Source of the DNA: Streptomyces dengpaensis
Lineage (GTDB): Bacteria > Actinomycetota > Actinomycetes > Streptomycetales > Streptomycetaceae
NCBI RefSeq assembly: GCF_002946835.1
Contig: NZ_CP026652.1
Location: 4,216,001 to 4,280,000, forward strand
Reading direction: 5' to 3'
DNA: 64,000 bases
Below are positions 1 through 64,000 of this stretch, one piece after another. Within the stretch, counting starts at the first letter, position 1; every line of letters starts with the position of its first letter. The notes beneath the pieces are model-generated. The model was not told the DNA's origin. It ran no database searches and saw only the letters and a list, made by a program, of their open reading frames with translations. The position numbers were made by a program, and so were the translations under genes.

Positions 1-1027
1 GGGCGTCCCCGTCCCGGCGGACACCTGGCCGGAGCTGGCGGCGGAGGGCAAGGTCTTCTACGTCTGGTTCGACGCCCCGATCGAGTACATCGGCGCGACG
101 AAGGAGTGGGCGGACCAGGACCCGGAGAACCGCGACTGGAAGTCCTGGTGGTATGACGCGGACTCCGGCGAGAACCCGGTCCGCTACACGGAGTTCATGG
201 CGAAGGACAACGTCCCGTTCCACACGGTGATGTTCCCGGCCACGGAGCTCGGCGTACGCGAGCCCTGGAAGAAGGTCGACTACGTCAAGGCCTTCAACTG
301 GCTGACGTACTACGGCGGGAAGTTCTCCACGTCCCAGAAGCGCGGTGTCTTCACCGACCAGGCGCTGGACACCCTCCCGGCCGACTACTGGCGCTACTTC
401 CTGATCGCCAACGCCCCGGAGTCGGACGACTCGTCCTTCACCTGGGAGCACTTCACGACCACGGTCAACAAGGACCTCGCCGACACGCTCGGCAACTTCG
501 TCAACCGTGTCCTGTCCTTCTCGAAGAAGCGCTTCGGCGAGGAGGTCCCGGCGGGCGCCGAGGCCGGCGAGGCGGAGGCGAAGCTCGGCGAGGAGATCGC
601 GAGCCTGCTGGCCGAGTACGAAACCCAGATGGAGGCCCTCCAGTTCCGCAAGGCGGCCGCCGCGCTGCGCGCCCTGTGGTCGGCGGGCAACTCCTACCTG
701 GAGGAGAAGGCGCCCTGGCTGGAGATCAAGACCAACCCGGAGGGCGCGGCCCTGACCCTCCGTACGGCGATGAACCTGATCCACCTCTACTCGGTGGTCT
801 CGGAACCCTTCATCCCGGCCTCCGCCCAGGCCATGCGCTCGGCGTTCACCCTCGCGGACACTGCATCTGATCAAAAGCGCGCGACGTGGGTGACCCCGGA
901 CGAGGCCCGCACGCTGTCCTCCGTCCCGGCGGGCACCCCCTTCACGGTTCCCCCGGTCCTCTTCGCCAAGATCACGGACGAGGACCTGGAAACGTACAAG
1001 GAGCGCTTCGGCGGCGCCGCGGAGTAA
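1..1027 (+). CDS. metG: Methionyl-tRNA synthetase, C-terminal part (5' end outside window)
   Basis: The frame is open from the left edge (first full codon at base 2), so the N-terminal part lies outside and about 341 codons are seen. The enzyme charges tRNA-Met with methionine in the cytoplasm. Visible are the conserved class I stretch FYVWFDAPIEY (bases 56-88), the KMSKS-type ATP loop in the variant form KFSTS (bases 320-334), and a helical anticodon-binding region. There is no C-terminal Trbp111-like tRNA-binding extension. The gene ends into a strong hairpin and faces a convergent secreted-protein gene. Family assignment is firm; only the length is unknown. Confidence 0.95.
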   Translation, partial: GVPVPADTWPELAAEGKVFYVWFDAPIEYIGATKEWADQDPENRDWKSWWYDADSGENPVRYTEFMAKDNVPFHTVMFPATELGVREPWKKVDYVKAFNWLTYYGGKFSTSQKRGVFTDQALDTLPADYWRYFLIANAPESDDSSFTWEHFTTTVNKDLADTLGNFVNRVLSFSKKRFGEEVPAGAEAGEAEAKLGEEIASLLAEYETQMEALQFRKAAAALRALWSAGNSYLEEKAPWLEIKTNPEGAALTLRTAMNLIHLYSVVSEPFIPASAQAMRSAFTLADTASDQKRATWVTPDEARTLSSVPAGTPFTVPPVLFAKITDEDLETYKERFGGAAE

Positions 1028-1041
1028 CGGCAGCCACGTAA

Positions 1042-1106
1042 CCGAGGGCCCGGGAACGAACAGTGACGCCGACCGACAGCGTCACGAACAGTTCCCGGGC
1101 CCTCGG
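1042..1106. terminator. Nested perfect hairpin between convergent genes
   Basis: A 16-bp perfect inverted repeat (1042-1057 CCGAGGGCCCGGGAAC with 1091-1106) encloses a second 7-bp stem (1063-1069 GTGACGC with 1079-1085). It lies 15 bp after the metG stop and about 36 bp after the stop of the convergent gene, so it probably terminates both transcripts. No T-run follows, as is common in Streptomyces. Confidence 0.8.
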
Positions 1107-1142
1107 CGTCAGAACCGTGGAAACACCCCGGTCCGCACGCGC

Positions 1143-1931
1143 CTACTGCACGTCGACGTAGTCGCCGGTCGCGTTGACGGCGGGGGTGGTGGAGGTGCCG
1201 GCGAAGGACCAGCGCCAGTAGCCGTCCTCGGACGCGGTGGCCGTGGTGCTCAGGGCGCCGGTACTCGAGGTGTTCACCGTCTTGACCGTCGTGTAGGTGG
1301 TGGAGCCCGCCTTGCGGAACTGGAGCTTGACCGGCTGGCCGGCGTAGCCCCGGTAATCGAGGGTGTCCCAGCTGACGCGGGTGAGGCTGCCGCTGACGGT
1401 GAGGGTCCTGCCCTTGACGACCGGCTCCGGGCTCGCGTTGACGGTGAGCTTGGATGTGCGCTTGAGGCGGGTGGTGGTGGCCGCCCACCGCTCGGCCCGG
1501 CTGTCGTCGTTGGCCGACACCTGGACACCGGCCTTCCAGGTCCCGGCGTCGGCGCTGGTCAGCCACGAGTCGGGTTCGAAGGTGAAGGTCTTCGAGCAGG
1601 TGGACGTGGTGGCGCTGGAGGCGACGCAGTCCGCGGGGGTGAAGTCCTCGTTCGGCAGGACGTAGTCGGTGGCGTTGTCGTAGGGGTCGACACCGGACGG
1701 GCCCCGCCACAGGTAGAAGTCCGCGTCCCAGATGCCCGACGGGTCGGTGGCGGTCACGGAAATCGTGACGGTACGGTCGGCCGTGCCGATCACGATGTCC
1801 TTGCCACCGTTGACCAGGACCTGGTTGATCTGGATATCGCCGACGGTCTCGTCCGCCAGCGCGGCCGGAGCGGCGAAGCCGCCCAGCACGGTGGCGGTGG
1901 CGAGCACGGCAAAGATCGCGCGTCTGCGCAT
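1143..1931 (-). CDS. Secreted protein of unknown function
   Basis: The 262-residue product starts with a clear Sec signal peptide (MRRRAIFAVLATATVLGG, hydrophobic core, Ala-rich cleavage region near residue 26, AALA/DE). The mature part is Thr/Ser/Asp-rich and beta-rich in appearance, resembling one or two Ig-like or adhesion-type domains. Two cysteines about ten residues apart (in FTPADCVASS and STCSKTF) could form a disulfide outside the cell. No catalytic motif is recognised. The ATG at 1931 is preceded on the minus strand by AAGGGAGAAAG, a good ribosome-binding site. It is convergent with metG. Function unknown. Confidence 0.8.
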   Translation of the reverse strand: MRRRAIFAVLATATVLGGFAAPAALADETVGDIQINQVLVNGGKDIVIGTADRTVTISVTATDPSGIWDADFYLWRGPSGVDPYDNATDYVLPNEDFTPADCVASSATTSTCSKTFTFEPDSWLTSADAGTWKAGVQVSANDDSRAERWAATTTRLKRTSKLTVNASPEPVVKGRTLTVSGSLTRVSWDTLDYRGYAGQPVKLQFRKAGSTTYTTVKTVNTSSTGALSTTATASEDGYWRWSFAGTSTTPAVNATGDYVDVQ

Positions 1932-2231
1932 CTTTCTCCCTTATGGAGCGAAGAGGCACCCGCCGGAAACAGGACACGGCGGGTGGATGAGACGCCACTC
2001 TAATCACGCCACACGTCGTTCGGCAGCCCCACACCCCCGGACGGGACGTTCCCGCACCCTCGACCCGCACGACCGCAACGGACGGCGGACACGTCTGTCC
2101 CAGACACGGAACCACCCGGTCCTCTATGCACGTCGATCTCCGAGAGGGTATACATCGTGAAGATCATGTGAAGCCAGTGGCTTTACGGGACATGGCTCGA
2201 CATGTGAGTCATCTGAGTGGGGGGTTCATCC
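1932..2231. other. 300-bp divergent intergenic region
   Basis: This stretch separates the divergent secreted-protein gene and the PH-domain gene and must hold both promoters. It is somewhat richer in A/T than the flanking genes (for example around 2140-2200). I could not assign a convincing -35/-10 pair, repeat or hairpin, and no open frame in it looks coding. Confidence 0.4.
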
Positions 2232-2597
2232 ATGGCACTTTTCGGGAACGCGCACACCGTCGACCCGGCCTCGGCACAGCAGGACTTCGCGCGCCTGATG
2301 GGCCAGAACGAGCAGGTCCACGCGGCGTACCAGCTGATACGCGACACCATCCTGTTCACCGACCGTCGCCTCATCCTGGTCGACAAGCAGGGCATCACCG
2401 GCAAGAAGGTGGAGTACCACTCCATCCCGTACCGCAGCATCACCCACTTCGCGGTGGAGACCGCCGGCACCTTCGACCTCGACGCCGAGCTGAAGATCTG
2501 GATCTCCGGCTCCTCGGTCCCCGTCGAGAAGACCTTCACGAAGGGCGTCGACATCTACGAGGTCCAGGCGATCCTCACGCAGTTCGTTGCGCGGTAG
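2232..2597 (+). CDS. Bacterial PH-domain protein
   Basis: The 121-residue product matches the small bacterial pleckstrin-homology-like proteins. An N-terminal helix is followed by a beta sandwich with the pattern ILFTDRRLILVDKQG, a Y-rich strand (VEYHSIPYRSITHF) and a strand with Asp-Leu-Asp (TFDLDAELKIWISG), and the protein ends in a capping helix (VDIYEVQAILTQFVAR). It is cytoplasmic, with no signal or membrane segment. I prefer the ATG at 2232 over the in-frame GTG at 2217, because the G-run at 2219-2224 then serves as ribosome-binding site. Members are often linked to membrane or stress functions, but the role here is unknown. Confidence 0.8.
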   Translation: MALFGNAHTVDPASAQQDFARLMGQNEQVHAAYQLIRDTILFTDRRLILVDKQGITGKKVEYHSIPYRSITHFAVETAGTFDLDAELKIWISGSSVPVEKTFTKGVDIYEVQAILTQFVAR

Positions 2598-2744
2598 ATC
2601 CGCTGGTCACTGCCCCTCCCTCGCCTGCTGACATCCGCTCACTCGCGCGAGGGCGGGGCCCTCGCCGGGACACCACCGCGGCGGCCGGTCCGGGGAGCGG
2701 CCCCCGGCGCTGGCATGTCCGCGCCCACCCGTATGGTTTCCGCC

Positions 2745-3221
2745 ATGGCAGTCCCCGAGGTCATTCCGATCGCCTATGAGCCGAAGCACCGTACCGAGAC
2801 CATCGGACGGTACGCGGACGGTCAGTTCCTGGCGTCGATCACGTACGCGTTCCCCGAAGGGTTCCGTCCCGACGACGGCTGGGAAGAGCACAAACGCCTG
2901 TACACGGTGCTCCACACCTTCGACGCCGACGGCCACTACCGCGACTCGGAGATCTGGTGCGCGGGCACCTGGGCCGAGCAGCAGCGCGACCCGCACGGCG
3001 ACAACTCGGTCCTCTCCCAGGCCCGCGTCCACCTGGCGAAACTGCTGCGCAGCCTGCCCCGCCGCTCCTACACCGACATCGCGATCCGCCCCTTCCAACT
3101 CACCTTCGACGGCGTGCGGTTCGGCCTGCTGACGGGAGAGGACGGGGGCGAGGGCTGGGCCGAGCTCTACCCGGACCACCTCGGGTTCGGCGAGCCCTGG
3201 GACGGTACGTACGACACGTGA
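2745..3221 (+). CDS. Conserved hypothetical protein
   Basis: The 158-residue soluble product looks like an actinobacterial conserved hypothetical: MAVPEVIPIAYEP at the start, then alternating strands and aromatic residues (WCAGTWAEQQRD, DIAIRPFQLTFDGVRFGL). There is no signal peptide, membrane segment or known motif. The ATG at 2745 is chosen over the upstream ATG at 2715 because the extra ten residues look like untranslated leader. The last codons (GTYDT and stop) are the first unit of a four-copy degenerate tandem repeat running downstream. Function unknown. Confidence 0.7.
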   Translation: MAVPEVIPIAYEPKHRTETIGRYADGQFLASITYAFPEGFRPDDGWEEHKRLYTVLHTFDADGHYRDSEIWCAGTWAEQQRDPHGDNSVLSQARVHLAKLLRSLPRRSYTDIAIRPFQLTFDGVRFGLLTGEDGGEGWAELYPDHLGFGEPWDGTYDT

Positions 3222-3276
3222 CGGTACGTAGGACACGTGAAGTACGCACGACACCTGCGGTACGTACGGGGCCTGA
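3204..3276 (+). repeat. Four degenerate 18-19 bp repeats starting at a gene's stop codon
   Basis: Units begin at 3204, 3223, 3241 and 3259. The first reads GGTACGTACGACACGTGA and ends with the TGA stop of the upstream gene (3219-3221). The second differs by one base and the last two are more diverged. This is one of a set of stop-codon-containing tandem duplications in this window. Confidence 0.75.
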
Positions 3277-3303
3277 GGGCCTCTGAGCGGCCCGCTCCCT
3301 GGC

Positions 3304-3630
3304 TCATTCCCGACTGCCGTCCTCCCGCCGGGCCCGGCGGGCGCGGCTCTGCCTGATGGCGGCCGCGGCGAGGGCGAGCAGGACGCCGGCACCGAGCGAG
3401 CCGAGGAACTCCGGCAGGGCGTCACGTACGAGTGAGTGTCCGCCCGTCGCTCCGTCGGGAACCGCGGGCGCCGCGGGAGCGGGCGCGGTGGGAGCGCCAG
3501 CCGCCGGTGCGACGGGCAGGCTCGCCAGCAGAAGCGCGCAAACGAGCAAACGGTACCGCAGTGGCGCCGCACGGCCACCGCTTCGGCCAGGAAGCACCCC
3601 ACGCGCACACGGTTGCCTTAGCTTGAACAT
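3304..3630 (-). CDS. Small membrane-anchored exported protein, unknown function
   Basis: The 108-residue product has an N-terminal signal-like segment (YRLLVCALLLASLPVAPAAGA, about residues 26-46), a short Ala/Pro linker, a C-terminal membrane helix (LGSLGAGVLLALAAAAI) and a basic tail (RQSRARRARR). This suggests a protein displayed outside with a cytosolic basic end. The ATG at 3630 has an excellent ribosome-binding site, AAAGGGG, seven bases upstream. The layout matches the unrelated product at 32761-33261. No function can be assigned. Confidence 0.6.
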   Translation of the reverse strand: MFKLRQPCARGVLPGRSGGRAAPLRYRLLVCALLLASLPVAPAAGAPTAPAPAAPAVPDGATGGHSLVRDALPEFLGSLGAGVLLALAAAAIRQSRARRARREDGSRE

Positions 3631-3769
3631 ATCGCCCCTTTGAATGAAGTGGGTGGGAGAGACCGGGCCGTTGCGAACCGGCGGGCAGCAGGAAGCACGG
3701 CCCGGTCTCGGCAGGACCGGCCGTCGCTGACCAGCCGGTTTCTCCAGTCGACACCCTCGGGGACGGGCC

Positions 3770-4504
3770 GTGGACGCCGAACGCGACGTACGCCGGCGTC
3801 AGAAGGAGTCCTACCGGGCCCAACAGGCGCGTCTCACCGCCCGCCTCAAGCGTGTGGAGGGCGACGCGGCAGCAGCCCGCGACCGACTAGCCGCGCTGAC
3901 GATGACACTGAACGAGACGAGGGCCCGCGAGTCGGCCGCCGTACAACTGTCCCCCGCCACGGCCCCGGCCAACACCATTCCAGCCGCCACAGCTCCCGCC
4001 AACACAGCTCCAGCCACGACCGCTCCCGCCAACACAGCTCCAGCCGTAACCGATCAGGCCGCCGCCGGCCTGCCTCCGTGGTACAGCCTCGCACCGCACC
4101 CGCTCGTCGCCGACTTCACGGACCCAGGCACGCAGTACGACTCCTCCGCCTGGTTCGGCGCCTTCCCGGACCCGTACGACGGCCCCGGGCTCCAGTACGA
4201 CGGCTACGGGCTCCCGTACGACCACTCCGCCCCGTACAACGCGCACGCGTACGCCGGCTACCCCGGCCCGTACAACGCTGACAGCTACGCGCCCCCGTAC
4301 TACGCCACTGGCCACGGCACGGTCGTACAGACGCTCCCCGCACCGCGCAGGCGCCTCCTGATCGCTCCCTTCCCACAGTTCGCGCTGCCGGCCCTGCCCC
4401 CGAATCCGGCGCCCTCACCCGAACCCCTTCCACGCACATCCCCCCTGCGCAGACTCTTCAGGCGACCCCGCCGGGGAAAGCACGCACGGGGCCGCGGCGA
4501 CTGA
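3770..4504 (+). CDS. Low-complexity coiled-coil and Tyr/Pro-rich protein
   Basis: The 244-residue product (GTG start at 3770, preceded by GGGGACGG) starts with a charged helix likely to be a coiled coil (about residues 1-58, Arg/Ala/Glu-rich). It continues with Ala/Pro/Thr repeats (about 60-95), a Tyr/Gly/Pro-rich stretch with many YD, YN and PY pairs (about 115-185), and a Pro-rich, strongly basic end (RRLFRRPRRGKHARGRG). There is no signal or membrane segment. It may be a disordered, assembly-prone protein, but no family is recognised. Other frames are open here, so the call is moderate. Confidence 0.5.
   Translation: MDAERDVRRRQKESYRAQQARLTARLKRVEGDAAAARDRLAALTMTLNETRARESAAVQLSPATAPANTIPAATAPANTAPATTAPANTAPAVTDQAAAGLPPWYSLAPHPLVADFTDPGTQYDSSAWFGAFPDPYDGPGLQYDGYGLPYDHSAPYNAHAYAGYPGPYNADSYAPPYYATGHGTVVQTLPAPRRRLLIAPFPQFALPALPPNPAPSPEPLPRTSPLRRLFRRPRRGKHARGRGD
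3962..4051 (+). repeat. Three 30-bp in-frame tandem repeats
   Basis: Units at 3962-3991, 3992-4021 and 4022-4051 encode variants of the decapeptide APANTAPATT. The second and third are almost identical, the first more diverged. The period is a multiple of three, so copy-number change would keep the frame. Confidence 0.75.
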
Positions 4505-4535
4505 TCGTCGCCGTCTTCGCGTGCACATACGGAAG

Positions 4536-4565
4536 TGGCCCGGAACCGACGGCGGTTCCGGGCCA
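4536..4565. terminator. Hairpin between convergent genes
   Basis: Perfect 12-bp arms TGGCCCGGAACC (4536-4547) and GGTTCCGGGCCA (4554-4565) flank a GACGGC loop and are followed by TTT on the plus strand. The hairpin sits between the converging gene at 3770-4504 and aspS. Confidence 0.85.
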
Positions 4566-4581
4566 TTTCACGAAGCGTGAC

Positions 4582-6342
4582 CTACTTCGGCTGCGGCTTG
4601 CGCACCGAGATGTTCAGCTCCCGCAGACGCGTCTCGTCCAGCTCCGTCGGCGCGCCCATCATCAGGTCCTGCGCGTTGCCGTTGAGCGGGAACGAGATCG
4701 TCTCGCGGATGTTCGGCTCGTCCGCGAGGAGCATGACGATGCGGTCGACGCCCGGGGCGATACCGCCGTGCGGCGGGGCGCCGAAGCGGAAGGCGCGGAG
4801 CATGCCCGCGAACTGCTCCTCGACGGTCTCCCGGTCGTAGCCCGCGATCTCGAACGCCTTGAGCATGATCTCCGGCTCGTGGTTCCGGATCGCGCCGGAG
4901 GACAGCTCGACGCCGTTGCAGACGATGTCGTACTGCCAGCCGAGGATGTCCAGCGGGTCCTGGGTCTCCAGGGCCTCCAGGCCGCCCTGCGGCATCGAGA
5001 ACGGGTTGTGCGAGAAGTCGATCTTGCCGTCGTCGTCCTTCTCGTACATCGGGAAGTCGACGACCCAGCAGAAGCGGAAGACATCCGACTCGAAGTGCCC
5101 GGCACGCTTCGCGGCTTCGACCCGCACCGCGCCCATGATCTTCGAGACCTCGTCGAAGTCGCCCGCGCCGAAGAACACCGCGTGGCCGGGGGCCAGCGAC
5201 AGCCGCTTCGTCAGCTCCGCGACGTTCTCCTCCGTCAGGAACTTCGCGATGGGACCGGACAGCGAGCCGTCCTCGGCCACCCGCACCCAGGCCAGGCCCT
5301 TCGCGCCCTGCGAGACCGCGAAGTCACCGAGCTGGTCGAAGAACTTCCGGGGCTGCGCGGACACGTCCGGCACCGGCAGGGCGCGTACGTGCTTGCTCGC
5401 GAAGGCCTTGAACTCGGAGCCCTCGAAGATGTCGGTGATGTCGACCAGCTCCAGCTGGGCCCGCAGGTCCGGCTTGTCGGAGCCGTACTTCAGCATCGCC
5501 TCACGGAACGGGATGCGCGGGAAGGGGGAGGTGACGTGGCGGCCGTTGCCGAACTCCTCGAAGAGCTCGGTCATGAGCTTCTCGATCGGCTGGAACACGT
5601 CCTCCTGCTCGACGAAGGACATCTCCACGTCGAGCTGGTAGAACTCGCCCGGCGAGCGGTCCGCGCGCGCGTCCTCGTCGCGGAAGCAGGGCGCGATCTG
5701 GAAGTAGCGGTCGAAGCCGGAGATCATCAGCAGCTGCTTGAACTGCTGCGGGGCCTGCGGCAGCGCGTAGAACTTGCCCGGGTTGAGGCGCGAGGGGACG
5801 ACGAAGTCGCGGGCGCCCTCCGGGGAGGTGGCGCTGAGGATCGGCGTCGCCATCTCGTTGAAGCCCAGGGCCGTCATCTTGTGGCGGATCGCCGAGATGA
5901 CCGCAGTACGCAGCATGATGTTGCGGTGCATGCGCTCGCGGCGCAGGTCGAGGAAGCGGTACTCCAGGCGCCGCTCCTCGTTGACGCCGTCCTCGGCGTT
6001 GATCGTGAACGGGAGCGGGGCGGCTGCGCCGAGCAGCTCGACCTCGCTCACCTCGACCTCGATCTCGCCGGTGGGCAGATCCGGGTTCACGTTCTCCGCG
6101 CCGCGCGAGACGACCTTGCCGTCGACGCGGACCGTCGACTCCTTGGTGAGCTTGTCGAGGGCCTCGTAGGCGGGCGTGCCGGGCCGGGCGACGAGCTGCG
6201 TGATGCCGTAGTGGTCGCGCAGATCGATGAAGAGGATGCCGCCCAGGTCTCGGCGATTGTGCAGCCAGCCGCTCAGCCGGACGTCGCTTTCGACGTCAGA
6301 GGCGCGGAGCTCGCCGCAGGTGTGGGACCTGTACCGATGCAT
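4582..6342 (-). CDS. aspS: Aspartyl-tRNA synthetase
   Basis: This 586-residue class II synthetase charges tRNA-Asp; many actinobacterial forms also misacylate tRNA-Asn for GatCAB to correct. The order is: OB-fold anticodon-binding domain (about 1-110, [12 protein letters not shown]), catalytic core with motif 2 ([15 protein letters not shown] from residue 220), the bacterial GAD insertion domain (about 300-410), and motif 3 ([14 protein letters not shown], 526-539). Length is typical of bacterial AspRS. The ATG at 6342 gives the standard N-terminus [13 protein letters not shown] perfect parS site lies about 35 bp upstream. Confidence 0.97.
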
Positions 6343-6375
6343 CGTCGTTCATCCAGTCTTCGCGGATCGGGGTCT

Positions 6376-6389
6376 GTTTCACGTGAAAC
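6376..6389. other. parS chromosome-segregation site
   Basis: GTTTCACGTGAAAC is a perfect 14-bp palindrome identical to the Streptomyces parS consensus bound by ParB. It sits between aspS and the phosphatase gene. Streptomyces parS sites cluster around oriC, so the site also indicates map position. Confidence 0.93.
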
Positions 6390-6454
6390 GTCCAAGGCCT
6401 GGGCCCGGACCTCCCAAGGGTACCGGGCACCCCAAGATCGCCGCCCCCAATACT

Positions 6455-6569
6455 CTCGGCGGCAAGTACGGATCACTCTCGGTGGCGGGAATGGGTCATC
6501 CTCGGTGGCGGATACGGATCATCCTCGGTGGCGGATACAGGTCATTCTCGGTGGCAGGTGCGGATCACC
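6455..6569. repeat. Five tandem 23-bp repeats upstream of the phosphatase gene
   Basis: Units start exactly every 23 bp at 6455, 6478, 6501, 6524 and 6547. Each begins CTCGG(T/C)GGC and has GATCA or GGTCAT near its end. The array ends 18 bp before the ATG at 6588, so it lies in the promoter or leader. Unspaced repeats of this kind could be a multi-site operator or slippage product; it is not a CRISPR. Confidence 0.85.
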
Positions 6570-6587
6570 TCTTCATACAGTGGGTCA

Positions 6588-8816
6588 ATGCTCACTGGTG
6601 AGGCCCTGCCCACGGTGGGGGACGTGCTGGCCGCCCTCGCGACCGGCCTGTGGCGCTGGGACAACGCCACGGGACTGGTCACCTTCGACGCCGAGGCCGC
6701 CCGGCTCATCGGTCTGCCCGCGCAGCCGGCGACGCTCACCGTGGCCGCCACGCGCTCCCACTTCCACCCCGCCGACTGGAACGAGATCGACGGGGTCGTG
6801 CACCTCGCCGTCGCCGAGGGCACCCTCGCCGAATCCCGGATGCGGATCATGGACGAGCACGGCCGGGTGATCCGCACCGTCCGCAGCCGCTCCAGGCCGA
6901 TCATCGACCCGAAGACCGGGGAGTTCGAGCTGATCGGCACCCTTCAGGAGGTCTCCGAACAGCCGCCGGACGCCGCCGCTCGCACGCCCCTCACCGGCGA
7001 CTGGCGCCGATCACGGGAGGCGTTCCTGCTGGACGCGGGGCGGGCACTGGCCGAGGCACGGTCCACGGAGGAGGTGCTGCGGGTCGCGGCCGGGCTGTCG
7101 ATGCCCGGCTTCTCCCCTGACGGGCTCGCCGTCTTCGGCGCGGAGGGCGACCGGCTCACCCTCATCGGCCACCACGGGCACCAGCCGGGCGACGAGGGAC
7201 CCTTCACCCACATGGGGCTGAGCACGAACTATCCGGCCGCGGAAGTCGTCCGCACCGGCCGTGCCGTCTACCTCTCCTCCCCGGAGGAGTACAAGGAGCG
7301 CTACCCCGGCTCCTGGCCGCTCGCCCAGCACTTCGGCCGGCAGTCCTGGGCGTTCCTGCCCCTCAGTGTGGCGGGCCGCACCATGGGCGCGTGGATGGCG
7401 GCCTTCACGTACCACGTCACCTTCACGCCCGACGAGCGCTCGGTCCTCACGACCGTCGCCCGCATGCTCGCCCAGGCCCTCACGCGCGCCGGAGCCGAAG
7501 AGACCGAGCGCGAGCTGACCGACGGGCTCCAGCGCTCGATGATGCCCACCCTGGGCCCCCAGATACCGGGCATGAGCGTCGCCGCCCGCTACGTCCCCAC
7601 CGGCGGCGGCCTGCAGGTCGGCGGCGACTGGTACGACATGATCCCGCTCCCGACCGGCCGCTTCGCCCTGGTCATCGGCGACGTCCAGGGCCACGACGTC
7701 CGCGCGGCCGGGCTGATGGGCCAGCTCCGCATCGCCCTGCGCGCGTACGCCTCCGAGGGCCACCATCCGGACGCGGTCCTCTCCCGTGCCTCGCGCTTTC
7801 TGTACGGGGTCACGGAGTCGGTGACGTACGGGTCGAGCGGCGGCGCGGGCAACGGCGGCAGCAGCAACGGCAAAGGAGAGGGCTGCGATCATCGCTTCGC
7901 GACCTGCCTGTACGTCGAGGTCGACCCGGCGACCGGGACGCTCGACATCGCCCGCGCCGGGCACCCTGACCCCGCGATACGCATGGCCGACGGAACCGTG
8001 CTGATGCGGCCGACCGCGGGTGGGCTACCGCTCGGCATCGACCCGGACGCCGACTATCCGAAGACCCGGCTCGTCCTGGAACCCGGCGAGACCATGCTCA
8101 TGTGCACCGACGGACTCATCGAGACCGGCGGTCACGACCTCGACACCGGCTGGCGCCGCATCCGCCGGACCCTCGAATCCCACCACGGCGACATGGAGTC
8201 CCTCGCGGAGGCCCTCGTCCAGGCCGTCCACGGGCCCTCCTCGCACCACACCCCCGGGCCGCTGATCGACCGGCGCGAGGACGACATAGCCCTCCTGCTG
8301 CTGTGCCGGGAGGAAGAGGGCCGCGGCGACACGGCCACGACCGTACGGCCGGCGCGCCGCACGATGCTGACCGTGGCGCAGGCTGAGCCCGAGTGCATCG
8401 CCGGGGCGCGCCAGCAACTGCGGGAGTTCCTCCATGACTGGGACTCCGAGGACCGGGTCGACTCCGCGGTCCTCCTCGTCTCGGAGATGATCACCAACGT
8501 CCTCGTGCACACCGACGCCGACGCGCTGCTCGTCGCCGAGGTGACCGGCGACCCGGGCGAGCGGCGGATGCGGGTCGAGGTCACCGACGCCGGCGACGAC
8601 CTGCCGCACCGGCGCCATCCCGGCGAACTGGCGTCCTCCGGGCGCGGGTTGGTCCTCGTCGAACTCCTCGCGGACTCATGGGGCGTGGACCCGCGCGGGA
8701 AGGGGAAGAGCATCTGGTTCGAGTTCTACGAGTGCTACGAGCCCGACGCCTCCGGCGCGCCCGGGGAGCCTGGGGCTTCCGACGCGTCTGACGCGTCTGA
8801 CGCCTGTGACGCGTAA
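6588..8816 (+). CDS. PAS-GAF-SpoIIE phosphatase with C-terminal anti-sigma-type ATPase domain
   Basis: This 742-residue cytoplasmic signalling protein has, in order, a PAS fold (about 10-115), a GAF domain (about 150-310), a PP2C/SpoIIE phosphatase (about 315-560, with GGDWYD near 345, IGDVQGHD near 362 and TDGLIE near 506), and an HATPase_c domain of the RsbW type (about 600-710, N-box SEMITNVLVH, G-box SSGRGLVLVE). Such proteins usually dephosphorylate an anti-sigma antagonist and phosphorylate or bind partners, linking a sensed signal to a sigma factor. The ATG at 6588 is chosen because the longer frame begins inside the 23-bp repeat array. The tail (ASDASDASDACDA) overlaps the converging gene by 82 bp. 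Confidence 0.9.
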   Translation: MLTGEALPTVGDVLAALATGLWRWDNATGLVTFDAEAARLIGLPAQPATLTVAATRSHFHPADWNEIDGVVHLAVAEGTLAESRMRIMDEHGRVIRTVRSRSRPIIDPKTGEFELIGTLQEVSEQPPDAAARTPLTGDWRRSREAFLLDAGRALAEARSTEEVLRVAAGLSMPGFSPDGLAVFGAEGDRLTLIGHHGHQPGDEGPFTHMGLSTNYPAAEVVRTGRAVYLSSPEEYKERYPGSWPLAQHFGRQSWAFLPLSVAGRTMGAWMAAFTYHVTFTPDERSVLTTVARMLAQALTRAGAEETERELTDGLQRSMMPTLGPQIPGMSVAARYVPTGGGLQVGGDWYDMIPLPTGRFALVIGDVQGHDVRAAGLMGQLRIALRAYASEGHHPDAVLSRASRFLYGVTESVTYGSSGGAGNGGSSNGKGEGCDHRFATCLYVEVDPATGTLDIARAGHPDPAIRMADGTVLMRPTAGGLPLGIDPDADYPKTRLVLEPGETMLMCTDGLIETGGHDLDTGWRRIRRTLESHHGDMESLAEALVQAVHGPSSHHTPGPLIDRREDDIALLLLCREEEGRGDTATTVRPARRTMLTVAQAEPECIAGARQQLREFLHDWDSEDRVDSAVLLVSEMITNVLVHTDADALLVAEVTGDPGERRMRVEVTDAGDDLPHRRHPGELASSGRGLVLVELLADSWGVDPRGKGKSIWFEFYECYEPDASGAPGEPGASDASDASDACDA

Positions 8817-9832
8817 CGCTTCCGGAGTTCGTGCAGCACCCCAAACGCGGCCGCCGTCAGCGGTACGGCGAGCAGCATGCCCAGGATCCCCGCGACGGAC
8901 GCGCCCCCCGTGATCGCCAGCATCACCGCCGCCGGATGCATCTGCACGGTCCGGCTGTGGATCACCGGCTGCAGCACATGCCCCTCCAGGACCTGCACGG
9001 CGAGGACGACCCCGAGCGCCCAGAGCGCGATGACGAACCCCCGGTCCGCGAGCGCGACCAGCACGGCCACCGCGCCCGAGAGGAACGCGCCGAGATACGG
9101 GATGTACGCCGTCACGAAGACGAGCGCGCCCAGGCCCGCCGCTCCCGGGACGCGCAGGATCAGCAGCCCGACGGTGATGCAGATCGCGTCGATGAGCGCG
9201 ATGAACGTCGTCCCGCGCATGAACCCCTCGACGGCCTCGAAGGCACGGCGGGCCATGGCTACGACGACATCGGCGGTCCCCCGGGGCGCCAGCGACCGCA
9301 GCCACCCGCCCGCCCGGTGCGAGTCCCGCAGGAAGAAGAAGACGAGCAGGAGCGCCAGTACGGCAATGGCGATGGTCTCGCCCACGACGCTGACGCCGGT
9401 GATGACATTGGACGCGGCCGTGCCGCCGAACTTGGTCAGCAGTTCCCTGGCGTTGGAGGCGAGGTCGTCGAGGGAGGTGCCCGCGGCCCCGAAGTGCTCG
9501 GTGAGGGATTTCGCCGCCTGCTTGAGCGAGGCGATGATCTGGTCGCCGGTCTCGATGAGCGCGGCCACGACGATGTAGACGGCGCCGCCCACGAACACCA
9601 CCACCGCGACACAGGTGAGCCCGGCGGCCAGCGACCGGTTGACCCGCATCTTCACCAGCCGCCGGTACAGCGGCCCGAGCAACGCGGTCCCGAGCAGCGC
9701 GAGCAGCACCGGCACCACCGCCGTACGGAACTCCCCGCACAGCACGATCCCCAGCCACCCGACGCCGGCGACGAGCAGGATCACGGCACACCACGCGGCC
9801 AACCGCCGGGCACCTTCAGGGAGTAGCTGCAC
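8735..9832 (-). CDS. AI-2E family transporter (PerM/TqsA-like permease)
   Basis: The 365-residue product has about seven or eight membrane helices in the AI-2E transporter pattern: two N-terminal helices, a soluble amphipathic region (about 90-160), then a C-terminal bundle with the family segments VFVTAYIPYLGAF and VLEGHVLQPVIHSRTVQMHP. Members have been proposed to move quorum signals or ions, but the substrate is unknown here. The cytosolic tail (ASDASDASEAPGSP) is encoded by the strand opposite the phosphatase tail and shares its 9-bp repeat. A hairpin lies upstream at 9925-9954. Confidence 0.88.
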   Translation of the reverse strand: MQLLPEGARRLAAWCAVILLVAGVGWLGIVLCGEFRTAVVPVLLALLGTALLGPLYRRLVKMRVNRSLAAGLTCVAVVVFVGGAVYIVVAALIETGDQIIASLKQAAKSLTEHFGAAGTSLDDLASNARELLTKFGGTAASNVITGVSVVGETIAIAVLALLLVFFFLRDSHRAGGWLRSLAPRGTADVVVAMARRAFEAVEGFMRGTTFIALIDAICITVGLLILRVPGAAGLGALVFVTAYIPYLGAFLSGAVAVLVALADRGFVIALWALGVVLAVQVLEGHVLQPVIHSRTVQMHPAAVMLAITGGASVAGILGMLLAVPLTAAAFGVLHELRKRYASQASDASDASEAPGSPGAPEASGS

Positions 9833-9924
9833 CCTGCCAGCTGACCATGCGTCAGCCGGGGCGTCTTCTCGGGAAGGCCGAAAGGGGGAGGGCCCGGACC
9901 GGCGCCGGCCACACGCGTACGAGA

Positions 9925-9954
9925 AAGCCCCGTCCGGTACGGCGGACGGGGCTT
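9925..9954. terminator. Hairpin downstream of the pirin gene
   Basis: Perfect 12-bp arms AAGCCCCGTCCG (9925-9936) and CGGACGGGGCTT (9943-9954) with a six-base loop. It lies 63 bp past the stop of the minus-strand pirin gene, after its stop-codon repeats. Confidence 0.8.
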
Positions 9955-9967
9955 CCCCCTACTGGCT

Positions 9968-10020
9968 TCAGCGCAGGCGACTGACTCAGCACGAGCGGCT
10001 TACTCGGCGCAGGCGCTTAC
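9968..10020 (-). repeat. Three 17-18 bp repeats including the pirin stop codon
   Basis: Units at 9968-9985, 9986-10003 and 10004-10020. Read on the minus strand, the first contains the TAA stop of the pirin gene (10019-10017) and the second repeats GTAAGC 18 bp later. The third has GTCAGT at the same place. Confidence 0.75.
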
Positions 10021-10988
10021 AGCCCGCCGTCCGACATCCCGTGCACCGCCGGAATCGTCCCCAGGCGGCCCTTCTGGAAGTCCTCGAAGGCCTGCTGCAG
10101 CTCCTGACGGGTGTTCATCACGAAGGGGCCGTAGTGGGCCATGGGCTCACGGATGGGCTGTCCGCCGAGGAGGACGACCTCCAGGTCGGGGGTGTGGGAG
10201 TCCTGCCGCTCGTCCGCGCGGACGGTCAGCGAGGTGCCGGTGCCGAAGACGGCGGTCTGGCCGGTGTGGATCGGGCGCCGGTCCACACCCACGCTGCCGC
10301 GCCCGGCCATGACGTACGCCAGACCGTTGAAGTCCTCCCGCCACGGGAGCGTGATCTCGGCGCCGGGCGCCACGGTCGCGTGGACCATGGTGATCGGGGT
10401 GTGCGTGATGCCCGGGCCCTGGTGGCCGTCGAGCTCACCGGCGATGACGCGGAGCAGCGCGCCGCCGTCCGGGGTGGTCAGCAGCTGGACCGTGCCGCCG
10501 CGGATGTCCTGGTACCTCGGGGCCATCATCTTGTCCTTGGCCGGGAGGTTCACCCACAGCTGGAGGCCGTGGAAGAGGCCGCCGGACATCACGAGGGACT
10601 GCGGCGGCGCCTCGATGTGCAGAAGGCCCGCGCCCGCGGTCATCCACTGGGTGTCACCGTCGGTGATGGTGCCGCCGCCACCGTTGGAGTCCTGGTGGTC
10701 GAAGGTTCCGTCGATGATGTACGTCACGGTCTCGAAGCCGCGGTGCGGGTGCCAGGGAGTCCCCTTCGGCTCGCCCGGCGCGTACTCCACCTCGCCCATC
10801 TGGTCCATCATGATGAACGGGTCGAGGTGCTTGTAGTTGATCCCGGCGAACGCGCGGCGCACCGGGAAGCCCTCGCCCTCGAAGCCGCTGGGCGCGGTCG
10901 TCACGGTGAGCACGGGACGGGCAACGGCGTCGGCCGGCGCAGCCACACGGGGCAGGGTCAGCGGGTTCTCGACGGTCACTGCAGGCAT
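10017..10988 (-). CDS. Pirin family protein
   Basis: The 323-residue bicupin has the pirin metal site: His80 and His82 in WHPHRGFETVTY, and His124 and Glu126 in AGLLHIEAPP, where human pirin has two His, one His and one Glu. Pirins act as redox-sensing modulators or quercetinases in the cytoplasm. From memory, the S. ambofaciens pirin PirA modulates a long-chain acyl-CoA dehydrogenase (AcdB); a similar dehydrogenase lies 0.8 kb away here, so the same pairing is plausible. The ribosome-binding site AAGGAGGT precedes the ATG at 10988. Upstream is a 7-bp direct repeat, GTTCAACGTTCAAC. Confidence 0.92.
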   Translation of the reverse strand: MPAVTVENPLTLPRVAAPADAVARPVLTVTTAPSGFEGEGFPVRRAFAGINYKHLDPFIMMDQMGEVEYAPGEPKGTPWHPHRGFETVTYIIDGTFDHQDSNGGGGTITDGDTQWMTAGAGLLHIEAPPQSLVMSGGLFHGLQLWVNLPAKDKMMAPRYQDIRGGTVQLLTTPDGGALLRVIAGELDGHQGPGITHTPITMVHATVAPGAEITLPWREDFNGLAYVMAGRGSVGVDRRPIHTGQTAVFGTGTSLTVRADERQDSHTPDLEVVLLGGQPIREPMAHYGPFVMNTRQELQQAFEDFQKGRLGTIPAVHGMSDGGL

Positions 10989-11020
10989 GTCGGTACCTCC
11001 TTGTGGTGCGATTCTAGTTG

Positions 11021-11034
11021 AACGTTGAACTTTC
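11021..11034 (-). promoter_or_regulatory. Direct repeat in the pirin promoter region
   Basis: On the minus strand GTTCAAC occurs twice in tandem (GTTCAACGTTCAAC), directly before TAGAAT, a possible -10 element, about 20-35 bp upstream of the pirin ribosome-binding site. It could be an operator half-site pair. The call rests on position and symmetry only. Confidence 0.35.
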
Positions 11035-11052
11035 CGCCACCCCTAACGACGA

Positions 11053-11080
11053 ACGCCCGGAGGGCATTCCCTCCGGGCGT
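11053..11080 (-). terminator. Hairpin after the SseB-like gene
   Basis: Perfect 12-bp arms ACGCCCGGAGGG (11053-11064) and CCCTCCGGGCGT (11069-11080) with loop CATT, just beyond the duplicated stop region of the minus-strand gene. Confidence 0.85.
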
Positions 11081-11093
11081 CCGGGATGTCGTA

Positions 11094-11138
11094 CGAGAAC
11101 GGGTGCTAGCCGTACACGAGAGGAGCGCTAGCCGTACA
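11094..11138 (-). repeat. Two 22-23 bp repeats carrying the SseB-like gene's stop
   Basis: Copies at 11117-11138 (containing the TAG stop at 11130-11128) and 11094-11116. On the minus strand both begin TGTACGGCTAGC, so the last codons and stop are duplicated downstream. Confidence 0.8.
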
Positions 11139-11619
11139 TACGGCGCATCGCGAAGTCCACCATCTGTTCCACGGCCTTCGCGTCGAAGACCATGCGGTGC
11201 TCGCCCTCCATGTCGAGCACGAAGCCGTAGCCGGTCGGCAGCAGGTCGATCACCTCGGCACCGGTGATCACGAAGTACTTGGACTCCTTGCCGGCGTACC
11301 GGCGCAGCTCCTTGAGCGAGGTGAACATGGGGATCACCGGCTGCTGGGTGTTGTGCAGCGCGAGGAATCCGGGGTTGTCGCCGCGCGGGCAGTACACCTT
11401 CGACGTCGCGAAGACCTGCTGGAAGTCCTCCGCGGTCAGCGACCCCGTGGTGAACGCGCGGACCGCGTCCGCGAGGGACGGCGCCGACGGCTCGGGGTAG
11501 AGCGGCGGCTGCTGGCCGTAACCGCCGGGCATCTGCCCGCCCGGCATTTGCCCGGGCATCTGCTGCTGGGGCGGCGCGTACCCCTGCTGGGCGCCTGCGC
11601 TCTGGTCGTAGCCGTACAT
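11128..11619 (-). CDS. SseB-domain protein with Gln/Pro/Gly-rich N-terminus
   Basis: The 163-residue product has a disordered N-terminus (about 1-45, repeats of PGQMPGG and QQ) followed by an SseB-type alpha/beta domain (about 48-160: ADAVRAFTTG, VYCPRGDNPGFLALHNTQQPVIPMF, TGYGFVLD). In other bacteria SseB is implicated in serine metabolism or secretion chaperoning; in Streptomyces the role is unknown. It is cytoplasmic. It lies between pirin and the divergent acyl-CoA dehydrogenase, and its last codons are duplicated after the stop. Confidence 0.8.
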   Translation of the reverse strand: MYGYDQSAGAQQGYAPPQQQMPGQMPGGQMPGGYGQQPPLYPEPSAPSLADAVRAFTTGSLTAEDFQQVFATSKVYCPRGDNPGFLALHNTQQPVIPMFTSLKELRRYAGKESKYFVITGAEVIDLLPTGYGFVLDMEGEHRMVFDAKAVEQMVDFAMRRMYG

Positions 11620-11668
11620 GGGTCACAGAGTAGTGGGCCACATATGGGCCATCAGGGGTTGATTGTTG

Positions 11669-11682
11669 TTACTGGCGGGTAG
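11669..11682. promoter_or_regulatory. Candidate TetR/FadR-type operator
   Basis: TTACTGGCGGGTAG is an imperfect palindrome in the 143-bp divergent region between the SseB-like gene and the acyl-CoA dehydrogenase. It resembles the TTACT-CSG-AGTAA class of sites that I associate with actinobacterial fatty-acid regulators. Position and similarity are the only support. Confidence 0.35.
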
Positions 11683-11762
11683 CATCATCTTAGCTACTTG
11701 TTGGTACGTGAACTAGGTGCGAGGAGTCAGTGCCTCGCCGATCCCTTAACGGAGCCGTCGCC

Positions 11763-13589
11763 ATGGGGCACTACAAGTCAAATCTCCGCGACATCGAGTT
11801 CAACCTCTTCGAGGTGCTCGGGCGCGACAAGCTGTACGGCACCGGCCCATTCGCGGAGATGGACACGGACACCGCCAAGAGCGTCCTGGAGGAGCTGACG
11901 CGCCTCTCGGAGAACGAGCTCGCCGAGTCCTTCGCGGACGCCGACCGCAACCCGCCGGTCTTCGACCCGGAGACGAACACCGCTCCGGTCCCGGCCTCCT
12001 TCAAGAAGGCGTACAAGGCCTTCATGGACTCCGAGTACTGGCGGCTCGGCATCCCCGAGGAGCTCGGCGGTACGACGGCTCCCCCGTCGCTGATCTGGTC
12101 GTACGCGGAGTTGATCCTCGGCTCGAACCCGGCCGTGTGGATGTACTCCTCCGGCCCGGCGTTCGCCCGCATCCTCTTCGAGGAGGGCACCGAGGAGCAG
12201 AAGCACATCGCCAAGATCGCCGTGGAGAAGACCTGGGGTTCGACCATGGTCCTCACCGAGCCGGACGCCGGTTCGGACGTCGGCGCCGGCCGCACCAAGG
12301 CGGTCCAGCAGGAGGACGGCTCCTGGCACATCGAGGGCGTGAAGCGCTTCATCACGTCCGGTGAGCACGACATGGAGGAGAACATCCTCCACTACGTGCT
12401 GGCCCGCCCCGAGGGTGCCGGCCCCGGCACCAAGGGCCTGTCCCTCTTCCTCGTCCCGAAGTATCTCTTCGACTTCGAGACCGGCGAGCTGGGCGAGCGC
12501 AACGGCGTGTACGCGACGAACGTCGAGCACAAGATGGGCCTCAAGGCCTCCAACACGTGCGAGATGACCTTCGGCGACCGCCACCCCGCCAAGGGCTGGC
12601 TGATCGGCGACAAGCACGACGGCATACGCCAGATGTTCCGCATCATCGAGTTCGCCCGCATGATGGTCGGCACGAAGGCGATCTCCACGCTGTCGACGGG
12701 GTACCTGAACGCCCTCGAGTACGCCAAGGAGCGCGTCCAGGGCCCCGACCTGGCGAACTTCATGGACAAGACCGCGCCCAAGGTCACCATCACGCACCAC
12801 CCGGACGTGCGCCGCTCGCTGATGACGCAGAAGGCGTACGCGGAGGGCATGCGCGCCCTGGTGCTGCACACAGCGGCCGTCCAGGACGAGATCGCGCTGA
12901 AGGAAGCGGCCGGCGAAGACACCGCCGCCCTTGAGGCCCTCAACGACCTGCTCCTGCCGATCGTGAAGGGCTACGGCTCCGAGAAGGGCTATGAGCAGCT
13001 CGCGCAGTCCCTGCAGACCTTCGGCGGCTCCGGCTTCCTGCAGGAGTACCCGATCGAGCAGTACATCCGCGACGCCAAGATCGACACCCTGTACGAGGGC
13101 ACGACCGCGATCCAGGGCCAGGACTTCTTCTTCCGGAAGATCGTCCGCAACCAGGGCGCGGCGCTGAACTCCCTCGCCGAGGACATCAAGAAGTTCCTGG
13201 CGCTCGGCACCGGCGGCGAGGAGCTGGCCGCCGCCCGCGAGCAGCTCGCCAAGGCGGCCGTCGAGCTGGAGGCCATCGTCGGCCTCATGCTCACCGACCT
13301 CGCGGCCACCGAGCAGGACGTCAAGAACATCTACAAGGTCGGTCTGAACACGACCCGCCTGCTGATGGCCTCCGGCGACGTCGTCGTCGGCTACCTGCTC
13401 CTCCGCGGCGCCGCGGTAGCCGCCGAGAAGCTGGAGACCGCCTCCGCCAAGGACCAGGCCTTCTACACCGGCAAGATCGCGGCCGCGAAGTTCTTCGCCG
13501 CCAACGTCCTGCCGGGTGTCACCGGTGCGCGCAAGCTCGCCGAGGGCGTGGTCCTGGACCTCATGGAGCTGGACGAGGCGGCGTTCTAA
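11763..13589 (+). CDS. Large acyl-CoA dehydrogenase (long-chain type)
   Basis: This 608-residue flavoenzyme catalyses the first step of beta-oxidation. It has the N-terminal extension [18 protein letters not shown] typical of the actinobacterial FadE5-like group, an FAD/substrate core ([29 protein letters not shown]), and the catalytic base Glu445 in [11 protein letters not shown], followed by an extra helical C-terminal domain that makes it about 200 residues longer than short-chain enzymes. The ATG at 11763 has GGAG nine bases upstream, while the earlier in-frame GTG at 11730 has poor spacing. It resembles AcdB, the pirin partner known from S. ambofaciens, and pirin is close by. Confidence 0.93.
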
Positions 13590-13734
13590 GGCCGCCTCGG
13601 TCTGAAGCCCCTTCGGGCAGAAGTGGCGAGGCGGCGTCCCCGAACCGCTTCGGGCAGAAGTTGGGCGGACGCCCGACCGGAACCTGCACGTCCGGTCAGG
13701 TGTCCGCCCTTGCACACCCCCCACACCCCCCTTA

Positions 13735-13770
13735 CGAGGGCCCGCTCCCGTCGCCGGGAGCGGGCCCTCG
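13735..13770 (+). terminator. Strong hairpin before apeB
   Basis: Perfect 16-bp arms (13735-13750 CGAGGGCCCGCTCCCG with 13755-13770) and a TCGC loop, followed by TCGTT. It ends the acyl-CoA dehydrogenase transcript 21 bp before the next start codon. Confidence 0.88.
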
Positions 13771-13790
13771 GGCGTCGTTAAGGTGAACCT

Positions 13791-15086
13791 ATGCGCACAC
13801 CCTCACGCTTCGACCGCGGCCACACCGACGACCTCATGTCCTTCCTGGCGGCCAGCCCGACGCCGTACCACGCGGTGGCGAACGCCGCCGAGCGGCTGGA
13901 GAAGGCCGGATTCCGTCAGGTCGCCGAGACGGACGCGTGGGAGGGGAGCAGCGGCGGCAAGTACGTGCTGCGCGGGGGCGCGATCATCGCCTGGTACGTC
14001 CCGGAGGGCGCCGAGGCGCATACGCCGTTCCGGATCGTGGGCGCACACACCGACTCCCCGAACCTGCGGGTCAAGCCGCTGCCGGACAGCGGCGCGCACG
14101 GCTGGCGGCAGGTGGCCGTGGAGATCTACGGCGGGCCGCTGCTGAACTCCTGGCTTGACCGGGACCTGGGCCTCGCGGGGCGGCTGTCGCTGCGGGACGG
14201 CACGACGCGTCTGGTGAACATCGACCGGGCCCTGCTGCGCGTGCCGCAACTCGCCGTCCACCTGGACCGTTCCGTCACCACCGACGGGCTCAAGCTCGAC
14301 AAGCAGCGGCATCTGCAGCCCGTCTGGGGGCTCGGCGACCCCAGCGAGGGCGACCTGATCGCCTTCCTGGAGGAGGAGTCGGGCCTTGCCGCGGGCGAGG
14401 TCACCGGATGGGACCTGATGACCCACTCCGTCGAGCGGCCCTCCTACCTGGGCCGCGACAACGAGCTGGTGGCGGGCCCGCGCATGGACAACCTGCTCTC
14501 CCTGCACGCGGGGACGTCGGCGCTGGTCGCAGTCGCGACGGGCGACGCCGGCCTGTCGTACATCCCCGTCCTCGCGGGCTTCGACCACGAGGAGAACGGC
14601 TCGCAGTCGGACACCGGCGCGGACGGTCCGCTGCTCGGCAACGTGCTGGAGCGGTCGGTGTTCGCGCGCGGCGGCTCGTACGAGGACCGGGCGCGAGCCT
14701 TCGCGGGCACCATCTGCCTCTCCTCCGACACGGGCCACGCCGTCCACCCCAACTACGCCGAACGGCACGACCCGACACACCACCCGCGCGCCAACGGCGG
14801 CCCCATCCTCAAGGTGAACGTCAACAACCGCTACGCCACGGACGGTTCCGGCCGCGCGATCTTCGCCGCCGCCTGCGAAAAGGCCGGCGTGCCCTTCCAG
14901 TCCTTCGTCTCCAACAACGCGATGCCCTGCGGCACCACCATCGGACCCATCACCGCGGCCCGCCACGGCATCAAGACCGTCGACATCGGCGTCGCCATCC
15001 TGTCCATGCACAGCGCCCGCGAACTGTGCGGCGCAGACGACCCGTTCCTGCTGGCGAACGTGCTGGTGGCGTTCTTGGAGGGGTAA
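13791..15086 (+). CDS. apeB: M18 family aminopeptidase
   Basis: This 431-residue cytosolic metallo-aminopeptidase removes N-terminal acidic or neutral residues from peptides and has two zinc ions. Family landmarks are the first metal His in RIVGAHTDSPNLRVKP (about residue 85), GRDNELVAGPRMDNL (about 225), the FDHEENGSQSDTGADG segment with acidic ligands and catalytic Glu (about 265-280), and the terminal SMHSARELCG metal His. Length matches bacterial M18 enzymes. The ATG at 13791 has AAGGTGA six bases upstream. It is transcribed alone and converges with the next gene. Confidence 0.93.
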   Translation: MRTPSRFDRGHTDDLMSFLAASPTPYHAVANAAERLEKAGFRQVAETDAWEGSSGGKYVLRGGAIIAWYVPEGAEAHTPFRIVGAHTDSPNLRVKPLPDSGAHGWRQVAVEIYGGPLLNSWLDRDLGLAGRLSLRDGTTRLVNIDRALLRVPQLAVHLDRSVTTDGLKLDKQRHLQPVWGLGDPSEGDLIAFLEEESGLAAGEVTGWDLMTHSVERPSYLGRDNELVAGPRMDNLLSLHAGTSALVAVATGDAGLSYIPVLAGFDHEENGSQSDTGADGPLLGNVLERSVFARGGSYEDRARAFAGTICLSSDTGHAVHPNYAERHDPTHHPRANGGPILKVNVNNRYATDGSGRAIFAAACEKAGVPFQSFVSNNAMPCGTTIGPITAARHGIKTVDIGVAILSMHSARELCGADDPFLLANVLVAFLEG

Positions 15087-15127
15087 TCCGGCCGCTCACA
15101 CGCGGGAGATGACGGAGCTCCGCCGGC

Positions 15128-16996
15128 TCAGTCGTCCATGCCCGCGAGGACGAGCGGCAGCCGTTCCGCGCCACCCTCCGTGAGCCGGACCGGTACGCCC
15201 CAGTCCTGCTGGTGGACGTGGCAGGCCGGGTATTCGTTGGAAGGGTCGTCGTCGCAGGACGCGGCCATCGCGGAGACATGCAGGACGCCCTCCGGGACGG
15301 CCGGGTTCAGCTCCAAGGCGCGGGAGAGGTCCGTTCCTGCGCCCTCGCCCTCGAGCAGCAGCTCGGGCGGGGTCGAGGAGACGAGGAGCCGGGTGGACGG
15401 TCCGTAGCGGGTGTCCAGCTTCTGCCCCGCCGGGGCCTGGAAGATGACGTCCAACTGGAGCCCACCCGGCGCGACTTCGGTGGCCGCGCGCTGGGTCCGG
15501 TGGGCGACCGACTCGACCCGTACCGCCTCCTCCGGCAGGCGCAGCCGGGTCAGCCGGTGGCGGGCGGACTCGACGACCACGATGTCGTCGCCGACGAGCA
15601 CCGCGTCGCTCGGCTCCCGCACGTCCGTGGCCAGCGTGGTCACTTCGCCCGTCGCCGGGTCGTAGCGACGCAGCGCGTGGTTGTACGTGTCGCTCACCGC
15701 GACCGAGCCGTCGGGGAGGGCCGTGACGCCCAACGGGTGCTGGAGCAGGGCCTGTTCGGCGGCGCCGTCACGGTGGCCGAAGTCGAAGAGACCGGTGCCG
15801 ACGGCCGTGTGGACGACGCCGTCGAGGTCGACCCAGCGCAGCGCCGAGGTCTCGGAGTCGGCGAGCCACAGCCGGTCGGCGGTGGCCGCGAGCCCCGACG
15901 GCTGCGCGAACCAGGCCTCGGCCCCCGGTCCGTCGACGAGCCCCTCGTTCGTCGTACCGGCGGCGACCCCGACGGTCGCTCCCCCAGAGCCGAAATCCTG
16001 GGTGGTACCGCCAGCGGGGTCGTACGCCCACAGCTGGTGCACACCGGCCATGGCGATCCACACGCGCCCGCCGAAGAGGGCCACGTCCCACGGCGAGGAC
16101 AGGTCGATCTCGCGCGCGGGACCGGACGTGGGCGAACCCTGCCGCCACTGGCGCCCCGTCCCCGCGAGGGTCGTGACCTCGCCGGTCTCGAGGTCGAGGC
16201 GGCGCAGAGCGTGGTTCACGGTGTCGGCGACGACGACCGAGCCGTCGTCGAGGAGCGCGAGCCCCTGCGGTTCGCTGAACCCGGCGGAGTCGGCCGCACC
16301 GTCCACAAAGCCCCGTACGCCCGAGCCGATCCGCCGCACAACCGACTCCCCGTCGGCCTCCAGCTCCACCAGCTGGTGCCGGGTCGTGTCGCTGACCAGC
16401 AGATTCCCGTTCGGCAGGGCGAGCGCCTTGCCCGGGAAGCGGAGCGCGGTCGGCTGGGGCTCCGGCGCCACGTACGGCCCGTCGCCGCGCCGCAGGGTCC
16501 CCTTCGCCGTGTGCTCGGCCTCCAGCTCCTCCACCAGCTGGGCGATCGCGTGCGCATGCCCCTCACCGGCGTGCTGCGCGACGATGTACCCCTCGGGGTC
16601 GATCACGACGAGCGTCGGCCAGGCACGCACCGCGTACTGCTTCCAGGTCGCGAGCTCGGGGTCGTCCAGAACCGGATGCTCGACCCCGTACCGCTCGACG
16701 GCGTCCACGACCGCCTGGTGCTCCGCCTCGTGCACGAACTTCGGCGAGTGCACCCCGATGAACACCACCGTGTCCCGGTGCCTCTCCTCCAGCTCCCGCA
16801 GCTCGTCCAGGACGTGCAGACAGTTGATACAGCAGAACGTCCAGAAATCGAGGATGACGATACGTCCTCGCAGGTCGGCGAGGGTGTACTGCTCATCTCC
16901 CGTGTTCAGCCAGCCGCCCTTGCCGGTCAGCTCGGGGGCGCGGACACGGACGCGACGGGGGGTGGCCGGGGTGGCGGACGGCGCGGACTCGTTCAT
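15128..16996 (-). CDS. Thioredoxin-like protein fused to NHL repeats
   Basis: The 622-residue product has an N-terminal TlpA/ResA-like thioredoxin fold (about 15-165) with the redox motif C56-I-N-C59 in FWTFCCINCLH, then a beta-propeller of five or six NHL repeats (about 180-520; units such as LPNGNLLVSDTTRHQLVEL and LLDDGSVVVADTVNHAL), then a beta-rich C-terminal domain with CDDDPSNEYPACHVHQQDW. It is the bacterial counterpart of NHLRC2. There is no signal peptide, so it is probably cytoplasmic and may reduce disulfides in a partner held by the propeller. Confidence 0.9.
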   Translation of the reverse strand: MNESAPSATPATPRRVRVRAPELTGKGGWLNTGDEQYTLADLRGRIVILDFWTFCCINCLHVLDELRELEERHRDTVVFIGVHSPKFVHEAEHQAVVDAVERYGVEHPVLDDPELATWKQYAVRAWPTLVVIDPEGYIVAQHAGEGHAHAIAQLVEELEAEHTAKGTLRRGDGPYVAPEPQPTALRFPGKALALPNGNLLVSDTTRHQLVELEADGESVVRRIGSGVRGFVDGAADSAGFSEPQGLALLDDGSVVVADTVNHALRRLDLETGEVTTLAGTGRQWRQGSPTSGPAREIDLSSPWDVALFGGRVWIAMAGVHQLWAYDPAGGTTQDFGSGGATVGVAAGTTNEGLVDGPGAEAWFAQPSGLAATADRLWLADSETSALRWVDLDGVVHTAVGTGLFDFGHRDGAAEQALLQHPLGVTALPDGSVAVSDTYNHALRRYDPATGEVTTLATDVREPSDAVLVGDDIVVVESARHRLTRLRLPEEAVRVESVAHRTQRAATEVAPGGLQLDVIFQAPAGQKLDTRYGPSTRLLVSSTPPELLLEGEGAGTDLSRALELNPAVPEGVLHVSAMAASCDDDPSNEYPACHVHQQDWGVPVRLTEGGAERLPLVLAGMDD

Positions 16997-17099
16997 GACT
17001 CAAGAGTGCCACCCGCCACTGACACTCAGTTCAGGGCATGGCCCGTGGCGGCATACACGGGGCGGGCAGGGGCGTACGACCGGCCGGCAGCCGCAGGAC

Positions 17100-17201
17100 G
17101 ATGGAAACCTGCGGGCCCGGCTGCGGCGGGTGACCGGACTCGGCCCGTCGGCCTACCGGCGGCGTTTCGGGCCGCCTGCCGGGGAACCGGTGAGGGTATG
17201 A
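17100..17201 (+). pseudogene. Relic of an AraC/GlxA-family regulator C-terminus
   Basis: The frame 17100-17201 reads DGNLRARLRRVTGLGPSAYR then RRF-GPPAGEP and a stop. This is the end of an AraC-type second helix-turn-helix (compare the usual NL-R-FRR-G-SP-AYR-RF). Upstream only about 100 bp separate it from the divergent thioredoxin/NHL gene, so the rest of the regulator is gone. Its TGA overlaps the next gene's start as ATGA. Confidence 0.65.
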
Positions 17202-17692
17202 GATACCTCGTACGCGACCGGCTCCTCGGCTTCGGCGACGACTACTGGATCGAGGACGACCGTGGCAACAAGGTCTTCCTCGTCGACGGCAAGGCCATGC
17301 GGCTGCGGGACACCTTCGAGCTGAAGGACACGCAGGGGCGGGTCCTGATCGACATCCACCAGAAGATGCTCGCCCTGCGCGACACGATGATCATCGAGCG
17401 GGACGGCGATCCGCTCGCGACCATCAAGCGCAAGCGCCTGTCCCTGCTCCGCAACCACTACCGCGTGTCCCTGGTCGACGGCACCGAACTCGACGTCAGC
17501 GGCAAGATCCTCGACCGCGAGTTCGCCATCGACTACGACAACGAACTCCTCGCCCAGATCTCCCGCCGCTGGCTCCACATCCGCGAGACGTACGGCCTGG
17601 ATGTCGTACGGGAGGACGCGGATCCGGCGCTGCTCATCGCCATCGCGGTGTGCGTGATCCATCTGGCGGAAAAGGAGCGCGCCGAGGACTGA
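17198..17692 (+). CDS. LURP-one-related / scramblase-fold protein
   Basis: The 164-residue product matches the bacterial LURP-one family with its Tubby/scramblase-like 12-strand barrel around a hydrophobic helix. It starts MRYLVRDRLLGFGDDYWIED, repeats paired strands (DTFELKDTQGRVLIDIHQKMLALRD; IKRKRLSLLRNHYRVSL) and ends with the buried helix ADPALLIAIAVCVIHLAEKE. It is cytoplasmic with no catalytic residues, and function in bacteria is unclear. The ATG at 17198 overlaps the stop of the AraC relic (ATGA). The stop region (17681-17699) is partly repeated at 17700-17715. Confidence 0.85.
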   Translation: MRYLVRDRLLGFGDDYWIEDDRGNKVFLVDGKAMRLRDTFELKDTQGRVLIDIHQKMLALRDTMIIERDGDPLATIKRKRLSLLRNHYRVSLVDGTELDVSGKILDREFAIDYDNELLAQISRRWLHIRETYGLDVVREDADPALLIAIAVCVIHLAEKERAED

Positions 17693-17760
17693 AACAGCAG
17701 CCGAGGGAGACAGCACCGGACGTGGGCAGCGGTGGACCGGGACAGCACCGGGCCGTGATA
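17681..17760 (+). repeat. Degenerate repeats around the LURP-like gene's stop codon
   Basis: GCCGAGGACTGAAACAGCA (17681-17699, with TGA stop at 17690-17692) is followed by GCCGAGGGAGACAGCA (17700-17715). GGGACAGCACCGGG recurs about 32 bp later (near 17738-17752). Similarity is clear but imperfect. Confidence 0.5.
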
Positions 17761-17777
17761 CCTCCCGCCCCGGGGAG

Positions 17778-18590
17778 TCAGCGACGCGGAACGTCCAGCC
17801 CCAGCAACCGGTCCTTGAGCGCCGGGAACTGTTCCCGGGTCGTCGCGACCTTCGCCGGGTCGAACTCCACGGTGAGGACCTCCTCGCCGGGCCCCGCCTC
17901 GGCGAGAACCTCCCCCCAGGGGTCGACCACGATGGAGTGCCCTGCCTGGGGAACTCCGGCATGCGTACCGGCCGTTCCACACGCAAGCACGAACGCCTGG
18001 TTCTCCACAGCCCGCGCCTGCGCGAGCAGCGTCCAGTGGGACCGCCGCCGCTCCGGCCACCCGGCCGGAATGACGAGCGTCTCGGCCCCCGCGTCGACGA
18101 GCCCGCGGAAGAGCTCGGGAAAGCGGAGGTCGTAGCAGGTGGCCACGCCGATCACGGTTTCCGGCAGCCGGACCGTCACCAGTTCGGACCCGGCCCCCAT
18201 CAGCACGGCCTCGCCCTTGTCGAAGCCGAAGCGATGGATCTTCCGGTAGGCGGCGGCGAGTTCACCGGTGGGCGAGAAGACGAGGGAGGTGTTGTAGAGG
18301 GGGCCCTCGGCGGAGCCGCTGTCGGACGCGGGCCGCTCGGGAATGGAGCCCGCGTGCAGCCACACGCCCGCGTCACTCGCCGCCTTGGCCATCACCTCGT
18401 ACGTGGGCCCTTCCAGCGGCTCGGCCTCCGCCCCGAACCCTTCGTACGCGAACGCGCCGGTCGTCCACAGCTCGGGCAGCACCACGAGATCGGCACCGTC
18501 TTGTTCCCGTACGAGAGCCGCCACACGCCGCCGGCGCGAATCGACCGATTCGGTGTCGTTTACGTCGATCTGGAGGAGAGAGGCGCGCAC
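17778..18590 (-). CDS. Carbon-nitrogen hydrolase (nitrilase superfamily)
   Basis: The 270-residue enzyme has the nitrilase catalytic triad Glu40 (VVLPELW), Lys117 (AAYRKIHRF) and Cys152 (GVATCYDLRFPE), with the expected spacing. It most resembles the YafV/omega-amidase-like and Nit2-like members that cleave amides such as alpha-ketoglutaramate, but the substrate is not proven. It is cytosolic. The longer frame starts at 18710, but the residues before VRASLLQIDV do not fit the family, so the GTG at 18590 is chosen. It is divergent from the next gene. Confidence 0.88.
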   Translation of the reverse strand: MRASLLQIDVNDTESVDSRRRRVAALVREQDGADLVVLPELWTTGAFAYEGFGAEAEPLEGPTYEVMAKAASDAGVWLHAGSIPERPASDSGSAEGPLYNTSLVFSPTGELAAAYRKIHRFGFDKGEAVLMGAGSELVTVRLPETVIGVATCYDLRFPELFRGLVDAGAETLVIPAGWPERRRSHWTLLAQARAVENQAFVLACGTAGTHAGVPQAGHSIVVDPWGEVLAEAGPGEEVLTVEFDPAKVATTREQFPALKDRLLGLDVPRR

Positions 18591-18745
18591 ACTACCACCG
18601 TCCTGGCATTCGAGCCGTCCATACGGGCCTACGATCGTCACACGAAAGCACTGCCGGGGTGCCTCACAGCAGCGTAACTTAGCGTCCCAAGACACCCGCT
18701 GCCTGTGCACTGCCCGCGTCCCAACCGCCCGAGGGGTCCCGTTCC

Positions 18746-19570
18746 GTGAGTCTGCATCCCAGTCTTCAGTCCTACGCCGACGCCTGGACCCACTCGATCG
18801 AAGCGATATCGGAGCTGGTCCAGCCGCTTGTGGAAGGCGAGTGGAACCGGCGGACCCCGTGCCCGGGGTGGTCCGTCCGTGACGTCGTCTCGCATGTCAT
18901 CGGCCTCGACTGCGAGATGCTCGGCGACCCGCGGCCGATTCACACGCTCCCCCGTGACCTGTACCACGTGACGAACGAGCACCAGCGGTACATGGAGATG
19001 CAGGTCGACGTACGCCGCCACCACACGGCGCCGGAGATGACCTCCGAGCTGGAGTACACGATCATCCGCCGCAACCGCCAGCTGCGGAACGAGAACCGGC
19101 AGCCCGACACCAAGGTGCGCGGTCCACTCGGCACCGAGGTCACGCTCGAACAGGCCATGCGGAACCGCGCGTTCGACGTCTGGGTGCACGAGCAGGACCT
19201 CCGCGCCGCCCTCGGCCGGCCGGGCAACCTCGACTCCCCGGGCGCGCTCGTCGTCCGCGACCAGCTCCTCGCCGCCCTGCCGAAGATCGTCGCCAAGGAC
19301 GCGAGCGCGCCTGCCAACTCGGCCGTGGTCTTCGACGTCCACGGCCCGGTCGAGTTCCTCCGCACGGTCCGCGTGGACGCCGACGGCCGCGGCTCCATCG
19401 ACGGCGCCCCCTCCCTCGGCCCGGCCGCCACCCTCGCGCTCGACTGGGAAACCTTCGTCCGCCTGGCCTGCGGCCGCGTCCACGCCGACGCCGTGTCCGA
19501 CCGCATCAAGGCGGAGGGCGACCAGGAGCTGACGGCGGCGATCCTGAGGAGCCTGACGATCACGCCGTAG
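18746..19570 (+). CDS. Maleylpyruvate-isomerase-family protein (mycothiol-dependent type)
   Basis: The 274-residue product has the DinB/MDMPI four-helix domain (about 5-165) with the family signature TPCPGWSVRDVVSHVIGLD and a second conserved helix around NRAFDVWVHEQDLR, where metal-binding His residues lie. A C-terminal SCP2-like domain follows (about 190-270). Members use mycothiol or act as DNA-damage-type metalloproteins; the actual reaction is unknown. The GTG at 18746 has GAGGGG about ten bases upstream. A GAAA-capped hairpin follows the stop. Confidence 0.85.
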   Translation: MSLHPSLQSYADAWTHSIEAISELVQPLVEGEWNRRTPCPGWSVRDVVSHVIGLDCEMLGDPRPIHTLPRDLYHVTNEHQRYMEMQVDVRRHHTAPEMTSELEYTIIRRNRQLRNENRQPDTKVRGPLGTEVTLEQAMRNRAFDVWVHEQDLRAALGRPGNLDSPGALVVRDQLLAALPKIVAKDASAPANSAVVFDVHGPVEFLRTVRVDADGRGSIDGAPSLGPAATLALDWETFVRLACGRVHADAVSDRIKAEGDQELTAAILRSLTITP

Positions 19571-19589
19571 GGCGGCGGGCAGGGGCGGA

Positions 19590-19605
19590 GGGGGCGAAAG
19601 CCCCC
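19590..19605. terminator. Short GNRA-loop hairpin between convergent genes
   Basis: GGGGGC (19590-19595), loop GAAA, GCCCCC (19600-19605). It lies between the isomerase-family gene and the MFS gene and is short but stable. Confidence 0.6.
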
Positions 19606-19626
19606 ACGCCGCGACCCACGCCGGAA

Positions 19627-20931
19627 CTACGCGGGCACGTGCACCGTCTCCACCCGACTGGCCACCAGCCGCTCCCGCTCCCGCCGGGCCGCCTGCCTGC
19701 GCAGCCGGAAGATCTGGCTCAGACCGACCGCCTGAAGGACGAACACGGCGGAGAAGGCAACCCGGTAGTTGTCACCCGTCGCGTCCAGCAGGACACCAAC
19801 GGCCAGCAGCGTCGTCATCGAGGCGACGAAACCCCCCATGTTGGTGATCCCGGACGCGGTGCCCTGCCGCTCGGGCGGATTCGCGGGCCGAGCGAAGTCG
19901 AAGCCGATCATCGAGGCAGGGCCGCAGGCCCCCAGCACGACGCACAGCACGGCCAGCACCCACAGCGGCGCGTGATCGCCGGGGTACGCCAGCGTGCCTG
20001 CCCAGACGGCCGCGGTCGCGCTCACCGTGCCGAGCACCAAGGGAAGCCGCGCCGCGTGATGCCGGGCGACGATCTGCCCGTACACCAGGCCGACCATCAT
20101 GTTGGAGAGGACGACGAGCGTCAGCAGTTCGCCGGCCGTCACCCGTGACAGCCCCTGTGCCTCGACCAGGAACGGCAGGCCCCACAGGAGCAGGAACACC
20201 ATCGCCGGGAACTGTGTCGTGAAGTGCACCCACATCCCCAGCCGGGTGCCGGGCTCCCGCCAGGACGCGACGATCTGGCGGCGGACGTACGCCGCCCCCT
20301 GGTGCGGGAACGGCTCCGGCTCATGCCCCTCGGGGTGATCCTTCAAGAACAGCAGCAGCAGTACGAGCACGACCACACCCGCCAGCGCGCTTCCCGCGAA
20401 CGCCGCCGTCCAGCCCACCCCGTGCAGCAGCCGCGCGATGACGAGGGTCGACACCAGGTTGCCCGCCATGCCGGCGAGCCCCGCGAGCTGGGCGACCAGC
20501 GGACCGCGCCGGGCCGGGAACCACCGGGTGCCGAGCCGCAGCACGCTGATGAAGGTCATCGCGTCACCGCAGCCCAGCAGCGCGCGCGAGGCGAGCGCCG
20601 TACCGAACGAGGGGGAGAACGCGAAGCCCAGCTGCCCCGCCGTGAACAGCAGGACGCCGATGGTCAGCACGTTCTTGGTGCCGAGCCGGTCGACGAGCAG
20701 GCCGACGGGTATCTGCATGCCCGCGTAGACGAGGAGTTGGAGGATCGAGAAGGTGGACAGGGCCGAGGCGCCCACGTGGAAGCGGTCCACCGCGTCGAGT
20801 CCGGCCACCCCCAGCGACGTACGGAAGATGACGGCGACGAAGTAGACGGCGACGCCTATGCCCCATACGGCGATGGCGCGGCGGCCGCCCGGAGGGTCTC
20901 CCGGGAGCGACGTGGCCGAGTGGGAGCTCAT
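19627..20931 (-). CDS. MFS transporter
   Basis: This 434-residue integral membrane protein has twelve predicted helices and MFS landmarks: the loop 2-3 motif GLLVDRLGTKNVL (motif A type, G-x-DR-G), RALLGCGDAMTFI in helix 4-5, and PASMIGFDFARPANPPERQGTASG near the C-terminal repeat. It resembles the NarK/hexuronate or anion:cation symporter group, but the substrate is not predictable. Its ATG at 20931 overlaps the stop of the GntR gene by four bases (ATGA), so the two form one operon and the regulator probably controls the transporter. Confidence 0.9.
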   Translation of the reverse strand: MSSHSATSLPGDPPGGRRAIAVWGIGVAVYFVAVIFRTSLGVAGLDAVDRFHVGASALSTFSILQLLVYAGMQIPVGLLVDRLGTKNVLTIGVLLFTAGQLGFAFSPSFGTALASRALLGCGDAMTFISVLRLGTRWFPARRGPLVAQLAGLAGMAGNLVSTLVIARLLHGVGWTAAFAGSALAGVVVLVLLLLFLKDHPEGHEPEPFPHQGAAYVRRQIVASWREPGTRLGMWVHFTTQFPAMVFLLLWGLPFLVEAQGLSRVTAGELLTLVVLSNMMVGLVYGQIVARHHAARLPLVLGTVSATAAVWAGTLAYPGDHAPLWVLAVLCVVLGACGPASMIGFDFARPANPPERQGTASGITNMGGFVASMTTLLAVGVLLDATGDNYRVAFSAVFVLQAVGLSQIFRLRRQAARRERERLVASRVETVHVPA

Positions 20932-21647
20932 CGGACCTCTCCCCGCGCCAGGTTGGAGAGCCGGCTGACGTGCCGGTGGATCATGCCGACGACCGCCTCC
21001 GCGTCACCGGAGCGCAGTGTTTCGAGGATCTGCTGGTGCTCGGTGAGCGTCTTGGTGATCCGGTCGGGGTGGGCGTGCATCACGGCGGCTCCCATCCTCA
21101 ACTGCCGGTCGCGGAGCTGGTCGTAGAGCCGGGAGAGGATCTCGTTGCCGCCGCTGCGGACGATCTCGGCGTGGAAGCAGCGGTCGGTGACGGCGGCGCC
21201 CGCCAGATCCCCGGCCGCGGCCTGCTCCCGCTGCTGTGCCAGCAACTCCTCCAGGCGCGCGATGAGCTGCGGTGAAGCCGGTACGGCCTTGCGCGCGGCG
21301 TGCTCCTCGACGAGCTGCCGGGTCTCGACCACGTCCGCGATCTCCTGCGCGGAGACGGGCAGGACGAGCGCGCCCTTCTTCGGGTAGAGCTTGATCAGAC
21401 CCTCGGCCTCGAGCCGGAGCAGCGCCTCGCGTACGGGCGTCCGCGAGACCCCGACCGCCTCGGCGAGCTCGCCCTCGGTGAGCAGCGTCCCGCCCTCGTA
21501 ACGGCGTCCCAGGACGCCCTGCTTGACGTGTGCGTAGACGCGGTCGGCGGCGGGGGGTTGCTTCATGGACTTCACGGGCTGACTCGCGGTCTGGTTCATG
21601 GCCTGCTGCGCGGGTTCGTTCACGGGCGCGGGCGGGGCTGAGGGCAT
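20928..21647 (-). CDS. GntR-family regulator, FCD subfamily
   Basis: The 239-residue product has an N-terminal Pro/Gln-rich leader, a winged helix (about 35-105; LLTEGELAEAVGVSRTPVRE with the typical GntR PVREAL recognition segment), and an all-helical FCD ligand domain (about 115-235; metal-type His in RCFHAEIVRSGG and MIHRHVSRL). The longer frame begins at 21725, but the ATG at 21647 is preferred. It is the first gene of an operon with the MFS transporter. TACAACGTGTA upstream is a candidate autoregulatory site. FCD regulators usually sense carboxylic acids. Confidence 0.92.
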   Translation of the reverse strand: MPSAPPAPVNEPAQQAMNQTASQPVKSMKQPPAADRVYAHVKQGVLGRRYEGGTLLTEGELAEAVGVSRTPVREALLRLEAEGLIKLYPKKGALVLPVSAQEIADVVETRQLVEEHAARKAVPASPQLIARLEELLAQQREQAAAGDLAGAAVTDRCFHAEIVRSGGNEILSRLYDQLRDRQLRMGAAVMHAHPDRITKTLTEHQQILETLRSGDAEAVVGMIHRHVSRLSNLARGEVR

Positions 21648-21661
21648 GCGCACATCATAGA

Positions 21662-21672
21662 TACAACGTGTA
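21662..21672. promoter_or_regulatory. Candidate GntR autoregulatory operator
   Basis: TACAACGTGTA has inverted arms TACA and TGTA around ACG. It lies 15 bp upstream of the GntR start, where an autorepressor would sit. It is short, so the call is tentative. Confidence 0.3.
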
Positions 21673-21850
21673 CGCATGGTCGTGGCCATTTCAGCATGCG
21701 GACCCCGCGTGTCCCTCCACGTCAACCACGTAACACAAATTCACCCTCATTCGCCGTACATCCCTTTGCCCTTCTCATGAGTCCGTACGTGAGACGGCAC
21801 TCTCATGTGCCGTTCTCCCAAGGGCATTTCGCGCATTCGGAGCGTTCATT

Positions 21851-22753
21851 TTGACTACCGGCATTAAGGGCACGCGTTTTCGCAGGGCCGCCGCTGTGAC
21901 CGTCACGACCGGCGCCGTACTGGCGGCCGGAGCCCTCGGTGCGGCTCCCGCGGGAGCCGCCGCGGCCACGCCCACGATCGCCGCCGCGGGCGGCTACATC
22001 ATGAACGACGGCACCGGCAAGACCCTCTACACGAAGGCCGCCGACACCCGCCGTTCGACCGGCTCGACCACCAAGATCATGACTGCCAAGGTCGTGCTCT
22101 CGCAGCCGAACCTCAACCTGGACGCCAAGGTCACGATCCAGGGTGCGTACAGCGACTACATCGTCGACAACAACTGGGCCTCCTCGGCCCGCCTGATCGT
22201 CGGCGACAAGGTCACCGTCCGCCAGCTGCTGTACGGGCTGATGCTCCCGTCCGGCTGCGACGCCGCGTACGCGCTCGCCGACAAGTTCGGCACGGGCACG
22301 ACGCGCGCCGCCCGTGTGAAGTCGTTCATCGGCAAGATGAACACCACCGCGAAGAACCTCGGCATGACGAACACGCACTTCGATTCGTTCGACGGCATCG
22401 GCCACGGCGCCAACTACTCGACGCCGCGCGACCTCACGAAACTCGCCAGCAGCGCGATGAAGAACTCCACGTTCCGCACGATCGTGAAGACGCAGAACAC
22501 CACGCAGAAGGTCACCACCAAGAGCGGCGGTTACCGCAACTACGCGTGGGAGAACACCAACAAGCCGCTGCTCACCGGCTACAGCGGCACCACCGGAGTG
22601 AAGACCGGCTCCGGCCCCGAGGCCAAGTACTGCCTGGTCTTCGCCGCCACCCGCAACGGCAAGACGGTCATCGGTACGGTCCTCGCCTCCACGTCGACCA
22701 GCGCCCGCACGTCGGACGCCAAGAAGCTGCTCTCCTACGGCTTCGCCAAGTAA
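21851..22753 (+). CDS. D-alanyl-D-alanine carboxypeptidase (peptidase S11)
   Basis: This 300-residue exported penicillin-binding enzyme trims the terminal D-Ala of peptidoglycan stem peptides. It has an N-terminal signal peptide (about 1-38, ending AGAAAAT). The active-site motifs are S72-T-T-K75, S134-G-C136 (a variant of SxN, common in actinobacterial members) and K251-T-G253. There is no C-terminal membrane anchor helix, so it is probably secreted or wall-associated. The start is an unusual TTG at 21851, supported by GGAG eight bases upstream and by the signal peptide beginning there. Confidence 0.92.
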   Translation: MTTGIKGTRFRRAAAVTVTTGAVLAAGALGAAPAGAAAATPTIAAAGGYIMNDGTGKTLYTKAADTRRSTGSTTKIMTAKVVLSQPNLNLDAKVTIQGAYSDYIVDNNWASSARLIVGDKVTVRQLLYGLMLPSGCDAAYALADKFGTGTTRAARVKSFIGKMNTTAKNLGMTNTHFDSFDGIGHGANYSTPRDLTKLASSAMKNSTFRTIVKTQNTTQKVTTKSGGYRNYAWENTNKPLLTGYSGTTGVKTGSGPEAKYCLVFAATRNGKTVIGTVLASTSTSARTSDAKKLLSYGFAK

Positions 22754-22769
22754 GCGACGCGCCATGAGG

Positions 22770-22804
22770 AAAGGGCCTGCCGCGCGGTGCGCGACAGGCC
22801 CTTT
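22770..22804 (+). terminator. Hairpin after the carboxypeptidase gene
   Basis: AAAGGGCCTG (22770-22779) pairs with CAGGCCCTTT (22795-22804) and inner CGCGC/GCGCG bases extend the stem. It is followed by CTCTGG. It lies between convergent genes and may serve both. Confidence 0.88.
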
Positions 22805-22859
22805 CTCTGGGCTCACGCCCAAGTAGTCACCTTCTCCGGGCTCACGCCCAGGTGATCAA
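22804..22859 (-). repeat. 29-bp tandem duplication of the bkdC (cluster 1) stop region
   Basis: Copies at 22833-22859 and 22804-22830 are offset by 29 bp and nearly identical. On the minus strand both contain TGGGCGTGAGCCC, of which the upstream one holds the real TGA stop of bkdC (22844-22842). Confidence 0.8.
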
Positions 22860-24275
22860 CCGCTTGGGCTGTTCCAGAATCGCCGCCACATCGGCGAGGA
22901 GCTTGGAGCCCAGCTCGCCGTCGATGAGGCGGTGGTCGAAGGACAGCGCGAGGGTGGTGACCTGGCGTGGTCTGACCTTGCCCTTGTGGACCCAGGGCTG
23001 GAGCTTGATCGCGCCGACCGCGAGGATCGCGGATTCGCCGGGGTTGAGGATCGGCGTGCCCGTGTCGACGCCGAAGACGCCGACGTTCGTGATCGTGACC
23101 GTGCCGCCCTGCATCGCGGCGGGTGAGGTCTTGCCCTCACGGGCCGTGGCCACCAGTTCGCCGAGGGATTCGGCCAGTTGGGGCAGGGTCTTGGTGTGGG
23201 CGTCCTTGATGTTCGGGACGATCAGGCCACGGGGGGTGGCGGCGGCGATGCCCAGGTTCACATAGTGCTTCTGGACGATCTCCTGGCTCGCCTCGTCCCA
23301 GGACGCGTTGACCTCGGGGTGGCGCTTGATCGCGACGAGCAGGGCCTTGGCGATGAGCAGCAGCGGGTTCACCCGCAGCCCCTGCATGTCCTTGTCCTGC
23401 TTCAGCTCCTCGACGAGCTTCATCGTGCGCGTCACGTCGACCGTGACGAACTCGGTGACATGCGGCGCGGTGAACGCCGAGCCGACCATCGCTGCGGCCG
23501 TGGCCTTGCGGACGCCCTTGACCGGGATACGGGTCTCGCGCGCCGTGTCGTAGGTGACGACCGGGGCGGGAGCCGGGACCCCACTGGGTGCCTGGGCGGG
23601 GGCGGAGGCCGCGGGTGCCTCCACGGCCGGAGCCGGTGCCACCGCCGCGTGCACGTCCTCGCGCGTGATGATGCCGCCCGGGCCCGACGGCGTGATCGTC
23701 GTCAGATCGACCCCGAGGTCCTTGGCGAGCTTGCGCACCGGCGGCTTGGCGAGGGGGCGCTGCTGGGCGGGCGCGTGTCCGTGTCCGTTGAGCTCGCCCT
23801 GCAGCGCGGCGGCCGCGAGGAGCGTCTCGGACTGCTGGGCCGGGACCTCGGTGCCCTTGCGGGGGCGGCGCTTGGTGGAGGACTCGGCGACGCCGTACCC
23901 GACGAGGACCGGCTTGCGGCCCTCGGTCTTGGGCTCTTCGGCGGGAGCGGCGGGGGCCTGCTCGGCGACGGGAGCCTCGGCTGCCGGGGCCTGTCCGGCG
24001 GGTGCCCCACCGGCCACGTCGACCGCGATGATCACCTGGCCGACGTCCACCGTCGTCCCCTCGGGGAAGCGCAGTTCGCGCACCACACCGTCGTAGGGGA
24101 TGGGCAGTTCCACGGCGGCCTTGGCCGTCTCGACCTCGCACACGACCTGGCCGTCGGTCACCGCGTCGCCGGGCTGGACGTACCACTTGAGGATCTCGGC
24201 CTCGGTCAGACCCTCGCCCACATCGGGCATCTTGAACTCACGGAGTCCCGACGCGTTCTCAGTCATCGTCGTCAC
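22842..24275 (-). CDS. bkdC: Branched-chain 2-oxo acid dehydrogenase E2 (dihydrolipoamide acyltransferase), cluster 1
   Basis: This 477-residue E2 core of the BKD complex transfers the branched acyl group from lipoate to CoA. It has an N-terminal lipoyl domain (about 10-90) with the lipoyl Lys52 in EVETAKAAV, a Pro/Ala linker, a peripheral subunit-binding domain (about 190-235, VRKLAKDLGVDLTTITPSG), and a catalytic domain ending with the active-site motif FDHRLIDGELG. I choose the GTG at 24275, which has GGAG at ideal spacing; the ATG at 24266 is the alternative. It is the last gene of bkdA-bkdB-bkdC, 10 bp after bkdB. It supplies isobutyryl-, isovaleryl- and methylbutyryl-CoA starters. Confidence 0.93.
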   Translation of the reverse strand: MTTMTENASGLREFKMPDVGEGLTEAEILKWYVQPGDAVTDGQVVCEVETAKAAVELPIPYDGVVRELRFPEGTTVDVGQVIIAVDVAGGAPAGQAPAAEAPVAEQAPAAPAEEPKTEGRKPVLVGYGVAESSTKRRPRKGTEVPAQQSETLLAAAALQGELNGHGHAPAQQRPLAKPPVRKLAKDLGVDLTTITPSGPGGIITREDVHAAVAPAPAVEAPAASAPAQAPSGVPAPAPVVTYDTARETRIPVKGVRKATAAAMVGSAFTAPHVTEFVTVDVTRTMKLVEELKQDKDMQGLRVNPLLLIAKALLVAIKRHPEVNASWDEASQEIVQKHYVNLGIAAATPRGLIVPNIKDAHTKTLPQLAESLGELVATAREGKTSPAAMQGGTVTITNVGVFGVDTGTPILNPGESAILAVGAIKLQPWVHKGKVRPRQVTTLALSFDHRLIDGELGSKLLADVAAILEQPKRLITWA

Positions 24276-24285
24276 GACCCTCTCC

Positions 24286-25266
24286 TCAGTACGCCAGCGA
24301 GCGGTCGACGGCGTCGAGCACCCGGTCCAGGCCCGGAAGGTACTCCTCCTCGAGCCGCGCCGGCGGATACGGGGCGTGATAGCCGCCCACCCGCAGAACG
24401 GGGGCCTCGAGGTGGTAGAAACACCGCTCCGTGATCCGGGCGGCGATCTCCGCACCCGTGCCCAGGAACACCGGCGCCTCGTGCACCACGACCAGGCGGC
24501 GGGTCTTCTCCACCGAAGCCTGCACGGTGTCGAAGTCGATGGGCGACATCGAGCGCAGGTCCAGGACCTCGACCGACTTGCCCTCCTCCTGGGCGGCCGC
24601 GGCGGCCTCCAGGCAGACCTTGACCATCGGCCCGTACGCGGCCAGCGTCACATCGCCGCCCTCGCGCACCACGCGCGCCCCGTGCAGGGGCGAGGGGATC
24701 GCGTCCCTGTTGACCTCGGCCTTGTCCCAGTAACGCCGCTTCGGCTCGAAGAAGATCACCGGGTCGTCGCTCTGGATGGCCTGCTGCATCATCCAGTACG
24801 CATCCGCCGCGTTCGACGGGGAGACCACCTTCAGGCCCGCCACGTGCGCGAACAGCGCCTCGGGAGACTCCGAGTGGTGCTCCACCGCGCCGATTCCACC
24901 GCCGTACGGAATGCGGATCACGACAGGGAGCTTGATCTTGCCGAGCGCTCGCGCGTGCATCTTCGCGAGCTGCGTGACGATCTGGTCGTACGCCGGGAAG
25001 ACGAAGCCGTCGAACTGGATCTCCACCACCGGACGGTAGCCCCGCAGGGCGAGGCCGATCGCGGTGCCGACAATGCCCGACTCGGCGAGCGGGGTGTCGA
25101 TGACCCGCTCTTCGCCGAAGTCCTTCTGCAGGCCGTCGGTGACCCGGAAGACACCGCCGAGCTTGCCGACGTCCTCGCCCATGATGAGGACCTTGGGGTC
25201 GGCGTCGAGGGCCGTGCGCAGCGACTCGTTGATCGCCTTGGCCAGCGCCATCGTCTCTGCCGCCAT
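24286..25266 (-). CDS. bkdB: Branched-chain 2-oxo acid dehydrogenase E1 beta, cluster 1
   Basis: This 326-residue beta subunit of the thiamine-diphosphate E1 heterotetramer decarboxylates branched 2-oxo acids from Val, Leu and Ile. It has the family stretches MGEDVGKLGGVFRVTDGL, RPVVEIQFDGFVFPAYDQI and RIPYGGGIGAVEHHSESPEA in the pyrimidine-binding domain, and a C-terminal domain with VVVHEAPVFLGTGAEIAARI. Its length is normal. The ATG at 25266 lies two bases after the bkdA stop, indicating translational coupling. It is 10 bp from bkdC. A diverged second copy lies at 41741-42745. Confidence 0.95.
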   Translation of the reverse strand: MAAETMALAKAINESLRTALDADPKVLIMGEDVGKLGGVFRVTDGLQKDFGEERVIDTPLAESGIVGTAIGLALRGYRPVVEIQFDGFVFPAYDQIVTQLAKMHARALGKIKLPVVIRIPYGGGIGAVEHHSESPEALFAHVAGLKVVSPSNAADAYWMMQQAIQSDDPVIFFEPKRRYWDKAEVNRDAIPSPLHGARVVREGGDVTLAAYGPMVKVCLEAAAAAQEEGKSVEVLDLRSMSPIDFDTVQASVEKTRRLVVVHEAPVFLGTGAEIAARITERCFYHLEAPVLRVGGYHAPYPPARLEEEYLPGLDRVLDAVDRSLAY

Positions 25267-25268
25267 CG

Positions 25269-26429
25269 CTACTTGCCCTCCCCTTCATCCGCGAACGACG
25301 CCTGGTAGGCGGCGAACTGGGCCCGCTCCTCGTCGACGAGCGCATGCCCGTCCGCGTACACGTTCTCGAAGATGGCGAAATGGTCCGGGTCCGGCATGGC
25401 CCGTACGACTTCGCGTACTCGTTTGCCCAACGCCTCGCTCTCGGCCTCGAGTTCCGCGAAGAATCCCTCGTCCGCGTGGTTTGAGGCTTCCAGGTAGGTG
25501 CGCAGGCGCAGGATCGGGTCCTTCGCCTCCCAGGACTCGCGCTCCTCGTCCGCCCGGTACTTCGTCGGGTCGTCGGAGGTGGTGTGCGCGCCCATCCGGT
25601 ACGTGAACGCCTCGACGAGCGTGGGGCCCTCACCCCGGCGCGCACGCTCCAGCGCCCACTTCGTCACCGCCAGGCAGGCGAGGACGTCGTTGCCGTCCAC
25701 GCGTACGCCGGGGAAGCCGAAGCCCTGCGCCCGCTGGTAGAGCGGGACACGGGTCTGCCGCTCCGTCGGCTCGGAGATCGCCCACTGGTTGTTCTGGCAG
25801 AAGAACACCACCGGCGCGTTGTACACCGCGGAGAAGGTGAACGATTCGGCGACATCGCCCTGGCTGGACGCACCGTCGCCGAAGTACGCGATCACCGCCG
25901 AGTCCGCGCCGTCCTTGGCGACACCCATGGCATAGCCGGTGGCGTGCAGCGTCTGCGAACCAATGACGATCGTGTACAGGTGGAAGTTGTTGCTGTTCGG
26001 GTCCCAGCCGCCGTTGTTCACACCGCGGAACATGCCGAGCAGGTTGGTCGGGTCGACCCCGCGGCACCAGGCGACACCGTGCTCACGGTAGGTCGGGAAG
26101 ACGTAGTCGTCCTCGCGGGTGGCCCGCCCGGAGCCGATCTGTGCGGCCTCCTGGCCGAGCAGCGAGGCCCACAGGCCCAGTTCGCCCTGGCGCTGCAGGG
26201 AGGTGGCCTCGGCGTCGAAACGGCGGGTCAGCACCATGTCCCGGTACAGGCCGCGCAGGTCTTCGGGGGTGATGTCGGCGACGTACGGGTCGTACGTGGC
26301 GTCCTTGACCCGCTTGCCTTCCGGGGTCAGCAGCTGAACGAGCTCGGGCTCGGCGCCCGTCGTACGCGGCGATTTCTTGGTACCCGCGCTGCGTCGCGGC
26401 TTGCGCGCGGCAGTGCTCTCCACGGTCAC
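25269..26429 (-). CDS. bkdA: Branched-chain 2-oxo acid dehydrogenase E1 alpha, cluster 1
   Basis: The 386-residue alpha subunit of E1 binds thiamine diphosphate through YFGDGASSQGD and the downstream FFCQNNQWAIS (GDG-N motif). It has the conserved TYRMGAHTTSDDPTKYR loop with phosphorylatable-type residues near the C-terminal third. A basic Ser/Thr-rich N-terminus (ARKPRRSAGTKKSPRT) precedes the fold. The GTG at 26429 is chosen because GGAGGAG lies six bases before it; the longer frame to 26519 lacks such a site. It is first in the operon, and an AT-rich 36-bp inverted repeat lies about 200 bp upstream. Confidence 0.94.
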   Translation of the reverse strand: MTVESTAARKPRRSAGTKKSPRTTGAEPELVQLLTPEGKRVKDATYDPYVADITPEDLRGLYRDMVLTRRFDAEATSLQRQGELGLWASLLGQEAAQIGSGRATREDDYVFPTYREHGVAWCRGVDPTNLLGMFRGVNNGGWDPNSNNFHLYTIVIGSQTLHATGYAMGVAKDGADSAVIAYFGDGASSQGDVAESFTFSAVYNAPVVFFCQNNQWAISEPTERQTRVPLYQRAQGFGFPGVRVDGNDVLACLAVTKWALERARRGEGPTLVEAFTYRMGAHTTSDDPTKYRADEERESWEAKDPILRLRTYLEASNHADEGFFAELEAESEALGKRVREVVRAMPDPDHFAIFENVYADGHALVDEERAQFAAYQASFADEGEGK

Positions 26430-26785
26430 GTGTGCTCCTCCGTCGGTCCGGCCCCCAGGGTTGCCGGGTGGCCAGTGCGGCTCGCCTGATCCAGTACCCG
26501 TGCACGGGGTGGGTGCCACTCGGCCGGGAACAGGCGTGACAGGTGCCCCGGCGAGCGCCCTGCGGCAGCCACGTTACCCAGTGCTTCACATTTCTGTGAA
26601 ACCCCTCCTGACCTGGGATTTTGATAGGAAATCCAAGTACTTTCAAACTTGGGATTCCTACTAAATCGAGTCGGTCGGGAACAGTCCTGGTCACAGCACT
26701 GGTAACAGCCTTGCAGGGGGCCGGAACACCGGCACGTTATCCCGGTCACCCCGGGCACGGGAAGAGCTGACCCGGGGCAGTCCCC
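26430..26785. other. 356-bp divergent regulatory region
   Basis: This holds the promoters of bkdA (minus) and the DevR-like regulator (plus). It contains the most AT-rich patch of the neighbourhood (about 26585-26670) with an inverted repeat at 26625-26660. On the minus strand TTGAAA followed after 17 bp by CAAAAT overlaps the repeat and is a possible bkdA promoter. No gene is seen. Confidence 0.5.
26625..26660. promoter_or_regulatory. 36-bp inverted repeat upstream of bkdA cluster 1
   Basis: TAGGAAATCCAAGT (26625-26638) and ACTTGGGATTCCTA (26647-26660) are inverted arms with an 8-base centre; they match except for a G/A shift in the middle. The AT content and symmetry suggest a protein site rather than a terminator. 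An Lrp/AsnC regulator such as BkdR is a natural candidate. Confidence 0.5.
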
Positions 26786-27472
26786 ATGACCGTGTGTGAC
26801 ACTGACAGAGTGCCCCTAAACGGGAAAATCACCGTATTTCTCCTCGATGATCACGAGGTGGTCCGTCGCGGAGTCCATGAGCTGCTCTCGGTCGAGGACG
26901 ACATCGAGGTGATCGGCGAGGCGGGCACGGTGGCCGACGCCCTGGCGCGGATTCCGGCCATCCGTCCGGACGTGGCGGTCCTGGACGTACGGCTCCCGGA
27001 CGGCAGCGGCGTGGAGGTCTGCCGGGAGATCCGGTCCCAGAACGAGGACATCAAGTGCCTGATGCTGACCTCGTTCGCCGATGACGAGGCCCTGTTCGAA
27101 GCGATCATGGCGGGTGCCTCGGGCTATGTCCTCAAGGCCATCCGCGGCAGCGAACTGCTCTCGGCCGTACGGGACGTCGCCGCAGGCAGGTCGCTGCTCG
27201 ACCCGGTGGCCACCGCCCGCGTCCTGGAACGGCTGCGCCACGGCGGCGCGAAGAGCAACGACAAGCTCGCGCAGCTCACCGTGCAGGAGCGCAGGATCCT
27301 CGACCTGATCGGCGAGGGGCTCACCAATCGCGCGATCGGGGAACGGCTTCATCTCGCCGAGAAAACGATCAAGAATTATGTGTCGAGCCTGCTGTCCAAG
27401 CTGGGTATGGAACGACGGTCCGAGGCGGCGGCGTATGTGGCGCGGAAACAGGCGGAGAGGCAGAACCGCTGA
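26786..27472 (+). CDS. Orphan NarL/FixJ response regulator, DevR/DosR-like
   Basis: The 228-residue product has a receiver domain (Asp21-Asp22, phosphoacceptor Asp67 in [15 protein letters not shown] switch, VLKAIRG lysine) and a LuxR-type helix-turn-helix (about 160-220, [25 protein letters not shown]). It closely resembles mycobacterial DosR, including HEVVRRGV at the start and [21 protein letters not shown] at the end. No sensor kinase gene is adjacent. A DevR-type box lies just downstream before the next gene. A GTG at 26810 is an alternative start. DosR-type regulators respond to hypoxia, NO or redox state. Confidence 0.92.
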
Positions 27473-27500
27473 GCGTTTCGGGCCGGGACGCGAGACGTTA

Positions 27501-27520
27501 TTCGGGACTTATGGCCCCTC
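27501..27520. promoter_or_regulatory. DevR/DosR-type box
   Basis: TTCGGGACTTATGGCCCCTC matches the DosR consensus TTSGGGACTWWAGTCCCSAA at most positions, especially the first half. It lies 57 bp before the next start codon and 29 bp after the regulator's stop. Confidence 0.65.
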
Positions 27521-27576
27521 ATCGGGGGGGCGGGTGCCTCTTTTTCTGTGCCTGATGGGTGCCGCAGATTGGAGGC

Positions 27577-28056
27577 ATGACCACGGACGAACGGTCCGCC
27601 AACGAACGGCTCACCGGCGGACAGCCCTCTGACGAACGGCCCTCCGACGAACAGCTCGCCGTGGAAATGATCGGCCGCACCGCCTACGGCCGGGTGGCCA
27701 CCAGCATGGGCGCCCTGCCCTTCCTCGCGCTCGCCCGGCACATCGTGGTCGACGGCCGCGTCCTGCTGCGGATGCCCCGCGGCTGGGGATACCACCGCGC
27801 GTGGGCCGGCAGCGTCGTCGCGTACGGCACCGACAACCTGAGCTCCGCGCGGCCGGGCGACAGCCTGTGGTCGGTGCAGATCGTGGGCCAGTGCGAGCCC
27901 GTCGAGCCGACCGCGGCCGAACGGGAACGCTTCGGTCCCGCGCCGCGCCTGGCGGACGGCGAGCCCTTCGAGCCGGCCTATCTGGGCATCGAACCGCAGT
28001 TCGCCACCGTGCACTCCGAGGATGGCACGTCCGTGCACGAGGCCTTCGCGGGGTGA
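27577..28056 (+). CDS. Pyridoxamine-5'-phosphate-oxidase-fold protein
   Basis: This 159-residue cytosolic protein of the split-barrel flavin-binding family has GRTAYGRVATSMGALPFLALARHIVVDGRVLLRM in its first half and strands with WSVQIVGQCEPVEPT in the second. The N-terminal 30 residues are charged and repetitive (ERSANERLTG...DERPSDEQ). Such proteins are common members of DosR-type dormancy regulons, and a DevR-type box lies upstream. GGAGG is unusually close (one base) to the ATG at 27577, so a later start near the GTG in QLAVEMIGRT cannot be excluded. The cofactor (FMN or F420) is unknown. Confidence 0.82.
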   Translation: MTTDERSANERLTGGQPSDERPSDEQLAVEMIGRTAYGRVATSMGALPFLALARHIVVDGRVLLRMPRGWGYHRAWAGSVVAYGTDNLSSARPGDSLWSVQIVGQCEPVEPTAAERERFGPAPRLADGEPFEPAYLGIEPQFATVHSEDGTSVHEAFAG

Positions 28057-28090
28057 TGCCCCCTGGAGGGCCGGGGGGCCGCAAACGGCA

Positions 28091-28127
28091 CGCGCGCGTG
28101 GAGCCCGTTTCGGGCCACACGCGCGCG
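28091..28127. terminator. Hairpin between convergent genes
   Basis: CGCGCGCGTG (28091-28100) pairs with CACGCGCGCG (28118-28127), with an inner GCCCG/CGGGC stem around TTT. It lies between the flavin-fold gene and the first kinase gene. Confidence 0.82.
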
Positions 28128-28184
28128 GAGGGTGTTTTCGATCAGTCCCGATCAGCAGGGGCGATCAGAGCCGATCGGGCACGG

Positions 28185-29750
<1,566 letters not shown>

Positions 29751-30149
29751 CAGTCCTCGCCGTCGTTTCTGCCCGCGGTCTGCGCGGTGTTGTTACGGTC
29801 TCCGTCGGGCCACGCTACAGGCTCCGCGCAAGGCGTCGACCCGAGATGGAAGTGAGATGGACGGGCCATCAAACCTGCCCCATGTGCCCACGTGCACATT
29901 CTGTGTACCGCCCGTACGACACCTGTAACGCTTCCACGACGCTTCTTTCGCAGACGGTCACGGAACGGGCACCGAGCTTGACGTGTCAGTGCCCTGGGGC
30001 AGACTTGGCGGGAATGGGCCAATCGATCACCGAAGACCGGCCGCGCACCGGATGACTTGACCGGCGCGCACCGGACCATCGATCGACAATCGATCACGGA
30101 CCGCGGGAGCAACCAGCCGCTGCCGCCGCGCCGATGGGGGACGCAGAAC
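29751..30149. other. 399-bp divergent promoter region between two kinase genes
   Basis: This holds the start regions of both kinases. A TTGACG hexamer at 29978-29983 is a possible -35 for the plus-strand kinase, but no clear -10 is seen. The 5' part (29800-29960) is less GC-rich. No repeat, hairpin or small gene is convincing. Confidence 0.35.
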
Positions 30150-31805
30150 ATGAGCCAGGACGGCGCACAGGGCCGGTACGCGGGGCGTGCGGTCGCCGGC
30201 GGCCGCTACCAGCTGCGCGATCTGCTCGGCGAGGGCGGTATGGCCTCGGTGCATCTCGCGTACGACTCGGTGCTCGACCGGCAGGTCGCGATCAAGACCC
30301 TGCACACCGAACTCGGCCGCGAGCAGGCCTTCCGCGAGCGGTTCCGCCGCGAGGCCCAGTCGGTGGCGAAGCTCACGCACACGAACATCGTCTCGGTCTT
30401 CGACACCGGCGAGGACACGCTGCTCGACAGCGGCTCCGCCGCGGGCTCCGGCACGCCGACGCCGTACATCGTCATGGAGTACGTCGAGGGCCGCCCCCTC
30501 GGTTCCGTGCTCGACCAGGACATCGCGCAGCACGGCGCCATGCCCGCCGACAAGGCCCTGAAGATCACCGCGGACGTGCTGGCGGCCCTGGAGATCAGCC
30601 ACGAGATGGGGCTGGTCCACCGGGACATCAAGCCGGGCAACGTGATGATGACGAAGCGGGGCGTCGTCAAGGTCATGGACTTCGGCATCGCCCGCGCCAT
30701 GCAGTCCGGCGTCACCTCGATGACGCAGACCGGCATGGTCGTCGGCACGCCCCAGTACCTCTCCCCGGAGCAGGCACTCGGCAGAGGTGTGGACGCCCGG
30801 TCCGACCTGTACTCGGTCGGCATCATGCTGTTCCAACTGGTCACCGGGCGGCTGCCGTTCGAGGCCGACTCGCCGCTGGCCATCGCGTACGCGCACGTCC
30901 AGGAGGAGCCGGTCGCGCCCTCCTCGATCAACCGCTCGCTGCCCCCGGCCGTGGACGCGCTGGTCGCCCGCGCCCTGAAGAAGAACCCGAACGAGCGCTT
31001 CCCGAGCGCCGAGGCCATGCGCGACGAGTGTCTGCGCGTGGCCCAGTCGTTCCATGCCGCCGCGCCGAGCATCGTGCCGGGCGCCCAGACGTCGAGCGGC
31101 GCGGGCGTCGGCTCCGCCGTCTTCCCGCCCGTCGAGGCGGCTCCCGCGCCGGGCCCCGTCCAGACGCCGTACCAGCCGGGCCCGTACGGCACGCCGGCCC
31201 CCGCGCAGACGCCCTCCCCGTCGTACGGCTATCCGCAGCAGGGCGGCTACCAGGCCCCGCCGCAGACCGCCGCGTACTCCCCGCAGCAGGCGCCGTCCAC
31301 TCCGCCGCCGTACAACCTCACGCCCCAGCCCACCACCCCTGTCGCGGGCGGTCCGGGCGGCCGCAAGAGCAACACGGGGGTCGTCATCGGGTCGATCGTG
31401 GTCGCGCTCGTCGCGATCGGCGGCCTGATCGCGGCACTCATGCTGTACATCGGAAACCCCGGAAACGAGGGCGGCGGCGGCGACGCCACCGAGTCCCCGA
31501 CCGTGGTGGCGGGGCACAAGGGTCCGGACACGACGAAGACGATCGAGACGGAGAAGTGCACGGAGCCGCAGGAGTCGTACGACGACCCCGACAAGATCCA
31601 GGTCCCTGACTTCACGTACAAGTACATCAAGTCGGTCAAGTCCTGCTTCCAGGCCGCCGGCTGGCAGATGGACATCACGAACGTCGACGAGAACACGTAC
31701 GGCGAGGGCACGGTCATGGACCAGTTCCCCGCCGCCGGAACGGACGTCGACCCGAAGGACATGCCCGAGATAGAGCTGAAGGTCTCGACGGGCGACCCTG
31801 CCTGA
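30150..31805 (+). CDS. Membrane Ser/Thr protein kinase with one PASTA domain
   Basis: The 551-residue product has a kinase domain (about 15-280; LGEGGMASVH, VAIKTLH, HRDIKPGNV, VMDFGIARA, TGMVVGTPQYLSPEQ), a long Pro/Gln/Tyr-rich cytosolic linker (about 310-400), a membrane helix (about 410-432, VVIGSIVVALVAIGGLIAAL), and an outer part ending in one PASTA-like domain (about 487-551, QVPDFTYKYIKSVKSCFQ...GTVMDQFPAAGTDVDP). PASTA domains bind peptidoglycan fragments or lipid II. Two extracellular cysteines (in KCTEPQE and SCFQAAG) may pair. The ATG at 30150 has GGGGGA upstream; the frame opens earlier at 30057. Confidence 0.93.
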   Translation: MSQDGAQGRYAGRAVAGGRYQLRDLLGEGGMASVHLAYDSVLDRQVAIKTLHTELGREQAFRERFRREAQSVAKLTHTNIVSVFDTGEDTLLDSGSAAGSGTPTPYIVMEYVEGRPLGSVLDQDIAQHGAMPADKALKITADVLAALEISHEMGLVHRDIKPGNVMMTKRGVVKVMDFGIARAMQSGVTSMTQTGMVVGTPQYLSPEQALGRGVDARSDLYSVGIMLFQLVTGRLPFEADSPLAIAYAHVQEEPVAPSSINRSLPPAVDALVARALKKNPNERFPSAEAMRDECLRVAQSFHAAAPSIVPGAQTSSGAGVGSAVFPPVEAAPAPGPVQTPYQPGPYGTPAPAQTPSPSYGYPQQGGYQAPPQTAAYSPQQAPSTPPPYNLTPQPTTPVAGGPGGRKSNTGVVIGSIVVALVAIGGLIAALMLYIGNPGNEGGGGDATESPTVVAGHKGPDTTKTIETEKCTEPQESYDDPDKIQVPDFTYKYIKSVKSCFQAAGWQMDITNVDENTYGEGTVMDQFPAAGTDVDPKDMPEIELKVSTGDPA

Positions 31806-31806
31806 G

Positions 31807-31919
31807 CCGTGGGCATTCCCGGCGGGGGCCCGCGGCCGTTCCTGGCAGGGGCCCGCAGCCGTTCCTGGCAGGGGTCCGTGGCATTCCCGGCATGGGTCCG
31901 TTGCATTCCCGGCATGGGA
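31807..31919 (+). repeat. Five tandem 22-23 bp repeats after the kinase stop
   Basis: Units start at 31807, 31830, 31853, 31876 and 31898, with core CCG-GC-TTCC-GGCA-GGG. The array begins one base after the TGA stop of the kinase and runs up to a strong terminator hairpin. It encodes nothing recognisable. Confidence 0.85.
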
Positions 31920-31950
31920 ACGGGCCCGGCACATGAGTGCCGGGCCCGTT
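31919..31950 (+). terminator. Strong hairpin after the kinase and its repeats
   Basis: Perfect 14-bp arms AACGGGCCCGGCAC (31919-31932) and GTGCCGGGCCCGTT (31937-31950) with loop ATGA, followed by TCGTT. It lies between convergent genes. Confidence 0.88.
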
Positions 31951-31983
31951 TCGTTCGGGATGCCCCTGGGGTGATCCAAGGGG

Positions 31984-32526
31984 CTACAGGTACGGCCCGC
32001 CAGAGCGGCCCGCGGTGCGGTGATCTTCGTCACCGTCAATGCCGCCGACACCCGGCGGGAGGGCTCGGCGCATCTGCTCCAGCTGGGCCCTGGCCGCCAT
32101 CTGCTGGGCGAACAGGGTCGTCTGGATCCCGTGGAACAGCCCCTCGAGCCAGCCCACCAACTGGGCCTGCGCGATCCGCAGTTCGGCGTCGCTGGGTGTC
32201 GCCTCGTCCGTGAAGGGCAGAGAGAGCCGCTCCAGTTCCTCGACGAGCTCGGGCGCCAGGCCGTCCTCCAGTTCCTTCACGGAGCTCGCGTGGATCTCCT
32301 TGAGCCGGACCCGGCTGGCCTCGTCCAGAGGTGCGGCGCGCACCTCCTCGAGCAGCTGCTTGATCATGCTGCCGATGCGCATCACCTTGGCGGGCTGTTC
32401 CACCATCTCCGTCACCGGGACCTCGCGGGAGTCCTCGTCTCCGGTGCCGCCGAGAGCCATTCCGTCCTGGCCTACGACCAGGATCTGTGGGTTCTCCGGC
32501 GACCTTTCGTTCCTCGGCATCTCCAT
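31984..32526 (-). CDS. bpa: Bacterial proteasome activator Bpa
   Basis: This 180-residue protein belongs to the Bpa/PafE family, whose dodecameric rings open the 20S proteasome gate independently of ATP. It has an acidic disordered N-terminus, then the helical bundle (about 55-155; VMRIGSMIKQLLEEVRAAPLDEASR, LSLPFTDEATPSDAELRIAQAQLVGWLEGLFHGIQ). The C-terminus is GGPYL, where the docking motif of mycobacterial Bpa is GQYL; the Tyr-Leu end is kept. The ATG at 32526 is the first of two (MEMPRNERSP). It is transcribed alone. It implies that the organism has a 20S proteasome outside this window. Confidence 0.92.
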   Translation of the reverse strand: MEMPRNERSPENPQILVVGQDGMALGGTGDEDSREVPVTEMVEQPAKVMRIGSMIKQLLEEVRAAPLDEASRVRLKEIHASSVKELEDGLAPELVEELERLSLPFTDEATPSDAELRIAQAQLVGWLEGLFHGIQTTLFAQQMAARAQLEQMRRALPPGVGGIDGDEDHRTAGRSGGPYL

Positions 32527-32760
32527 GCCGCCATTCTCTCGCACGCCTGCACCCCACCTGGGTGGTGCCCCCACTGAGCGGTGATCCACCGCGTACGCGG
32601 GCGCGTTCGCGCCCTTGCCCGGAGCGCCCGTCACCTTCCGTCGGGATACGGCGAGCTCACTCTCCGTCGAGATGCCGTGAGCACGGCGTCATGTGAGGCT
32701 GGTTCCGTCGATCTCGGCAACCCGGTCTTGGCCCACCAGCAACGGGAGGGGGTCACCGGC

Positions 32761-33261
32761 GTGACTCCATGGCTCCGCACGCTGCGCGTGGCCGGACCTC
32801 TGGCGCTCCTGATAGCCACCGGCCACCCTCCCTCGTACGCCGTTGGGCACGTCTCGTACGCCCCCGGGAGCGCCCCGTACGCCGCCGAGCCCACCCCCTC
32901 CGCCACCCACTCCGCCGACGCCTCCCGCGCGGGGAGCCTCGCGGGCGAGGGACGCGCGCGGCCGGGACGCCTGGACCCCGTGGCACCGGAGGACCTGGCA
33001 CCGGAAGACCCGGACGGCTCGGACACCGGGGACGGGGAGCCGAGGGGCACCGGCCGCGAACCCGCCGTCCCGGAGCGGCCGGAGGAGAGCGCCGCCCCCA
33101 ACCCGTCGCACAACGCGGGACACCCCGCCCAGCAGAACGTGGTCAGTCCGGAGCAATCCCCTGAACCGGTTCTCCGGATATTGCCCCTCGGTAGTGGGCT
33201 GATCCTGATGGGCCTGGGTCTGGGGCTGGCCTTCGTCGCCCTGCGCGTACGGCGCCACTGA
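32761..33261 (+). CDS. Exported Pro-rich protein with C-terminal membrane anchor
   Basis: The 166-residue product starts with a signal-like helix (about 6-20, VAGPLALLIATG), continues with a disordered Pro/Ala/Glu/Gly-rich region (about 25-135), and ends in a membrane helix followed by a basic tail (LPLGSGLILMGLGLGLAFVALRVRRH). This predicts a surface-exposed tether with the C-terminus inside. It has no LPXTG motif. The GTG at 32761 is preceded by GGGAGGGGG with good spacing; the frame opens earlier at 32581 without one. The layout is like that of 3304-3630. Function unknown. Confidence 0.6.
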   Translation: MTPWLRTLRVAGPLALLIATGHPPSYAVGHVSYAPGSAPYAAEPTPSATHSADASRAGSLAGEGRARPGRLDPVAPEDLAPEDPDGSDTGDGEPRGTGREPAVPERPEESAAPNPSHNAGHPAQQNVVSPEQSPEPVLRILPLGSGLILMGLGLGLAFVALRVRRH

Positions 33262-33324
33262 GAGACACGACGCTCCCAGCGGCGCTCGCCGCGAGCAGAG
33301 CTCGGCGCTTGCCCGGAATCGGCG

Positions 33325-34305
33325 CTAGGGAGTGACGAGCAGCACCTTGCCGATGTGGCCGCTCTCCTCCAGCACCTGGTGTGCCGCCGCCGCGTCGCTC
33401 ATCGGCAGCTCGCGGTCCACGACCGGCCGTACGTGACCGGAGTCGATCAGCGGCCACACGTGCTCGCGTACGGCCGCGACGATCGCCGCCTTCTCGCCGA
33501 GCGGGCGGGCCCGCAGCGAGGTCGCGCTGATGGCGGCGCGCTTGTTGAGGAGGGCGGCGATGTTCAGCTCACCCTTGATTCCACCCTGCATACCAATGAT
33601 CGCGAGCCGCCCGTTGACGGCGAGGGCCTGTACGTTCCGGTCCAGGTACTTGGCGCCCATGTTGTCGAGGATGACGTCGGCCCCGTGACCGTCCGTGGCC
33701 CGCTTGATCTCCTCGACGAAGTCCTGTTCGCGGTAGTTGATCAGGATGTCCGCGCCCAGCTCGGCGCAGAAGTCGAGCTTCTCCTTGGTGCCCGCCGTGA
33801 CCGCGACCTTCGCGCCGACGGCCTTCGCCAGTTGGATCGCCATGGTGCCGATGCCGCTGGATCCGCCGTGCACGAGCAGGGTCTCGCCGGGGCGCAGATG
33901 GGACACCATGAAGACGTTCGACCAGACGGTGCAGGTCACCTCGGGCAGCGCGGCCGCCTGACGGAGGTCCAGGCCCGCGGGCACGGGCAGCAGCTGCCCG
34001 GCCGGAACGGCGACCTTCTCGGCGTACCCACCGCCCGCGAGCAGCGCGCACACCTCGTCGCCGACCGCCCAGCCGGAGACACCGGGGCCGAGCGCGACGA
34101 TGCGCCCCGAGCATTCGAGGCCGGGGTACGGGGACGCGCCGGGCGGCGGGTTGTAGAAGCCCTGCCGCTGCAGCAGATCGGCGCGGTTGACGGCACTGGC
34201 CACCACCTCGACCAGCACTTCGCCCTCGGCGGGCACGGGATCCGGGACCTCGCTCCACACCAGCGCCTCGGGCCCACCAGGTTCGGGAATCGTGATCGCA
34301 TGCAT
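33325..34305 (-). CDS. NAD(P)H:quinone oxidoreductase (zeta-crystallin type)
   Basis: This 326-residue medium-chain reductase of the QOR group has [17 protein letters not shown] at the start, the QOR signature [23 protein letters not shown], and an NADPH-binding Rossmann segment ([20 protein letters not shown]). No zinc-binding cysteines are present, as expected for QOR. It reduces quinones or enones in the cytosol. The ATG at 34305 gives the family N-terminus; the frame stays open far upstream only because it runs antisense to the ABC gene. It is divergent from the ABC transporter genes. Confidence 0.92.
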
Positions 34306-34449
34306 GAGGGGGACGCTACTCCTCGGTCTCCGGTCCCATGCGCCTACGACCTTGGACGGGTCCCCGGGAAAACCTGTGCGCCACCGATGAATTTGCGCAA
34401 CGGTAAAGGTCTCCTCATGCGTAGCCCCCGTACGTGGAAGGAAACCACC

Positions 34450-35493
34450 ATGAGCCAGCAGACCTCCGGCCTGGCCATCGAGACCGCGGGCCTGGTGAAG
34501 ACGTTCGGCGACACCAGGGCCGTGGACGGCGTCGACCTCGCCGTCCCCGCCGGCACGGTCTACGGCGTCCTCGGTCCGAACGGCGCCGGAAAAACCACCA
34601 CCGTCAGGATGCTCGCCACCCTGCTGCGGCCCGACGGCGGCCAGGCCCACGTCTTCGGGCACGATGTCGTACGCGAGGCCGACGAGGTGCGCTACCGGGT
34701 GAGCCTCACCGGCCAGTACGCGTCCGTGGACGAGGACCTCACCGGCTTCGAGAACCTGGTCCTGCTCGGCCGGCTCCTCGGGCACCACAAGAAGGCCGCG
34801 CGGGAGCGGGCCGCGCAGCTCCTGGAGGCCTTCGGGCTGACGGACGCGGCCGACAAGCAGGTCAAGAACTACTCGGGCGGCATGCGACGCCGCATCGACA
34901 TCTCCGCGTCCATCCTCAACACCCCCCAGCTGCTGTTCCTCGACGAGCCGACGACCGGGCTCGATCCGCGCAGCCGCAACCAGGTCTGGGACATCGTGCG
35001 CGCGGTGGTCGCCCAGGGCACGACCGTGCTGCTGACCACGCAGTACCTGGACGAGGCCGACCAGCTGGCCTCCCGGATCGCCGTCATCGACAAGGGCAAG
35101 GTGATCGCGGAAGGCACCAAGGGCGAACTGAAGGCGTCCGTCGGCGCCGGATCCGTACACCTGCGCCTGCGCGATCCCGCACAGCGTCCGCAGGCCGAGG
35201 AGGTGCTGCGGCTGGCCCTGGACGCGGACGTTCAGCTGGAGCCGGATCCGGTGGCGCTGACCGCACGCGTCGGCGCGGGGACCGTCAATGGGCAGGGGGC
35301 TGCCGAGAAGGCGGCCCGCGCACTCGCCGAGCTGGCCCGCGGCGGCATCACCGTCGACAACTTCTCACTGGGCCAGCCCAGTCTGGACGAGGTCTTCCTC
35401 GCCCTCACCGGCCATGACACAGGGGTCCACGACGATCCGAAGGCCGACGGCCTCAAGGCTCACGACGACGCGAAGGACGGGGCAGCCGCATGA
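34450..35493 (+). CDS. ABC transporter ATP-binding protein, DrrA type
   Basis: The 347-residue ATPase has Walker [12 protein letters not shown]-loop [14 protein letters not shown], signature YSGGMRRR, Walker [14 protein letters not shown] and the switch His region replaced by [12 protein letters not shown], typical of the DrrA subfamily of drug exporters. A C-terminal regulatory extension (about 240-347) ends in a repetitive acidic tail ([17 protein letters not shown]). The ATG at 34450 has AAGGAAA upstream. Its stop overlaps the permease start by four bases. It probably powers efflux of a hydrophobic compound; the substrate is unknown. Confidence 0.92.
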
Positions 35494-36338
35494 GCACCGC
35501 GACCACCACCGAGACCAAGGAACTCGCCCCCGTCAGCGCCGACTCGCTCGCCGCGCTGCTCATCGCCGGGGAGCGGCCGCCGCGGCCCAGTGCCCTGTCG
35601 GCCTCCCTCACCTTCGGCTGGCGCGCGATCCTCAAGATCAAGCACGTGCCGGAGCAGCTCTTCGACGTCACCGCTTTCCCGATCATGATGGTGCTGATGT
35701 ACACGTACCTGTTCGGGGGCGCCCTGGCCGGCTCCCCGGAGAAGTACATCCAGTTCCTGCTGCCGGGCATCCTGGTGATGTCGGTCGTGATGATCACGAT
35801 GTACACCGGGGTCTCGGTCAACACGGACATCGAGAAGGGCGTCTTCGACCGGTTCCGCACCCTGCCCATCTGGCGGCCCTCGACGATGGTCGGCTATCTG
35901 CTCGGCGACGCCCTGCGCTACACCATCGCGTCCGTCGTGATGCTCACCGTCGGCATGATCCTCGGCTATCGCCCGGACGGCGGGTTCGGCGGCGTGGTCG
36001 CGGGGATCGCGCTGCTGGTCGCCTTCTCGTTCGCGTTCTCGTGGATCTGGACGATGTTCGGGCTGATGCTGCGCACCGAGAAGTCGGTGATGGGCGTCAG
36101 CATGATGGTGATCTTCCCGCTGACCTTCCTGTCGAACGTCTTCGTCGACCCGAGCACCATGCCGGGCTGGCTCCAGGCCTTCGTCAACAACAGCCCCATC
36201 ACTCACCTGTCCTCGGCCGTGCGCGGGCTGATGGCGGGCAGCTGGCCGGCCGACGAGATCGCCTGGTCGCTGGGCTGGGCCGGCCTGTTCGTGCTGGTCT
36301 TCGGGCCGATCACGATGCGGCTGTACAACCGCAAGTAG
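35490..36338 (+). CDS. ABC-2 type permease, DrrB type
   Basis: The 282-residue membrane protein has six predicted helices of the ABC-2 fold. A cytosolic N-terminus with a conserved amphipathic stretch ([19 protein letters not shown]) is followed by [34 protein letters not shown], and the family segment [15 protein letters not shown] that contacts the ATPase. The end [20 protein letters not shown] is typical of DrrB. Its ATG is inside the ATPase stop (ATGA), so the two are translationally coupled. It is followed by a six-unit 18-bp repeat. Confidence 0.92.
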
Positions 36339-36364
36339 CTCAGCCTGGCTGCCCGGTCATCATC

Positions 36365-36490
36365 GTGCTGTTGACCAGTCATGTGCTGTTCGCCAGTGCT
36401 GAACCGCTCGCCGGTGCTGTGCCGTTGGCCAGCCCTGCGGTGCTGGCCAGTCCTGCGGTGCTGGCCAGTCCTGTTGCTCAATCCTGGCGC
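36365..36490. repeat. Six tandem 18-bp repeats running into the K+ channel gene's stop
   Basis: Units start every 18 bp at 36365, 36383, 36401, 36419, 36437 and 36455. The last two, GCGGTGCTGGCCAGTCCT, are identical. A diverged seventh block (36473-36490, GTTGCTCAATCCTGGCGC) contains the stop codon of the minus-strand channel gene. Confidence 0.85.
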
Positions 36491-37584
36491 AAGGGCCGGA
36501 CGTCGGGCGCCACGTGCGCGCTCGGCGTCGCCCGTACGATCGTGATCAGCCGGTCCGTCAACTCGAGTGTCCCGACGGCCGGATCGTCGTAGCCGAGCAC
36601 CCGGTGCCCGCGTACGACGCTGATGACCAGGTCGTCGGTCTCGCGCGGTGTCTTGCCCACCTCGGCCTTGATGACCGGCCGTTCGGCGATGTCGAGCCCG
36701 CTGCCCTGCTGGATGAGGTTCTCCATGACCATCCCCGCGGCGGGGCTGAGCACCGAGAGGCCGAGCAGTCGCCCGGCCGCGCTGGAGCTGGTGATGACGG
36801 CGTCGGCGCCGGACTGCTGCAGCAGCGGGGCGTTCTCCTCCTCCCGTACGGCGGCGACGATCTTCGCCGCACGGTTGAGCTGCCGGGCGGTCAGCGTGAC
36901 CAGCACGGCGGTGTCGTCGCGCTGTGTGGCGATGATGATCTGCCGTGCCCTGCCCACCTCCGCGCGCACCAGCACATCGCTGCGCGTCCCGTCCCCGACG
37001 ACCCCCGCATACCCCTCGGCCGTCGCCGCGTCGACGACCTTGGAACTGGGGTCGACGATCACGACCTGGTCCTTCTTCAGCCCGGCCCCGCAGACGGTCT
37101 CGATCGCCGACCGCCCCTTGGTCCCGAACCCCACGACAACGGTGTGATCTCTCAAGGCCGCCCTCCAGCGGTTGAGCCGCCATTCCTCCCGGCTGCGTTC
37201 CGTGAGGACCTCGAGCGTGGTGCCGACCAGGATGATCAGGAACAGCACGCGCAGCGGCGTGATGACAAAGATGTTGGTGAGCCGGGCGGCGTCGCTGACC
37301 GGGGTGATGTCGCCGTATCCGGTGGTGGAGAGGGTGACGGTGGCGTAGTAGAAGGCGTCGAGCAGGTCGACGGCGCCGTCCGAGTTGTCGCTGTAGCCGT
37401 CGCGGTCGGCCCAGACGATGAGGGCGGTGGCGAAGAGCACCAACAGCGCCATCGCCAACCGCTTCCCGGCCCGACGGATCGGGCGCTCCACGACCTTTCT
37501 AGGGAGTTGCACCCGGTGGGTCACGAGATGCTCGTCCGCTTGGCGGGCTATCGCGTCATGGCCCGAAAGTTTCACGTGAAACAC
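36478..37584 (-). CDS. Potassium channel protein with TrkA-N (RCK) domain
   Basis: The 368-residue product is a two-helix ion channel with a regulator domain: helix 1 (about 43-60, LAMALLVLFATALIVW), selectivity filter TTGYGD (87-92), helix 2 (about 102-125, LTNIFVITPLRVLFLIILVG), then a Rossmann-type RCK domain (about 140-265, VVVGFGTKGRSAIETVCGAG) and a TrkA-C-like end (about 290-355). It likely forms tetramers gated by nucleotides or ions. The first codons (GTG TTT CAC GTG AAA C) are a perfect parS site, so the true start could lie downstream. The gene's stop is part of an 18-bp repeat array. Confidence 0.9.
   Translation of the reverse strand: MFHVKLSGHDAIARQADEHLVTHRVQLPRKVVERPIRRAGKRLAMALLVLFATALIVWADRDGYSDNSDGAVDLLDAFYYATVTLSTTGYGDITPVSDAARLTNIFVITPLRVLFLIILVGTTLEVLTERSREEWRLNRWRAALRDHTVVVGFGTKGRSAIETVCGAGLKKDQVVIVDPSSKVVDAATAEGYAGVVGDGTRSDVLVRAEVGRARQIIIATQRDDTAVLVTLTARQLNRAAKIVAAVREEENAPLLQQSGADAVITSSSAAGRLLGLSVLSPAAGMVMENLIQQGSGLDIAERPVIKAEVGKTPRETDDLVISVVRGHRVLGYDDPAVGTLELTDRLITIVRATPSAHVAPDVRPLRQD
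37569..37582. other. parS chromosome-segregation site within a gene start
   Basis: GTTTCACGTGAAAC, identical to the site at 6376-6389 and to the Streptomyces parS consensus, covers codons 1-5 of the K+ channel frame. The two sites are 31.2 kb apart. Confidence 0.93.
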
Positions 37585-37623
37585 ACCCCGTTCGGATTCA
37601 TCCGAATCGCTCGCCCTTCGCCC

Positions 37624-38985
37624 TCATGTGAAGCACACATCGATCCCGGCTGTGGCCCAGGGCACGTCGAGGAGTTCCAGCTCCTGACCCGCCCGCGCGC
37701 CGCCCGGCGGTACAACCGCGAGGGCGTCGGACGCCGCGACACCCCGCAGCATCGCCGGACCGTTGTAGTGCAGCGGCACGGCCTCATCGGCACGCAGCAC
37801 GACGGGGACGAGCCGCGTGTCGTACGGGTGCCCGTGCACGGCGTCCTTGAGAGGCAGCGCGTACGGCTCCGGGGCCGCACGTCTGGCGAGGACGCGTACC
37901 AGGGGTTCGGCGAGCGTGAGCAGGCCGGAGACGGCAGCCAGGGGATTGCCGGGCAGGCCGACAAGGTGCTGGTTCTCCTTGGTGCGGGCCAGCAGCATCG
38001 GGTGCCCGGGGCGCACCTGAACGCCGTCCACGAGGAGTTCGGCGCCGATGCGGCGCAGGGTGGGGTGGACGTGGTCGACGGGGCCCGCAGCCGTGCCGCC
38101 GGTGGTGACGATCAGGTCGGCGTCGGAGCCGCTGATCGCCTTGTGCAGCGCCTTGGCGTCGTCGCCGAGCCTGCGCACGGCGACGACCTCGGCGCCGAGC
38201 GCGCGCAGCCATGGCGGCAGCATCGGGCCGAGCGCGTCCCGGATGAGCCCGTCCTGAGGCAGGCCCTCGGTGAGCAACTCGTCGCCGAGTACGAAGACTT
38301 CGGCGCGCGGGCGGGGGACGGCGACGAGCGTGTCGTACCCGGCGGCCGCGGCGAGGCCCAGTACGGCGGGGGTGACCAGCGCACCGACCGGCAGCAACTG
38401 GTCACCGCCGCGGCACTCCTGGCCACGCGGCCGGATGTCCTGCCCGTGCACGACCTCCCGGGTCGCGTGCAGCCGCCCCTTGTCGTCGGTCCGCCCGTGC
38501 TCAGTGCGCAGTACGGCGGTGACGTCCTGCGGGATTCTGGCCCCGGTGGCGATCCGCACCGCCTCGCCGTCGGCGAGCGGGTCCGGCTCCGCATGCCCGG
38601 CGAGCACACCGTCCTCGCGTACCTCCCAGGGGCCGGGTCCCGCGACCGCCCAGCCGTCCATCGCGGAGGTGTCGAAGGAGGGGAGGTCCGTGAGCGCGGT
38701 GAGGGGGGCGGCGAGGACGAGGCCGAGGGAGGCGTCGAGGGGTACGGAGACGGGGGCCCTGCGCGGTACGGAGCGGGCGGCTCGCTCGGCGACGACGCGG
38801 GCCTCGGGCCAGGGGGTGGCCTGGTGATGGGCGTGGGCGGCCCGTCGTCCGTGCTGCTCCCCCTCCGGGGCGGGCGCGGGCACGGAACGGGTCTCGGGGT
38901 TCGCTCCGTCTTCCTTCACCAGGGCGAGCACCTCCTCGACGTCGAAGTCCTCGGCATCGTCCCGGGTGGAGCGGGCGGCGGTCAT
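37624..38985 (-). CDS. moeA: Molybdopterin molybdenumtransferase MoeA
   Basis: The 453-residue enzyme inserts molybdate into adenylated molybdopterin. After a non-conserved charged N-terminus (about 1-60) come the MoeA landmarks: LPSFDTSAMDGWAV (about 102-115), IPQDVTAVLRTEHG, PRGQECRGGDQLLPVG, and the MoCF_biosynth domain with SDADLIVTTGGTAAGPVDH and the substrate loop LVGLPGNPLAAV, then a beta-barrel C-terminus. Here LVLGDELLTEG-like text replaces the usual STGDEL, a normal variation. Its ATG at 38985 overlaps the stop of the MobA-like gene (ATGA). The two likely act in one pathway. Confidence 0.93.
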   Translation of the reverse strand: MTAARSTRDDAEDFDVEEVLALVKEDGANPETRSVPAPAPEGEQHGRRAAHAHHQATPWPEARVVAERAARSVPRRAPVSVPLDASLGLVLAAPLTALTDLPSFDTSAMDGWAVAGPGPWEVREDGVLAGHAEPDPLADGEAVRIATGARIPQDVTAVLRTEHGRTDDKGRLHATREVVHGQDIRPRGQECRGGDQLLPVGALVTPAVLGLAAAAGYDTLVAVPRPRAEVFVLGDELLTEGLPQDGLIRDALGPMLPPWLRALGAEVVAVRRLGDDAKALHKAISGSDADLIVTTGGTAAGPVDHVHPTLRRIGAELLVDGVQVRPGHPMLLARTKENQHLVGLPGNPLAAVSGLLTLAEPLVRVLARRAAPEPYALPLKDAVHGHPYDTRLVPVVLRADEAVPLHYNGPAMLRGVAASDALAVVPPGGARAGQELELLDVPWATAGIDVCFT

Positions 38986-39962
38986 CCGGCGTCCGGCTTC
39001 GCGTGGGCGTCCGACTTCGCGTCAGGGGTGTCCTCGTCGGCCCAGCGGAGCGCCAGCGCCGCGGCCTTGCGGGAGGCCTGAGCCACGGCGTCCGGGCCGC
39101 CGCCGGCCTGTGCGGCCGCGTACCCCACGAGGAATGTGGTCAGCGGTGCGGCCGGGCGGGCGACCTCGTGCGCGGCGTCGCGGGCCAGGTCGAGCAGGGC
39201 GCCGGTGTCGACGTCCAGGTCGATGCCAAGTTCGTTCTTGACTGCGGTAATCCATTCATCCAACACGTGCCCATGCTCCCTGATACGTGCCCGTGCGGCG
39301 GCGATGTCGTCCCAGGTGTCGCAGTCGAAAGACGCGACGGAGTCGGAAATGCGGGTGAGGTCGAGCGCTGTGGTGAGCCGTCGCAGCGGCAGCCCCGTGA
39401 GCGCGCCGTGCTCGGCGGCGAGCGCGGCCAGCTCCCGGCGCAGGGCTCCCGCGCGGTACGCGGCCACGAGGGGCTGCTCGCGACCGCCGGAGTCGGTCAG
39501 CAGCACGCCGTCGGCGGCGGCCGAGTCATCTCCGGGACCGCTCTCCCGCAGGGGTGCCAGCAGGCGCCGTACCGTCCCCTCGTCCAGGAACGGCAGGTCC
39601 GCCGAAAGCACGACGACGTACTCCGCGGTGGTGTGCCGCAGCCCGGCGTCGAGCGCCGCGAGCGGGCCCCCGCCCGGCGGATCCTCGCGGGCCCACTCGA
39701 CGGGGCGTGCGGTCGCCCGTGGCTCGGCCACGACCACCGTGGTAGCGGCATCGGCACACGCGGCCAGCACCCGGTCGAGCAGCGCCCGGCCGCCCACGCG
39801 CACGCCGGGCTTGTCCGTGCCGCCGAGCCGCCGCGCGGCGCCGCCCGCGAGCACGACGGCGTCGAACGGGGCATCGGGGCCGGTGCTGCCCGATGGCTCG
39901 GGGCCGGTCGACGGCTGAGGCGTGCCCGGTTGCTCGGGCGTACTCGGTGGCTCGTACGTCAT
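38982..39962 (-). CDS. MobA-like nucleotidyltransferase fused to a DUF6457-type domain
   Basis: The 326-residue product has a Pro-rich leader, a MobA-type guanylyltransferase domain (about 32-235: VVLAGGAARRLGGTDKPGVRVGG with the G-G-xRxG-xDK loop; LSADLPFLDEGTVRRLLAP; FDCDTWDDI), and an extra helical C-terminal domain (about 240-310, LDEWITAVKNELGIDLDVD) that in other genomes can be a separate small protein. MobA adds GMP to molybdenum cofactor. It precedes moeA with a 4-bp overlap. The ATG at 39962 is used; the frame extends to 40052 into a repeat region. Confidence 0.87.
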   Translation of the reverse strand: MTYEPPSTPEQPGTPQPSTGPEPSGSTGPDAPFDAVVLAGGAARRLGGTDKPGVRVGGRALLDRVLAACADAATTVVVAEPRATARPVEWAREDPPGGGPLAALDAGLRHTTAEYVVVLSADLPFLDEGTVRRLLAPLRESGPGDDSAAADGVLLTDSGGREQPLVAAYRAGALRRELAALAAEHGALTGLPLRRLTTALDLTRISDSVASFDCDTWDDIAAARARIREHGHVLDEWITAVKNELGIDLDVDTGALLDLARDAAHEVARPAAPLTTFLVGYAAAQAGGGPDAVAQASRKAAALALRWADEDTPDAKSDAHAKPDAG

Positions 39963-40018
39963 TCCCCGAGTATGAGCGCCCGACGGATCATTGCCATCCC
40001 GTGCCCGGCATCGGACGG

Positions 40019-40134
40019 AGACAACCGGACTGGTCAGCCCCGTCCACAGCATGTGTACGGGGACAACCGGACCGGTCGGCCCCGTGCACAGCGTGCGGAC
40101 GGGACAACCGGACCGGTCGGGCTACAGCGTCCGC
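40019..40134 (-). repeat. 41-42 bp tandem repeats containing the bkdC (cluster 2) stop
   Basis: Three units, marked by GACAACCGGAC(C/T)GGTC at 40020, 40062 and 40103. On the minus strand the first is GCGGACGCTGTAG followed by CCGACCGGTCCGGTTGTC, so it includes the TAG stop (40124-40122). The next units have CGCACGCTGTGCACGGGG and CACATGCTGTGGACGGGG in that place. Confidence 0.82.
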
Positions 40135-41741
40135 AACAGCACCGCCGGGTGTTCCACGCAGTCCGCCACGTAGCGCAGGAAGCCGCCCGCCGTGCCGCCG
40201 TCGCACACCCGGTGGTCGAAGGTGAGCGAGAGCTGGACGACCTGCCGCACCGCCAGCTCACCCTCGTGCACCCAGGGCTTGGGGACTATGCGGCCGACAC
40301 CGAGCATGGCCGCCTCGGGGTGGTTGATGATCGGCGTGGATCCGTCGACGCCGAACACCCCGTAGTTGTTCAACGTGAAGGTGCCGCCCGTGAGTTCCGC
40401 AGGGGTCAGCGTCCCGGTGCGCGCCGCCTCCGTCAGCCGGGCGAACTCCGCGCTCAGCCCCTCCGCGTCCCGCGCGTGAGCGTCCCGTACGACGGGGACG
40501 ACGAGCCCCCGCTCGGTCTGCGCCGCGAAGCCCAGGTGTACGTGGTCGAGCTGGACGACCTCGCGGGCCTCCATGTCGACGGTCGAGTTCAGCTCGGGGA
40601 ACCGCGCCAGCGCGGCGGTGCAGATCCGGGCCAGCAGAGCGAGCAGCGAGATCTTCGGCCCTCCCGCCGCGTTCATCGCCACGCGCGCGTGCATGAGCTC
40701 CGTCGCGTCGGCATCAACCCAGCAGGTCGCGTCGGGTATCTCACGACGGCTGCGGGAGAGCTTGTCGGCGACGGCACCGCGGACGCCCCGGAGCGGAACG
40801 CGGAGGCCGTGCGGGGCGGCGCCCCGAGAGATCCCGGGTGCGGCGGAGGGGGCGGCGGACGGTCGCGTCGCGTACGAAGACGCGGCGCCCGGCGCCGCGG
40901 GCTGGGGCGAGGGAGCGGAAACCGCCGTGCCCAGCGCGTCCCCGACCGCAGGGGCCGGGAAGGGCTCCACGGAAGCAGGGGTCTGGAAGGGCTCCGCCGA
41001 AGCCGGCGTCCGCTGCCGGCCGGCTGCCGCCGCGCGCAACGCGTACTCGACGTCCGCCCGCAGGATCAGCCCGTCGGGCCCCGAGCCCTCCAACTCCCGC
41101 AGATCCACGCCGTTCTCCCGGGCGAGACGCCGCACGAGCGGCGAAATGACCGGTACGGGCCCGTCACCGCGCACTGCGGCTCCGCCGTTCACCACCTCGT
41201 CGCCACGCCGGCCACTGACCGGTTGGCCCCGGTCAGCGGCGACCGGACGGCCCTCGGTGCCGGACAACGCGGCGGGAGCGTGCCCGCGCCGTCCCCGTTC
41301 AGGCCGCCCGGCCGGGGCGCCCGCGCCCGCCGAAGACTCCGGGCCTGCCGAGGTGCCGGGCGCCCGCCGTCCACCAGCGGCGGTCCCGGCCGGTGGCCGT
41401 ACCCTCCTGCGCCGCGCCGGAGGCGCACCCGTGCCGTACCCCACCAGGACGTTTCCGGACGCCTCGTCGCCCGCGTCGCCCTCGTCGGAGGCCGACTCGC
41501 CCACCGCGACCGTCAACAGAGGTGCCCCCACGGGCAGTTCTGCGCCCTCCTCGCCGAAGCGGGCGGTGACCACGCCCCCGTAGGGGCAGGGGACCTCGAC
41601 CATCGCCTTGGCCGTCTCGACCTCGACGACGGGCTGGTCGACGGCGACGACGTCACCGACCTCCACCAGCCAGCGGACGATCTCCGCCTCGGTGAGCCCC
41701 TCCCCGAGGTCGGGGAGCTTGAACTCCAGCACTTGGGCCAT
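40122..41741 (-). CDS. bkdC: Branched-chain 2-oxo acid dehydrogenase E2, cluster 2
   Basis: The 539-residue dihydrolipoamide acyltransferase has a lipoyl domain (about 1-80, lipoyl Lys45 in EVETAKAMV), a long Ala/Pro/Gly/Arg linker, a subunit-binding domain (about 190-235, SPLVRRLARENGVDLRELEGSGPDG), a second Ala/Pro-rich linker about 70 residues long, and a catalytic domain ending with FDHRVCDGGTAGGFL. It is longer than the cluster 1 enzyme because of the linkers. The ATG at 41741 overlaps the bkdB stop by one base (TGATG). The last codons and stop belong to a 41-bp tandem repeat. Confidence 0.92.
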   Translation of the reverse strand: MAQVLEFKLPDLGEGLTEAEIVRWLVEVGDVVAVDQPVVEVETAKAMVEVPCPYGGVVTARFGEEGAELPVGAPLLTVAVGESASDEGDAGDEASGNVLVGYGTGAPPARRRRVRPPAGTAAGGRRAPGTSAGPESSAGAGAPAGRPERGRRGHAPAALSGTEGRPVAADRGQPVSGRRGDEVVNGGAAVRGDGPVPVISPLVRRLARENGVDLRELEGSGPDGLILRADVEYALRAAAAGRQRTPASAEPFQTPASVEPFPAPAVGDALGTAVSAPSPQPAAPGAASSYATRPSAAPSAAPGISRGAAPHGLRVPLRGVRGAVADKLSRSRREIPDATCWVDADATELMHARVAMNAAGGPKISLLALLARICTAALARFPELNSTVDMEAREVVQLDHVHLGFAAQTERGLVVPVVRDAHARDAEGLSAEFARLTEAARTGTLTPAELTGGTFTLNNYGVFGVDGSTPIINHPEAAMLGVGRIVPKPWVHEGELAVRQVVQLSLTFDHRVCDGGTAGGFLRYVADCVEHPAVLLRTL

Positions 41742-42745
41742 CAGCTGTCCGCCTCCCACTGCAGACGCCCCACGGCGTCCAGGATCCGGTCGACGCCGGG
41801 CAGATGGTGCCGCTCCAGCATCGGCGGCGGATACGGGATGTCGAACCCGGCCACGCGCAGCACCGGCGCCTCCAGGTAGTGGAAGCAGCGCTCGGTGACG
41901 CGGGCCGCGATCTCCCCGCCCGGGCCGCCGAATCCGCCCGACTCATGTACGACGACCGCGCGCCCGGTCCGCCGCACCGAGGCCGACACCGTCTCGTCGT
42001 CGAACGGCACGAGCGAGCGCAGATCGACGACTTCGAGGTCCCAGCCCTCGGCCCGCGCCGCCTCGGCGGCTTCGAGGCAGACGGGCACGGACGGCCCGTA
42101 CGTGATGAGCGTGGCGCTCCGGCCGGAGCGCCGCACCACCGCGCGGCCTATCGGTTCAACGGCCGTCGGCTCGTCCGGGTTCCAGGAATCCTTCGACCAG
42201 TACAGCCGCTTGGGCTCCAGGAAGACGACCGGGTCGTCGGAGGCGATGGCGGCGCGCAGCAGTCCGTAGGCGTCGGCGACCGTGGCGGGCGTGACGACAT
42301 GGAGCCCCGGAGTCGCCATGTAGTACGCCTCGGAGGAGTCGCTGTGGTGCTCGACGCCGCCGATGCCGCCGCCGTACGGGACACGGATCGTGATGGGGAG
42401 CGGCATGGCGCCGCGCGTGCGGTTGCGCATCCGCGCGACGTGGCTGATCAGCTGCTCGAAAGCGGGGTACGCGAACGCGTCGAACTGCATCTCCACGACC
42501 GGCCTGAGGCCGTACATGGCCATGCCGACCGCCGTCCCGAGGATGCCCGCCTCGGCCAGCGGCGTGTCCGTACAGCGGTCCTCGCCGAACTCCTTGGCGA
42601 GCCCGTCCGTGACCCGGAAGACGCCGCCGAGGGTGCCGACGTCCTCGCCCATGACGTGCACGGCGGGGTCGGCGGCCATGGCGTCCCGCAACGCGCGCGT
42701 GAGGGCCTGCGCCATGGTGGCAGGCTTGACGGCAACGGTGGTCAT
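41741..42745 (-). CDS. bkdB: Branched-chain 2-oxo acid dehydrogenase E1 beta, cluster 2
   Basis: This 334-residue E1 beta subunit has VMGEDVGTLGGVFRVTDGL, EMQFDAFAYPAFEQLISHV, RVPYGGGIGGVEHHSDSSEA and VVVHESGGFGGPGGEIAARV, all aligned with the cluster 1 subunit but clearly diverged, so this is an old paralogue rather than a recent copy. Its start overlaps the bkdA stop (ATGA at 42745-42742) and its stop overlaps the bkdC start. All three genes are therefore tightly coupled and probably give fixed subunit ratios. Confidence 0.94.
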   Translation of the reverse strand: MTTVAVKPATMAQALTRALRDAMAADPAVHVMGEDVGTLGGVFRVTDGLAKEFGEDRCTDTPLAEAGILGTAVGMAMYGLRPVVEMQFDAFAYPAFEQLISHVARMRNRTRGAMPLPITIRVPYGGGIGGVEHHSDSSEAYYMATPGLHVVTPATVADAYGLLRAAIASDDPVVFLEPKRLYWSKDSWNPDEPTAVEPIGRAVVRRSGRSATLITYGPSVPVCLEAAEAARAEGWDLEVVDLRSLVPFDDETVSASVRRTGRAVVVHESGGFGGPGGEIAARVTERCFHYLEAPVLRVAGFDIPYPPPMLERHHLPGVDRILDAVGRLQWEADS

Positions 42746-43899
42746 CGCCCGGCTCCTTCCCCGAGGTGATGCGGTCCGTCCGCCTCAGCATCCAGCTCGG
42801 CTTTCAGCTGGGCTTCCTGCTCCAGCAGTTGCGTGGTGGGCTGGGCATACACATGGGCGAACAGATCCATGGGGTCGAGCACCGGGTCCTGGTTCATGCG
42901 CTCGCGCAGATCGGCGGCCATCGTCTCGGCGTCCTCGCGTGCGGCCCGTATGCCGTCGTCGTCGAGCAGGCCGCGCTCGGTCAACTCGCGCTCCAGGAGC
43001 GCGATCGGGTCGTGCGCGCGCCAGGTCTCGACCTCCGCGTCGCCCCGGTAGCGGGTGGCGTCGTCGGCGTTGGTGTGGGCGTCGATGCGGTACGTGACTG
43101 CCTCGACGAGCGTCGGACCGCCCCCCGCGCGCGCGTGGGCGATGGCCTCGCTGAGCACCTGGTGCACCGCCGCCGCGTCGTTGCCGTCCACCAGACGCCC
43201 GGGCATGCCGTACCCGACGGCCTTGTGGGCCAGGGAGGGGGCGGCGGTCTGCTTGGCGAGCGGGACGGAGATGGCGAAGCCGTTGTTCTGGACGAGGAAG
43301 ACGACCGGGGCCTGCCAGACGGCGGCGAAGTTCAGTGCCTCGTGGAAGTCGCCCTCGCTGGTGCCGCCGTCGCCGACCAAGGCGAGCGCGACCACGTCGT
43401 CGCCCTTGAGGCGGGCGGCGTGCGCGAGGCCCACGGCGTGCGGAAGCTGGGTGGCAAGGGGGGTGCACAGGGGCGCGATGCGGTGCTCATGAGGGTCGTA
43501 TCCGGTATGCCAGTCGCCGCGCAGGAGGGTGAGCGCCTGGACGGGGTCGAGGCCCCGGGCTACGGCCGCGAGCGTGTCGCGGTAGCTCGGGAAGAGCCAG
43601 TCGCGCTCCTGAAGGACCAGAGCGGCGGCGACCTCACAGGCCTCCTGGCCGGTGCTGGAGGGGTAGACAGCGAGGCGGCCCTGCTTGGTGAGGGCCGTGG
43701 CCTGCGCGTTGTAGCGCCGGCCGCGCACCAGTTCCGCGTACAGACGGCGCAGCAGACCCGGATCGGCCTGTGCGGCTGCCTCGGTGCCGAGGACGCGGAA
43801 CGGCAGCGCGTCGGGCAGCAGCGGCGCGGGGTCGGTACGGGGCTGCCAGGCGGGGGGCGGCGTTGGCCGGTAAGCGCCTCGCTGCTCCATGACCGTCAT
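42742..43899 (-). CDS. bkdA: Branched-chain 2-oxo acid dehydrogenase E1 alpha, cluster 2
   Basis: The 385-residue E1 alpha subunit has the thiamine-diphosphate motif LVGDGGTSEGDFHEA and FLVQNNGFAIS, the TYRIDAHTNADDATRYRG loop, and the entry-channel segment WLFPSYRDTLAAVARG. The ATG at 43899 has GAGGAGG with good spacing; the longer frame to 43956 does not. It is first in the cluster 2 operon and divergent from bkdR. The 174-bp gap between them holds a PaaR-like operator (43959-43972) and two DnaA-box-like 9-mers, suggesting control by more than BkdR alone. Confidence 0.93.
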   Translation of the reverse strand: MTVMEQRGAYRPTPPPAWQPRTDPAPLLPDALPFRVLGTEAAAQADPGLLRRLYAELVRGRRYNAQATALTKQGRLAVYPSSTGQEACEVAAALVLQERDWLFPSYRDTLAAVARGLDPVQALTLLRGDWHTGYDPHEHRIAPLCTPLATQLPHAVGLAHAARLKGDDVVALALVGDGGTSEGDFHEALNFAAVWQAPVVFLVQNNGFAISVPLAKQTAAPSLAHKAVGYGMPGRLVDGNDAAAVHQVLSEAIAHARAGGGPTLVEAVTYRIDAHTNADDATRYRGDAEVETWRAHDPIALLERELTERGLLDDDGIRAAREDAETMAADLRERMNQDPVLDPMDLFAHVYAQPTTQLLEQEAQLKAELDAEADGPHHLGEGAGR

Positions 43900-43958
43900 G
43901 ACGGCACCTCCTCGTGGGAGCGGCTTCAGGCGCGCCACGGGTGTGATGCGCCCCACCT

Positions 43959-43972
43959 ACCGATTGTTCGGT
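43959..43972. promoter_or_regulatory. PaaR-type operator (one mismatch) upstream of bkd cluster 2
   Basis: ACCGATTGTTCGGT differs by one central base from ACCGATCGTTCGGT, the 14-mer found upstream of paaH/paaN (46756-46769) and, inverted, upstream of paaA (51944-51957). It lies 60 bp upstream of the bkdA start. Confidence 0.6.
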
Positions 43973-44001
43973 CGTCGGCACATTTTGGCTACAGGCACCG
44001 C

Positions 44002-44033
44002 CAGGCTGTGGACAAACGGTTCTCCACAGCCTG
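44002..44033. promoter_or_regulatory. Inverted repeat carrying two head-to-head DnaA-box-like sites
   Basis: CAGGCTGTGGA (44002-44012) and TCCACAGCCTG (44023-44033) are perfect 11-bp arms. Overlapping them are TGTGGACAA (44007-44015, the complement of the Streptomyces DnaA box TTGTCCACA) and TTCTCCACA (44020-44028, one mismatch), pointing in opposite directions. They are in the bkdA-bkdR gap. Confidence 0.6.
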
Positions 44034-44073
44034 AGATGGACGCAGTACGTCCATGGTAGAGAGGCGGGGGGAC

Positions 44074-44574
44074 ATGGCACCTGAACAAATGGCCGAGCCG
44101 CCGGAGGCCGGCCCCGCTCTGCCACCCGCCCGTCCGCTCGACGCCATAGACCAAGACATCCTGCAGATGCTCCAGGCGGACGGCCGCGCCTCGATACGCT
44201 CCGTGGCCGAACGGGTCCATGTGTCACGGGCCAACGCCTACGCGCGGATCAACCGTCTCATCGAGGACGGCGTGATCCGCGGCTTCGGGGCGCGCGTCGA
44301 CCACGAGCGCGCCGGTCAGGGCACATCGGCGTACATCACGCTCAAGATCGTGCAGAACTCCTGGCGCACGGTGCGCGAGCAGCTGAGGCTGCTCCCAGGG
44401 GCCTCCCACATCGCGCTGGTGGGCGGAGACTTCGACGTACTGCTCCTGGTGCACACGCCGGACAACAGGGCGCTGCGCGAGCTGGTGCTCACGCGGCTCC
44501 AGGCCATCCCCGAAGTGCTCAGCACACGGACGCTGCTGGTGTTCGAGGAGGAGGATCTGGAGCCGGAGGGCTGA
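44074..44574 (+). CDS. bkdR: Lrp/AsnC-family regulator BkdR
   Basis: The 166-residue product has a short Pro-rich leader, an AsnC-type winged helix (about 25-75; LDAIDQDILQMLQADGRASIRSVAERVHVSRANAYARINRLI) and a RAM effector domain (about 85-160; YITLKIVQ, ASHIALVGGDFDVLLLVHTPDN). Position divergent to the bkd operon marks it as the known type of bkd regulator, likely sensing branched amino or keto acids. ATG 44074 is preferred over 44053 because GGCGGGGGGA lies six bases before it. Its last codons and stop (LEPEG, TGA) are duplicated directly downstream. Confidence 0.92.
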   Translation: MAPEQMAEPPEAGPALPPARPLDAIDQDILQMLQADGRASIRSVAERVHVSRANAYARINRLIEDGVIRGFGARVDHERAGQGTSAYITLKIVQNSWRTVREQLRLLPGASHIALVGGDFDVLLLVHTPDNRALRELVLTRLQAIPEVLSTRTLLVFEEEDLEPEG

Positions 44575-44598
44575 CCTCTGGAGCCGGAGGGCCGGCCT
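44557..44598 (+). repeat. 21-bp tandem duplication of the bkdR stop region
   Basis: Copies at 44557-44577 and 44578-44598 match at 19 of 21 bases. The first encodes LEPEG and the TGA stop, the second begins CTGGAGCCGGAGGGC with the stop changed to CGG. The second ends at the stop codon of the convergent paaR gene. Confidence 0.88.
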
Positions 44599-45188
44599 CA
44601 GTGCCCGCTGCGGAGCCCTGAGAAGACCAACTGCACGACGGCGTCCGCGACTTCCCGCTCACCCATGCCGCGCCCGTCCGGCCGGTACCACTCCACGATC
44701 GAGTTGATCATCCCGAAGACCAGCCGGGTCGCGAGCCGGACCTCCACATCGCCGCGTACGTCCCCGTCGGCGGCGGCGGCCTTCAGGAGCTCGGCCACCT
44801 GGTGGTCGAAGCCGCGGCGCCGTTCCAGGGCCCAGCGCTCGGTGTCCGTGTTGCCGCGCACGCGCAGCAGCAGCGTCACGTACGGCAGTTCGGCGGTGAG
44901 CACCTCGACCATGCGCCGTACGACGTACTCCAGGCGCTCCACGGCACGCCCCACGCGCGCGTGCTCCTCGTCGAGGATCCCGAAGAGGCCGTCGAGCGCT
45001 CGGCTGACGGCCCGGCGCAGCAGCTCCTCCTTGCCGGAGACGTGGTGGTATATCGATGACTTGGAGATGCCGGCCGCCTTGGAGAGGTGCTCCATGGAGG
45101 TGCCGTCGTAACCACGCTCGTTGAAGACCCGGACGGCGACCGAGAGCAGGGTCTCCGGAGTGTAGGTGTCGCGCTTGGCGGTGGTCAT
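44598..45188 (-). CDS. paaR: TetR-family regulator of phenylacetate genes (PaaR-like)
   Basis: The 196-residue product has a TetR helix-turn-helix (about 10-55, LLSVAVRVFNERGYDGTSMEHLSKAAGISKSSIYHHVSGKEEL) and a helical ligand domain with a C-terminal dimer helix (RLVFGMINSIVEWYRPDG). The ATG at 45188 overlaps the paaH stop (ATGA), so it is in the paaH operon. Its likely operator ACCGNNCGNNCGGT is seen ahead of paaH/paaN and paaA, as reported (from memory) for corynebacterial PaaR with phenylacetyl-CoA as inducer. The binding link is inferred from context. Confidence 0.85.
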   Translation of the reverse strand: MTTAKRDTYTPETLLSVAVRVFNERGYDGTSMEHLSKAAGISKSSIYHHVSGKEELLRRAVSRALDGLFGILDEEHARVGRAVERLEYVVRRMVEVLTAELPYVTLLLRVRGNTDTERWALERRRGFDHQVAELLKAAAADGDVRGDVEVRLATRLVFGMINSIVEWYRPDGRGMGEREVADAVVQLVFSGLRSGH

Positions 45189-46699
45189 GAGGTGCCCTCC
45201 CGCTTGTCGGTGGCGTACGCGTGGCGGTAGAGCGCGAGGGACGGCGCGTATCGCCCGGTGGGGTCGCACTCGTGCAGGTTGTCGAGGACGGAGCACGCCC
45301 AGCTGTTGCCGAGCCTGCGGCTCCACTCGAAGGGCCCCAGAGGGTAGTTGACGCCGAGCCGCATCGCCGTGTCGATGTCCTCCTCGGTGGCAACTCCCTT
45401 GGCGACGGCGTCGTGCGCCAGGTCGATGATCCGGGCCACGGTCCGGGCGACGATCATGCCGGGGACGTCCCCGATGACGCTGACGTCCTTGCCGAGCGCC
45501 TGGAAGAGGCCGATGGCCTCGGAGAGCGTCTGGGGAGCGGTGTCCTGGGAGGCCGACAGGGCGATCCGGGTGGCCTTCCGGTAGTCGAGCGCCAGGTCGA
45601 AGTAGACGACGTCGCGGAACTCGACCGAGGTCTGGCCGTCGGCGAGGACCAGCTGGCCGCCGCTGGGCAGCACGAGGCGGGTTCCGTGGTCCTCCTCGTC
45701 GTCGCGGACCTGGATGCCCGCCGCGCGGATCAGGGCGAGCAGGTCGGAGGCGGGGCCCAGATCGCCCTCGGCGACGACGTATGCGGGCGCCTGTGCCTTC
45801 TCCGCGGTGTGCGGCTCGGAGCGCTCGGCGTCGTCGGCGTAGTCGTACCAGCCGTGTCCCGTCTTGCGGCCGAGCCGGCCGGACTCGACGAGCCGTCGCT
45901 GCGCGAGCGAGGGCGTGAAGCGCACGTCCTGGAAGAAGGACTGCCACACGGAGTGGGTGACGGACTCGTTGACGTCCTGCCCGATCAGGTCGGTGAGCTC
46001 GAAGGCGCCCATCCTGAAGCCGCCGGACTCACGCAGGACCGCGTCGATCGTGGCGGGTTCCGCGGCCTGGGCCTCGTACACCGCGAAGGCCTCGGCGTAG
46101 AAGGGCCGCGCGATGCGGTTGACGATGAAGCCGGGGGTGTCGGCGCAGGCGACGGGGGTCTTCCCCCAGGCACGTGCCGTCTCGTACGCGCGCGTGGCCG
46201 ACGACACGTCGGTCGCGAACCCGGAGACGACCTCCACGAGGGGCAGCACCGGCGCCGGGTTGAAGAAGTGCAGTCCGACCAGACGGCCGGGGTTGCGCAG
46301 AGCGCCGCCGATGGCCGTGACAGACAGGGAGGAGGTGTTGGTGGCGAGCAGACAGTCGTCCGCGACGATGTCCTCGAGATCGCGGAACAGCCGCTGTTTC
46401 ACGTCGAGTTGTTCGAGCACCGCCTCGGCGACGAGCACGCAGTCCGCGAGGTCGGTGAGGCTCGCGACGGGCCGGAGGCGGGCACGCGCGGCGTCCCGGC
46501 CGGCGCCGGTGAGCCGCTCCTTCTCGACGAGCCGGTCGAGTCGGGCGCCGATCGCTTCGGCCGCCGCGTCGGCACGCCCGGGAACCGCGTCGTAGAGCCG
46601 CACGGGGTGGCCCGCTACCAGCGCGACCTGGGCGATTCCCTGGCCCATGGTGCCGGTGCCGACAACGGCCACGGGGCTGCTGAGGTCGAGTGCTGTCAT
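45185..46699 (-). CDS. paaH: 3-hydroxyacyl-CoA dehydrogenase PaaH (two-domain type)
   Basis: This 504-residue NAD-dependent dehydrogenase oxidises 3-hydroxyadipyl-CoA in the lower phenylacetate pathway. It has the NAD fold with VVGTGTMGQGIAQV, the signature LHFFNPAPVLPLVEVVSG, TPGFIVNRIARPFYAEAF, and an extra C-terminal 3HCDH domain (about 400-490, GKDVSVIGDVPGMIVARTVARI) typical of the PaaH/PaaC group. It is about 200 residues longer than simple 3-hydroxybutyryl-CoA dehydrogenases. It is followed by paaR with a 4-bp overlap and is divergent from paaN across a shared operator. Confidence 0.92.
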   Translation of the reverse strand: MTALDLSSPVAVVGTGTMGQGIAQVALVAGHPVRLYDAVPGRADAAAEAIGARLDRLVEKERLTGAGRDAARARLRPVASLTDLADCVLVAEAVLEQLDVKQRLFRDLEDIVADDCLLATNTSSLSVTAIGGALRNPGRLVGLHFFNPAPVLPLVEVVSGFATDVSSATRAYETARAWGKTPVACADTPGFIVNRIARPFYAEAFAVYEAQAAEPATIDAVLRESGGFRMGAFELTDLIGQDVNESVTHSVWQSFFQDVRFTPSLAQRRLVESGRLGRKTGHGWYDYADDAERSEPHTAEKAQAPAYVVAEGDLGPASDLLALIRAAGIQVRDDEEDHGTRLVLPSGGQLVLADGQTSVEFRDVVYFDLALDYRKATRIALSASQDTAPQTLSEAIGLFQALGKDVSVIGDVPGMIVARTVARIIDLAHDAVAKGVATEEDIDTAMRLGVNYPLGPFEWSRRLGNSWACSVLDNLHECDPTGRYAPSLALYRHAYATDKREGTS

Positions 46700-46722
46700 G
46701 TGCGCGATCCTCCCGCACGGGG

Positions 46723-46731
46723 TTTTCCACA
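46723..46731 (+). promoter_or_regulatory. DnaA-box-like 9-mer upstream of paaH
   Basis: TTTTCCACA fits the relaxed DnaA box pattern TTWTNCACA and is one base from TTATCCACA. It lies 24 bp upstream of the paaH start. As a single relaxed match it is weak. Confidence 0.35.
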
Positions 46732-46755
46732 GATGCGGCGGTCCCCCTTGTCCCG

Positions 46756-46769
46756 ACCGATCGTTCGGT
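46756..46769. promoter_or_regulatory. PaaR-type operator between paaH and paaN
   Basis: ACCGATCGTTCGGT fits the core ACCGNNCGNNCGGT and is the exact reverse complement of the site at 51944-51957. It is centred in the 148-bp divergent gap, where one repressor could control both genes. Confidence 0.8.
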
Positions 46770-46847
46770 TACTCTAACTCTGTCCGGCTGTTTCTGCCCA
46801 GGTCATGAGCGCAACGAAGAGCTCTTGAGACGAGGAGTTGGTCCCTG

Positions 46848-48554
46848 ATGGCCGCCGAACTCACCGCGCACCAGCTGATCGCCCAGCACCGGCCCACCCT
46901 CGACCACGCGCTGGAAACGATCCGCACGCGCGCGTACTGGTCCCCGCACCCCGAGCACCCGAAGGCGTACGGCGAGAACGGCAGCCTGGGCATGGCCGAG
47001 GGCAAGGCCGCCTTCGACGCCCTCCTGGGCACCCGCCTCGACCTCGGTCAGCCCGGCACGGACGACTGGGTCGGCGGCGAGGTCTCGCCGTACGGAATCG
47101 ATCTGGGCGTCACGTATCCGCACGCGGACATCGACACGCTGCTGCCCGCCATGCGGGCCGGACAGCGGGCCTGGCGCGACGCGGGCGCGGAGATGCGCGC
47201 CGTGGTCTGTCTGGAGATCCTCAAGCGGATCAGCGACCGCACGCACGAGTTCGCGCACGCGGTCATGCACACCAGCGGCCAGGCCTTCATGATGGCGTTC
47301 CAGGCGGGCGGCCCGCACGCGCAGGACCGCGGCCTGGAGGCCGTGGCGTACGCGTACGTGGAGCAGGTCCGCACCCCCGACAACGCGGAGTGGACCAAGC
47401 CCCAGGGCAAGCGCGACCCGCTCGCGCTGACCAAGCAGTTCACGCCCGTGCCACGCGGCATCGCGCTGGTGATCGGCTGCAACACCTTCCCGACGTGGAA
47501 CGGCTATCCGGGCCTGTTCGCCTCCCTGGCCACCGGCAACGCGGTCCTGGTGAAGCCCCACCCGCGCGCGGTGCTGCCGCTCGCCCTCACCGTCCAGGTC
47601 GCCCGTCAGGTGCTCGCCGAGGCGGGCTTCGACCCGAACCTGGTGGCGCTGGCCGCCGAGCGCCCCGAAGAGGGCATCGCCAAGACACTGGCCGTACGGC
47701 CCGAGATCCGGATCATCGACTACACGGGCTCGACGGCCTTCGGCGACTGGCTGGAGAACAACGCCCGCCAGGCGCAGGTCTACACGGAGAAGTCCGGCGT
47801 CAACACGGTGATCGTGGAGTCGACCGACAACTACAAGGGGATGCTGTCCAACCTGGCCTTCTCCCTGTCCCTGTACAGCGGCCAGATGTGCACGACCCCG
47901 CAGAACCTGCTGATCCCCCGGGACGGCGTCCGCACGGAGGAGGGCCACAAGTCGTACGACGAGGTGGTCTCCGACCTCGCGAAGTCGGTCGCCGGGCTCC
48001 TCGGCGACGACGCCCGTGCCAACGCGCTCCTGGGCGCCATCGTCAACCCGGACGTGAAGGCCCGCCTGGAGGCCGCGGCGGGGCTCGGCGAAGTCGCCCT
48101 CCCCTCACAGGAGATCAGCAACCCGGAGTTCCCGGACGCGGTCGTCCGTACGCCGCTGATCGTCAAGCTCGACGGCGCGCGGAAATACTGGGAGAGGGCC
48201 GACGACGAGGCCGCCTACATGAGCGAGTGCTTCGGGCCGGTCTCCTTCGCCGTCGCGGTCGACTCGGTGGCGGACGCCGTGGAGCTGCTGCGGCGGACCG
48301 TCAGGGACAAGGGCGCGATGACCGTCGGCGCGTACACCACCGACACGGAGGTCGAACAGGCCGTGCAGGAGGCCTGCCTGGAGGAGGCCGCCCAGCTCTC
48401 CCTGAACCTCACGGGCGGGGTGTACGTCAACCAGACGGCGGCCTTCTCGGACTTCCACGGCTCCGGCGGCAACCCGGCCGCCAACTCGGCACTGTGCGAC
48501 GGGGCGTTCGTCGCGAACCGCTTCCGGGTGGTGGAGGTGCGCCGGGAGGCGTAA
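46848..48554 (+). CDS. paaN: Phenylacetate-degradation aldehyde dehydrogenase PaaN
   Basis: The 568-residue member of the PaaN branch of the aldehyde dehydrogenase superfamily oxidises the reactive semialdehyde formed when the oxepin ring is opened. It has TPVPRGIALVIGCNTFPTWNGYP and LATGNAVLVKPHPRAVLPL in the NADP-binding part, GSTAFGDWLENNA, the catalytic Cys348 in YSGQMCTTPQN, and the C-terminal NPAANSALCDGAFVANRF. Unlike E. coli PaaZ (about 680 residues) it lacks the C-terminal MaoC hydratase domain, so ring hydrolysis must be done by another protein. The ATG is at 46848. Confidence 0.93.
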   Translation: MAAELTAHQLIAQHRPTLDHALETIRTRAYWSPHPEHPKAYGENGSLGMAEGKAAFDALLGTRLDLGQPGTDDWVGGEVSPYGIDLGVTYPHADIDTLLPAMRAGQRAWRDAGAEMRAVVCLEILKRISDRTHEFAHAVMHTSGQAFMMAFQAGGPHAQDRGLEAVAYAYVEQVRTPDNAEWTKPQGKRDPLALTKQFTPVPRGIALVIGCNTFPTWNGYPGLFASLATGNAVLVKPHPRAVLPLALTVQVARQVLAEAGFDPNLVALAAERPEEGIAKTLAVRPEIRIIDYTGSTAFGDWLENNARQAQVYTEKSGVNTVIVESTDNYKGMLSNLAFSLSLYSGQMCTTPQNLLIPRDGVRTEEGHKSYDEVVSDLAKSVAGLLGDDARANALLGAIVNPDVKARLEAAAGLGEVALPSQEISNPEFPDAVVRTPLIVKLDGARKYWERADDEAAYMSECFGPVSFAVAVDSVADAVELLRRTVRDKGAMTVGAYTTDTEVEQAVQEACLEEAAQLSLNLTGGVYVNQTAAFSDFHGSGGNPAANSALCDGAFVANRFRVVEVRREA

Positions 48555-48575
48555 GCGTTTGCGCCTGTGCGGCGT

Positions 48576-49364
48576 CTAGGGCGATGCGCTCCCGGTCGCG
48601 CTCCAGTGGAACAGCGTCATCGCCACGCTGGTCGCGAGGTTGTAGCTGGAGACCTGGGGGCGCATCGGCAGGGACACCAAGTGGTCGGCGCGGGCCCGGA
48701 GTCCGGGGGACAGACCGCTGCGCTCGGAGCCGAAGGCGAGCACGGCGTCGTCGGGGAGCTTCAGCCCTCGGATGTCCTCGCCCTCCGGGTCGAGGGCGAA
48801 CACCGGGCCGGGCGGCAGCTCGTCCACGGTCAGCCGCTCCACGGCGGTCGCGAAGTGCAGGCCCGCCCCGCCGCGTACGACCGTGGGATGCCAGGGGTCG
48901 AGCGTGCCCGTCGTGACCACGCCGGTCGCGCCGAAGCCCGCCGCAAGCCGGATCACCGCGCCGGCGTTGCCGAGGTTGCGAGGGTTGTCGAGGACGACGA
49001 CGGGCGTGGTGCGGGGGGTGCGGGCCAGCCTCTCCAGGTTGGCGTCACGGGAGGGACGTACGGCCAGGGCGGCGATCGACGTCGGGTGCGGGCGGGGGAC
49101 GAGCGCCTTCAGCGTCGCCTCCGGGACCTCCGTCAGGAGTCCTTCGAGGGTGTCGCGTACGTCAGGGGCCAGCTCGTCGGCCAGTTCCACGGCAGCCTGC
49201 CGGTCGGTGGTGACGGCCACCGGGATACGGGCCTGGAAGCGCACCGCGTGCTTGAGGGCGTGGAAACCGTCGAGCAGGACGGAGCCGTCGGCGAGCTGAC
49301 GCCAGGCGCGTACAACCCGCGCGCCGCTGTCGTCGTCCGGCGTACGGGCATCCGTCTCGTTCAT
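48576..49364 (-). CDS. SpoU/TrmH-family RNA 2'-O-methyltransferase
   Basis: The 262-residue product has an N-terminal substrate-binding part (about 1-110) and the SPOUT knot domain with the three motifs: VVLDNPRNLGNAGAVIR, FALDPEGEDIRG...LAFGSERSGLSP and LPMRPQVSSYNLATSVAMTLFHW. It transfers methyl from SAM to a ribose in rRNA or tRNA; the exact target is not clear. The ATG at 49364 overlaps the stop of the HTTM gene (ATGA), so it is the third gene of an unusual operon with two membrane proteins. Confidence 0.9.
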   Translation of the reverse strand: MNETDARTPDDDSGARVVRAWRQLADGSVLLDGFHALKHAVRFQARIPVAVTTDRQAAVELADELAPDVRDTLEGLLTEVPEATLKALVPRPHPTSIAALAVRPSRDANLERLARTPRTTPVVVLDNPRNLGNAGAVIRLAAGFGATGVVTTGTLDPWHPTVVRGGAGLHFATAVERLTVDELPPGPVFALDPEGEDIRGLKLPDDAVLAFGSERSGLSPGLRARADHLVSLPMRPQVSSYNLATSVAMTLFHWSATGSASP

Positions 49365-50581
49365 GCGATGAAGCCTACGTGCGTCTGCTCGGTCGCCTCC
49401 TTGGTGCGCGGGGTCCCCTCGCGCGGCCCCGGTGCCGTACGGCCGACGCCCGGAAACAGCCGTCCACGCGCGCGTGCCGCCCATCCGCCGAGGCGGCGCA
49501 GGAAGGACGTCGGCAGGAACACCGCGTCGGCGGCGATCATCGCGAGCGAGAAGAACGGCAGCCCAAGGACCACGGCGATCACGGCGTGCTCGGTCATCAT
49601 GGCCGCCAGCAGGACGTTCTTGACCCGCCGGTTGAACAGGGTGAAGGGGAAGGCGACCTGCACGATGACCGTCCCGTACGTCACCAGCATCACGATCGTG
49701 CCGTTCGCGGACATCAGGTCGGACAGCGCGGGCCAGGGCGAGAAGGAGTCCAGGTGGAGCGGGTAGTAGACGGCGGTGCCGTCCTGCCAGCGCGAACCCT
49801 GGATCTTGTACCAGCCTGCGGTCGCGTAGATCAGACACGCCTCGGCCATGATCACGAGCAGCGCCGCGTTGTGCACGAGGTTGGCGACGACGTCCAGCAG
49901 GATCCGCGGCTCCGGGGTGCGCCTTCGGCGGCCGACGACCCACCACAGGGCCTGCACCGCCCACAGCCCCCAGAAGACCGCCGGCCAGCCGCTGTCGAGC
50001 CACCCCGCGAGCGTCACCGCGGCCAGTGCCAGACCGAGCACGCCCCACAGGGCGGGTCCGACCTGGTCGGGCCCGTTTCGCTCGCCACGCGCGCGTGCCT
50101 CCCACGCGAGCCGTGCCCGCCGCGCGTCCAGCGACCACACCTGGCCGCAGCGGGTGAACACCAGGTAGATCGCCATCAGATGGATGACGTTGTCGCCGCC
50201 GTCCCCCATGAAGATGCTGCGGTTCTGCAGGGACAGCACACCGACCATGAAGAGGACGGACATCGTGCGGGTCCGCCAGCCCAGGAGCAGCAGGGCGCTC
50301 GACAGCACGGCGAGGCCGTAGACGATCTCGAACCACACCTGGCTGTCGGACCACATCAGGGCCGTGAAGGCGTCGTTGCCCACGATGAGCTGCTGGGCGA
50401 GATCCCAGCTCCACGGACCGTCGGGCCCGTACATCTCCTGGCGGTGCGGGTACTCACGCAGCAGGAACAGCAGCCAGGTGGCGGCGAAACCTATGCGGAT
50501 CACGGCGGTCTGGTACGGGCCGAGCGCGGACTCGGTGACGCGGGTGAGGCCACGCGAGACCGACAGGGCGAATCGGCTCAT
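49361..50581 (-). CDS. HTTM-domain integral membrane protein (VKGC-like fold)
   Basis: The 406-residue product has six to eight membrane helices of the horizontally transferred transmembrane (HTTM) group, related to the membrane part of vitamin-K-dependent gamma-carboxylase. Landmarks are AVIRIGFAATWLLFLLREYPHR, LLGWRTRTMSVLFM, LQNRSIFMGDGGDNVIHLMAIYL and TAGWYKIQGSRWQDGTAVYYPLH. The catalytic function in bacteria is unknown. Its ATG overlaps the stop of the DUF5819-like gene and its stop overlaps the methyltransferase start (both ATGA), giving a three-gene coupled operon. Confidence 0.9.
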   Translation of the reverse strand: MSRFALSVSRGLTRVTESALGPYQTAVIRIGFAATWLLFLLREYPHRQEMYGPDGPWSWDLAQQLIVGNDAFTALMWSDSQVWFEIVYGLAVLSSALLLLGWRTRTMSVLFMVGVLSLQNRSIFMGDGGDNVIHLMAIYLVFTRCGQVWSLDARRARLAWEARARGERNGPDQVGPALWGVLGLALAAVTLAGWLDSGWPAVFWGLWAVQALWWVVGRRRRTPEPRILLDVVANLVHNAALLVIMAEACLIYATAGWYKIQGSRWQDGTAVYYPLHLDSFSPWPALSDLMSANGTIVMLVTYGTVIVQVAFPFTLFNRRVKNVLLAAMMTEHAVIAVVLGLPFFSLAMIAADAVFLPTSFLRRLGGWAARARGRLFPGVGRTAPGPREGTPRTKEATEQTHVGFIA

Positions 50582-51717
50582 CGCGCGCTCGCCTCCGTCA
50601 GTCCGTCCTCGCGGTCGCCCTCGGGGACCGACCACCAGGGCAGCTCGCGGACGACGGGCTTGTCGGACACCTGCTCCTCGCTCCACTTGGGGGGCGGCAC
50701 ATTGGTGGTGCGGGAGCGGAACTGGACGCGCTCGACGACGGCACCTTCGCCGCCCGCGAGTTCGCGGTCCAGGCGCAGCACGGCGATCCGGCGCAGATAG
50801 CGTTCCGAGAGGTCGCCGCGCAGGCCCGCGGGGCGGTCCTGGTTGTCGTGCGTTGCCACGTAGAAGTCCCAGGCGCGGCGCAGTTCGTTCTGCTGGGTGT
50901 GGCTCGGCAGCAGATTGCCGGCGATGGCCTGGCCGTCGAGTGCGGACAGGTCGTACCAGCCGGTCTCGCGGCTGCTGCCGTTCCCGGTGCGGACCAGGGC
51001 GCGGACCTGGACCGAGATGTTCTGCTGGAGCGGATTGGGGGCGAAGAGCTTCCAGTTCTGTTCGAACTCGGGGTAGATCCAGTCGTCGATCGCTTGGCCG
51101 TGCTGCTTGGTGACCGTGTTCGAGGGCGCGACATGCAGGAACACCATGCCGAGATGCACACAGGCGGTGACCGCGACGACCGCGAGAGCGAGGGCGGCGG
51201 CGATCTGGTACGGGAGGGAGAGGGCGGCTATGCCGGTGGGGGCGGAGGGCTCGGCCGACTCCGTCCGTCGCCGGGCGGGCACGGCGGAGACGCGGTCGCC
51301 GAACGGGCGCACCTGGGATGTACGCCCCTCGGACGTACGGGCCGCAGGCACCGAACTGTCGGGCGCCGGACTGCCATGCTCGGACGCGACGGGCGCAGGC
51401 CTGACAGGAGTGGAACCGTCGCGTGAGGAACCGTCGCGTGAGGAATCGTCGTGTGTGCACGAGTCGGGCGCGGACACGTCAGGCGCGGACACATCGCACG
51501 CGGACCCGCTGGGCGCGGACACGACAGGCGCGGACTCGTCGGACACGGACGCGTCGGACACGGACTCTTCAAGCGCGGACACGACAGGCGCGGAAGCGTC
51601 GGACACGGACCCTTCAGGCGCGGGTCCGTCGCACGCGGATCCATCGGGCATGGACGCGCCGGGCAGGGACCCGTCCGGCCCTGGCCCGGTCTTCGCGCTC
51701 TCGTCGTACGCGTCCAT
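50578..51717 (-). CDS. DUF5819-type membrane-anchored protein with repetitive N-terminus
   Basis: The 379-residue product has a disordered N-terminal third made of degenerate pentapeptide-like units rich in Ser, Asp, Ala, Pro and Val (about 10-115), a basic linker, one membrane helix (about 170-195, IAAALALAVVAVTACVHLGMVFLHV) and an extracytoplasmic domain (about 200-379; DDWIYPEFEQNWKLFAPNPLQQNISV; TGWYDLSALDG; YLRRIAVLRLDREL). This domain is typical of proteins encoded next to HTTM genes and may be the partner of that membrane protein. The ATG is at 51717. The repeated N-terminus is encoded by a 15-bp-period DNA repeat. Confidence 0.82.
   Translation of the reverse strand: MDAYDESAKTGPGPDGSLPGASMPDGSACDGPAPEGSVSDASAPVVSALEESVSDASVSDESAPVVSAPSGSACDVSAPDVSAPDSCTHDDSSRDGSSRDGSTPVRPAPVASEHGSPAPDSSVPAARTSEGRTSQVRPFGDRVSAVPARRRTESAEPSAPTGIAALSLPYQIAAALALAVVAVTACVHLGMVFLHVAPSNTVTKQHGQAIDDWIYPEFEQNWKLFAPNPLQQNISVQVRALVRTGNGSSRETGWYDLSALDGQAIAGNLLPSHTQQNELRRAWDFYVATHDNQDRPAGLRGDLSERYLRRIAVLRLDRELAGGEGAVVERVQFRSRTTNVPPPKWSEEQVSDKPVVRELPWWSVPEGDREDGLTEASAR
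51407..51660 (-). repeat. Degenerate 15-bp repeat tract in the DUF5819-type gene
   Basis: The coding strand carries about fifteen loosely conserved 15-bp units (plus-strand core GCGGACACGTC-GGCGC), giving repeats such as SVSDASVSDE and SAPDVSAPDS. The period is a multiple of three, so copy number can vary in frame. The opposite strand is also open, which explains long false frames here. Confidence 0.7.
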
Positions 51718-51889
51718 TCCGCCCCGATTCCCGATCCCGAATCCGATGCCGGCCGCCGGGCCGCGGGCACCGTACCGCCACGCCGCAGCACAGCGCAGCG
51801 CACCGCGACGTTCGCACGGGCACCGTACTCAGCCCCGGCCACCCGGCACAGCCCCACAAGACACAGCGGCCACACCAGCGCCCACGAGG

Positions 51890-51898
51890 TTATCCACA
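51890..51898 (+). promoter_or_regulatory. Consensus DnaA box upstream of paaA
   Basis: TTATCCACA is the classical DnaA box and a permitted Streptomyces variant. It lies four bases before a TTGACA hexamer (51903-51908), a possible -35 element of the paaA promoter. Confidence 0.6.
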
Positions 51899-51943
51899 GC
51901 GGTTGACACCTTACGGCGCTCGAACGACCATTGATTCGAGCGG

Positions 51944-51957
51944 ACCGAACGATCGGT
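51944..51957. promoter_or_regulatory. PaaR-type operator upstream of paaA
   Basis: ACCGAACGATCGGT fits ACCGNNCGNNCGGT and is the exact complement of the paaH/paaN site. It lies 32 bp before the paaA ATG and downstream of TTGACA (51903-51908), a position suited to repression. Confidence 0.8.
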
Positions 51958-51988
51958 CGGTCGGGAGTGAGAGGTCAAGGGGGACCGC

Positions 51989-52990
<1,002 letters not shown>

Positions 52991-52992
52991 GG

Positions 52993-53280
52993 ATGACCAC
53001 CAACGACTGGCCCCTGTGGGAGGTCTTCGTGCGCTCGCGCCGCGGCCTCTCGCACACCCACGCCGGCAGCCTGCACGCGCCGGACGCCGAGCTGGCCCTG
53101 CGCAACGCACGCGATCTGTACACGCGACGCGGCGAGGGCGTCTCGATCTGGGTCGTCCCCTCAGCCGCCGTCACGGCCTCCTCGCCCGACGAGAAGGACC
53201 CGTTCTTCGAGCCGGCCGCGGACAAGCCCTACCGGCACCCGACGTTCTACGAGATCCCGGAGGGGGTGAAGCACCTGTGA
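52993..53280 (+). CDS. paaB: Phenylacetyl-CoA epoxidase subunit PaaB
   Basis: This small 95-residue subunit starts with the family text WPLWEVFVRSRRGLSHTHAGSLHAPD and includes RNARDLYTRRGEGVSIWVVP. It has no catalytic residues and is needed to assemble the PaaA-PaaC core of the multicomponent oxygenase. The ATG at 52993 has GTGAGG upstream and lies two bases after the paaA stop; its TGA overlaps the paaC start (GTGA). Confidence 0.95.
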   Translation: MTTNDWPLWEVFVRSRRGLSHTHAGSLHAPDAELALRNARDLYTRRGEGVSIWVVPSAAVTASSPDEKDPFFEPAADKPYRHPTFYEIPEGVKHL

Positions 53281-54014
53281 CGCACCCGACGCCCTCGATG
53301 TCCAAGGCCGCGACCGCCGCCGCCCTGGCCCTCGGCGACGACGCCCTGGTGCTCTCGCACCGCCTGGGGGAGTGGGCAGGTCACGCGCCCGTCCTCGAAG
53401 AGGAAGTCGCCCTGGCCAATATCGCGCTGGACCTGCTGGGCCAGGCCCGGGTGCTGCTGTCCATGGTCGGTGACGAGGACGAGCTGGCGTATCTGCGCGA
53501 GGAGCGCGCCTTCCGCAACCTCCAGCTCGTCGAGCAGCCGAACGGCGACTTCGCGCACACCATCGTCCGCCAGCTGTACTTCTCCACCTACCAGCGCCTC
53601 CTGTACGCCGAACTGGCCGCTGGGGGAGGCGAGTTCGCGCCGCTCGCCGCGAAGGCCGTCAAGGAAGTCGCCTACCACCAGGACCACGCGGAGCAGTGGA
53701 CCCTGCGGCTCGGCGACGGCACGGACGTCAGCCATGAGCGGATGCGGCAGGCGTGCGAGGCGCTGTGGCGGTACACGGGCGAGATGTTCCAGCCGGTCGA
53801 GGGCGTGGACGTCGACTGGGAGGGAATGCGGGCCGCCTGGCTGGAGTCCGTGGGCGGCATCCTGCGGCGCGCCACTCTGCCCGTCCCCGAAGGGCCGCAG
53901 TCCGGGGCGTGGACCGCGGGCGCGGGTCGCCAGGGCCTGCACACCGAACCCTTCGGGCGGATGCTCGCCGAGATGCAGCATCTGCACCGCAGTCATCCGG
54001 GGGCGTCATGGTGA
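53277..54014 (+). CDS. paaC: Phenylacetyl-CoA epoxidase structural subunit PaaC
   Basis: This 245-residue helical subunit resembles PaaA but lacks most metal ligands and serves as the structural partner in the (PaaAC)2 heterotetramer. Landmarks are LVLSHRLGEWAGHAPVLEEE, ANIALDLLGQARVLL, REERAFRNLQLVEQPNGDFA and KEVAYHQDHAEQWTLRLGDGT. The GTG at 53277 overlaps the paaB stop and has GGAGGGGG upstream; an ATG at 53298 is an alternative. Its last seven bases overlap paaD. Confidence 0.95.
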   Translation: MTHPTPSMSKAATAAALALGDDALVLSHRLGEWAGHAPVLEEEVALANIALDLLGQARVLLSMVGDEDELAYLREERAFRNLQLVEQPNGDFAHTIVRQLYFSTYQRLLYAELAAGGGEFAPLAAKAVKEVAYHQDHAEQWTLRLGDGTDVSHERMRQACEALWRYTGEMFQPVEGVDVDWEGMRAAWLESVGGILRRATLPVPEGPQSGAWTAGAGRQGLHTEPFGRMLAEMQHLHRSHPGASW

Positions 54015-54541
54015 CCACGACCGCCCTCGAGGACGAACTGCGCAGGCTGGCGGGGTCCGTGCCCGATCCCGAGCTGCCCGTGCTCACCCTGGAGGAACTC
54101 GGCGTCCTGCGCGCCGTGCACGTCCACGGAGCGGACGCGGTCGAGGTCGAGCTGACCCCGACGTACACCGGCTGTCCTGCTATCGAGGCGATGTCCGTGG
54201 ACATCGAGCGGGTGCTGCACGAGCACGGCATACGGGAGGTGTCCGTGCGTACGGTGCTCAGTCCCGCCTGGTCGACGGACGACATCTCGGACGAAGGACG
54301 CCGCAAGCTGCGGGAGTTCGGGATAGCTCCTCCGCGCGGCGGGCGTCCGGCGGGCCCCGTGACGGTCGAGCTGGGGCCGACCCGGACGGTCACCGCCGAG
54401 CCGGAGGGGGAACCCGTGCGCTGCCCGAACTGCGGATCGGCCGACACCGAGTTGCTCAGCCGTTTCTCCTCCACCGCGTGCAAGGCGCTGCGCCGCTGTC
54501 TGTCCTGCCGTGAACCGTTCGACCACTTCAAGGAGTTGTGA
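54008..54541 (+). CDS. paaD: PaaD, DUF59/zinc-ribbon accessory protein of the epoxidase
   Basis: The 177-residue product has an N-terminal DUF59 (MIP18-like) domain (about 5-90; VPDPELPVLTLEELGVLRAV, LTPTYTGCPAIEAMSVDIE) and a C-terminal zinc ribbon of four cysteines (RCPNCGSAD...ACKALRRCLSCREPFDHF). PaaD is thought to help insert or mature the metal centres of the epoxidase or reductase. The ATG at 54008 overlaps the end of paaC by seven bases. The stop overlaps the paaE start (TGATG). Confidence 0.95.
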   Translation: MVTTTALEDELRRLAGSVPDPELPVLTLEELGVLRAVHVHGADAVEVELTPTYTGCPAIEAMSVDIERVLHEHGIREVSVRTVLSPAWSTDDISDEGRRKLREFGIAPPRGGRPAGPVTVELGPTRTVTAEPEGEPVRCPNCGSADTELLSRFSSTACKALRRCLSCREPFDHFKEL

Positions 54542-55605
54542 TGGCCCGCTTCCACCCGCTCCCGGTGGCCGCGGTCGACCGGCTCACCGACGACTCCGTG
54601 GCCCTGACCTTCACGGTGCCGGCGGAACTGCGCGAGGAGTACCGGTACGCGCCCGGCCAGCACCTCGCGCTGCGCCGCACGGTCGACGGCACGGAAATAC
54701 GCCGTACGTACTCCATCTGCTCCCCGGCACCCGCCCCCGGCGACGAGGGCCCGGCAACGCTGAGGGTCGGGGTGCGCCTGGTCGAGAGTGGCGCGTTCTC
54801 GACGTACGCACTCAAGGAGATCGCGGTCGGCGACGAGGTGGAGGTGATGACGCCGGCGGGTCGGTTCACGCTCGAACCCGCGGCCGGGCTGTACGCGGCC
54901 GTGGTGGGCGGCAGCGGAATCACCCCGGTGTTGTCGATCGTCTCGACGCTGCTGGCTCGTGAGCCGGAGGCGAGGTTCTGCCTGATACGCAGCGACCGGA
55001 CGGCGGCCTCGACGATGTTCCTGGACGAGGTCGCCGACCTCAAGGACCGCTTTCCCGAGCGGTTCCAGCTGGTGACGGTGCTCTCCCGGGAGGAACAGCA
55101 GGCGGGGCTGCCCACCGGGCGACTCGGCCAGGAGCGGCTCACCGGCCTGCTTCCGGCGTTGCTGCCCGTGGACCGGGTGGCGGGGTGGTTCCTGTGCGGG
55201 CCGTTCGGTCTGGTGCAGGGGGCGGAGCGGGCGCTGCGCGGGCTCGGCGTGGCGCGGAAGCGGATCCACGAGGAGATCTTCCATGTGGACGCGGGGGCCG
55301 CGACAGCTGCCGCCGTACCGGCTCCCGCGCACAGCACGGTGACCGCCCGGCTCGACGGACGCGGCGGGACCTGGCCCGTCCACGACGGTGAGTCGCTCCT
55401 GGAGGCCGTACTGCGCAACCGGCCGGACGCGCCGTACGCCTGCAAGGGCGGCGTGTGCGGAACCTGCCGCGCCTTCCTGGTCTCGGGCGAGGTGCGGATG
55501 GACCGCAACTTCGCGCTGGAACCGGAGGAGACGGAGGCCGGGTACGTACTGGCCTGTCAGTCGCATCCGGCCACAGAGAAGGTGGAGTTGGACTTCGACC
55601 GGTAG
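54541..55605 (+). CDS. paaE: Phenylacetyl-CoA epoxidase reductase PaaE
   Basis: This 354-residue iron-sulfur flavoprotein passes electrons from NADPH to PaaA. It has an FAD domain (about 1-105; EIRRTYSICSPAP), a NAD(P) domain (about 110-235; AAVVGGSGITPVLSIVSTLL; GWFLCGPFGLVQG) and a C-terminal plant-type 2Fe-2S ferredoxin domain with CKGGVCGTC and a fourth Cys in LACQSHP. The ATG at 54541 is chosen over the GTG at 54538 because AAGGAG is then at better spacing. It is last gene of the paaABCDE operon. Confidence 0.96.
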   Translation: MARFHPLPVAAVDRLTDDSVALTFTVPAELREEYRYAPGQHLALRRTVDGTEIRRTYSICSPAPAPGDEGPATLRVGVRLVESGAFSTYALKEIAVGDEVEVMTPAGRFTLEPAAGLYAAVVGGSGITPVLSIVSTLLAREPEARFCLIRSDRTAASTMFLDEVADLKDRFPERFQLVTVLSREEQQAGLPTGRLGQERLTGLLPALLPVDRVAGWFLCGPFGLVQGAERALRGLGVARKRIHEEIFHVDAGAATAAAVPAPAHSTVTARLDGRGGTWPVHDGESLLEAVLRNRPDAPYACKGGVCGTCRAFLVSGEVRMDRNFALEPEETEAGYVLACQSHPATEKVELDFDR

Positions 55606-55665
55606 GCCGTGGGCGATGGCTGGACCATGGCCGACCGTTCCCTTCTCGTGGAACTTGTTCTATCT

Positions 55666-55678
55666 TGACGCTCCGTCA
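55666..55678. promoter_or_regulatory. TGACG palindrome upstream of an acyl-CoA dehydrogenase gene
   Basis: TGACGCTCCGTCA has perfect arms TGACG and CGTCA around CTC, with a TTGACG hexamer in its left half (55665-55670), 55 bp before the start codon. This type of palindrome is a candidate TetR operator. The regulator is not known. Confidence 0.5.
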
Positions 55679-55732
55679 GATCAGGCGCCCCGCCTGGTCG
55701 GTGGGCCGGTGCGTGCGTGGGAGGACAGGATC

Positions 55733-56866
55733 GTGGACTTCACCTTCACCGAGGAGCAGCAGGCGGCGGTCGAGGCGGCGAAGGCGGTGTTCGCCGGGGT
55801 CGCGCCGGACGGGGTGCCCAGCCCCGCGCTCAGCCCCGGCGCCGTAGCCGAGGACTTCGACCGGGCACTGTGGGCGAGGCTCGCCGACGCGGACCTGCTG
55901 AGCCTGCTGCTCGACACGGAGTACGGCGGGGCGGGGCTCGACGCGGTCGCGCTGTGCCTGGTGCTGCGCGAATCGGCGAAGGTGCTGGCGCGGGTGCCGC
56001 TGCTGGAGAGCAGCGCGGCGGCGGTGGCCGTGCAGACGTACGGCGGCCAGGAGTTGAAGGAGGAGCTGCTCGCCCGGGCGGGCCGGGGTGAGCTCGTGCT
56101 GACCGTCGCCGCCCACGGCCGGACCGGCCACGACCCGGCCGAACGCGCCGTGACCGCACGGCAGGACGGTGACGTATGGGTGCTGGACGGCGTGCAGACC
56201 ACGGTTCCCTGGGCGCACAACGCCGACTTCACCGTCGTACCGGCGCACACGGAGGCCGGCCGGAGCGTCCTCGCCCTGGTCCCCCGCGTCCACCAAGGGG
56301 TCCTGCTCGCCGAGCAGATCTCCACCACTGGTGAACGGTTCGGGGAGTTGCGTCTGGAGTCCGCGCGGATCGCCGCCCGGGATGTCATCGACGCGGAGGG
56401 GGCGTGGGAGTGGCTGCGCGAGCTGCTGGCCACCGGGACATGTGCGCTGGCGCTCGGGCTCGGGGAGGGCGTGCTCGGGATGACGAGTGAGTACACCAGC
56501 AAGCGGGAGCAGTTCGGGTTCCCGGTCGCCACGTTCCAGGCGGTCGCCGTGCAGGCCGCCGACCGCTATATCGACCTGCGCGCGATGGAGGCGACGCTGT
56601 GGCAGGCCGCGTGGCGGATCAGTACGGGGGCGGGGGGTGCGCTGCCGGCGTCCGGGGACGTGGCCGTCGCCAAGATCTGGGCATCGGAGGGGGTACGGCG
56701 GGTCGTGCAGACCGCGCAGCATCTGCACGGGGGGTTCGGTGCCGACGTCGACTACCCCCTGCACCGGTACCACGCCTGGGCCAAACAGCTGGAGCTGTCC
56801 CTCGGACCGGCGCCGGCACACGAGGAGGCACTGGGGGACCTGCTGGCGACACATCAGCTGGGCTAG
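55733..56866 (+). CDS. Acyl-CoA dehydrogenase family protein
   Basis: This 377-residue flavoenzyme-like protein starts VDFTFTEEQQAAVEAAKAVF (GTG at 55733, GAGGA upstream) and has the ACAD core (EYGGAGLDAVALCLVLRE, TSEYTSKREQFGFPVATFQAVAVQAADRY, HLHGGFGADVDYPLHRYHAWAKQ). The usual catalytic Glu region (YEGT) is missing; in this subfamily the C-terminal HGG-G-DYPLHRY text is found instead, so it resembles partner or non-canonical subunits of alpha2beta2 dehydrogenases. It could serve phenylacetate or sterol-type side chains. The last codons are duplicated downstream. Confidence 0.85.
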   Translation: MDFTFTEEQQAAVEAAKAVFAGVAPDGVPSPALSPGAVAEDFDRALWARLADADLLSLLLDTEYGGAGLDAVALCLVLRESAKVLARVPLLESSAAAVAVQTYGGQELKEELLARAGRGELVLTVAAHGRTGHDPAERAVTARQDGDVWVLDGVQTTVPWAHNADFTVVPAHTEAGRSVLALVPRVHQGVLLAEQISTTGERFGELRLESARIAARDVIDAEGAWEWLRELLATGTCALALGLGEGVLGMTSEYTSKREQFGFPVATFQAVAVQAADRYIDLRAMEATLWQAAWRISTGAGGALPASGDVAVAKIWASEGVRRVVQTAQHLHGGFGADVDYPLHRYHAWAKQLELSLGPAPAHEEALGDLLATHQLG

Positions 56867-56985
56867 ACACCGAGCCCGCGGCACATCAGCTGGGTTGAGC
56901 GTGCCGCACGCTGACCATTCGATGGGGCGCACGCTGACCATCCGCTGGGCTGGCGTGGCGCACGCCGCATCCGCTGGGCCAGGCG
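56849..56985 (+). repeat. Degenerate repeats starting at the dehydrogenase stop
   Basis: ACATCAGCTGGGCTAGAC (56851-56868, with the TAG stop at 56864-56866) recurs as ACATCAGCTGGGTTGAGC (56883-56900). More diverged copies (ACCATTCGATGGG, ACCATCCGCTGGGCTGG, GCATCCGCTGGGCCAGG) follow. The rest of the gap to 57148 holds no gene. Confidence 0.7.
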
Positions 56986-57091
56986 CCGAACCCGCGGCGG
57001 GCTTGCCGGGCTGAAGGCCAGGCCACGGTGTCTCCGCCGAGCTGAAGGCCGAGGCGTGTGTCCCCCGGGCTGATCGTCACGCCGGTGGACG

Positions 57092-57115
57092 GAGCCCGCG
57101 TCAGCGCGCGGGCTC
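57092..57115 (-). terminator. Hairpin after the rhodanese gene
   Basis: Perfect 9-bp arms GAGCCCGCG (57092-57100) and CGCGGGCTC (57107-57115) lie about 35 bp past the stop of the minus-strand rhodanese gene. Confidence 0.7.
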
Positions 57116-57148
57116 GCGCTCGCCCTGGCTGTCAGGGCCCGTCCTGAT

Positions 57149-57496
57149 CTACAGCACGAAGCCCGGCTGGCCCTTGGCGTCCACGACAGGGCGGCCGGTG
57201 GCTGCCCAGGCCTGCATGCCGCCGTCCACGTTCACGGCGTCGATGCCCTGCTGGACCAGATACATCGTGACCTGGGCCGAACGGCCACCGGAGCGGCAGA
57301 TCACGTGGACCCGGCCGTCCTGCGGGGCGGCCTCGGTCAGCTCTCCGTAGCGGGCGACGAACTCACTGATGGGGATGTGCAGCGCCCCGTCGGCATGACC
57401 TGCCTCCCACTCGTCGTCCTCCCGGACATCCAGCAGGAAGTCTCCTTCCGTGAAATCTCCGACCCCGACCGTGGGCACACCAGCTCCGAAACTCAT
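57149..57496 (-). CDS. Single-domain rhodanese
   Basis: This 115-residue cytosolic sulfurtransferase-fold protein has FLLDVREDDEWEAGHADGALHIP at the start, the active-site Cys in the loop CRSGGRS, and the usual end GGMQAWAATGRPV. It binds persulfide sulfur and may deliver it or act in sulfide or cyanide detoxification; the acceptor is unknown. It is transcribed alone or with the following J-domain gene's neighbour, and no partner in sulfur metabolism is adjacent. Confidence 0.92.
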   Translation of the reverse strand: MSFGAGVPTVGVGDFTEGDFLLDVREDDEWEAGHADGALHIPISEFVARYGELTEAAPQDGRVHVICRSGGRSAQVTMYLVQQGIDAVNVDGGMQAWAATGRPVVDAKGQPGFVL

Positions 57497-57616
57497 GCCT
57501 CCGACGCTACCTGATGGCCCCGGCAGCCCGATCCCCGTCGGGGGCTCACGAGCGCCAGAGACCTCAGGGGCCTCAAAGATCTCAAAGGTCCCAGAGGACT
57601 CGGAGCCTCCAGAGCC

Positions 57617-58624
57617 TCAGCAAGCCCGGCCGATCAGCTCCGCCAGCTCGGCCTCGCGCTCGTCGACCTGGGCCAGCAGCTGGTCGGCGATCTCCTCCAG
57701 GAGGCGATCCGGGTCGTCCGGGGCCAGCTTGAGCATCGCGCCGATGGCGCTCTCCTCCAGTTCGCGGGCGACGAAAGCGAGCATTTCCTTGCGCTGGGCG
57801 AGCCACTCGAGGCGGGCGTAGAGCTCCTCACTGCGGCTCGGCTTCCATTCCTCGGGCACGGGCCCCGCGGCCCACTCCTCGGCGAGCTCCCGTAGCAGTG
57901 CCTCGTCGCCCCGGCCGTACGCGGCGTTGACCCGGGCGATGAACTCGTCGCGCCGCTTGCGCTCGTTCTCGTCCTGCGCCAGATCCGGGTGGGCCTTGCG
58001 GGCAAGCTCACGGTAGAGCTTGCGGGCCCCTTCGCTGGGGCGCACGCGCTGCGGGGGCCGTACAGGCTGCTCCGTGAGCATCGCCACGGCCTCCGGGAAC
58101 AGGCCCTCGGAGTCCATCCAGCCGTGGAACAGCTCCTCGACGCCGGGCATGGGCATGACGCGCGCCCGTGCCTCGTGCGCCTTGCGTATGTCCTCCGGGT
58201 CACCGGTGCGCGCGGCGCGCGCCTCGGCGATCTGGGCCTCCAGCTCATCGAGCCGGGAGTACATCGGCCCGAGCTTCTGGTGGTGCAGCCGCGAGAAATT
58301 GTCGACCTCGACCCGGAAGGTCTCCACGGCGATCTCGAACTCGATCAACGCCTGCTCGGCGGCTCGCACAGCCCGCTCCAACCGCTCTTCCGGCCGGGGC
58401 GCACCCTCGGTGTCCGCGGGCTGGGGGATCTCCCCGTCGGGCGCCGTCACCGAGGGCGTCTCACCCTCTGGTGCCGTCTCCGAGGACGAACCGCCCGCGG
58501 GCGCCGTCACCGAGGAATCCGCCGCGACGGACTCCTCCGCTTCGCCCTGCAGGGCACCGGACTGCTCCGGAACCCCCTCATCGGTGGGCTCGGACTGGCT
58601 CTGCTCGGCTTCCGGCGTCGTCAC
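57617..58624 (-). CDS. J-domain (DnaJ-like) protein
   Basis: The 335-residue product has an acidic, disordered N-terminus (about 1-85, rich in Glu, Ser, Thr, Pro), a long coiled coil (about 90-165, LERAVRAAEQALIEFEIAVETF), then a J domain (about 190-250) with the diagnostic HPD at about residue 212 (LARKAHPDLAQDENE), and a helical, acidic C-terminus (about 250-335). It probably recruits a DnaK to a specific client. The GTG at 58624 gives a sensible N-terminus; the frame stays open to 58846 only through repeat DNA. Confidence 0.85.
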   Translation of the reverse strand: MTTPEAEQSQSEPTDEGVPEQSGALQGEAEESVAADSSVTAPAGGSSSETAPEGETPSVTAPDGEIPQPADTEGAPRPEERLERAVRAAEQALIEFEIAVETFRVEVDNFSRLHHQKLGPMYSRLDELEAQIAEARAARTGDPEDIRKAHEARARVMPMPGVEELFHGWMDSEGLFPEAVAMLTEQPVRPPQRVRPSEGARKLYRELARKAHPDLAQDENERKRRDEFIARVNAAYGRGDEALLRELAEEWAAGPVPEEWKPSRSEELYARLEWLAQRKEMLAFVARELEESAIGAMLKLAPDDPDRLLEEIADQLLAQVDEREAELAELIGRAC

Positions 58625-58689
58625 CTGACCAGCGTAGGCCACGGGTCGGTGCGGCTCGCGGCCTTCCCCACCGCTACGGCCACCTGACC

Positions 58690-58790
58690 GGCGGTGACAG
58701 GCCATCCGCCCGACCACGACACAACATCCACCCAACCGCGACACAACATCCACCCGGCGGCACAACATCCACCCGGCCGCGACTAGGCAT
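58690..58790. repeat. Four or five 20-22 bp degenerate repeats
   Basis: The core GACACAACATCCACCC recurs at about 58718, 58740 and 58760, with more diverged copies on both sides (GCCATCCGCCC; GACTAGGCATCTGCCCC). The tract lies upstream of the J-domain gene. Confidence 0.7.
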
Positions 58791-58805
58791 CTGCCCCGGC
58801 GGCTC

Positions 58806-58870
58806 CGCCGAAGCACCGGCTCGCGAAGCACCGGCTCGCCCAGCACCGGTTCGCCCAGCCCCCGACCTCA
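58806..58870 (-). repeat. 15-bp repeats after the DUF2252 gene stop
   Basis: Plus-strand units GAAGCACCGGCTCGC, GAAGCACCGGCTCGC, CCAGCACCGGTTCGC and a longer diverged unit that reaches the TGA stop (58870-58868) of the minus-strand gene. The first two are identical. Confidence 0.75.
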
Positions 58871-60304
58871 CACCCCCACGTCCGCAGCCACCCGTCCCTC
58901 CCTGACCGCGGCCGCCAGCTCCGCGTGGTCCGCCTCCGTCCGGTCGGCGTACTCGACGGCGAAGGACGCAATGGCCTCGTCCAGTTCCTCGTTCTTGCCG
59001 CAGTAGCCGGAGATGAGGCGCGGGTCGGCGCTGTGGGCGTGGGCGCGGGCCAGCAGGGCACCGGTCATGCGGGCGTAGTCGTCGATGTGGTCGGCGGCGA
59101 GGGCGGCGGGGTCGACGCTGCCCTTGCGGTTGCGGAACTGGCGTACCTGGAAGGGCCGGCCGTCGACCGAGGTCCAGCCGAGCAGGATGTCGCTGACGAC
59201 CTGCATGCGCTTCTGGCCGAGGACCACGCGCCGGCCCTCGTGCGGCACGTCGGGGATCGCGTGCCCGGCGGTCGCCAGGTGCGGGATCAGCGCCGAGGCG
59301 CGGGCCTCCTTCACCTGGAGGACGAGGGCTTCGCCGCGGTGGTCCAGGAGCAGCACGACGTACGAGCGGGTGCCCACGCTGCCGGTGCCCACGAGGCGGA
59401 AGGCGACGTCGTGGACCGCATACCGCGCGAGGAGCGGGAGGCGGTCCTCCGAGAGAGTCATCAGGTAGTGCTCCAGTGACGCCGCGACCCCGGCCGCCTC
59501 GGCGTCGGGAATCCGGCGCAGCACCGGCGGCGCGTCCACGAAACGGCGGCCGCCGCCATCCACCGCCTCCGTCGACTTCTCGGCGAACCGCCCACTGGTG
59601 TTGGCCCGCGCCTTCTCCGAGACCCGCTCCAGTGTGCCGAGCAGATCGTGGGCGTCGGTGTGGGAGACGAGTTCCTCGTCCGCGATCGCGTTCCACGCGT
59701 CCAGTGCCGGCAGCTTGGCCAGCAGGCGCATGGTGCGGCGGTACGCGCCCACCGTGTCGTACGCGGCCGCCCGGCACGTGTCCTCGTCCGCCCCGGCCTC
59801 CCGGCCCGCGAGCACCAGCGAGGTGGCGAGCCGCTTGAGGTCCCACTCCCAGGGGCCGTGCACCGTCTCGTCGAAGTCGTTCAGATCGATGACGAGGCCG
59901 CCGCGCGCGTCCCCGTACAGGCCGAAGTTCGCCGCGTGCGCGTCTCCGCAGATCTGGGTATCGATGCCGGTCGCGGGGGTGCGCGCGAGGTCGTACGCCA
60001 TGAGGCCCACCGAACCGCGCAGGAAGGCGAAGGGCGTGGCGGCCATCCTGCCGACCCGTATCGGGGTGAGCTCGGGGATACGGCCGCGGTTGGACTCCTC
60101 GACGGCGGTCACCGCGTCCGGCCGGCCGGCGTCGACCAGCAGCTCGGCGTGCGCGCCGCGCGGCACCCGCCCGCGCAGGGCCTTCCCCTCTTCCTTGGGC
60201 GAGCCCTGCGGGGGCCAGACAGCGAATCCCGGCACCGCGAATCCCCGTACCCCCAAAGCCCTGGGCGCCTGCTGTGCCTCAACCGCTGTCCCGAGCTCGG
60301 TCAC
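58868..60304 (-). CDS. DUF2252 family protein (kinase-like fold)
   Basis: This 478-residue soluble protein of the DUF2252 family has the conserved segments FLRGSVGLMAYDLA, the kinase-like catalytic text ICGDAHAANFGLYGD and VIDLNDFDETVHGPWEWDLKRLATSLV, and QVKEARASAL further on. The GDxHxxN and NDFD pattern resembles aminoglycoside phosphotransferase active sites, so a small-molecule or protein kinase activity is likely but not shown. The start is the GTG at 60304 with GGAGG upstream. Two perfect DnaA boxes lie about 80-130 bp upstream. Confidence 0.85.
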   Translation of the reverse strand: MTELGTAVEAQQAPRALGVRGFAVPGFAVWPPQGSPKEEGKALRGRVPRGAHAELLVDAGRPDAVTAVEESNRGRIPELTPIRVGRMAATPFAFLRGSVGLMAYDLARTPATGIDTQICGDAHAANFGLYGDARGGLVIDLNDFDETVHGPWEWDLKRLATSLVLAGREAGADEDTCRAAAYDTVGAYRRTMRLLAKLPALDAWNAIADEELVSHTDAHDLLGTLERVSEKARANTSGRFAEKSTEAVDGGGRRFVDAPPVLRRIPDAEAAGVAASLEHYLMTLSEDRLPLLARYAVHDVAFRLVGTGSVGTRSYVVLLLDHRGEALVLQVKEARASALIPHLATAGHAIPDVPHEGRRVVLGQKRMQVVSDILLGWTSVDGRPFQVRQFRNRKGSVDPAALAADHIDDYARMTGALLARAHAHSADPRLISGYCGKNEELDEAIASFAVEYADRTEADHAELAAAVREGRVAADVGV

Positions 60305-60381
60305 TGCGACCGCCTCCCCCGTGCACGAACAACATCAACTCGTGCCGACCGTACAGCGGGTCACCGCAACGCGTCAGACCC

Positions 60382-60432
60382 TGTGGACAACTTGGCGACC
60401 TCGGCGCCTGGCACCCCGACACCTGTGGACAA
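60382..60432 (-). promoter_or_regulatory. Two direct-repeat consensus DnaA boxes
   Basis: TGTGGACAA at 60382-60390 and 60424-60432 are both exact complements of TTGTCCACA, the preferred Streptomyces DnaA box, in the same orientation 42 bp apart. CTGTGGACAACTT is shared by both. They are in the 168-bp gap between the HxlR gene and the DUF2252 gene. Confidence 0.8.
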
Positions 60433-60472
60433 CTTCACGGTCACAGCAGAAGGCAGGTGCGTCGGGCGGGCA

Positions 60473-60832
60473 CTACCTCGGGCACGGCCCCGCCTCTGGC
60501 AGATACATCTCCGCCCAGGACCCAAGTTCCTTGAGCGCGGGCTCGAGCGCGGCGCCCGCCTCCGTCAGGCGGTACGCGACCCGCAGCGGGGGGCCTTCGT
60601 CGACCTCGCGCACGACCAGTCCCGCCGCGCCGAGTTCGGTGAGCCGGTCCGAGAGCATCCGTTCGCTGATGCCGGGGATCGCCCTGCGCAGCTCGGCGAA
60701 GTGGACAGGGCGTTGCAGCAGAACGGCCACGACCAGGCCCGTCCAGCGCTTTCCCAGCAGTTGAAAGACCCGGGTGATGCCGTCACCGACCTGTTGGCAC
60801 GGCCCCACGTCGTGGCTTCCCCATTCCGGCAT
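60473..60832 (-). CDS. HxlR/DUF24-family redox-sensing regulator
   Basis: The 119-residue winged-helix regulator has the HxlR pattern ITRVFQLLGKRWTGLVVAVL, FAELRRAIPGISERMLSDRLTELGAAGLV and a beta wing. Cys12 (DVGPCQQV) is at the conserved N-terminal position used for thiol switching in YodB, HypR and QorR. YodB represses an azoreductase gene in Bacillus, and here an azoreductase gene is divergent 141 bp away. So a quinone- or electrophile-responsive repressor is the best guess. The ATG is at 60832. An AT-rich region lies between the genes. Confidence 0.9.
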   Translation of the reverse strand: MPEWGSHDVGPCQQVGDGITRVFQLLGKRWTGLVVAVLLQRPVHFAELRRAIPGISERMLSDRLTELGAAGLVVREVDEGPPLRVAYRLTEAGAALEPALKELGSWAEMYLPEAGPCPR

Positions 60833-60865
60833 GGGTCCAGGGTACTGCCCCTCCTTGCGCGAGAT

Positions 60866-60905
60866 GAAAAAAAGTAAGTAGCTGTGTTATCTATAGTCGA
60901 GTACA
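60866..60905. promoter_or_regulatory. AT-rich divergent operator/promoter region
   Basis: This stands out from the GC-rich surroundings, with AGTAAGTAG, then TATAGT (60892-60897, a likely -10 for the azoreductase gene) and AGTAC. Repeated AGTA half-sites suit an HxlR repressor, but the exact operator is not defined. Confidence 0.5.
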
Positions 60906-60973
60906 AAACAGAAGCCCAGCCCCCGGGCTTGGCTTCCCCGACCCCGCAAACCCCCACCTACCTGGAGAACCCG

Positions 60974-61627
60974 ATGGCCACCCTCCTCCACATCGACTCG
61001 TCCGTGTTCCCGGGCTCCGCCTCCGCCTCCCGCGCGGTGACGGACACCTTCCGCAAGGCCTGGCAGGAGCAGCACCCGGAGGGCACGGTGATCTACCGCG
61101 ACCTCGCCACGAACCCCGTGCCGCACATCAACGCCGACGCCCACACCGCCGGTTTCGCCGCCCCGGACGCCCACACCCCGGAGCAGGCCGCCGCATTCGC
61201 CGAGCGCGTGAGGCTCATCGAGGAGCTGGAGGCGGCGGACGCGATCCTGATCGGCGCCCCCATGTACAACTACGCGATCCCGTCGACCCTCAAGGCGTGG
61301 CTGGACAACGTGATCCTGATGGGCCGCACCGCCATGACCGAGGAGTCGAAGGTGAAGGGCACCCCGGTCACCGTCGTCGCCAGCCGCGGCGGCTCCTACG
61401 CGCCGGGCACCCCGCGCGAGCCCTACGAGTACGTGCAGAACTACCTGGAGGCGACCCTGCGCGACACCCTCGCCCTGGACCTCGACTTCATCGTCCCGGA
61501 GCTCACGATGGCGCCGCACAACCCGGCGATGTCCGAGCTGGTCCCCCTCTTCGAGGCATCCCGCACCAAGGCCCTCGACGACGCGGCCGTCAAGGCCAAG
61601 GAGCTCGCCGAGCGCTTCGCCGCGTAA
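60974..61627 (+). CDS. azoR: FMN-dependent NADH-azoreductase
   Basis: This 217-residue flavodoxin-like reductase handles quinones and azo compounds in the cytosol. It has the phosphate-binding start LLHIDSSVFPGSASASRAV, the flavin loop PMYNYAIPSTLKAWLDNVI and ASRGGSYAPGTPREPYEYV. The ATG at 60974 has GGAGA seven bases upstream; the earlier frame is leader. It is divergent from the HxlR regulator. The last 20 bp of the gene (AERFAA and TAA) are repeated three times downstream. Confidence 0.93.
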   Translation: MATLLHIDSSVFPGSASASRAVTDTFRKAWQEQHPEGTVIYRDLATNPVPHINADAHTAGFAAPDAHTPEQAAAFAERVRLIEELEAADAILIGAPMYNYAIPSTLKAWLDNVILMGRTAMTEESKVKGTPVTVVASRGGSYAPGTPREPYEYVQNYLEATLRDTLALDLDFIVPELTMAPHNPAMSELVPLFEASRTKALDDAAVKAKELAERFAA

Positions 61628-61687
61628 CCGAACAGGTCACGGCGTAACCGAGCGCGTCGGCGCGTAACCGAGCGCGTCACCAGGCAA
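61608..61687 (+). repeat. Four exact-period 20-bp repeats beginning inside the azoR end
   Basis: Units 61608-61627, 61628-61647, 61648-61667 and 61668-61687. The first, CCGAGCGCTTCGCCGCGTAA, is the end of azoR including the stop; the second and third also end in TAA, the fourth in CAA. As 20 is not a multiple of three, the three TAA fall in all three reading frames. Confidence 0.92.
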
Positions 61688-61742
61688 CCGACCGACTCGC
61701 CCCGCTGCTCCTGCCCCAGGCGACCCCGCCGTGTGACTGTCC

Positions 61743-62262
61743 TCACCCCGGATGATCACACGGCGAGGGCGCCGAGGAGAGCGCCTGTTCCGTCCAGACC
61801 GTCTTGCCGTCGGGCGTGTACCGCATGCCCCAGTTCTGGGCGAGCTGGGCGACGATGAACAGGCCGCGTCCGCCTTCATCGATGGTCCGCGCATGGCGCA
61901 GGCGCGGGGTGGCGGGGCTGGTGTCGTGGACCTCGCAGGTGAGGACGCGGTCCTTGATCAGGCGCAGGCTCAGCGGTGCGCTGCCGTAACGGACGGCGTT
62001 GGTGACCAGTTCGCTGACGATCAGTTCGGTCGCGTAAGCCACCTCCTCGTCCACGCCCCAGTCGGCGAGCCGCCGGTGAGCGTGGGCGCGCGCCGTGGCC
62101 GCCGCTGTGGGGTCCCGGTCCAGAGGCCAGGTGGCGACGTGATCGGCGGGGACGGTGTGGGCGCGGGCGAGCAGGAGGATGGCGTCGCCGGGGCCGGTGT
62201 TGCCCTGCAGGCGATAGAGCACCTCGTCACACAGGTCCTGCAGCGGCCGGTCAGGTGCCCGC
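61743..62262 (-). pseudogene. C-terminal remnant of a SpoIIE-phosphatase/ATPase protein
   Basis: The frame gives a complete HATPase_c domain (N-box TELIVSELVTNAVRYG, G-box DEGGRGLFIVAQL) preceded by PDRPLQDLCDEVLYRL and GPGDAILLLARAHTV. This is the usual end of a SpoIIE phosphatase domain in Streptomyces multi-domain regulators (as in 6588-8816). Upstream of about 62262 the homology stops at a junction with an alcohol dehydrogenase relic on the other strand, so the sensor and phosphatase parts are lost. An internal GTG at 62222 could still give a 159-residue anti-sigma-like protein. Confidence 0.65.
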
Positions 62263-62797
62263 CGCGCTGCCCGCGGAGAGGTGCGGCACGCCGCCTCTGA
62301 CGCTCGGGCACGAGGGAGTCGGCACGGTCACCGCGCTCGGTGACGGGGTGACCGGGCCGGCGGAAGGCGACGCGGTCGCGATGTACGGGGCATGGGGCTG
62401 CGGCACGTGTGCGAAGTGCGCCGAAGGCAAGGAGAACTACTGCCTGCGTGCCAAGAAGCTCGGCATCCATCCCCCGGGGCTCGGCTCGCCCGGCTCGATG
62501 GCCGAGTACATGCTCGTGGATGACGCCCGCACCTCGTACCGCTCGACGGGCTGGACCCGGTCGCGGCGGTCCCCCTGACCGACGCGGACCTGACCCCTAC
62601 CACGCGATCAAGCGCGCCCTGCCCAAGCTGCTGCCGGGTTCCACCACGGTGGTCATCGGCGCGGGTGGACTCGGCCACGTCGCCATCCAACTGCTCCGGG
62701 CGATGACCGCGACCCGGGTGATCGCCCTGGACGTCAGCGAAGAGAAGCTGGAACTCGCCCGCGCCGTCGGCGCCCACGAGGCCATCTCCCCGACCTA
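62260..62797 (+). pseudogene. Broken zinc-dependent alcohol dehydrogenase fragment
   Basis: The translation shows LTLGHEGVGTVTALGDGVTG, the structural-zinc cysteines CGTCAKCAEGKENYC and GSPGSMAEYMLVDDAR in one frame, LVPLDGLDPVAAVPLTDADL in a second, and PYHAIKRALPKLL, VVIGAGGLGHVAIQLLRA and IALDVSEEKLELARAVGAHE in a third. Two single-base deletions (near 62531 and 62602) explain the shifts. The first 60 or so residues and the C-terminal third are missing. It is not functional. Confidence 0.85.
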
Positions 62798-63538
62798 TGG
62801 GTCGGCGTTGCCCTCGTCGTTCGAAGAGTCTCGCCGCTTGGTCTCGCCTTTGGCGGAAGTGCCCATCTCCTGCCCCTCCAGCAGCTCCAGGAGCGCAGCG
62901 TCTGCCTTTTTCTGGTCTTCCTTCGTCAGTTCGAGAGGTGCGTTGTTGTAGACGGTGTACCGGTCGGGATAAATGATGTTGGTGGTCCTCAAGGTGAACG
63001 TCAGAAGCGAGCGCCACCCCTTGCGGTGGCCAACCCTCACTTGGATCCGGACCTTGTAATCACGGGCCTCCGGAATGAACCCGGAAAACGGTGCCTCGAA
63101 CTCGACGAAGAGTTGTTGCGCTTCTCTGCCGGCCACAACGAATCCGGCCGGCAACTTCGGTTCCTCGTCCGGCCCGGGTTGGAGACGGGATGGTGAAGAC
63201 GTCCACAGCAGCGGCAGATGAGAGGCGGGCTCATCAGGGAAGGTCAGCCTGAGATCGTGCACGACTATCGGCTTGGCACCTGTGTTGTGAAGGACGAGCG
63301 GAAGCCGCAGGCGAACCATGGAGCCGTGGCAAATCGCCGCAAAGGAATGAGGCTCCCACGACTTCAGGCACCCCTGTCTGGCGTTGAGCCACCAGAACGA
63401 GGCGACGGTGAAGACCAATGCACTGACCGACACAACGCTGGCAGCAGAAAGCGATGAGGACGCATTCTGATCAGCAGCGGCTGTCAGCGGAAGCACAGAT
63501 TCAGTGCGCCAGATGAGTGGCAACTGGGCCGCCTTCAT
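62795..63538 (-). CDS. Membrane-anchored protein of unknown function, partner of the SsgA-like gene
   Basis: The 247-residue product has one N-terminal membrane helix (about 33-53, SAASVVSVSALVFTVASFWWL) and a soluble domain with beta-strand pattern (RLRLPLVLHNTGAKPIVVHDLRLTFPDE; ARDYKVRIQVRVGHRKGW; IIYPDRYTVYNNAPLELTKED) that looks immunoglobulin-like. The C-terminal 35 residues are charged. The ATG at 63538 overlaps the stop of the SsgA-like gene by four bases (ATGA). G+C content is lower and codon use less biased than in neighbours, suggesting recent arrival. No family recognised. Confidence 0.7.
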   Translation of the reverse strand: MKAAQLPLIWRTESVLPLTAAADQNASSSLSAASVVSVSALVFTVASFWWLNARQGCLKSWEPHSFAAICHGSMVRLRLPLVLHNTGAKPIVVHDLRLTFPDEPASHLPLLWTSSPSRLQPGPDEEPKLPAGFVVAGREAQQLFVEFEAPFSGFIPEARDYKVRIQVRVGHRKGWRSLLTFTLRTTNIIYPDRYTVYNNAPLELTKEDQKKADAALLELLEGQEMGTSAKGETKRRDSSNDEGNADP

Positions 63539-63951
63539 CCCTCGGCGAGGAAGTGCGCCAGCAAGGCGTCCACGTCGATGTGCTTGGGCTCGGCCCCCCT
63601 GGGCACCACGGCCTTTGTTTCCTGCAGGAACGTCTTGATTTCCTGCGCTCGGGCTTTGAGCAAGGCCGTACCACCCGGCGGGTTGAGAAGGATGTACAAG
63701 TCGCAGGGGTCGTCGGCGGGCCAGATGCGTATGTCTCCCTCGCCGGACGGGCCTTTCAGGCCATCGATCAGAAGATCTCGTCCAATGATCCATTCCACCT
63801 TCTCGTCGCTGCCGACAGCGGCGAATGCGGCATGGACGGCATGGGGATCACTGGGCTCGTACCGCAGCCTCATACTCACGGGCAAGGACATCTCATGCGA
63901 GACGACGAGTTGCACATGTAGCCCCCGAATCAGGGTTCTCAACGACTTCAT
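63535..63951 (-). CDS. SsgA-like sporulation/cell-division protein (SALP)
   Basis: The 138-residue product aligns by eye with SsgA/SsgB: LVVSHEMSLPVSMRLRYEPSDPHAVHAAF, VEWIIGRDLLIDGLKGPSGEGDIRIWP, a hydrophobic strand CDLYILLNPPGGTALLKA, and AVVPRGAEPKHIDVDALLAHFLAE at the end. SALPs localise to septum sites and control FtsZ positioning and peptidoglycan work in sporulating actinobacteria. The segment between the conserved blocks (ADDPCDLY) differs from SsgB, so this is a divergent paralogue. ATG at 63951. It is co-transcribed with a membrane protein, an arrangement I do not know from described SALP genes. Confidence 0.85.
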   Translation of the reverse strand: MKSLRTLIRGLHVQLVVSHEMSLPVSMRLRYEPSDPHAVHAAFAAVGSDEKVEWIIGRDLLIDGLKGPSGEGDIRIWPADDPCDLYILLNPPGGTALLKARAQEIKTFLQETKAVVPRGAEPKHIDVDALLAHFLAEG

Positions 63952-64000
63952 TGGTCTTTACTCCTGGTGCCTCGAGTCCATACCGGGAGGGCCGCCGGAA

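What the first reader, a model, noticed from the sequence alone, without database searches (positions are those of the whole stretch)
61608..61687. Stop-codon-containing tandem repeats at many gene 3' ends; the azoR case places TAA in all three frames
Seen directly: the last 20 bp of azoR, stop included, are followed by three further 20-bp units, two of which end in TAA. Because 20 is not a multiple of 3, the three TAA cover all frames. Units of other sequence and length (15-42 bp) that include or abut a stop codon occur at 3204, 9968, 11094, 17681, 22804, 36365, 40019, 44557, 56849 and 58806. Each locus has its own sequence, so this is not one mobile repeat but a recurring process acting on gene ends. 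It may give backup stops or a buffer against readthrough, or mark a slippage-prone position at terminators.
Basis: partly seen in the sequence, partly recalled or inferred. Interest (0 to 1): 0.8.

Follow-up and report, generated by a model that had tools for sequence, protein, structure and literature searches.

The report
Ordinary tandem repeats after Streptomyces genes
The 20-base repeat behind azoR is real and carries a stop triplet in three frames, but it looks like one of many short-lived, locally made repeats that build up in the loosely constrained DNA behind Streptomyces genes, and nothing here shows that the extra stops do a job.

Summary
The azoR array is real: four 20-bp units (61608-61687), the first being the gene's last 20 bp, with TAA ending units 1-3 in three frames. 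Over 2.404 Mb (own genome, five relatives), arrays of period 15-45 overlap 88 of 1896 stops but 18 of 1900 starts. Yet coverage rises to about 10% behind the stop, so the stop is not the peak. Against random placement, convergent regions show no excess overall (30 versus 29.2), though the relatives alone do (14 versus 8.7, p 0.005); co-directional regions show 44 versus 20.9, mostly from the own genome. The stop lies in the first unit in 78 of 88 cases, so proteins are unchanged. Of 21 array-bearing regions, 13 lack arrays in a relative at 92% identity. Stop columns are no better kept than others (86.9% versus 85.8%), and periods do not avoid multiples of 3. Best reading: local minisatellite birth and decay, filtered by selection on coding and 5' DNA. 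Backup stops are not supported; a modest gene-end hotspot stays open.

The parts
60974..61627 (+). azoR-like gene (flavodoxin-like fold, azoreductase-like, 217 aa); stop TAA at 61625-61627
   Evidence: Pfam Flavodoxin_2 5.6e-35; NCBIfam azoreductase subfamilies at 2.5e-15, below the curated cut-off; homologues align from residue 1; C-terminus coincides with that of the G064 orthologue
61608..61627 (+). unit 1: the last 20 bp of azoR including the stop; closely similar to the tails of orthologues, so taken as the ancestral copy
61628..61647 (+). unit 2, ends in TAA (shifted frame)
61648..61667 (+). unit 3, ends in TAA (the other shifted frame)
61668..61687 (+). unit 4, ends in CAA
61725..61768 (.). 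terminator-like hairpin (CCGTGTGA at 61729-61736, TCACACGG at 61756-61763) behind the array; the motif lies 102 bases behind the stop here and 23-53 bases behind it in the relatives where I counted it (G064, G236, G291/L113, L006), so the array sits between stop and hairpin
   Evidence: folded; sequences; pattern in L001, L006, L113, L226 (G064), L230 (G236), L238 (G291)
44556..44599 (.). 21-bp duplication across the stop of an Lrp-like regulator gene (stop 44572-44574), reaching the stop of the convergent TetR-like gene (44598-44600); the second copy is absent in G064 and G236
3201..3268 (+). 18-bp array, 3.7 copies, across the stop 3219-3221
11093..11138 (-). 22-bp array, 2.0 copies, across the stop 11128-11130 of a minus-strand gene
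22803..22853 (-). 29-bp-period repeat, two copies, across the stop 22842-22844; below the TRF threshold
39998..40120 (-). 42-bp array, 3.0 copies, one base away from the stop 40122-40124; 123 bp here, 39 bp in G064 and G236

Best explanation
The repeats are minisatellites made locally by short tandem duplication (replication slippage or template switching, units of 15-45 bp, then expansion) in a Streptomyces genome. They survive mainly where they do no harm: behind genes. A duplication whose source segment includes the stop codon is harmless, because the first copy keeps the whole reading frame and its stop; the extra copies, with their copied stops, fall into untranslated DNA. Shown: local sequence, the first-unit rule, absence of many arrays in close relatives, unchanged protein ends in the cases testable, avoidance of starts, multiple-of-three periods inside genes. 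Inferred: slippage as the molecular cause, and neutrality. The three-frame TAA of azoR follows automatically from an array of three or more copies whose period is not a multiple of 3 and whose first unit holds the stop.
For: Combined set of 2.404 Mb, genes with caller score >=30: array coverage convergent 13.5%, co-directional 6.8%, divergent 3.6%, coding 1.3%; stops 88/1896, starts 18/1900; stop in the first unit (within 1.1 periods) in 78/88, where mean 1/copies of noncoding arrays (0.37) would be a rough expectation if arrays ignored the gene. Convergent regions overall: 30 stop overlaps against 29.2. Period a multiple of 3: coding 359/387, noncoding 103/217, stop-spanning 39/88. All 10 stop-array genes of the contiguous 264 kb that have a G064 orthologue end at the same residue. 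Of 98 orthologous intergenic regions shared with G064 (median identity of orthologues 92.4%), 21 carry arrays in own; 13 of these have none in G064; of the 8 with arrays in both, 2 have clearly similar units by eye and a third shares a stretch of about 9 bases. Alignments show own-only extra copies at 6452, 44556 and 226217. The azoR tail is shared by many orthologues, while by eye the downstream units are not seen in the other 109 tails printed.
Against: Between co-directional genes arrays overlap stops 44 times against 20.9 from uniform placement; a linear decline towards the start gives 32.8 (p 0.007), arrays in the stop-proximal half give 41 against 26.2, and start keep-out zones of 20-100 bp leave a 1.8- to 2.1-fold excess. 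In the five relatives convergent regions show 14 stop overlaps against 8.7 (p 0.0046), offset in the total by the own genome's 16 against 20.4. Arrays recur at the same orthologous regions more than expected in G064 (8 against 4.07, Fisher p 0.026, not controlled for length or class; not significant in the four other relatives). Noncoding periods favour multiples of 3 (103/217), unexplained. L113 and G291 have a second TAA at +20, so one azoR unit could be older than the rest. Gene models come from my own caller; starts are less certain than stops.
Confidence: 0.72

Rival explanations
1. Gene ends are a mutational hotspot: duplications start preferentially at or just before stop codons, for instance where ribosomes leave the transcript and transcription-linked DNA damage follows.
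For: Array-start density in the own sample is about 1.0-2.1 per kb in the 10-base bins between -29 and +30 of the stop against 0.5-1.3 beyond +40. Co-directional stop overlaps 44 against 20.9, with a residual excess after keep-out and decline nulls. Relatives, convergent: 14 against 8.7, p 0.0046.
Against: Own genome, convergent: 16 against 20.4; overall convergent 30 against 29.2; 80 named azoR neighbourhoods, convergent 5 against 5.5. Relatives, co-directional: 8 against 6.4, p 0.29. Promoter avoidance explains part of the co-directional shift. Several of the relatives' convergent overlaps reach the stop by only one or a few bases.
Confidence: 0.2
2. Selected backup stops: arrays are kept because they place extra stops behind the gene, in all frames.
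For: Array genes have an in-frame stop within 10 codons more often than others (30% of 80 against 15.3% of 1800), but only where the period is a multiple of 3 (50% of 34 against 15.2% of 46), as duplication alone would give.
Against: azoR's extra TAA are out of frame. In indel-free arrays stop columns are no better kept than others (146/168 = 86.9% against 1175/1370 = 85.8%), and a stop stands in 33 of 65 later units. Multiples of 3 are not avoided (39/88). TAA is not enriched among array genes (4 of 88 against 152 of 1800). A survey of eubacteria reports no compelling evidence for selection of additional stops (PMC6764699, abstract read).
Confidence: 0.02
3. The arrays are terminators or structured 3' ends.
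For: The azoR array can fold (-32.5 kcal/mol for 80 nt). Raw folding energy of array-bearing flanks does not differ from others (-40.3 against -39.1, p 0.38).
Against: Relative to mononucleotide shuffles, 92 array-bearing 3' flanks fold less well than 250 sampled from 777 array-free ones (z -0.97 against -1.79, p 0.016). azoR keeps a separate hairpin behind the array, whose motif is shared with relatives that lack the array.
Confidence: 0.04
4. A dispersed repeat family (like MIRU in mycobacteria) inserted at gene ends.
For: MIRU also sit at gene borders (passage in PMC12548453).
Against: Only 11 pairs among 210 own-genome arrays are alike; unit 1 of azoR is the gene's own tail.
Confidence: 0.02

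Closest known systems
Bacterial and archaeal minisatellites / VNTR loci (e.g. 'Satellites in the prokaryote world', PMC6749651)
   Same: Short head-to-tail arrays, some with unit lengths a multiple of 3 inside genes; Streptomyces coelicolor is listed there with 38 satellites (passages and section 6 read).
   Different: The passages and section read do not analyse position relative to stop codons or gene orientation (a search of its text for 'stop codon', 'downstream' and 'convergent' found none). Here arrays are mostly few, imperfect copies, unique per locus.
Tandem repeats of archaeal Borg elements (PMC9879509)
   Same: Rapidly evolving, independently formed arrays; unit lengths divisible by 3 inside genes; about half intergenic or with the first unit within or partly within gene ends (passages and section 9 read).
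   Different: Borg units are perfect and A-rich; here they are imperfect, GC-rich and chromosomal.
MIRU of mycobacteria
   Same: Repeats located at gene borders (one passage in PMC12548453).
   Different: Described there as mobile and inserting at start codons; here nearly every locus has its own sequence and starts are avoided.
Additional (tandem) stop codons
   Same: Extra stop triplets behind the primary stop.
   Different: Defined as in-frame; selected in several eukaryotes, with no compelling evidence in eubacteria (PMC6764699, abstract). Here out of frame at azoR and not preferentially kept.

Membership tests
Local minisatellite (VNTR-like array) | Head-to-tail copies beyond chance | tested here: met
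   141 arrays with score >=50 in intergenic DNA against 1-2 in each of five simulations
Local minisatellite (VNTR-like array) | Sequence is local, not a dispersed family | tested here: met
   11 alike pairs among 210 arrays, one set of three identical; azoR unit 1 is the gene tail
Local minisatellite (VNTR-like array) | Copy number varies between lineages | tested here: met
   between species only: 13 of 21 own-array regions have no array in G064; alignments
Local minisatellite (VNTR-like array) | Copy number varies between strains of one species | not testable with these tools
   the genome collections hold one genome per species
Backup (additional) stop codons | In-frame with the primary stop | tested here: not met
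   azoR frame 0 has no stop in the array (read)
Backup (additional) stop codons | Stop triplets conserved above neighbouring columns | tested here: not met
   86.9% against 85.8%
MIRU | Shared sequence among loci | tested here: not met
Intrinsic terminator | More stable RNA structure than other 3' flanks | tested here: not met
   z -0.97 against -1.79 (p 0.016); raw energy no different (p 0.38)

The most novel reading that the evidence does not exclude
In Streptomyces, 3' gene ends are seeding sites for short tandem duplication: a transcription- or translation-linked process generates arrays starting within about 30 bp of the stop, so that gene ends are re-copied again and again in independent lineages.
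Probability: 0.16. Interest if true: 0.5.

Novelty: new member of a known kind. Interest (0 to 1): 0.27.

Why it matters
It shows how a striking arrangement (a stop triplet in three frames) can arise without selection for it, and gives simple numbers for where short arrays survive in a high-GC bacterial chromosome: behind genes, least in coding and promoter DNA. The fast turnover could make 3' flanks useful as strain markers. If the stop-side excess held in more genomes, it would point to a duplication process tied to gene ends.

Tried and rejected
Gene calls: my first caller missed genes whose best start ran into a neighbour (for example 17198-17692); it was replaced and the main counts repeated, with nearly unchanged results. 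rest on the first caller; on the second. Stop and start counts use genes with caller score >=30 only, and region tests use intergenic regions of 20-600 bp between two such genes. Uniform placement as the only null was too simple for co-directional regions; keep-out zones and a linear decline were added; for each keep-out null, arrays lying in the zone were dropped (105 down to 63 of 124 kept). Shared arrays between own and G064 as evidence for hotspots: weak, not controlled for region length. Folding compared 92 array-bearing flanks with 250 of 777 array-free ones, with mononucleotide shuffles only, and GC differs (0.730 against 0.684). Rfam on the window at gathering scores: no match. Paper searches gave, in the titles and abstract openings listed, no study of arrays by stop codon in Streptomyces; beyond the four papers cited I read none of those listed. 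One search took 112 loci: L182 gave no stop and one was not reported by the alignment search; 110 tails were printed. They include the window's own locus, a second azoR-like copy of the own genome, some loci of one and the same genome, and one row (L167) that shows a stop inside the gene, in a wrong frame.

Full report
What was claimed and what is there. The window is G000:C1:4216001-4280000 of an 8.7 Mb genome in 3 contigs; its nearest named relatives at azoR are Streptomyces. The azoR gene (60974-61627) is followed by the array described: units 61608-61627, 61628-61647, 61648-61667 and 61668-61687, the first three ending in TAA; TRF score 93-105. Reading on in frame 0 from the stop, I find no stop inside the array, so a ribosome that reads through meets none of the extra TAA in its own frame. 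Of the 11 sites named, 5 hold a repeat across a stop, 4 have an array 1-38 bases away, and 2 (9968, 17681) are not above 300 shuffled segments.

Is it more than chance? Yes, as repeats. Arrays of period 15-45 and score >=50 in 186 kb of intergenic DNA number 141, against 1-2 in each of five second-order Markov simulations.

Is the stop special? I used 80 stretches of 20 kb plus the window, 140 kb more of the own genome that does not overlap them, and 600 kb of five relatives: 2.404 Mb, 2138 genes called by my own codon-usage caller. Against G064 orthologues, 153 of 165 protein ends agree within 3 residues, and all 10 stop-array genes with an orthologue agree exactly. Arrays overlap 88/1896 stops and 18/1900 starts. 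But coverage is 0.030 in the last 20 bp of genes, 0.071 in the 20 bases from the last base of the stop on, and 0.095-0.101 from +20 to +99; before starts it falls to 0.014. By region: convergent 13.5%, co-directional 6.8%, divergent 3.6%, coding 1.3%.

Placement test. I kept each array's length and region and moved it at random, with the rule that the end codon must stay in an outer unit. Convergent regions, all data: 30 stop overlaps against 29.2 expected. By set: own genome 16 against 20.4, five relatives 14 against 8.7 (p 0.0046, seven of the 14 from G064), and 80 named azoR neighbourhoods, not part of the combined set, 5 against 5.5. Co-directional regions: 44 against 20.9 at the stop and 11 against 21.0 at the start. 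By set at the stop: own 36 against 14.5, relatives 8 against 6.4 (p 0.29), named neighbourhoods 7 against 3.9 (p 0.06). The avoidance of starts explains part of the shift: with a linear decline towards the start 32.8 are expected (p 0.007), and keep-out zones of 20-100 bp leave 1.8- to 2.1-fold. So a stop-side excess exists in both own and relatives, but in different region classes. I do not count it as settled either way.

How arrays come to hold stops. In 78 of 88 stop-spanning cases the stop is in the first unit (within 1.1 periods). That is what duplication behind an intact first copy must give: the frame and its stop stay, the copies fall outside. Inside genes 359 of 387 arrays have periods divisible by 3, in noncoding DNA 103 of 217, across stops 39 of 88. 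Nothing favours periods that cover all frames.

Age and origin. Many orthologues of azoR share the tail of unit 1, while by eye the downstream units are not seen in the other 109 tails printed. In G064 and G236 the hairpin motif CCGTGTGA follows the azoR stop after about 32 bases, in G291 and L113 after 53; here after 102, with the array between. L113 and G291 carry a second TAA at +20 in otherwise poorly matching sequence; this may be chance or an old unit. Of 98 orthologous intergenic regions with G064, 21 have arrays here and 19 there, 8 both (4.07 expected, p 0.026); of the 8, units look clearly related in 2 and share about 9 bases in a third. In G236, G152, G291 and G217 arrays in both were 2, 2, 1 and 0 (not significant). 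At 44556 both G064 and G236 have a single copy where the window has two, across the stop of an Lrp-like gene. Among 210 own-genome noncoding or edge arrays 11 pairs are alike, three of them within one locus each and three from one identical set.

Function tests. In indel-free arrays stop columns are kept in later units no better than other columns (146/168 against 1175/1370), and 33 of 65 later units still have a stop in place. In-frame stops within 10 codons are commoner behind array genes (30% of 80 against 15.3% of 1800), but only where the period is a multiple of 3, as copying alone gives. Array-bearing 3' flanks have the same raw folding energy as others (p 0.38) and weaker z-scores (-0.97 against -1.79, p 0.016). 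A published survey reports no compelling evidence for selection of additional stops in eubacteria (PMC6764699, abstract).

Known relatives of the idea. In Borg elements about half of the arrays are intergenic or begin within gene ends, and units in genes are divisible by 3 (PMC9879509, passages and one section). Satellites in prokaryotes, including S. coelicolor, are surveyed in PMC6749651 (passages and section 6). Hence a new member of a known kind. The distribution by gene orientation may be new for Streptomyces; my searches listed nothing on it, but they cover openly licensed papers only.

Verdict. Real repeats, probably of ordinary cause. Local duplication filtered by selection is the best reading (0.72); a gene-end hotspot is the boldest reading left (0.16).

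Noticed in passing
61725-61768: A hairpin with arms CCGTGTGA/TCACACGG behind azoR, whose motif is shared with relatives. In three of five relative loci scanned (L114, L006, L144) a tRNA-Leu (CAG) follows azoR, while ARAGORN finds no tRNA near azoR in the window, so the downstream neighbour differs here.
   Followed up: partly
51412-51639: A dense cluster of 15-, 45- and 60-bp repeats between two genes; a tRNA-Val call of 98 nt (51751-51848) lies just beyond it and may be false.
   Followed up: no
noncoding arrays of the combined set: Periods divisible by 3 make up 103 of 217 noncoding arrays, above one third; 15 and 18 bp stand out in the own sample. Overlooked small genes are one possible cause.
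   Followed up: no
L144 against L145, behind azoR: L144 has CACCGGCCGCACATCA twice where L145 has it once: an independent duplication at the same gene end.
   Followed up: no
L051 12574-12617, L057 14950-14992, L093 7966-8008: Three own-genome loci carry an identical 43-bp, 20-bp-period repeat, so a small dispersed family exists beside the local arrays.
   Followed up: no
60884-60973: My caller extended azoR to a GTG at 60884; homologues support the ATG at 60974.
   Followed up: partly
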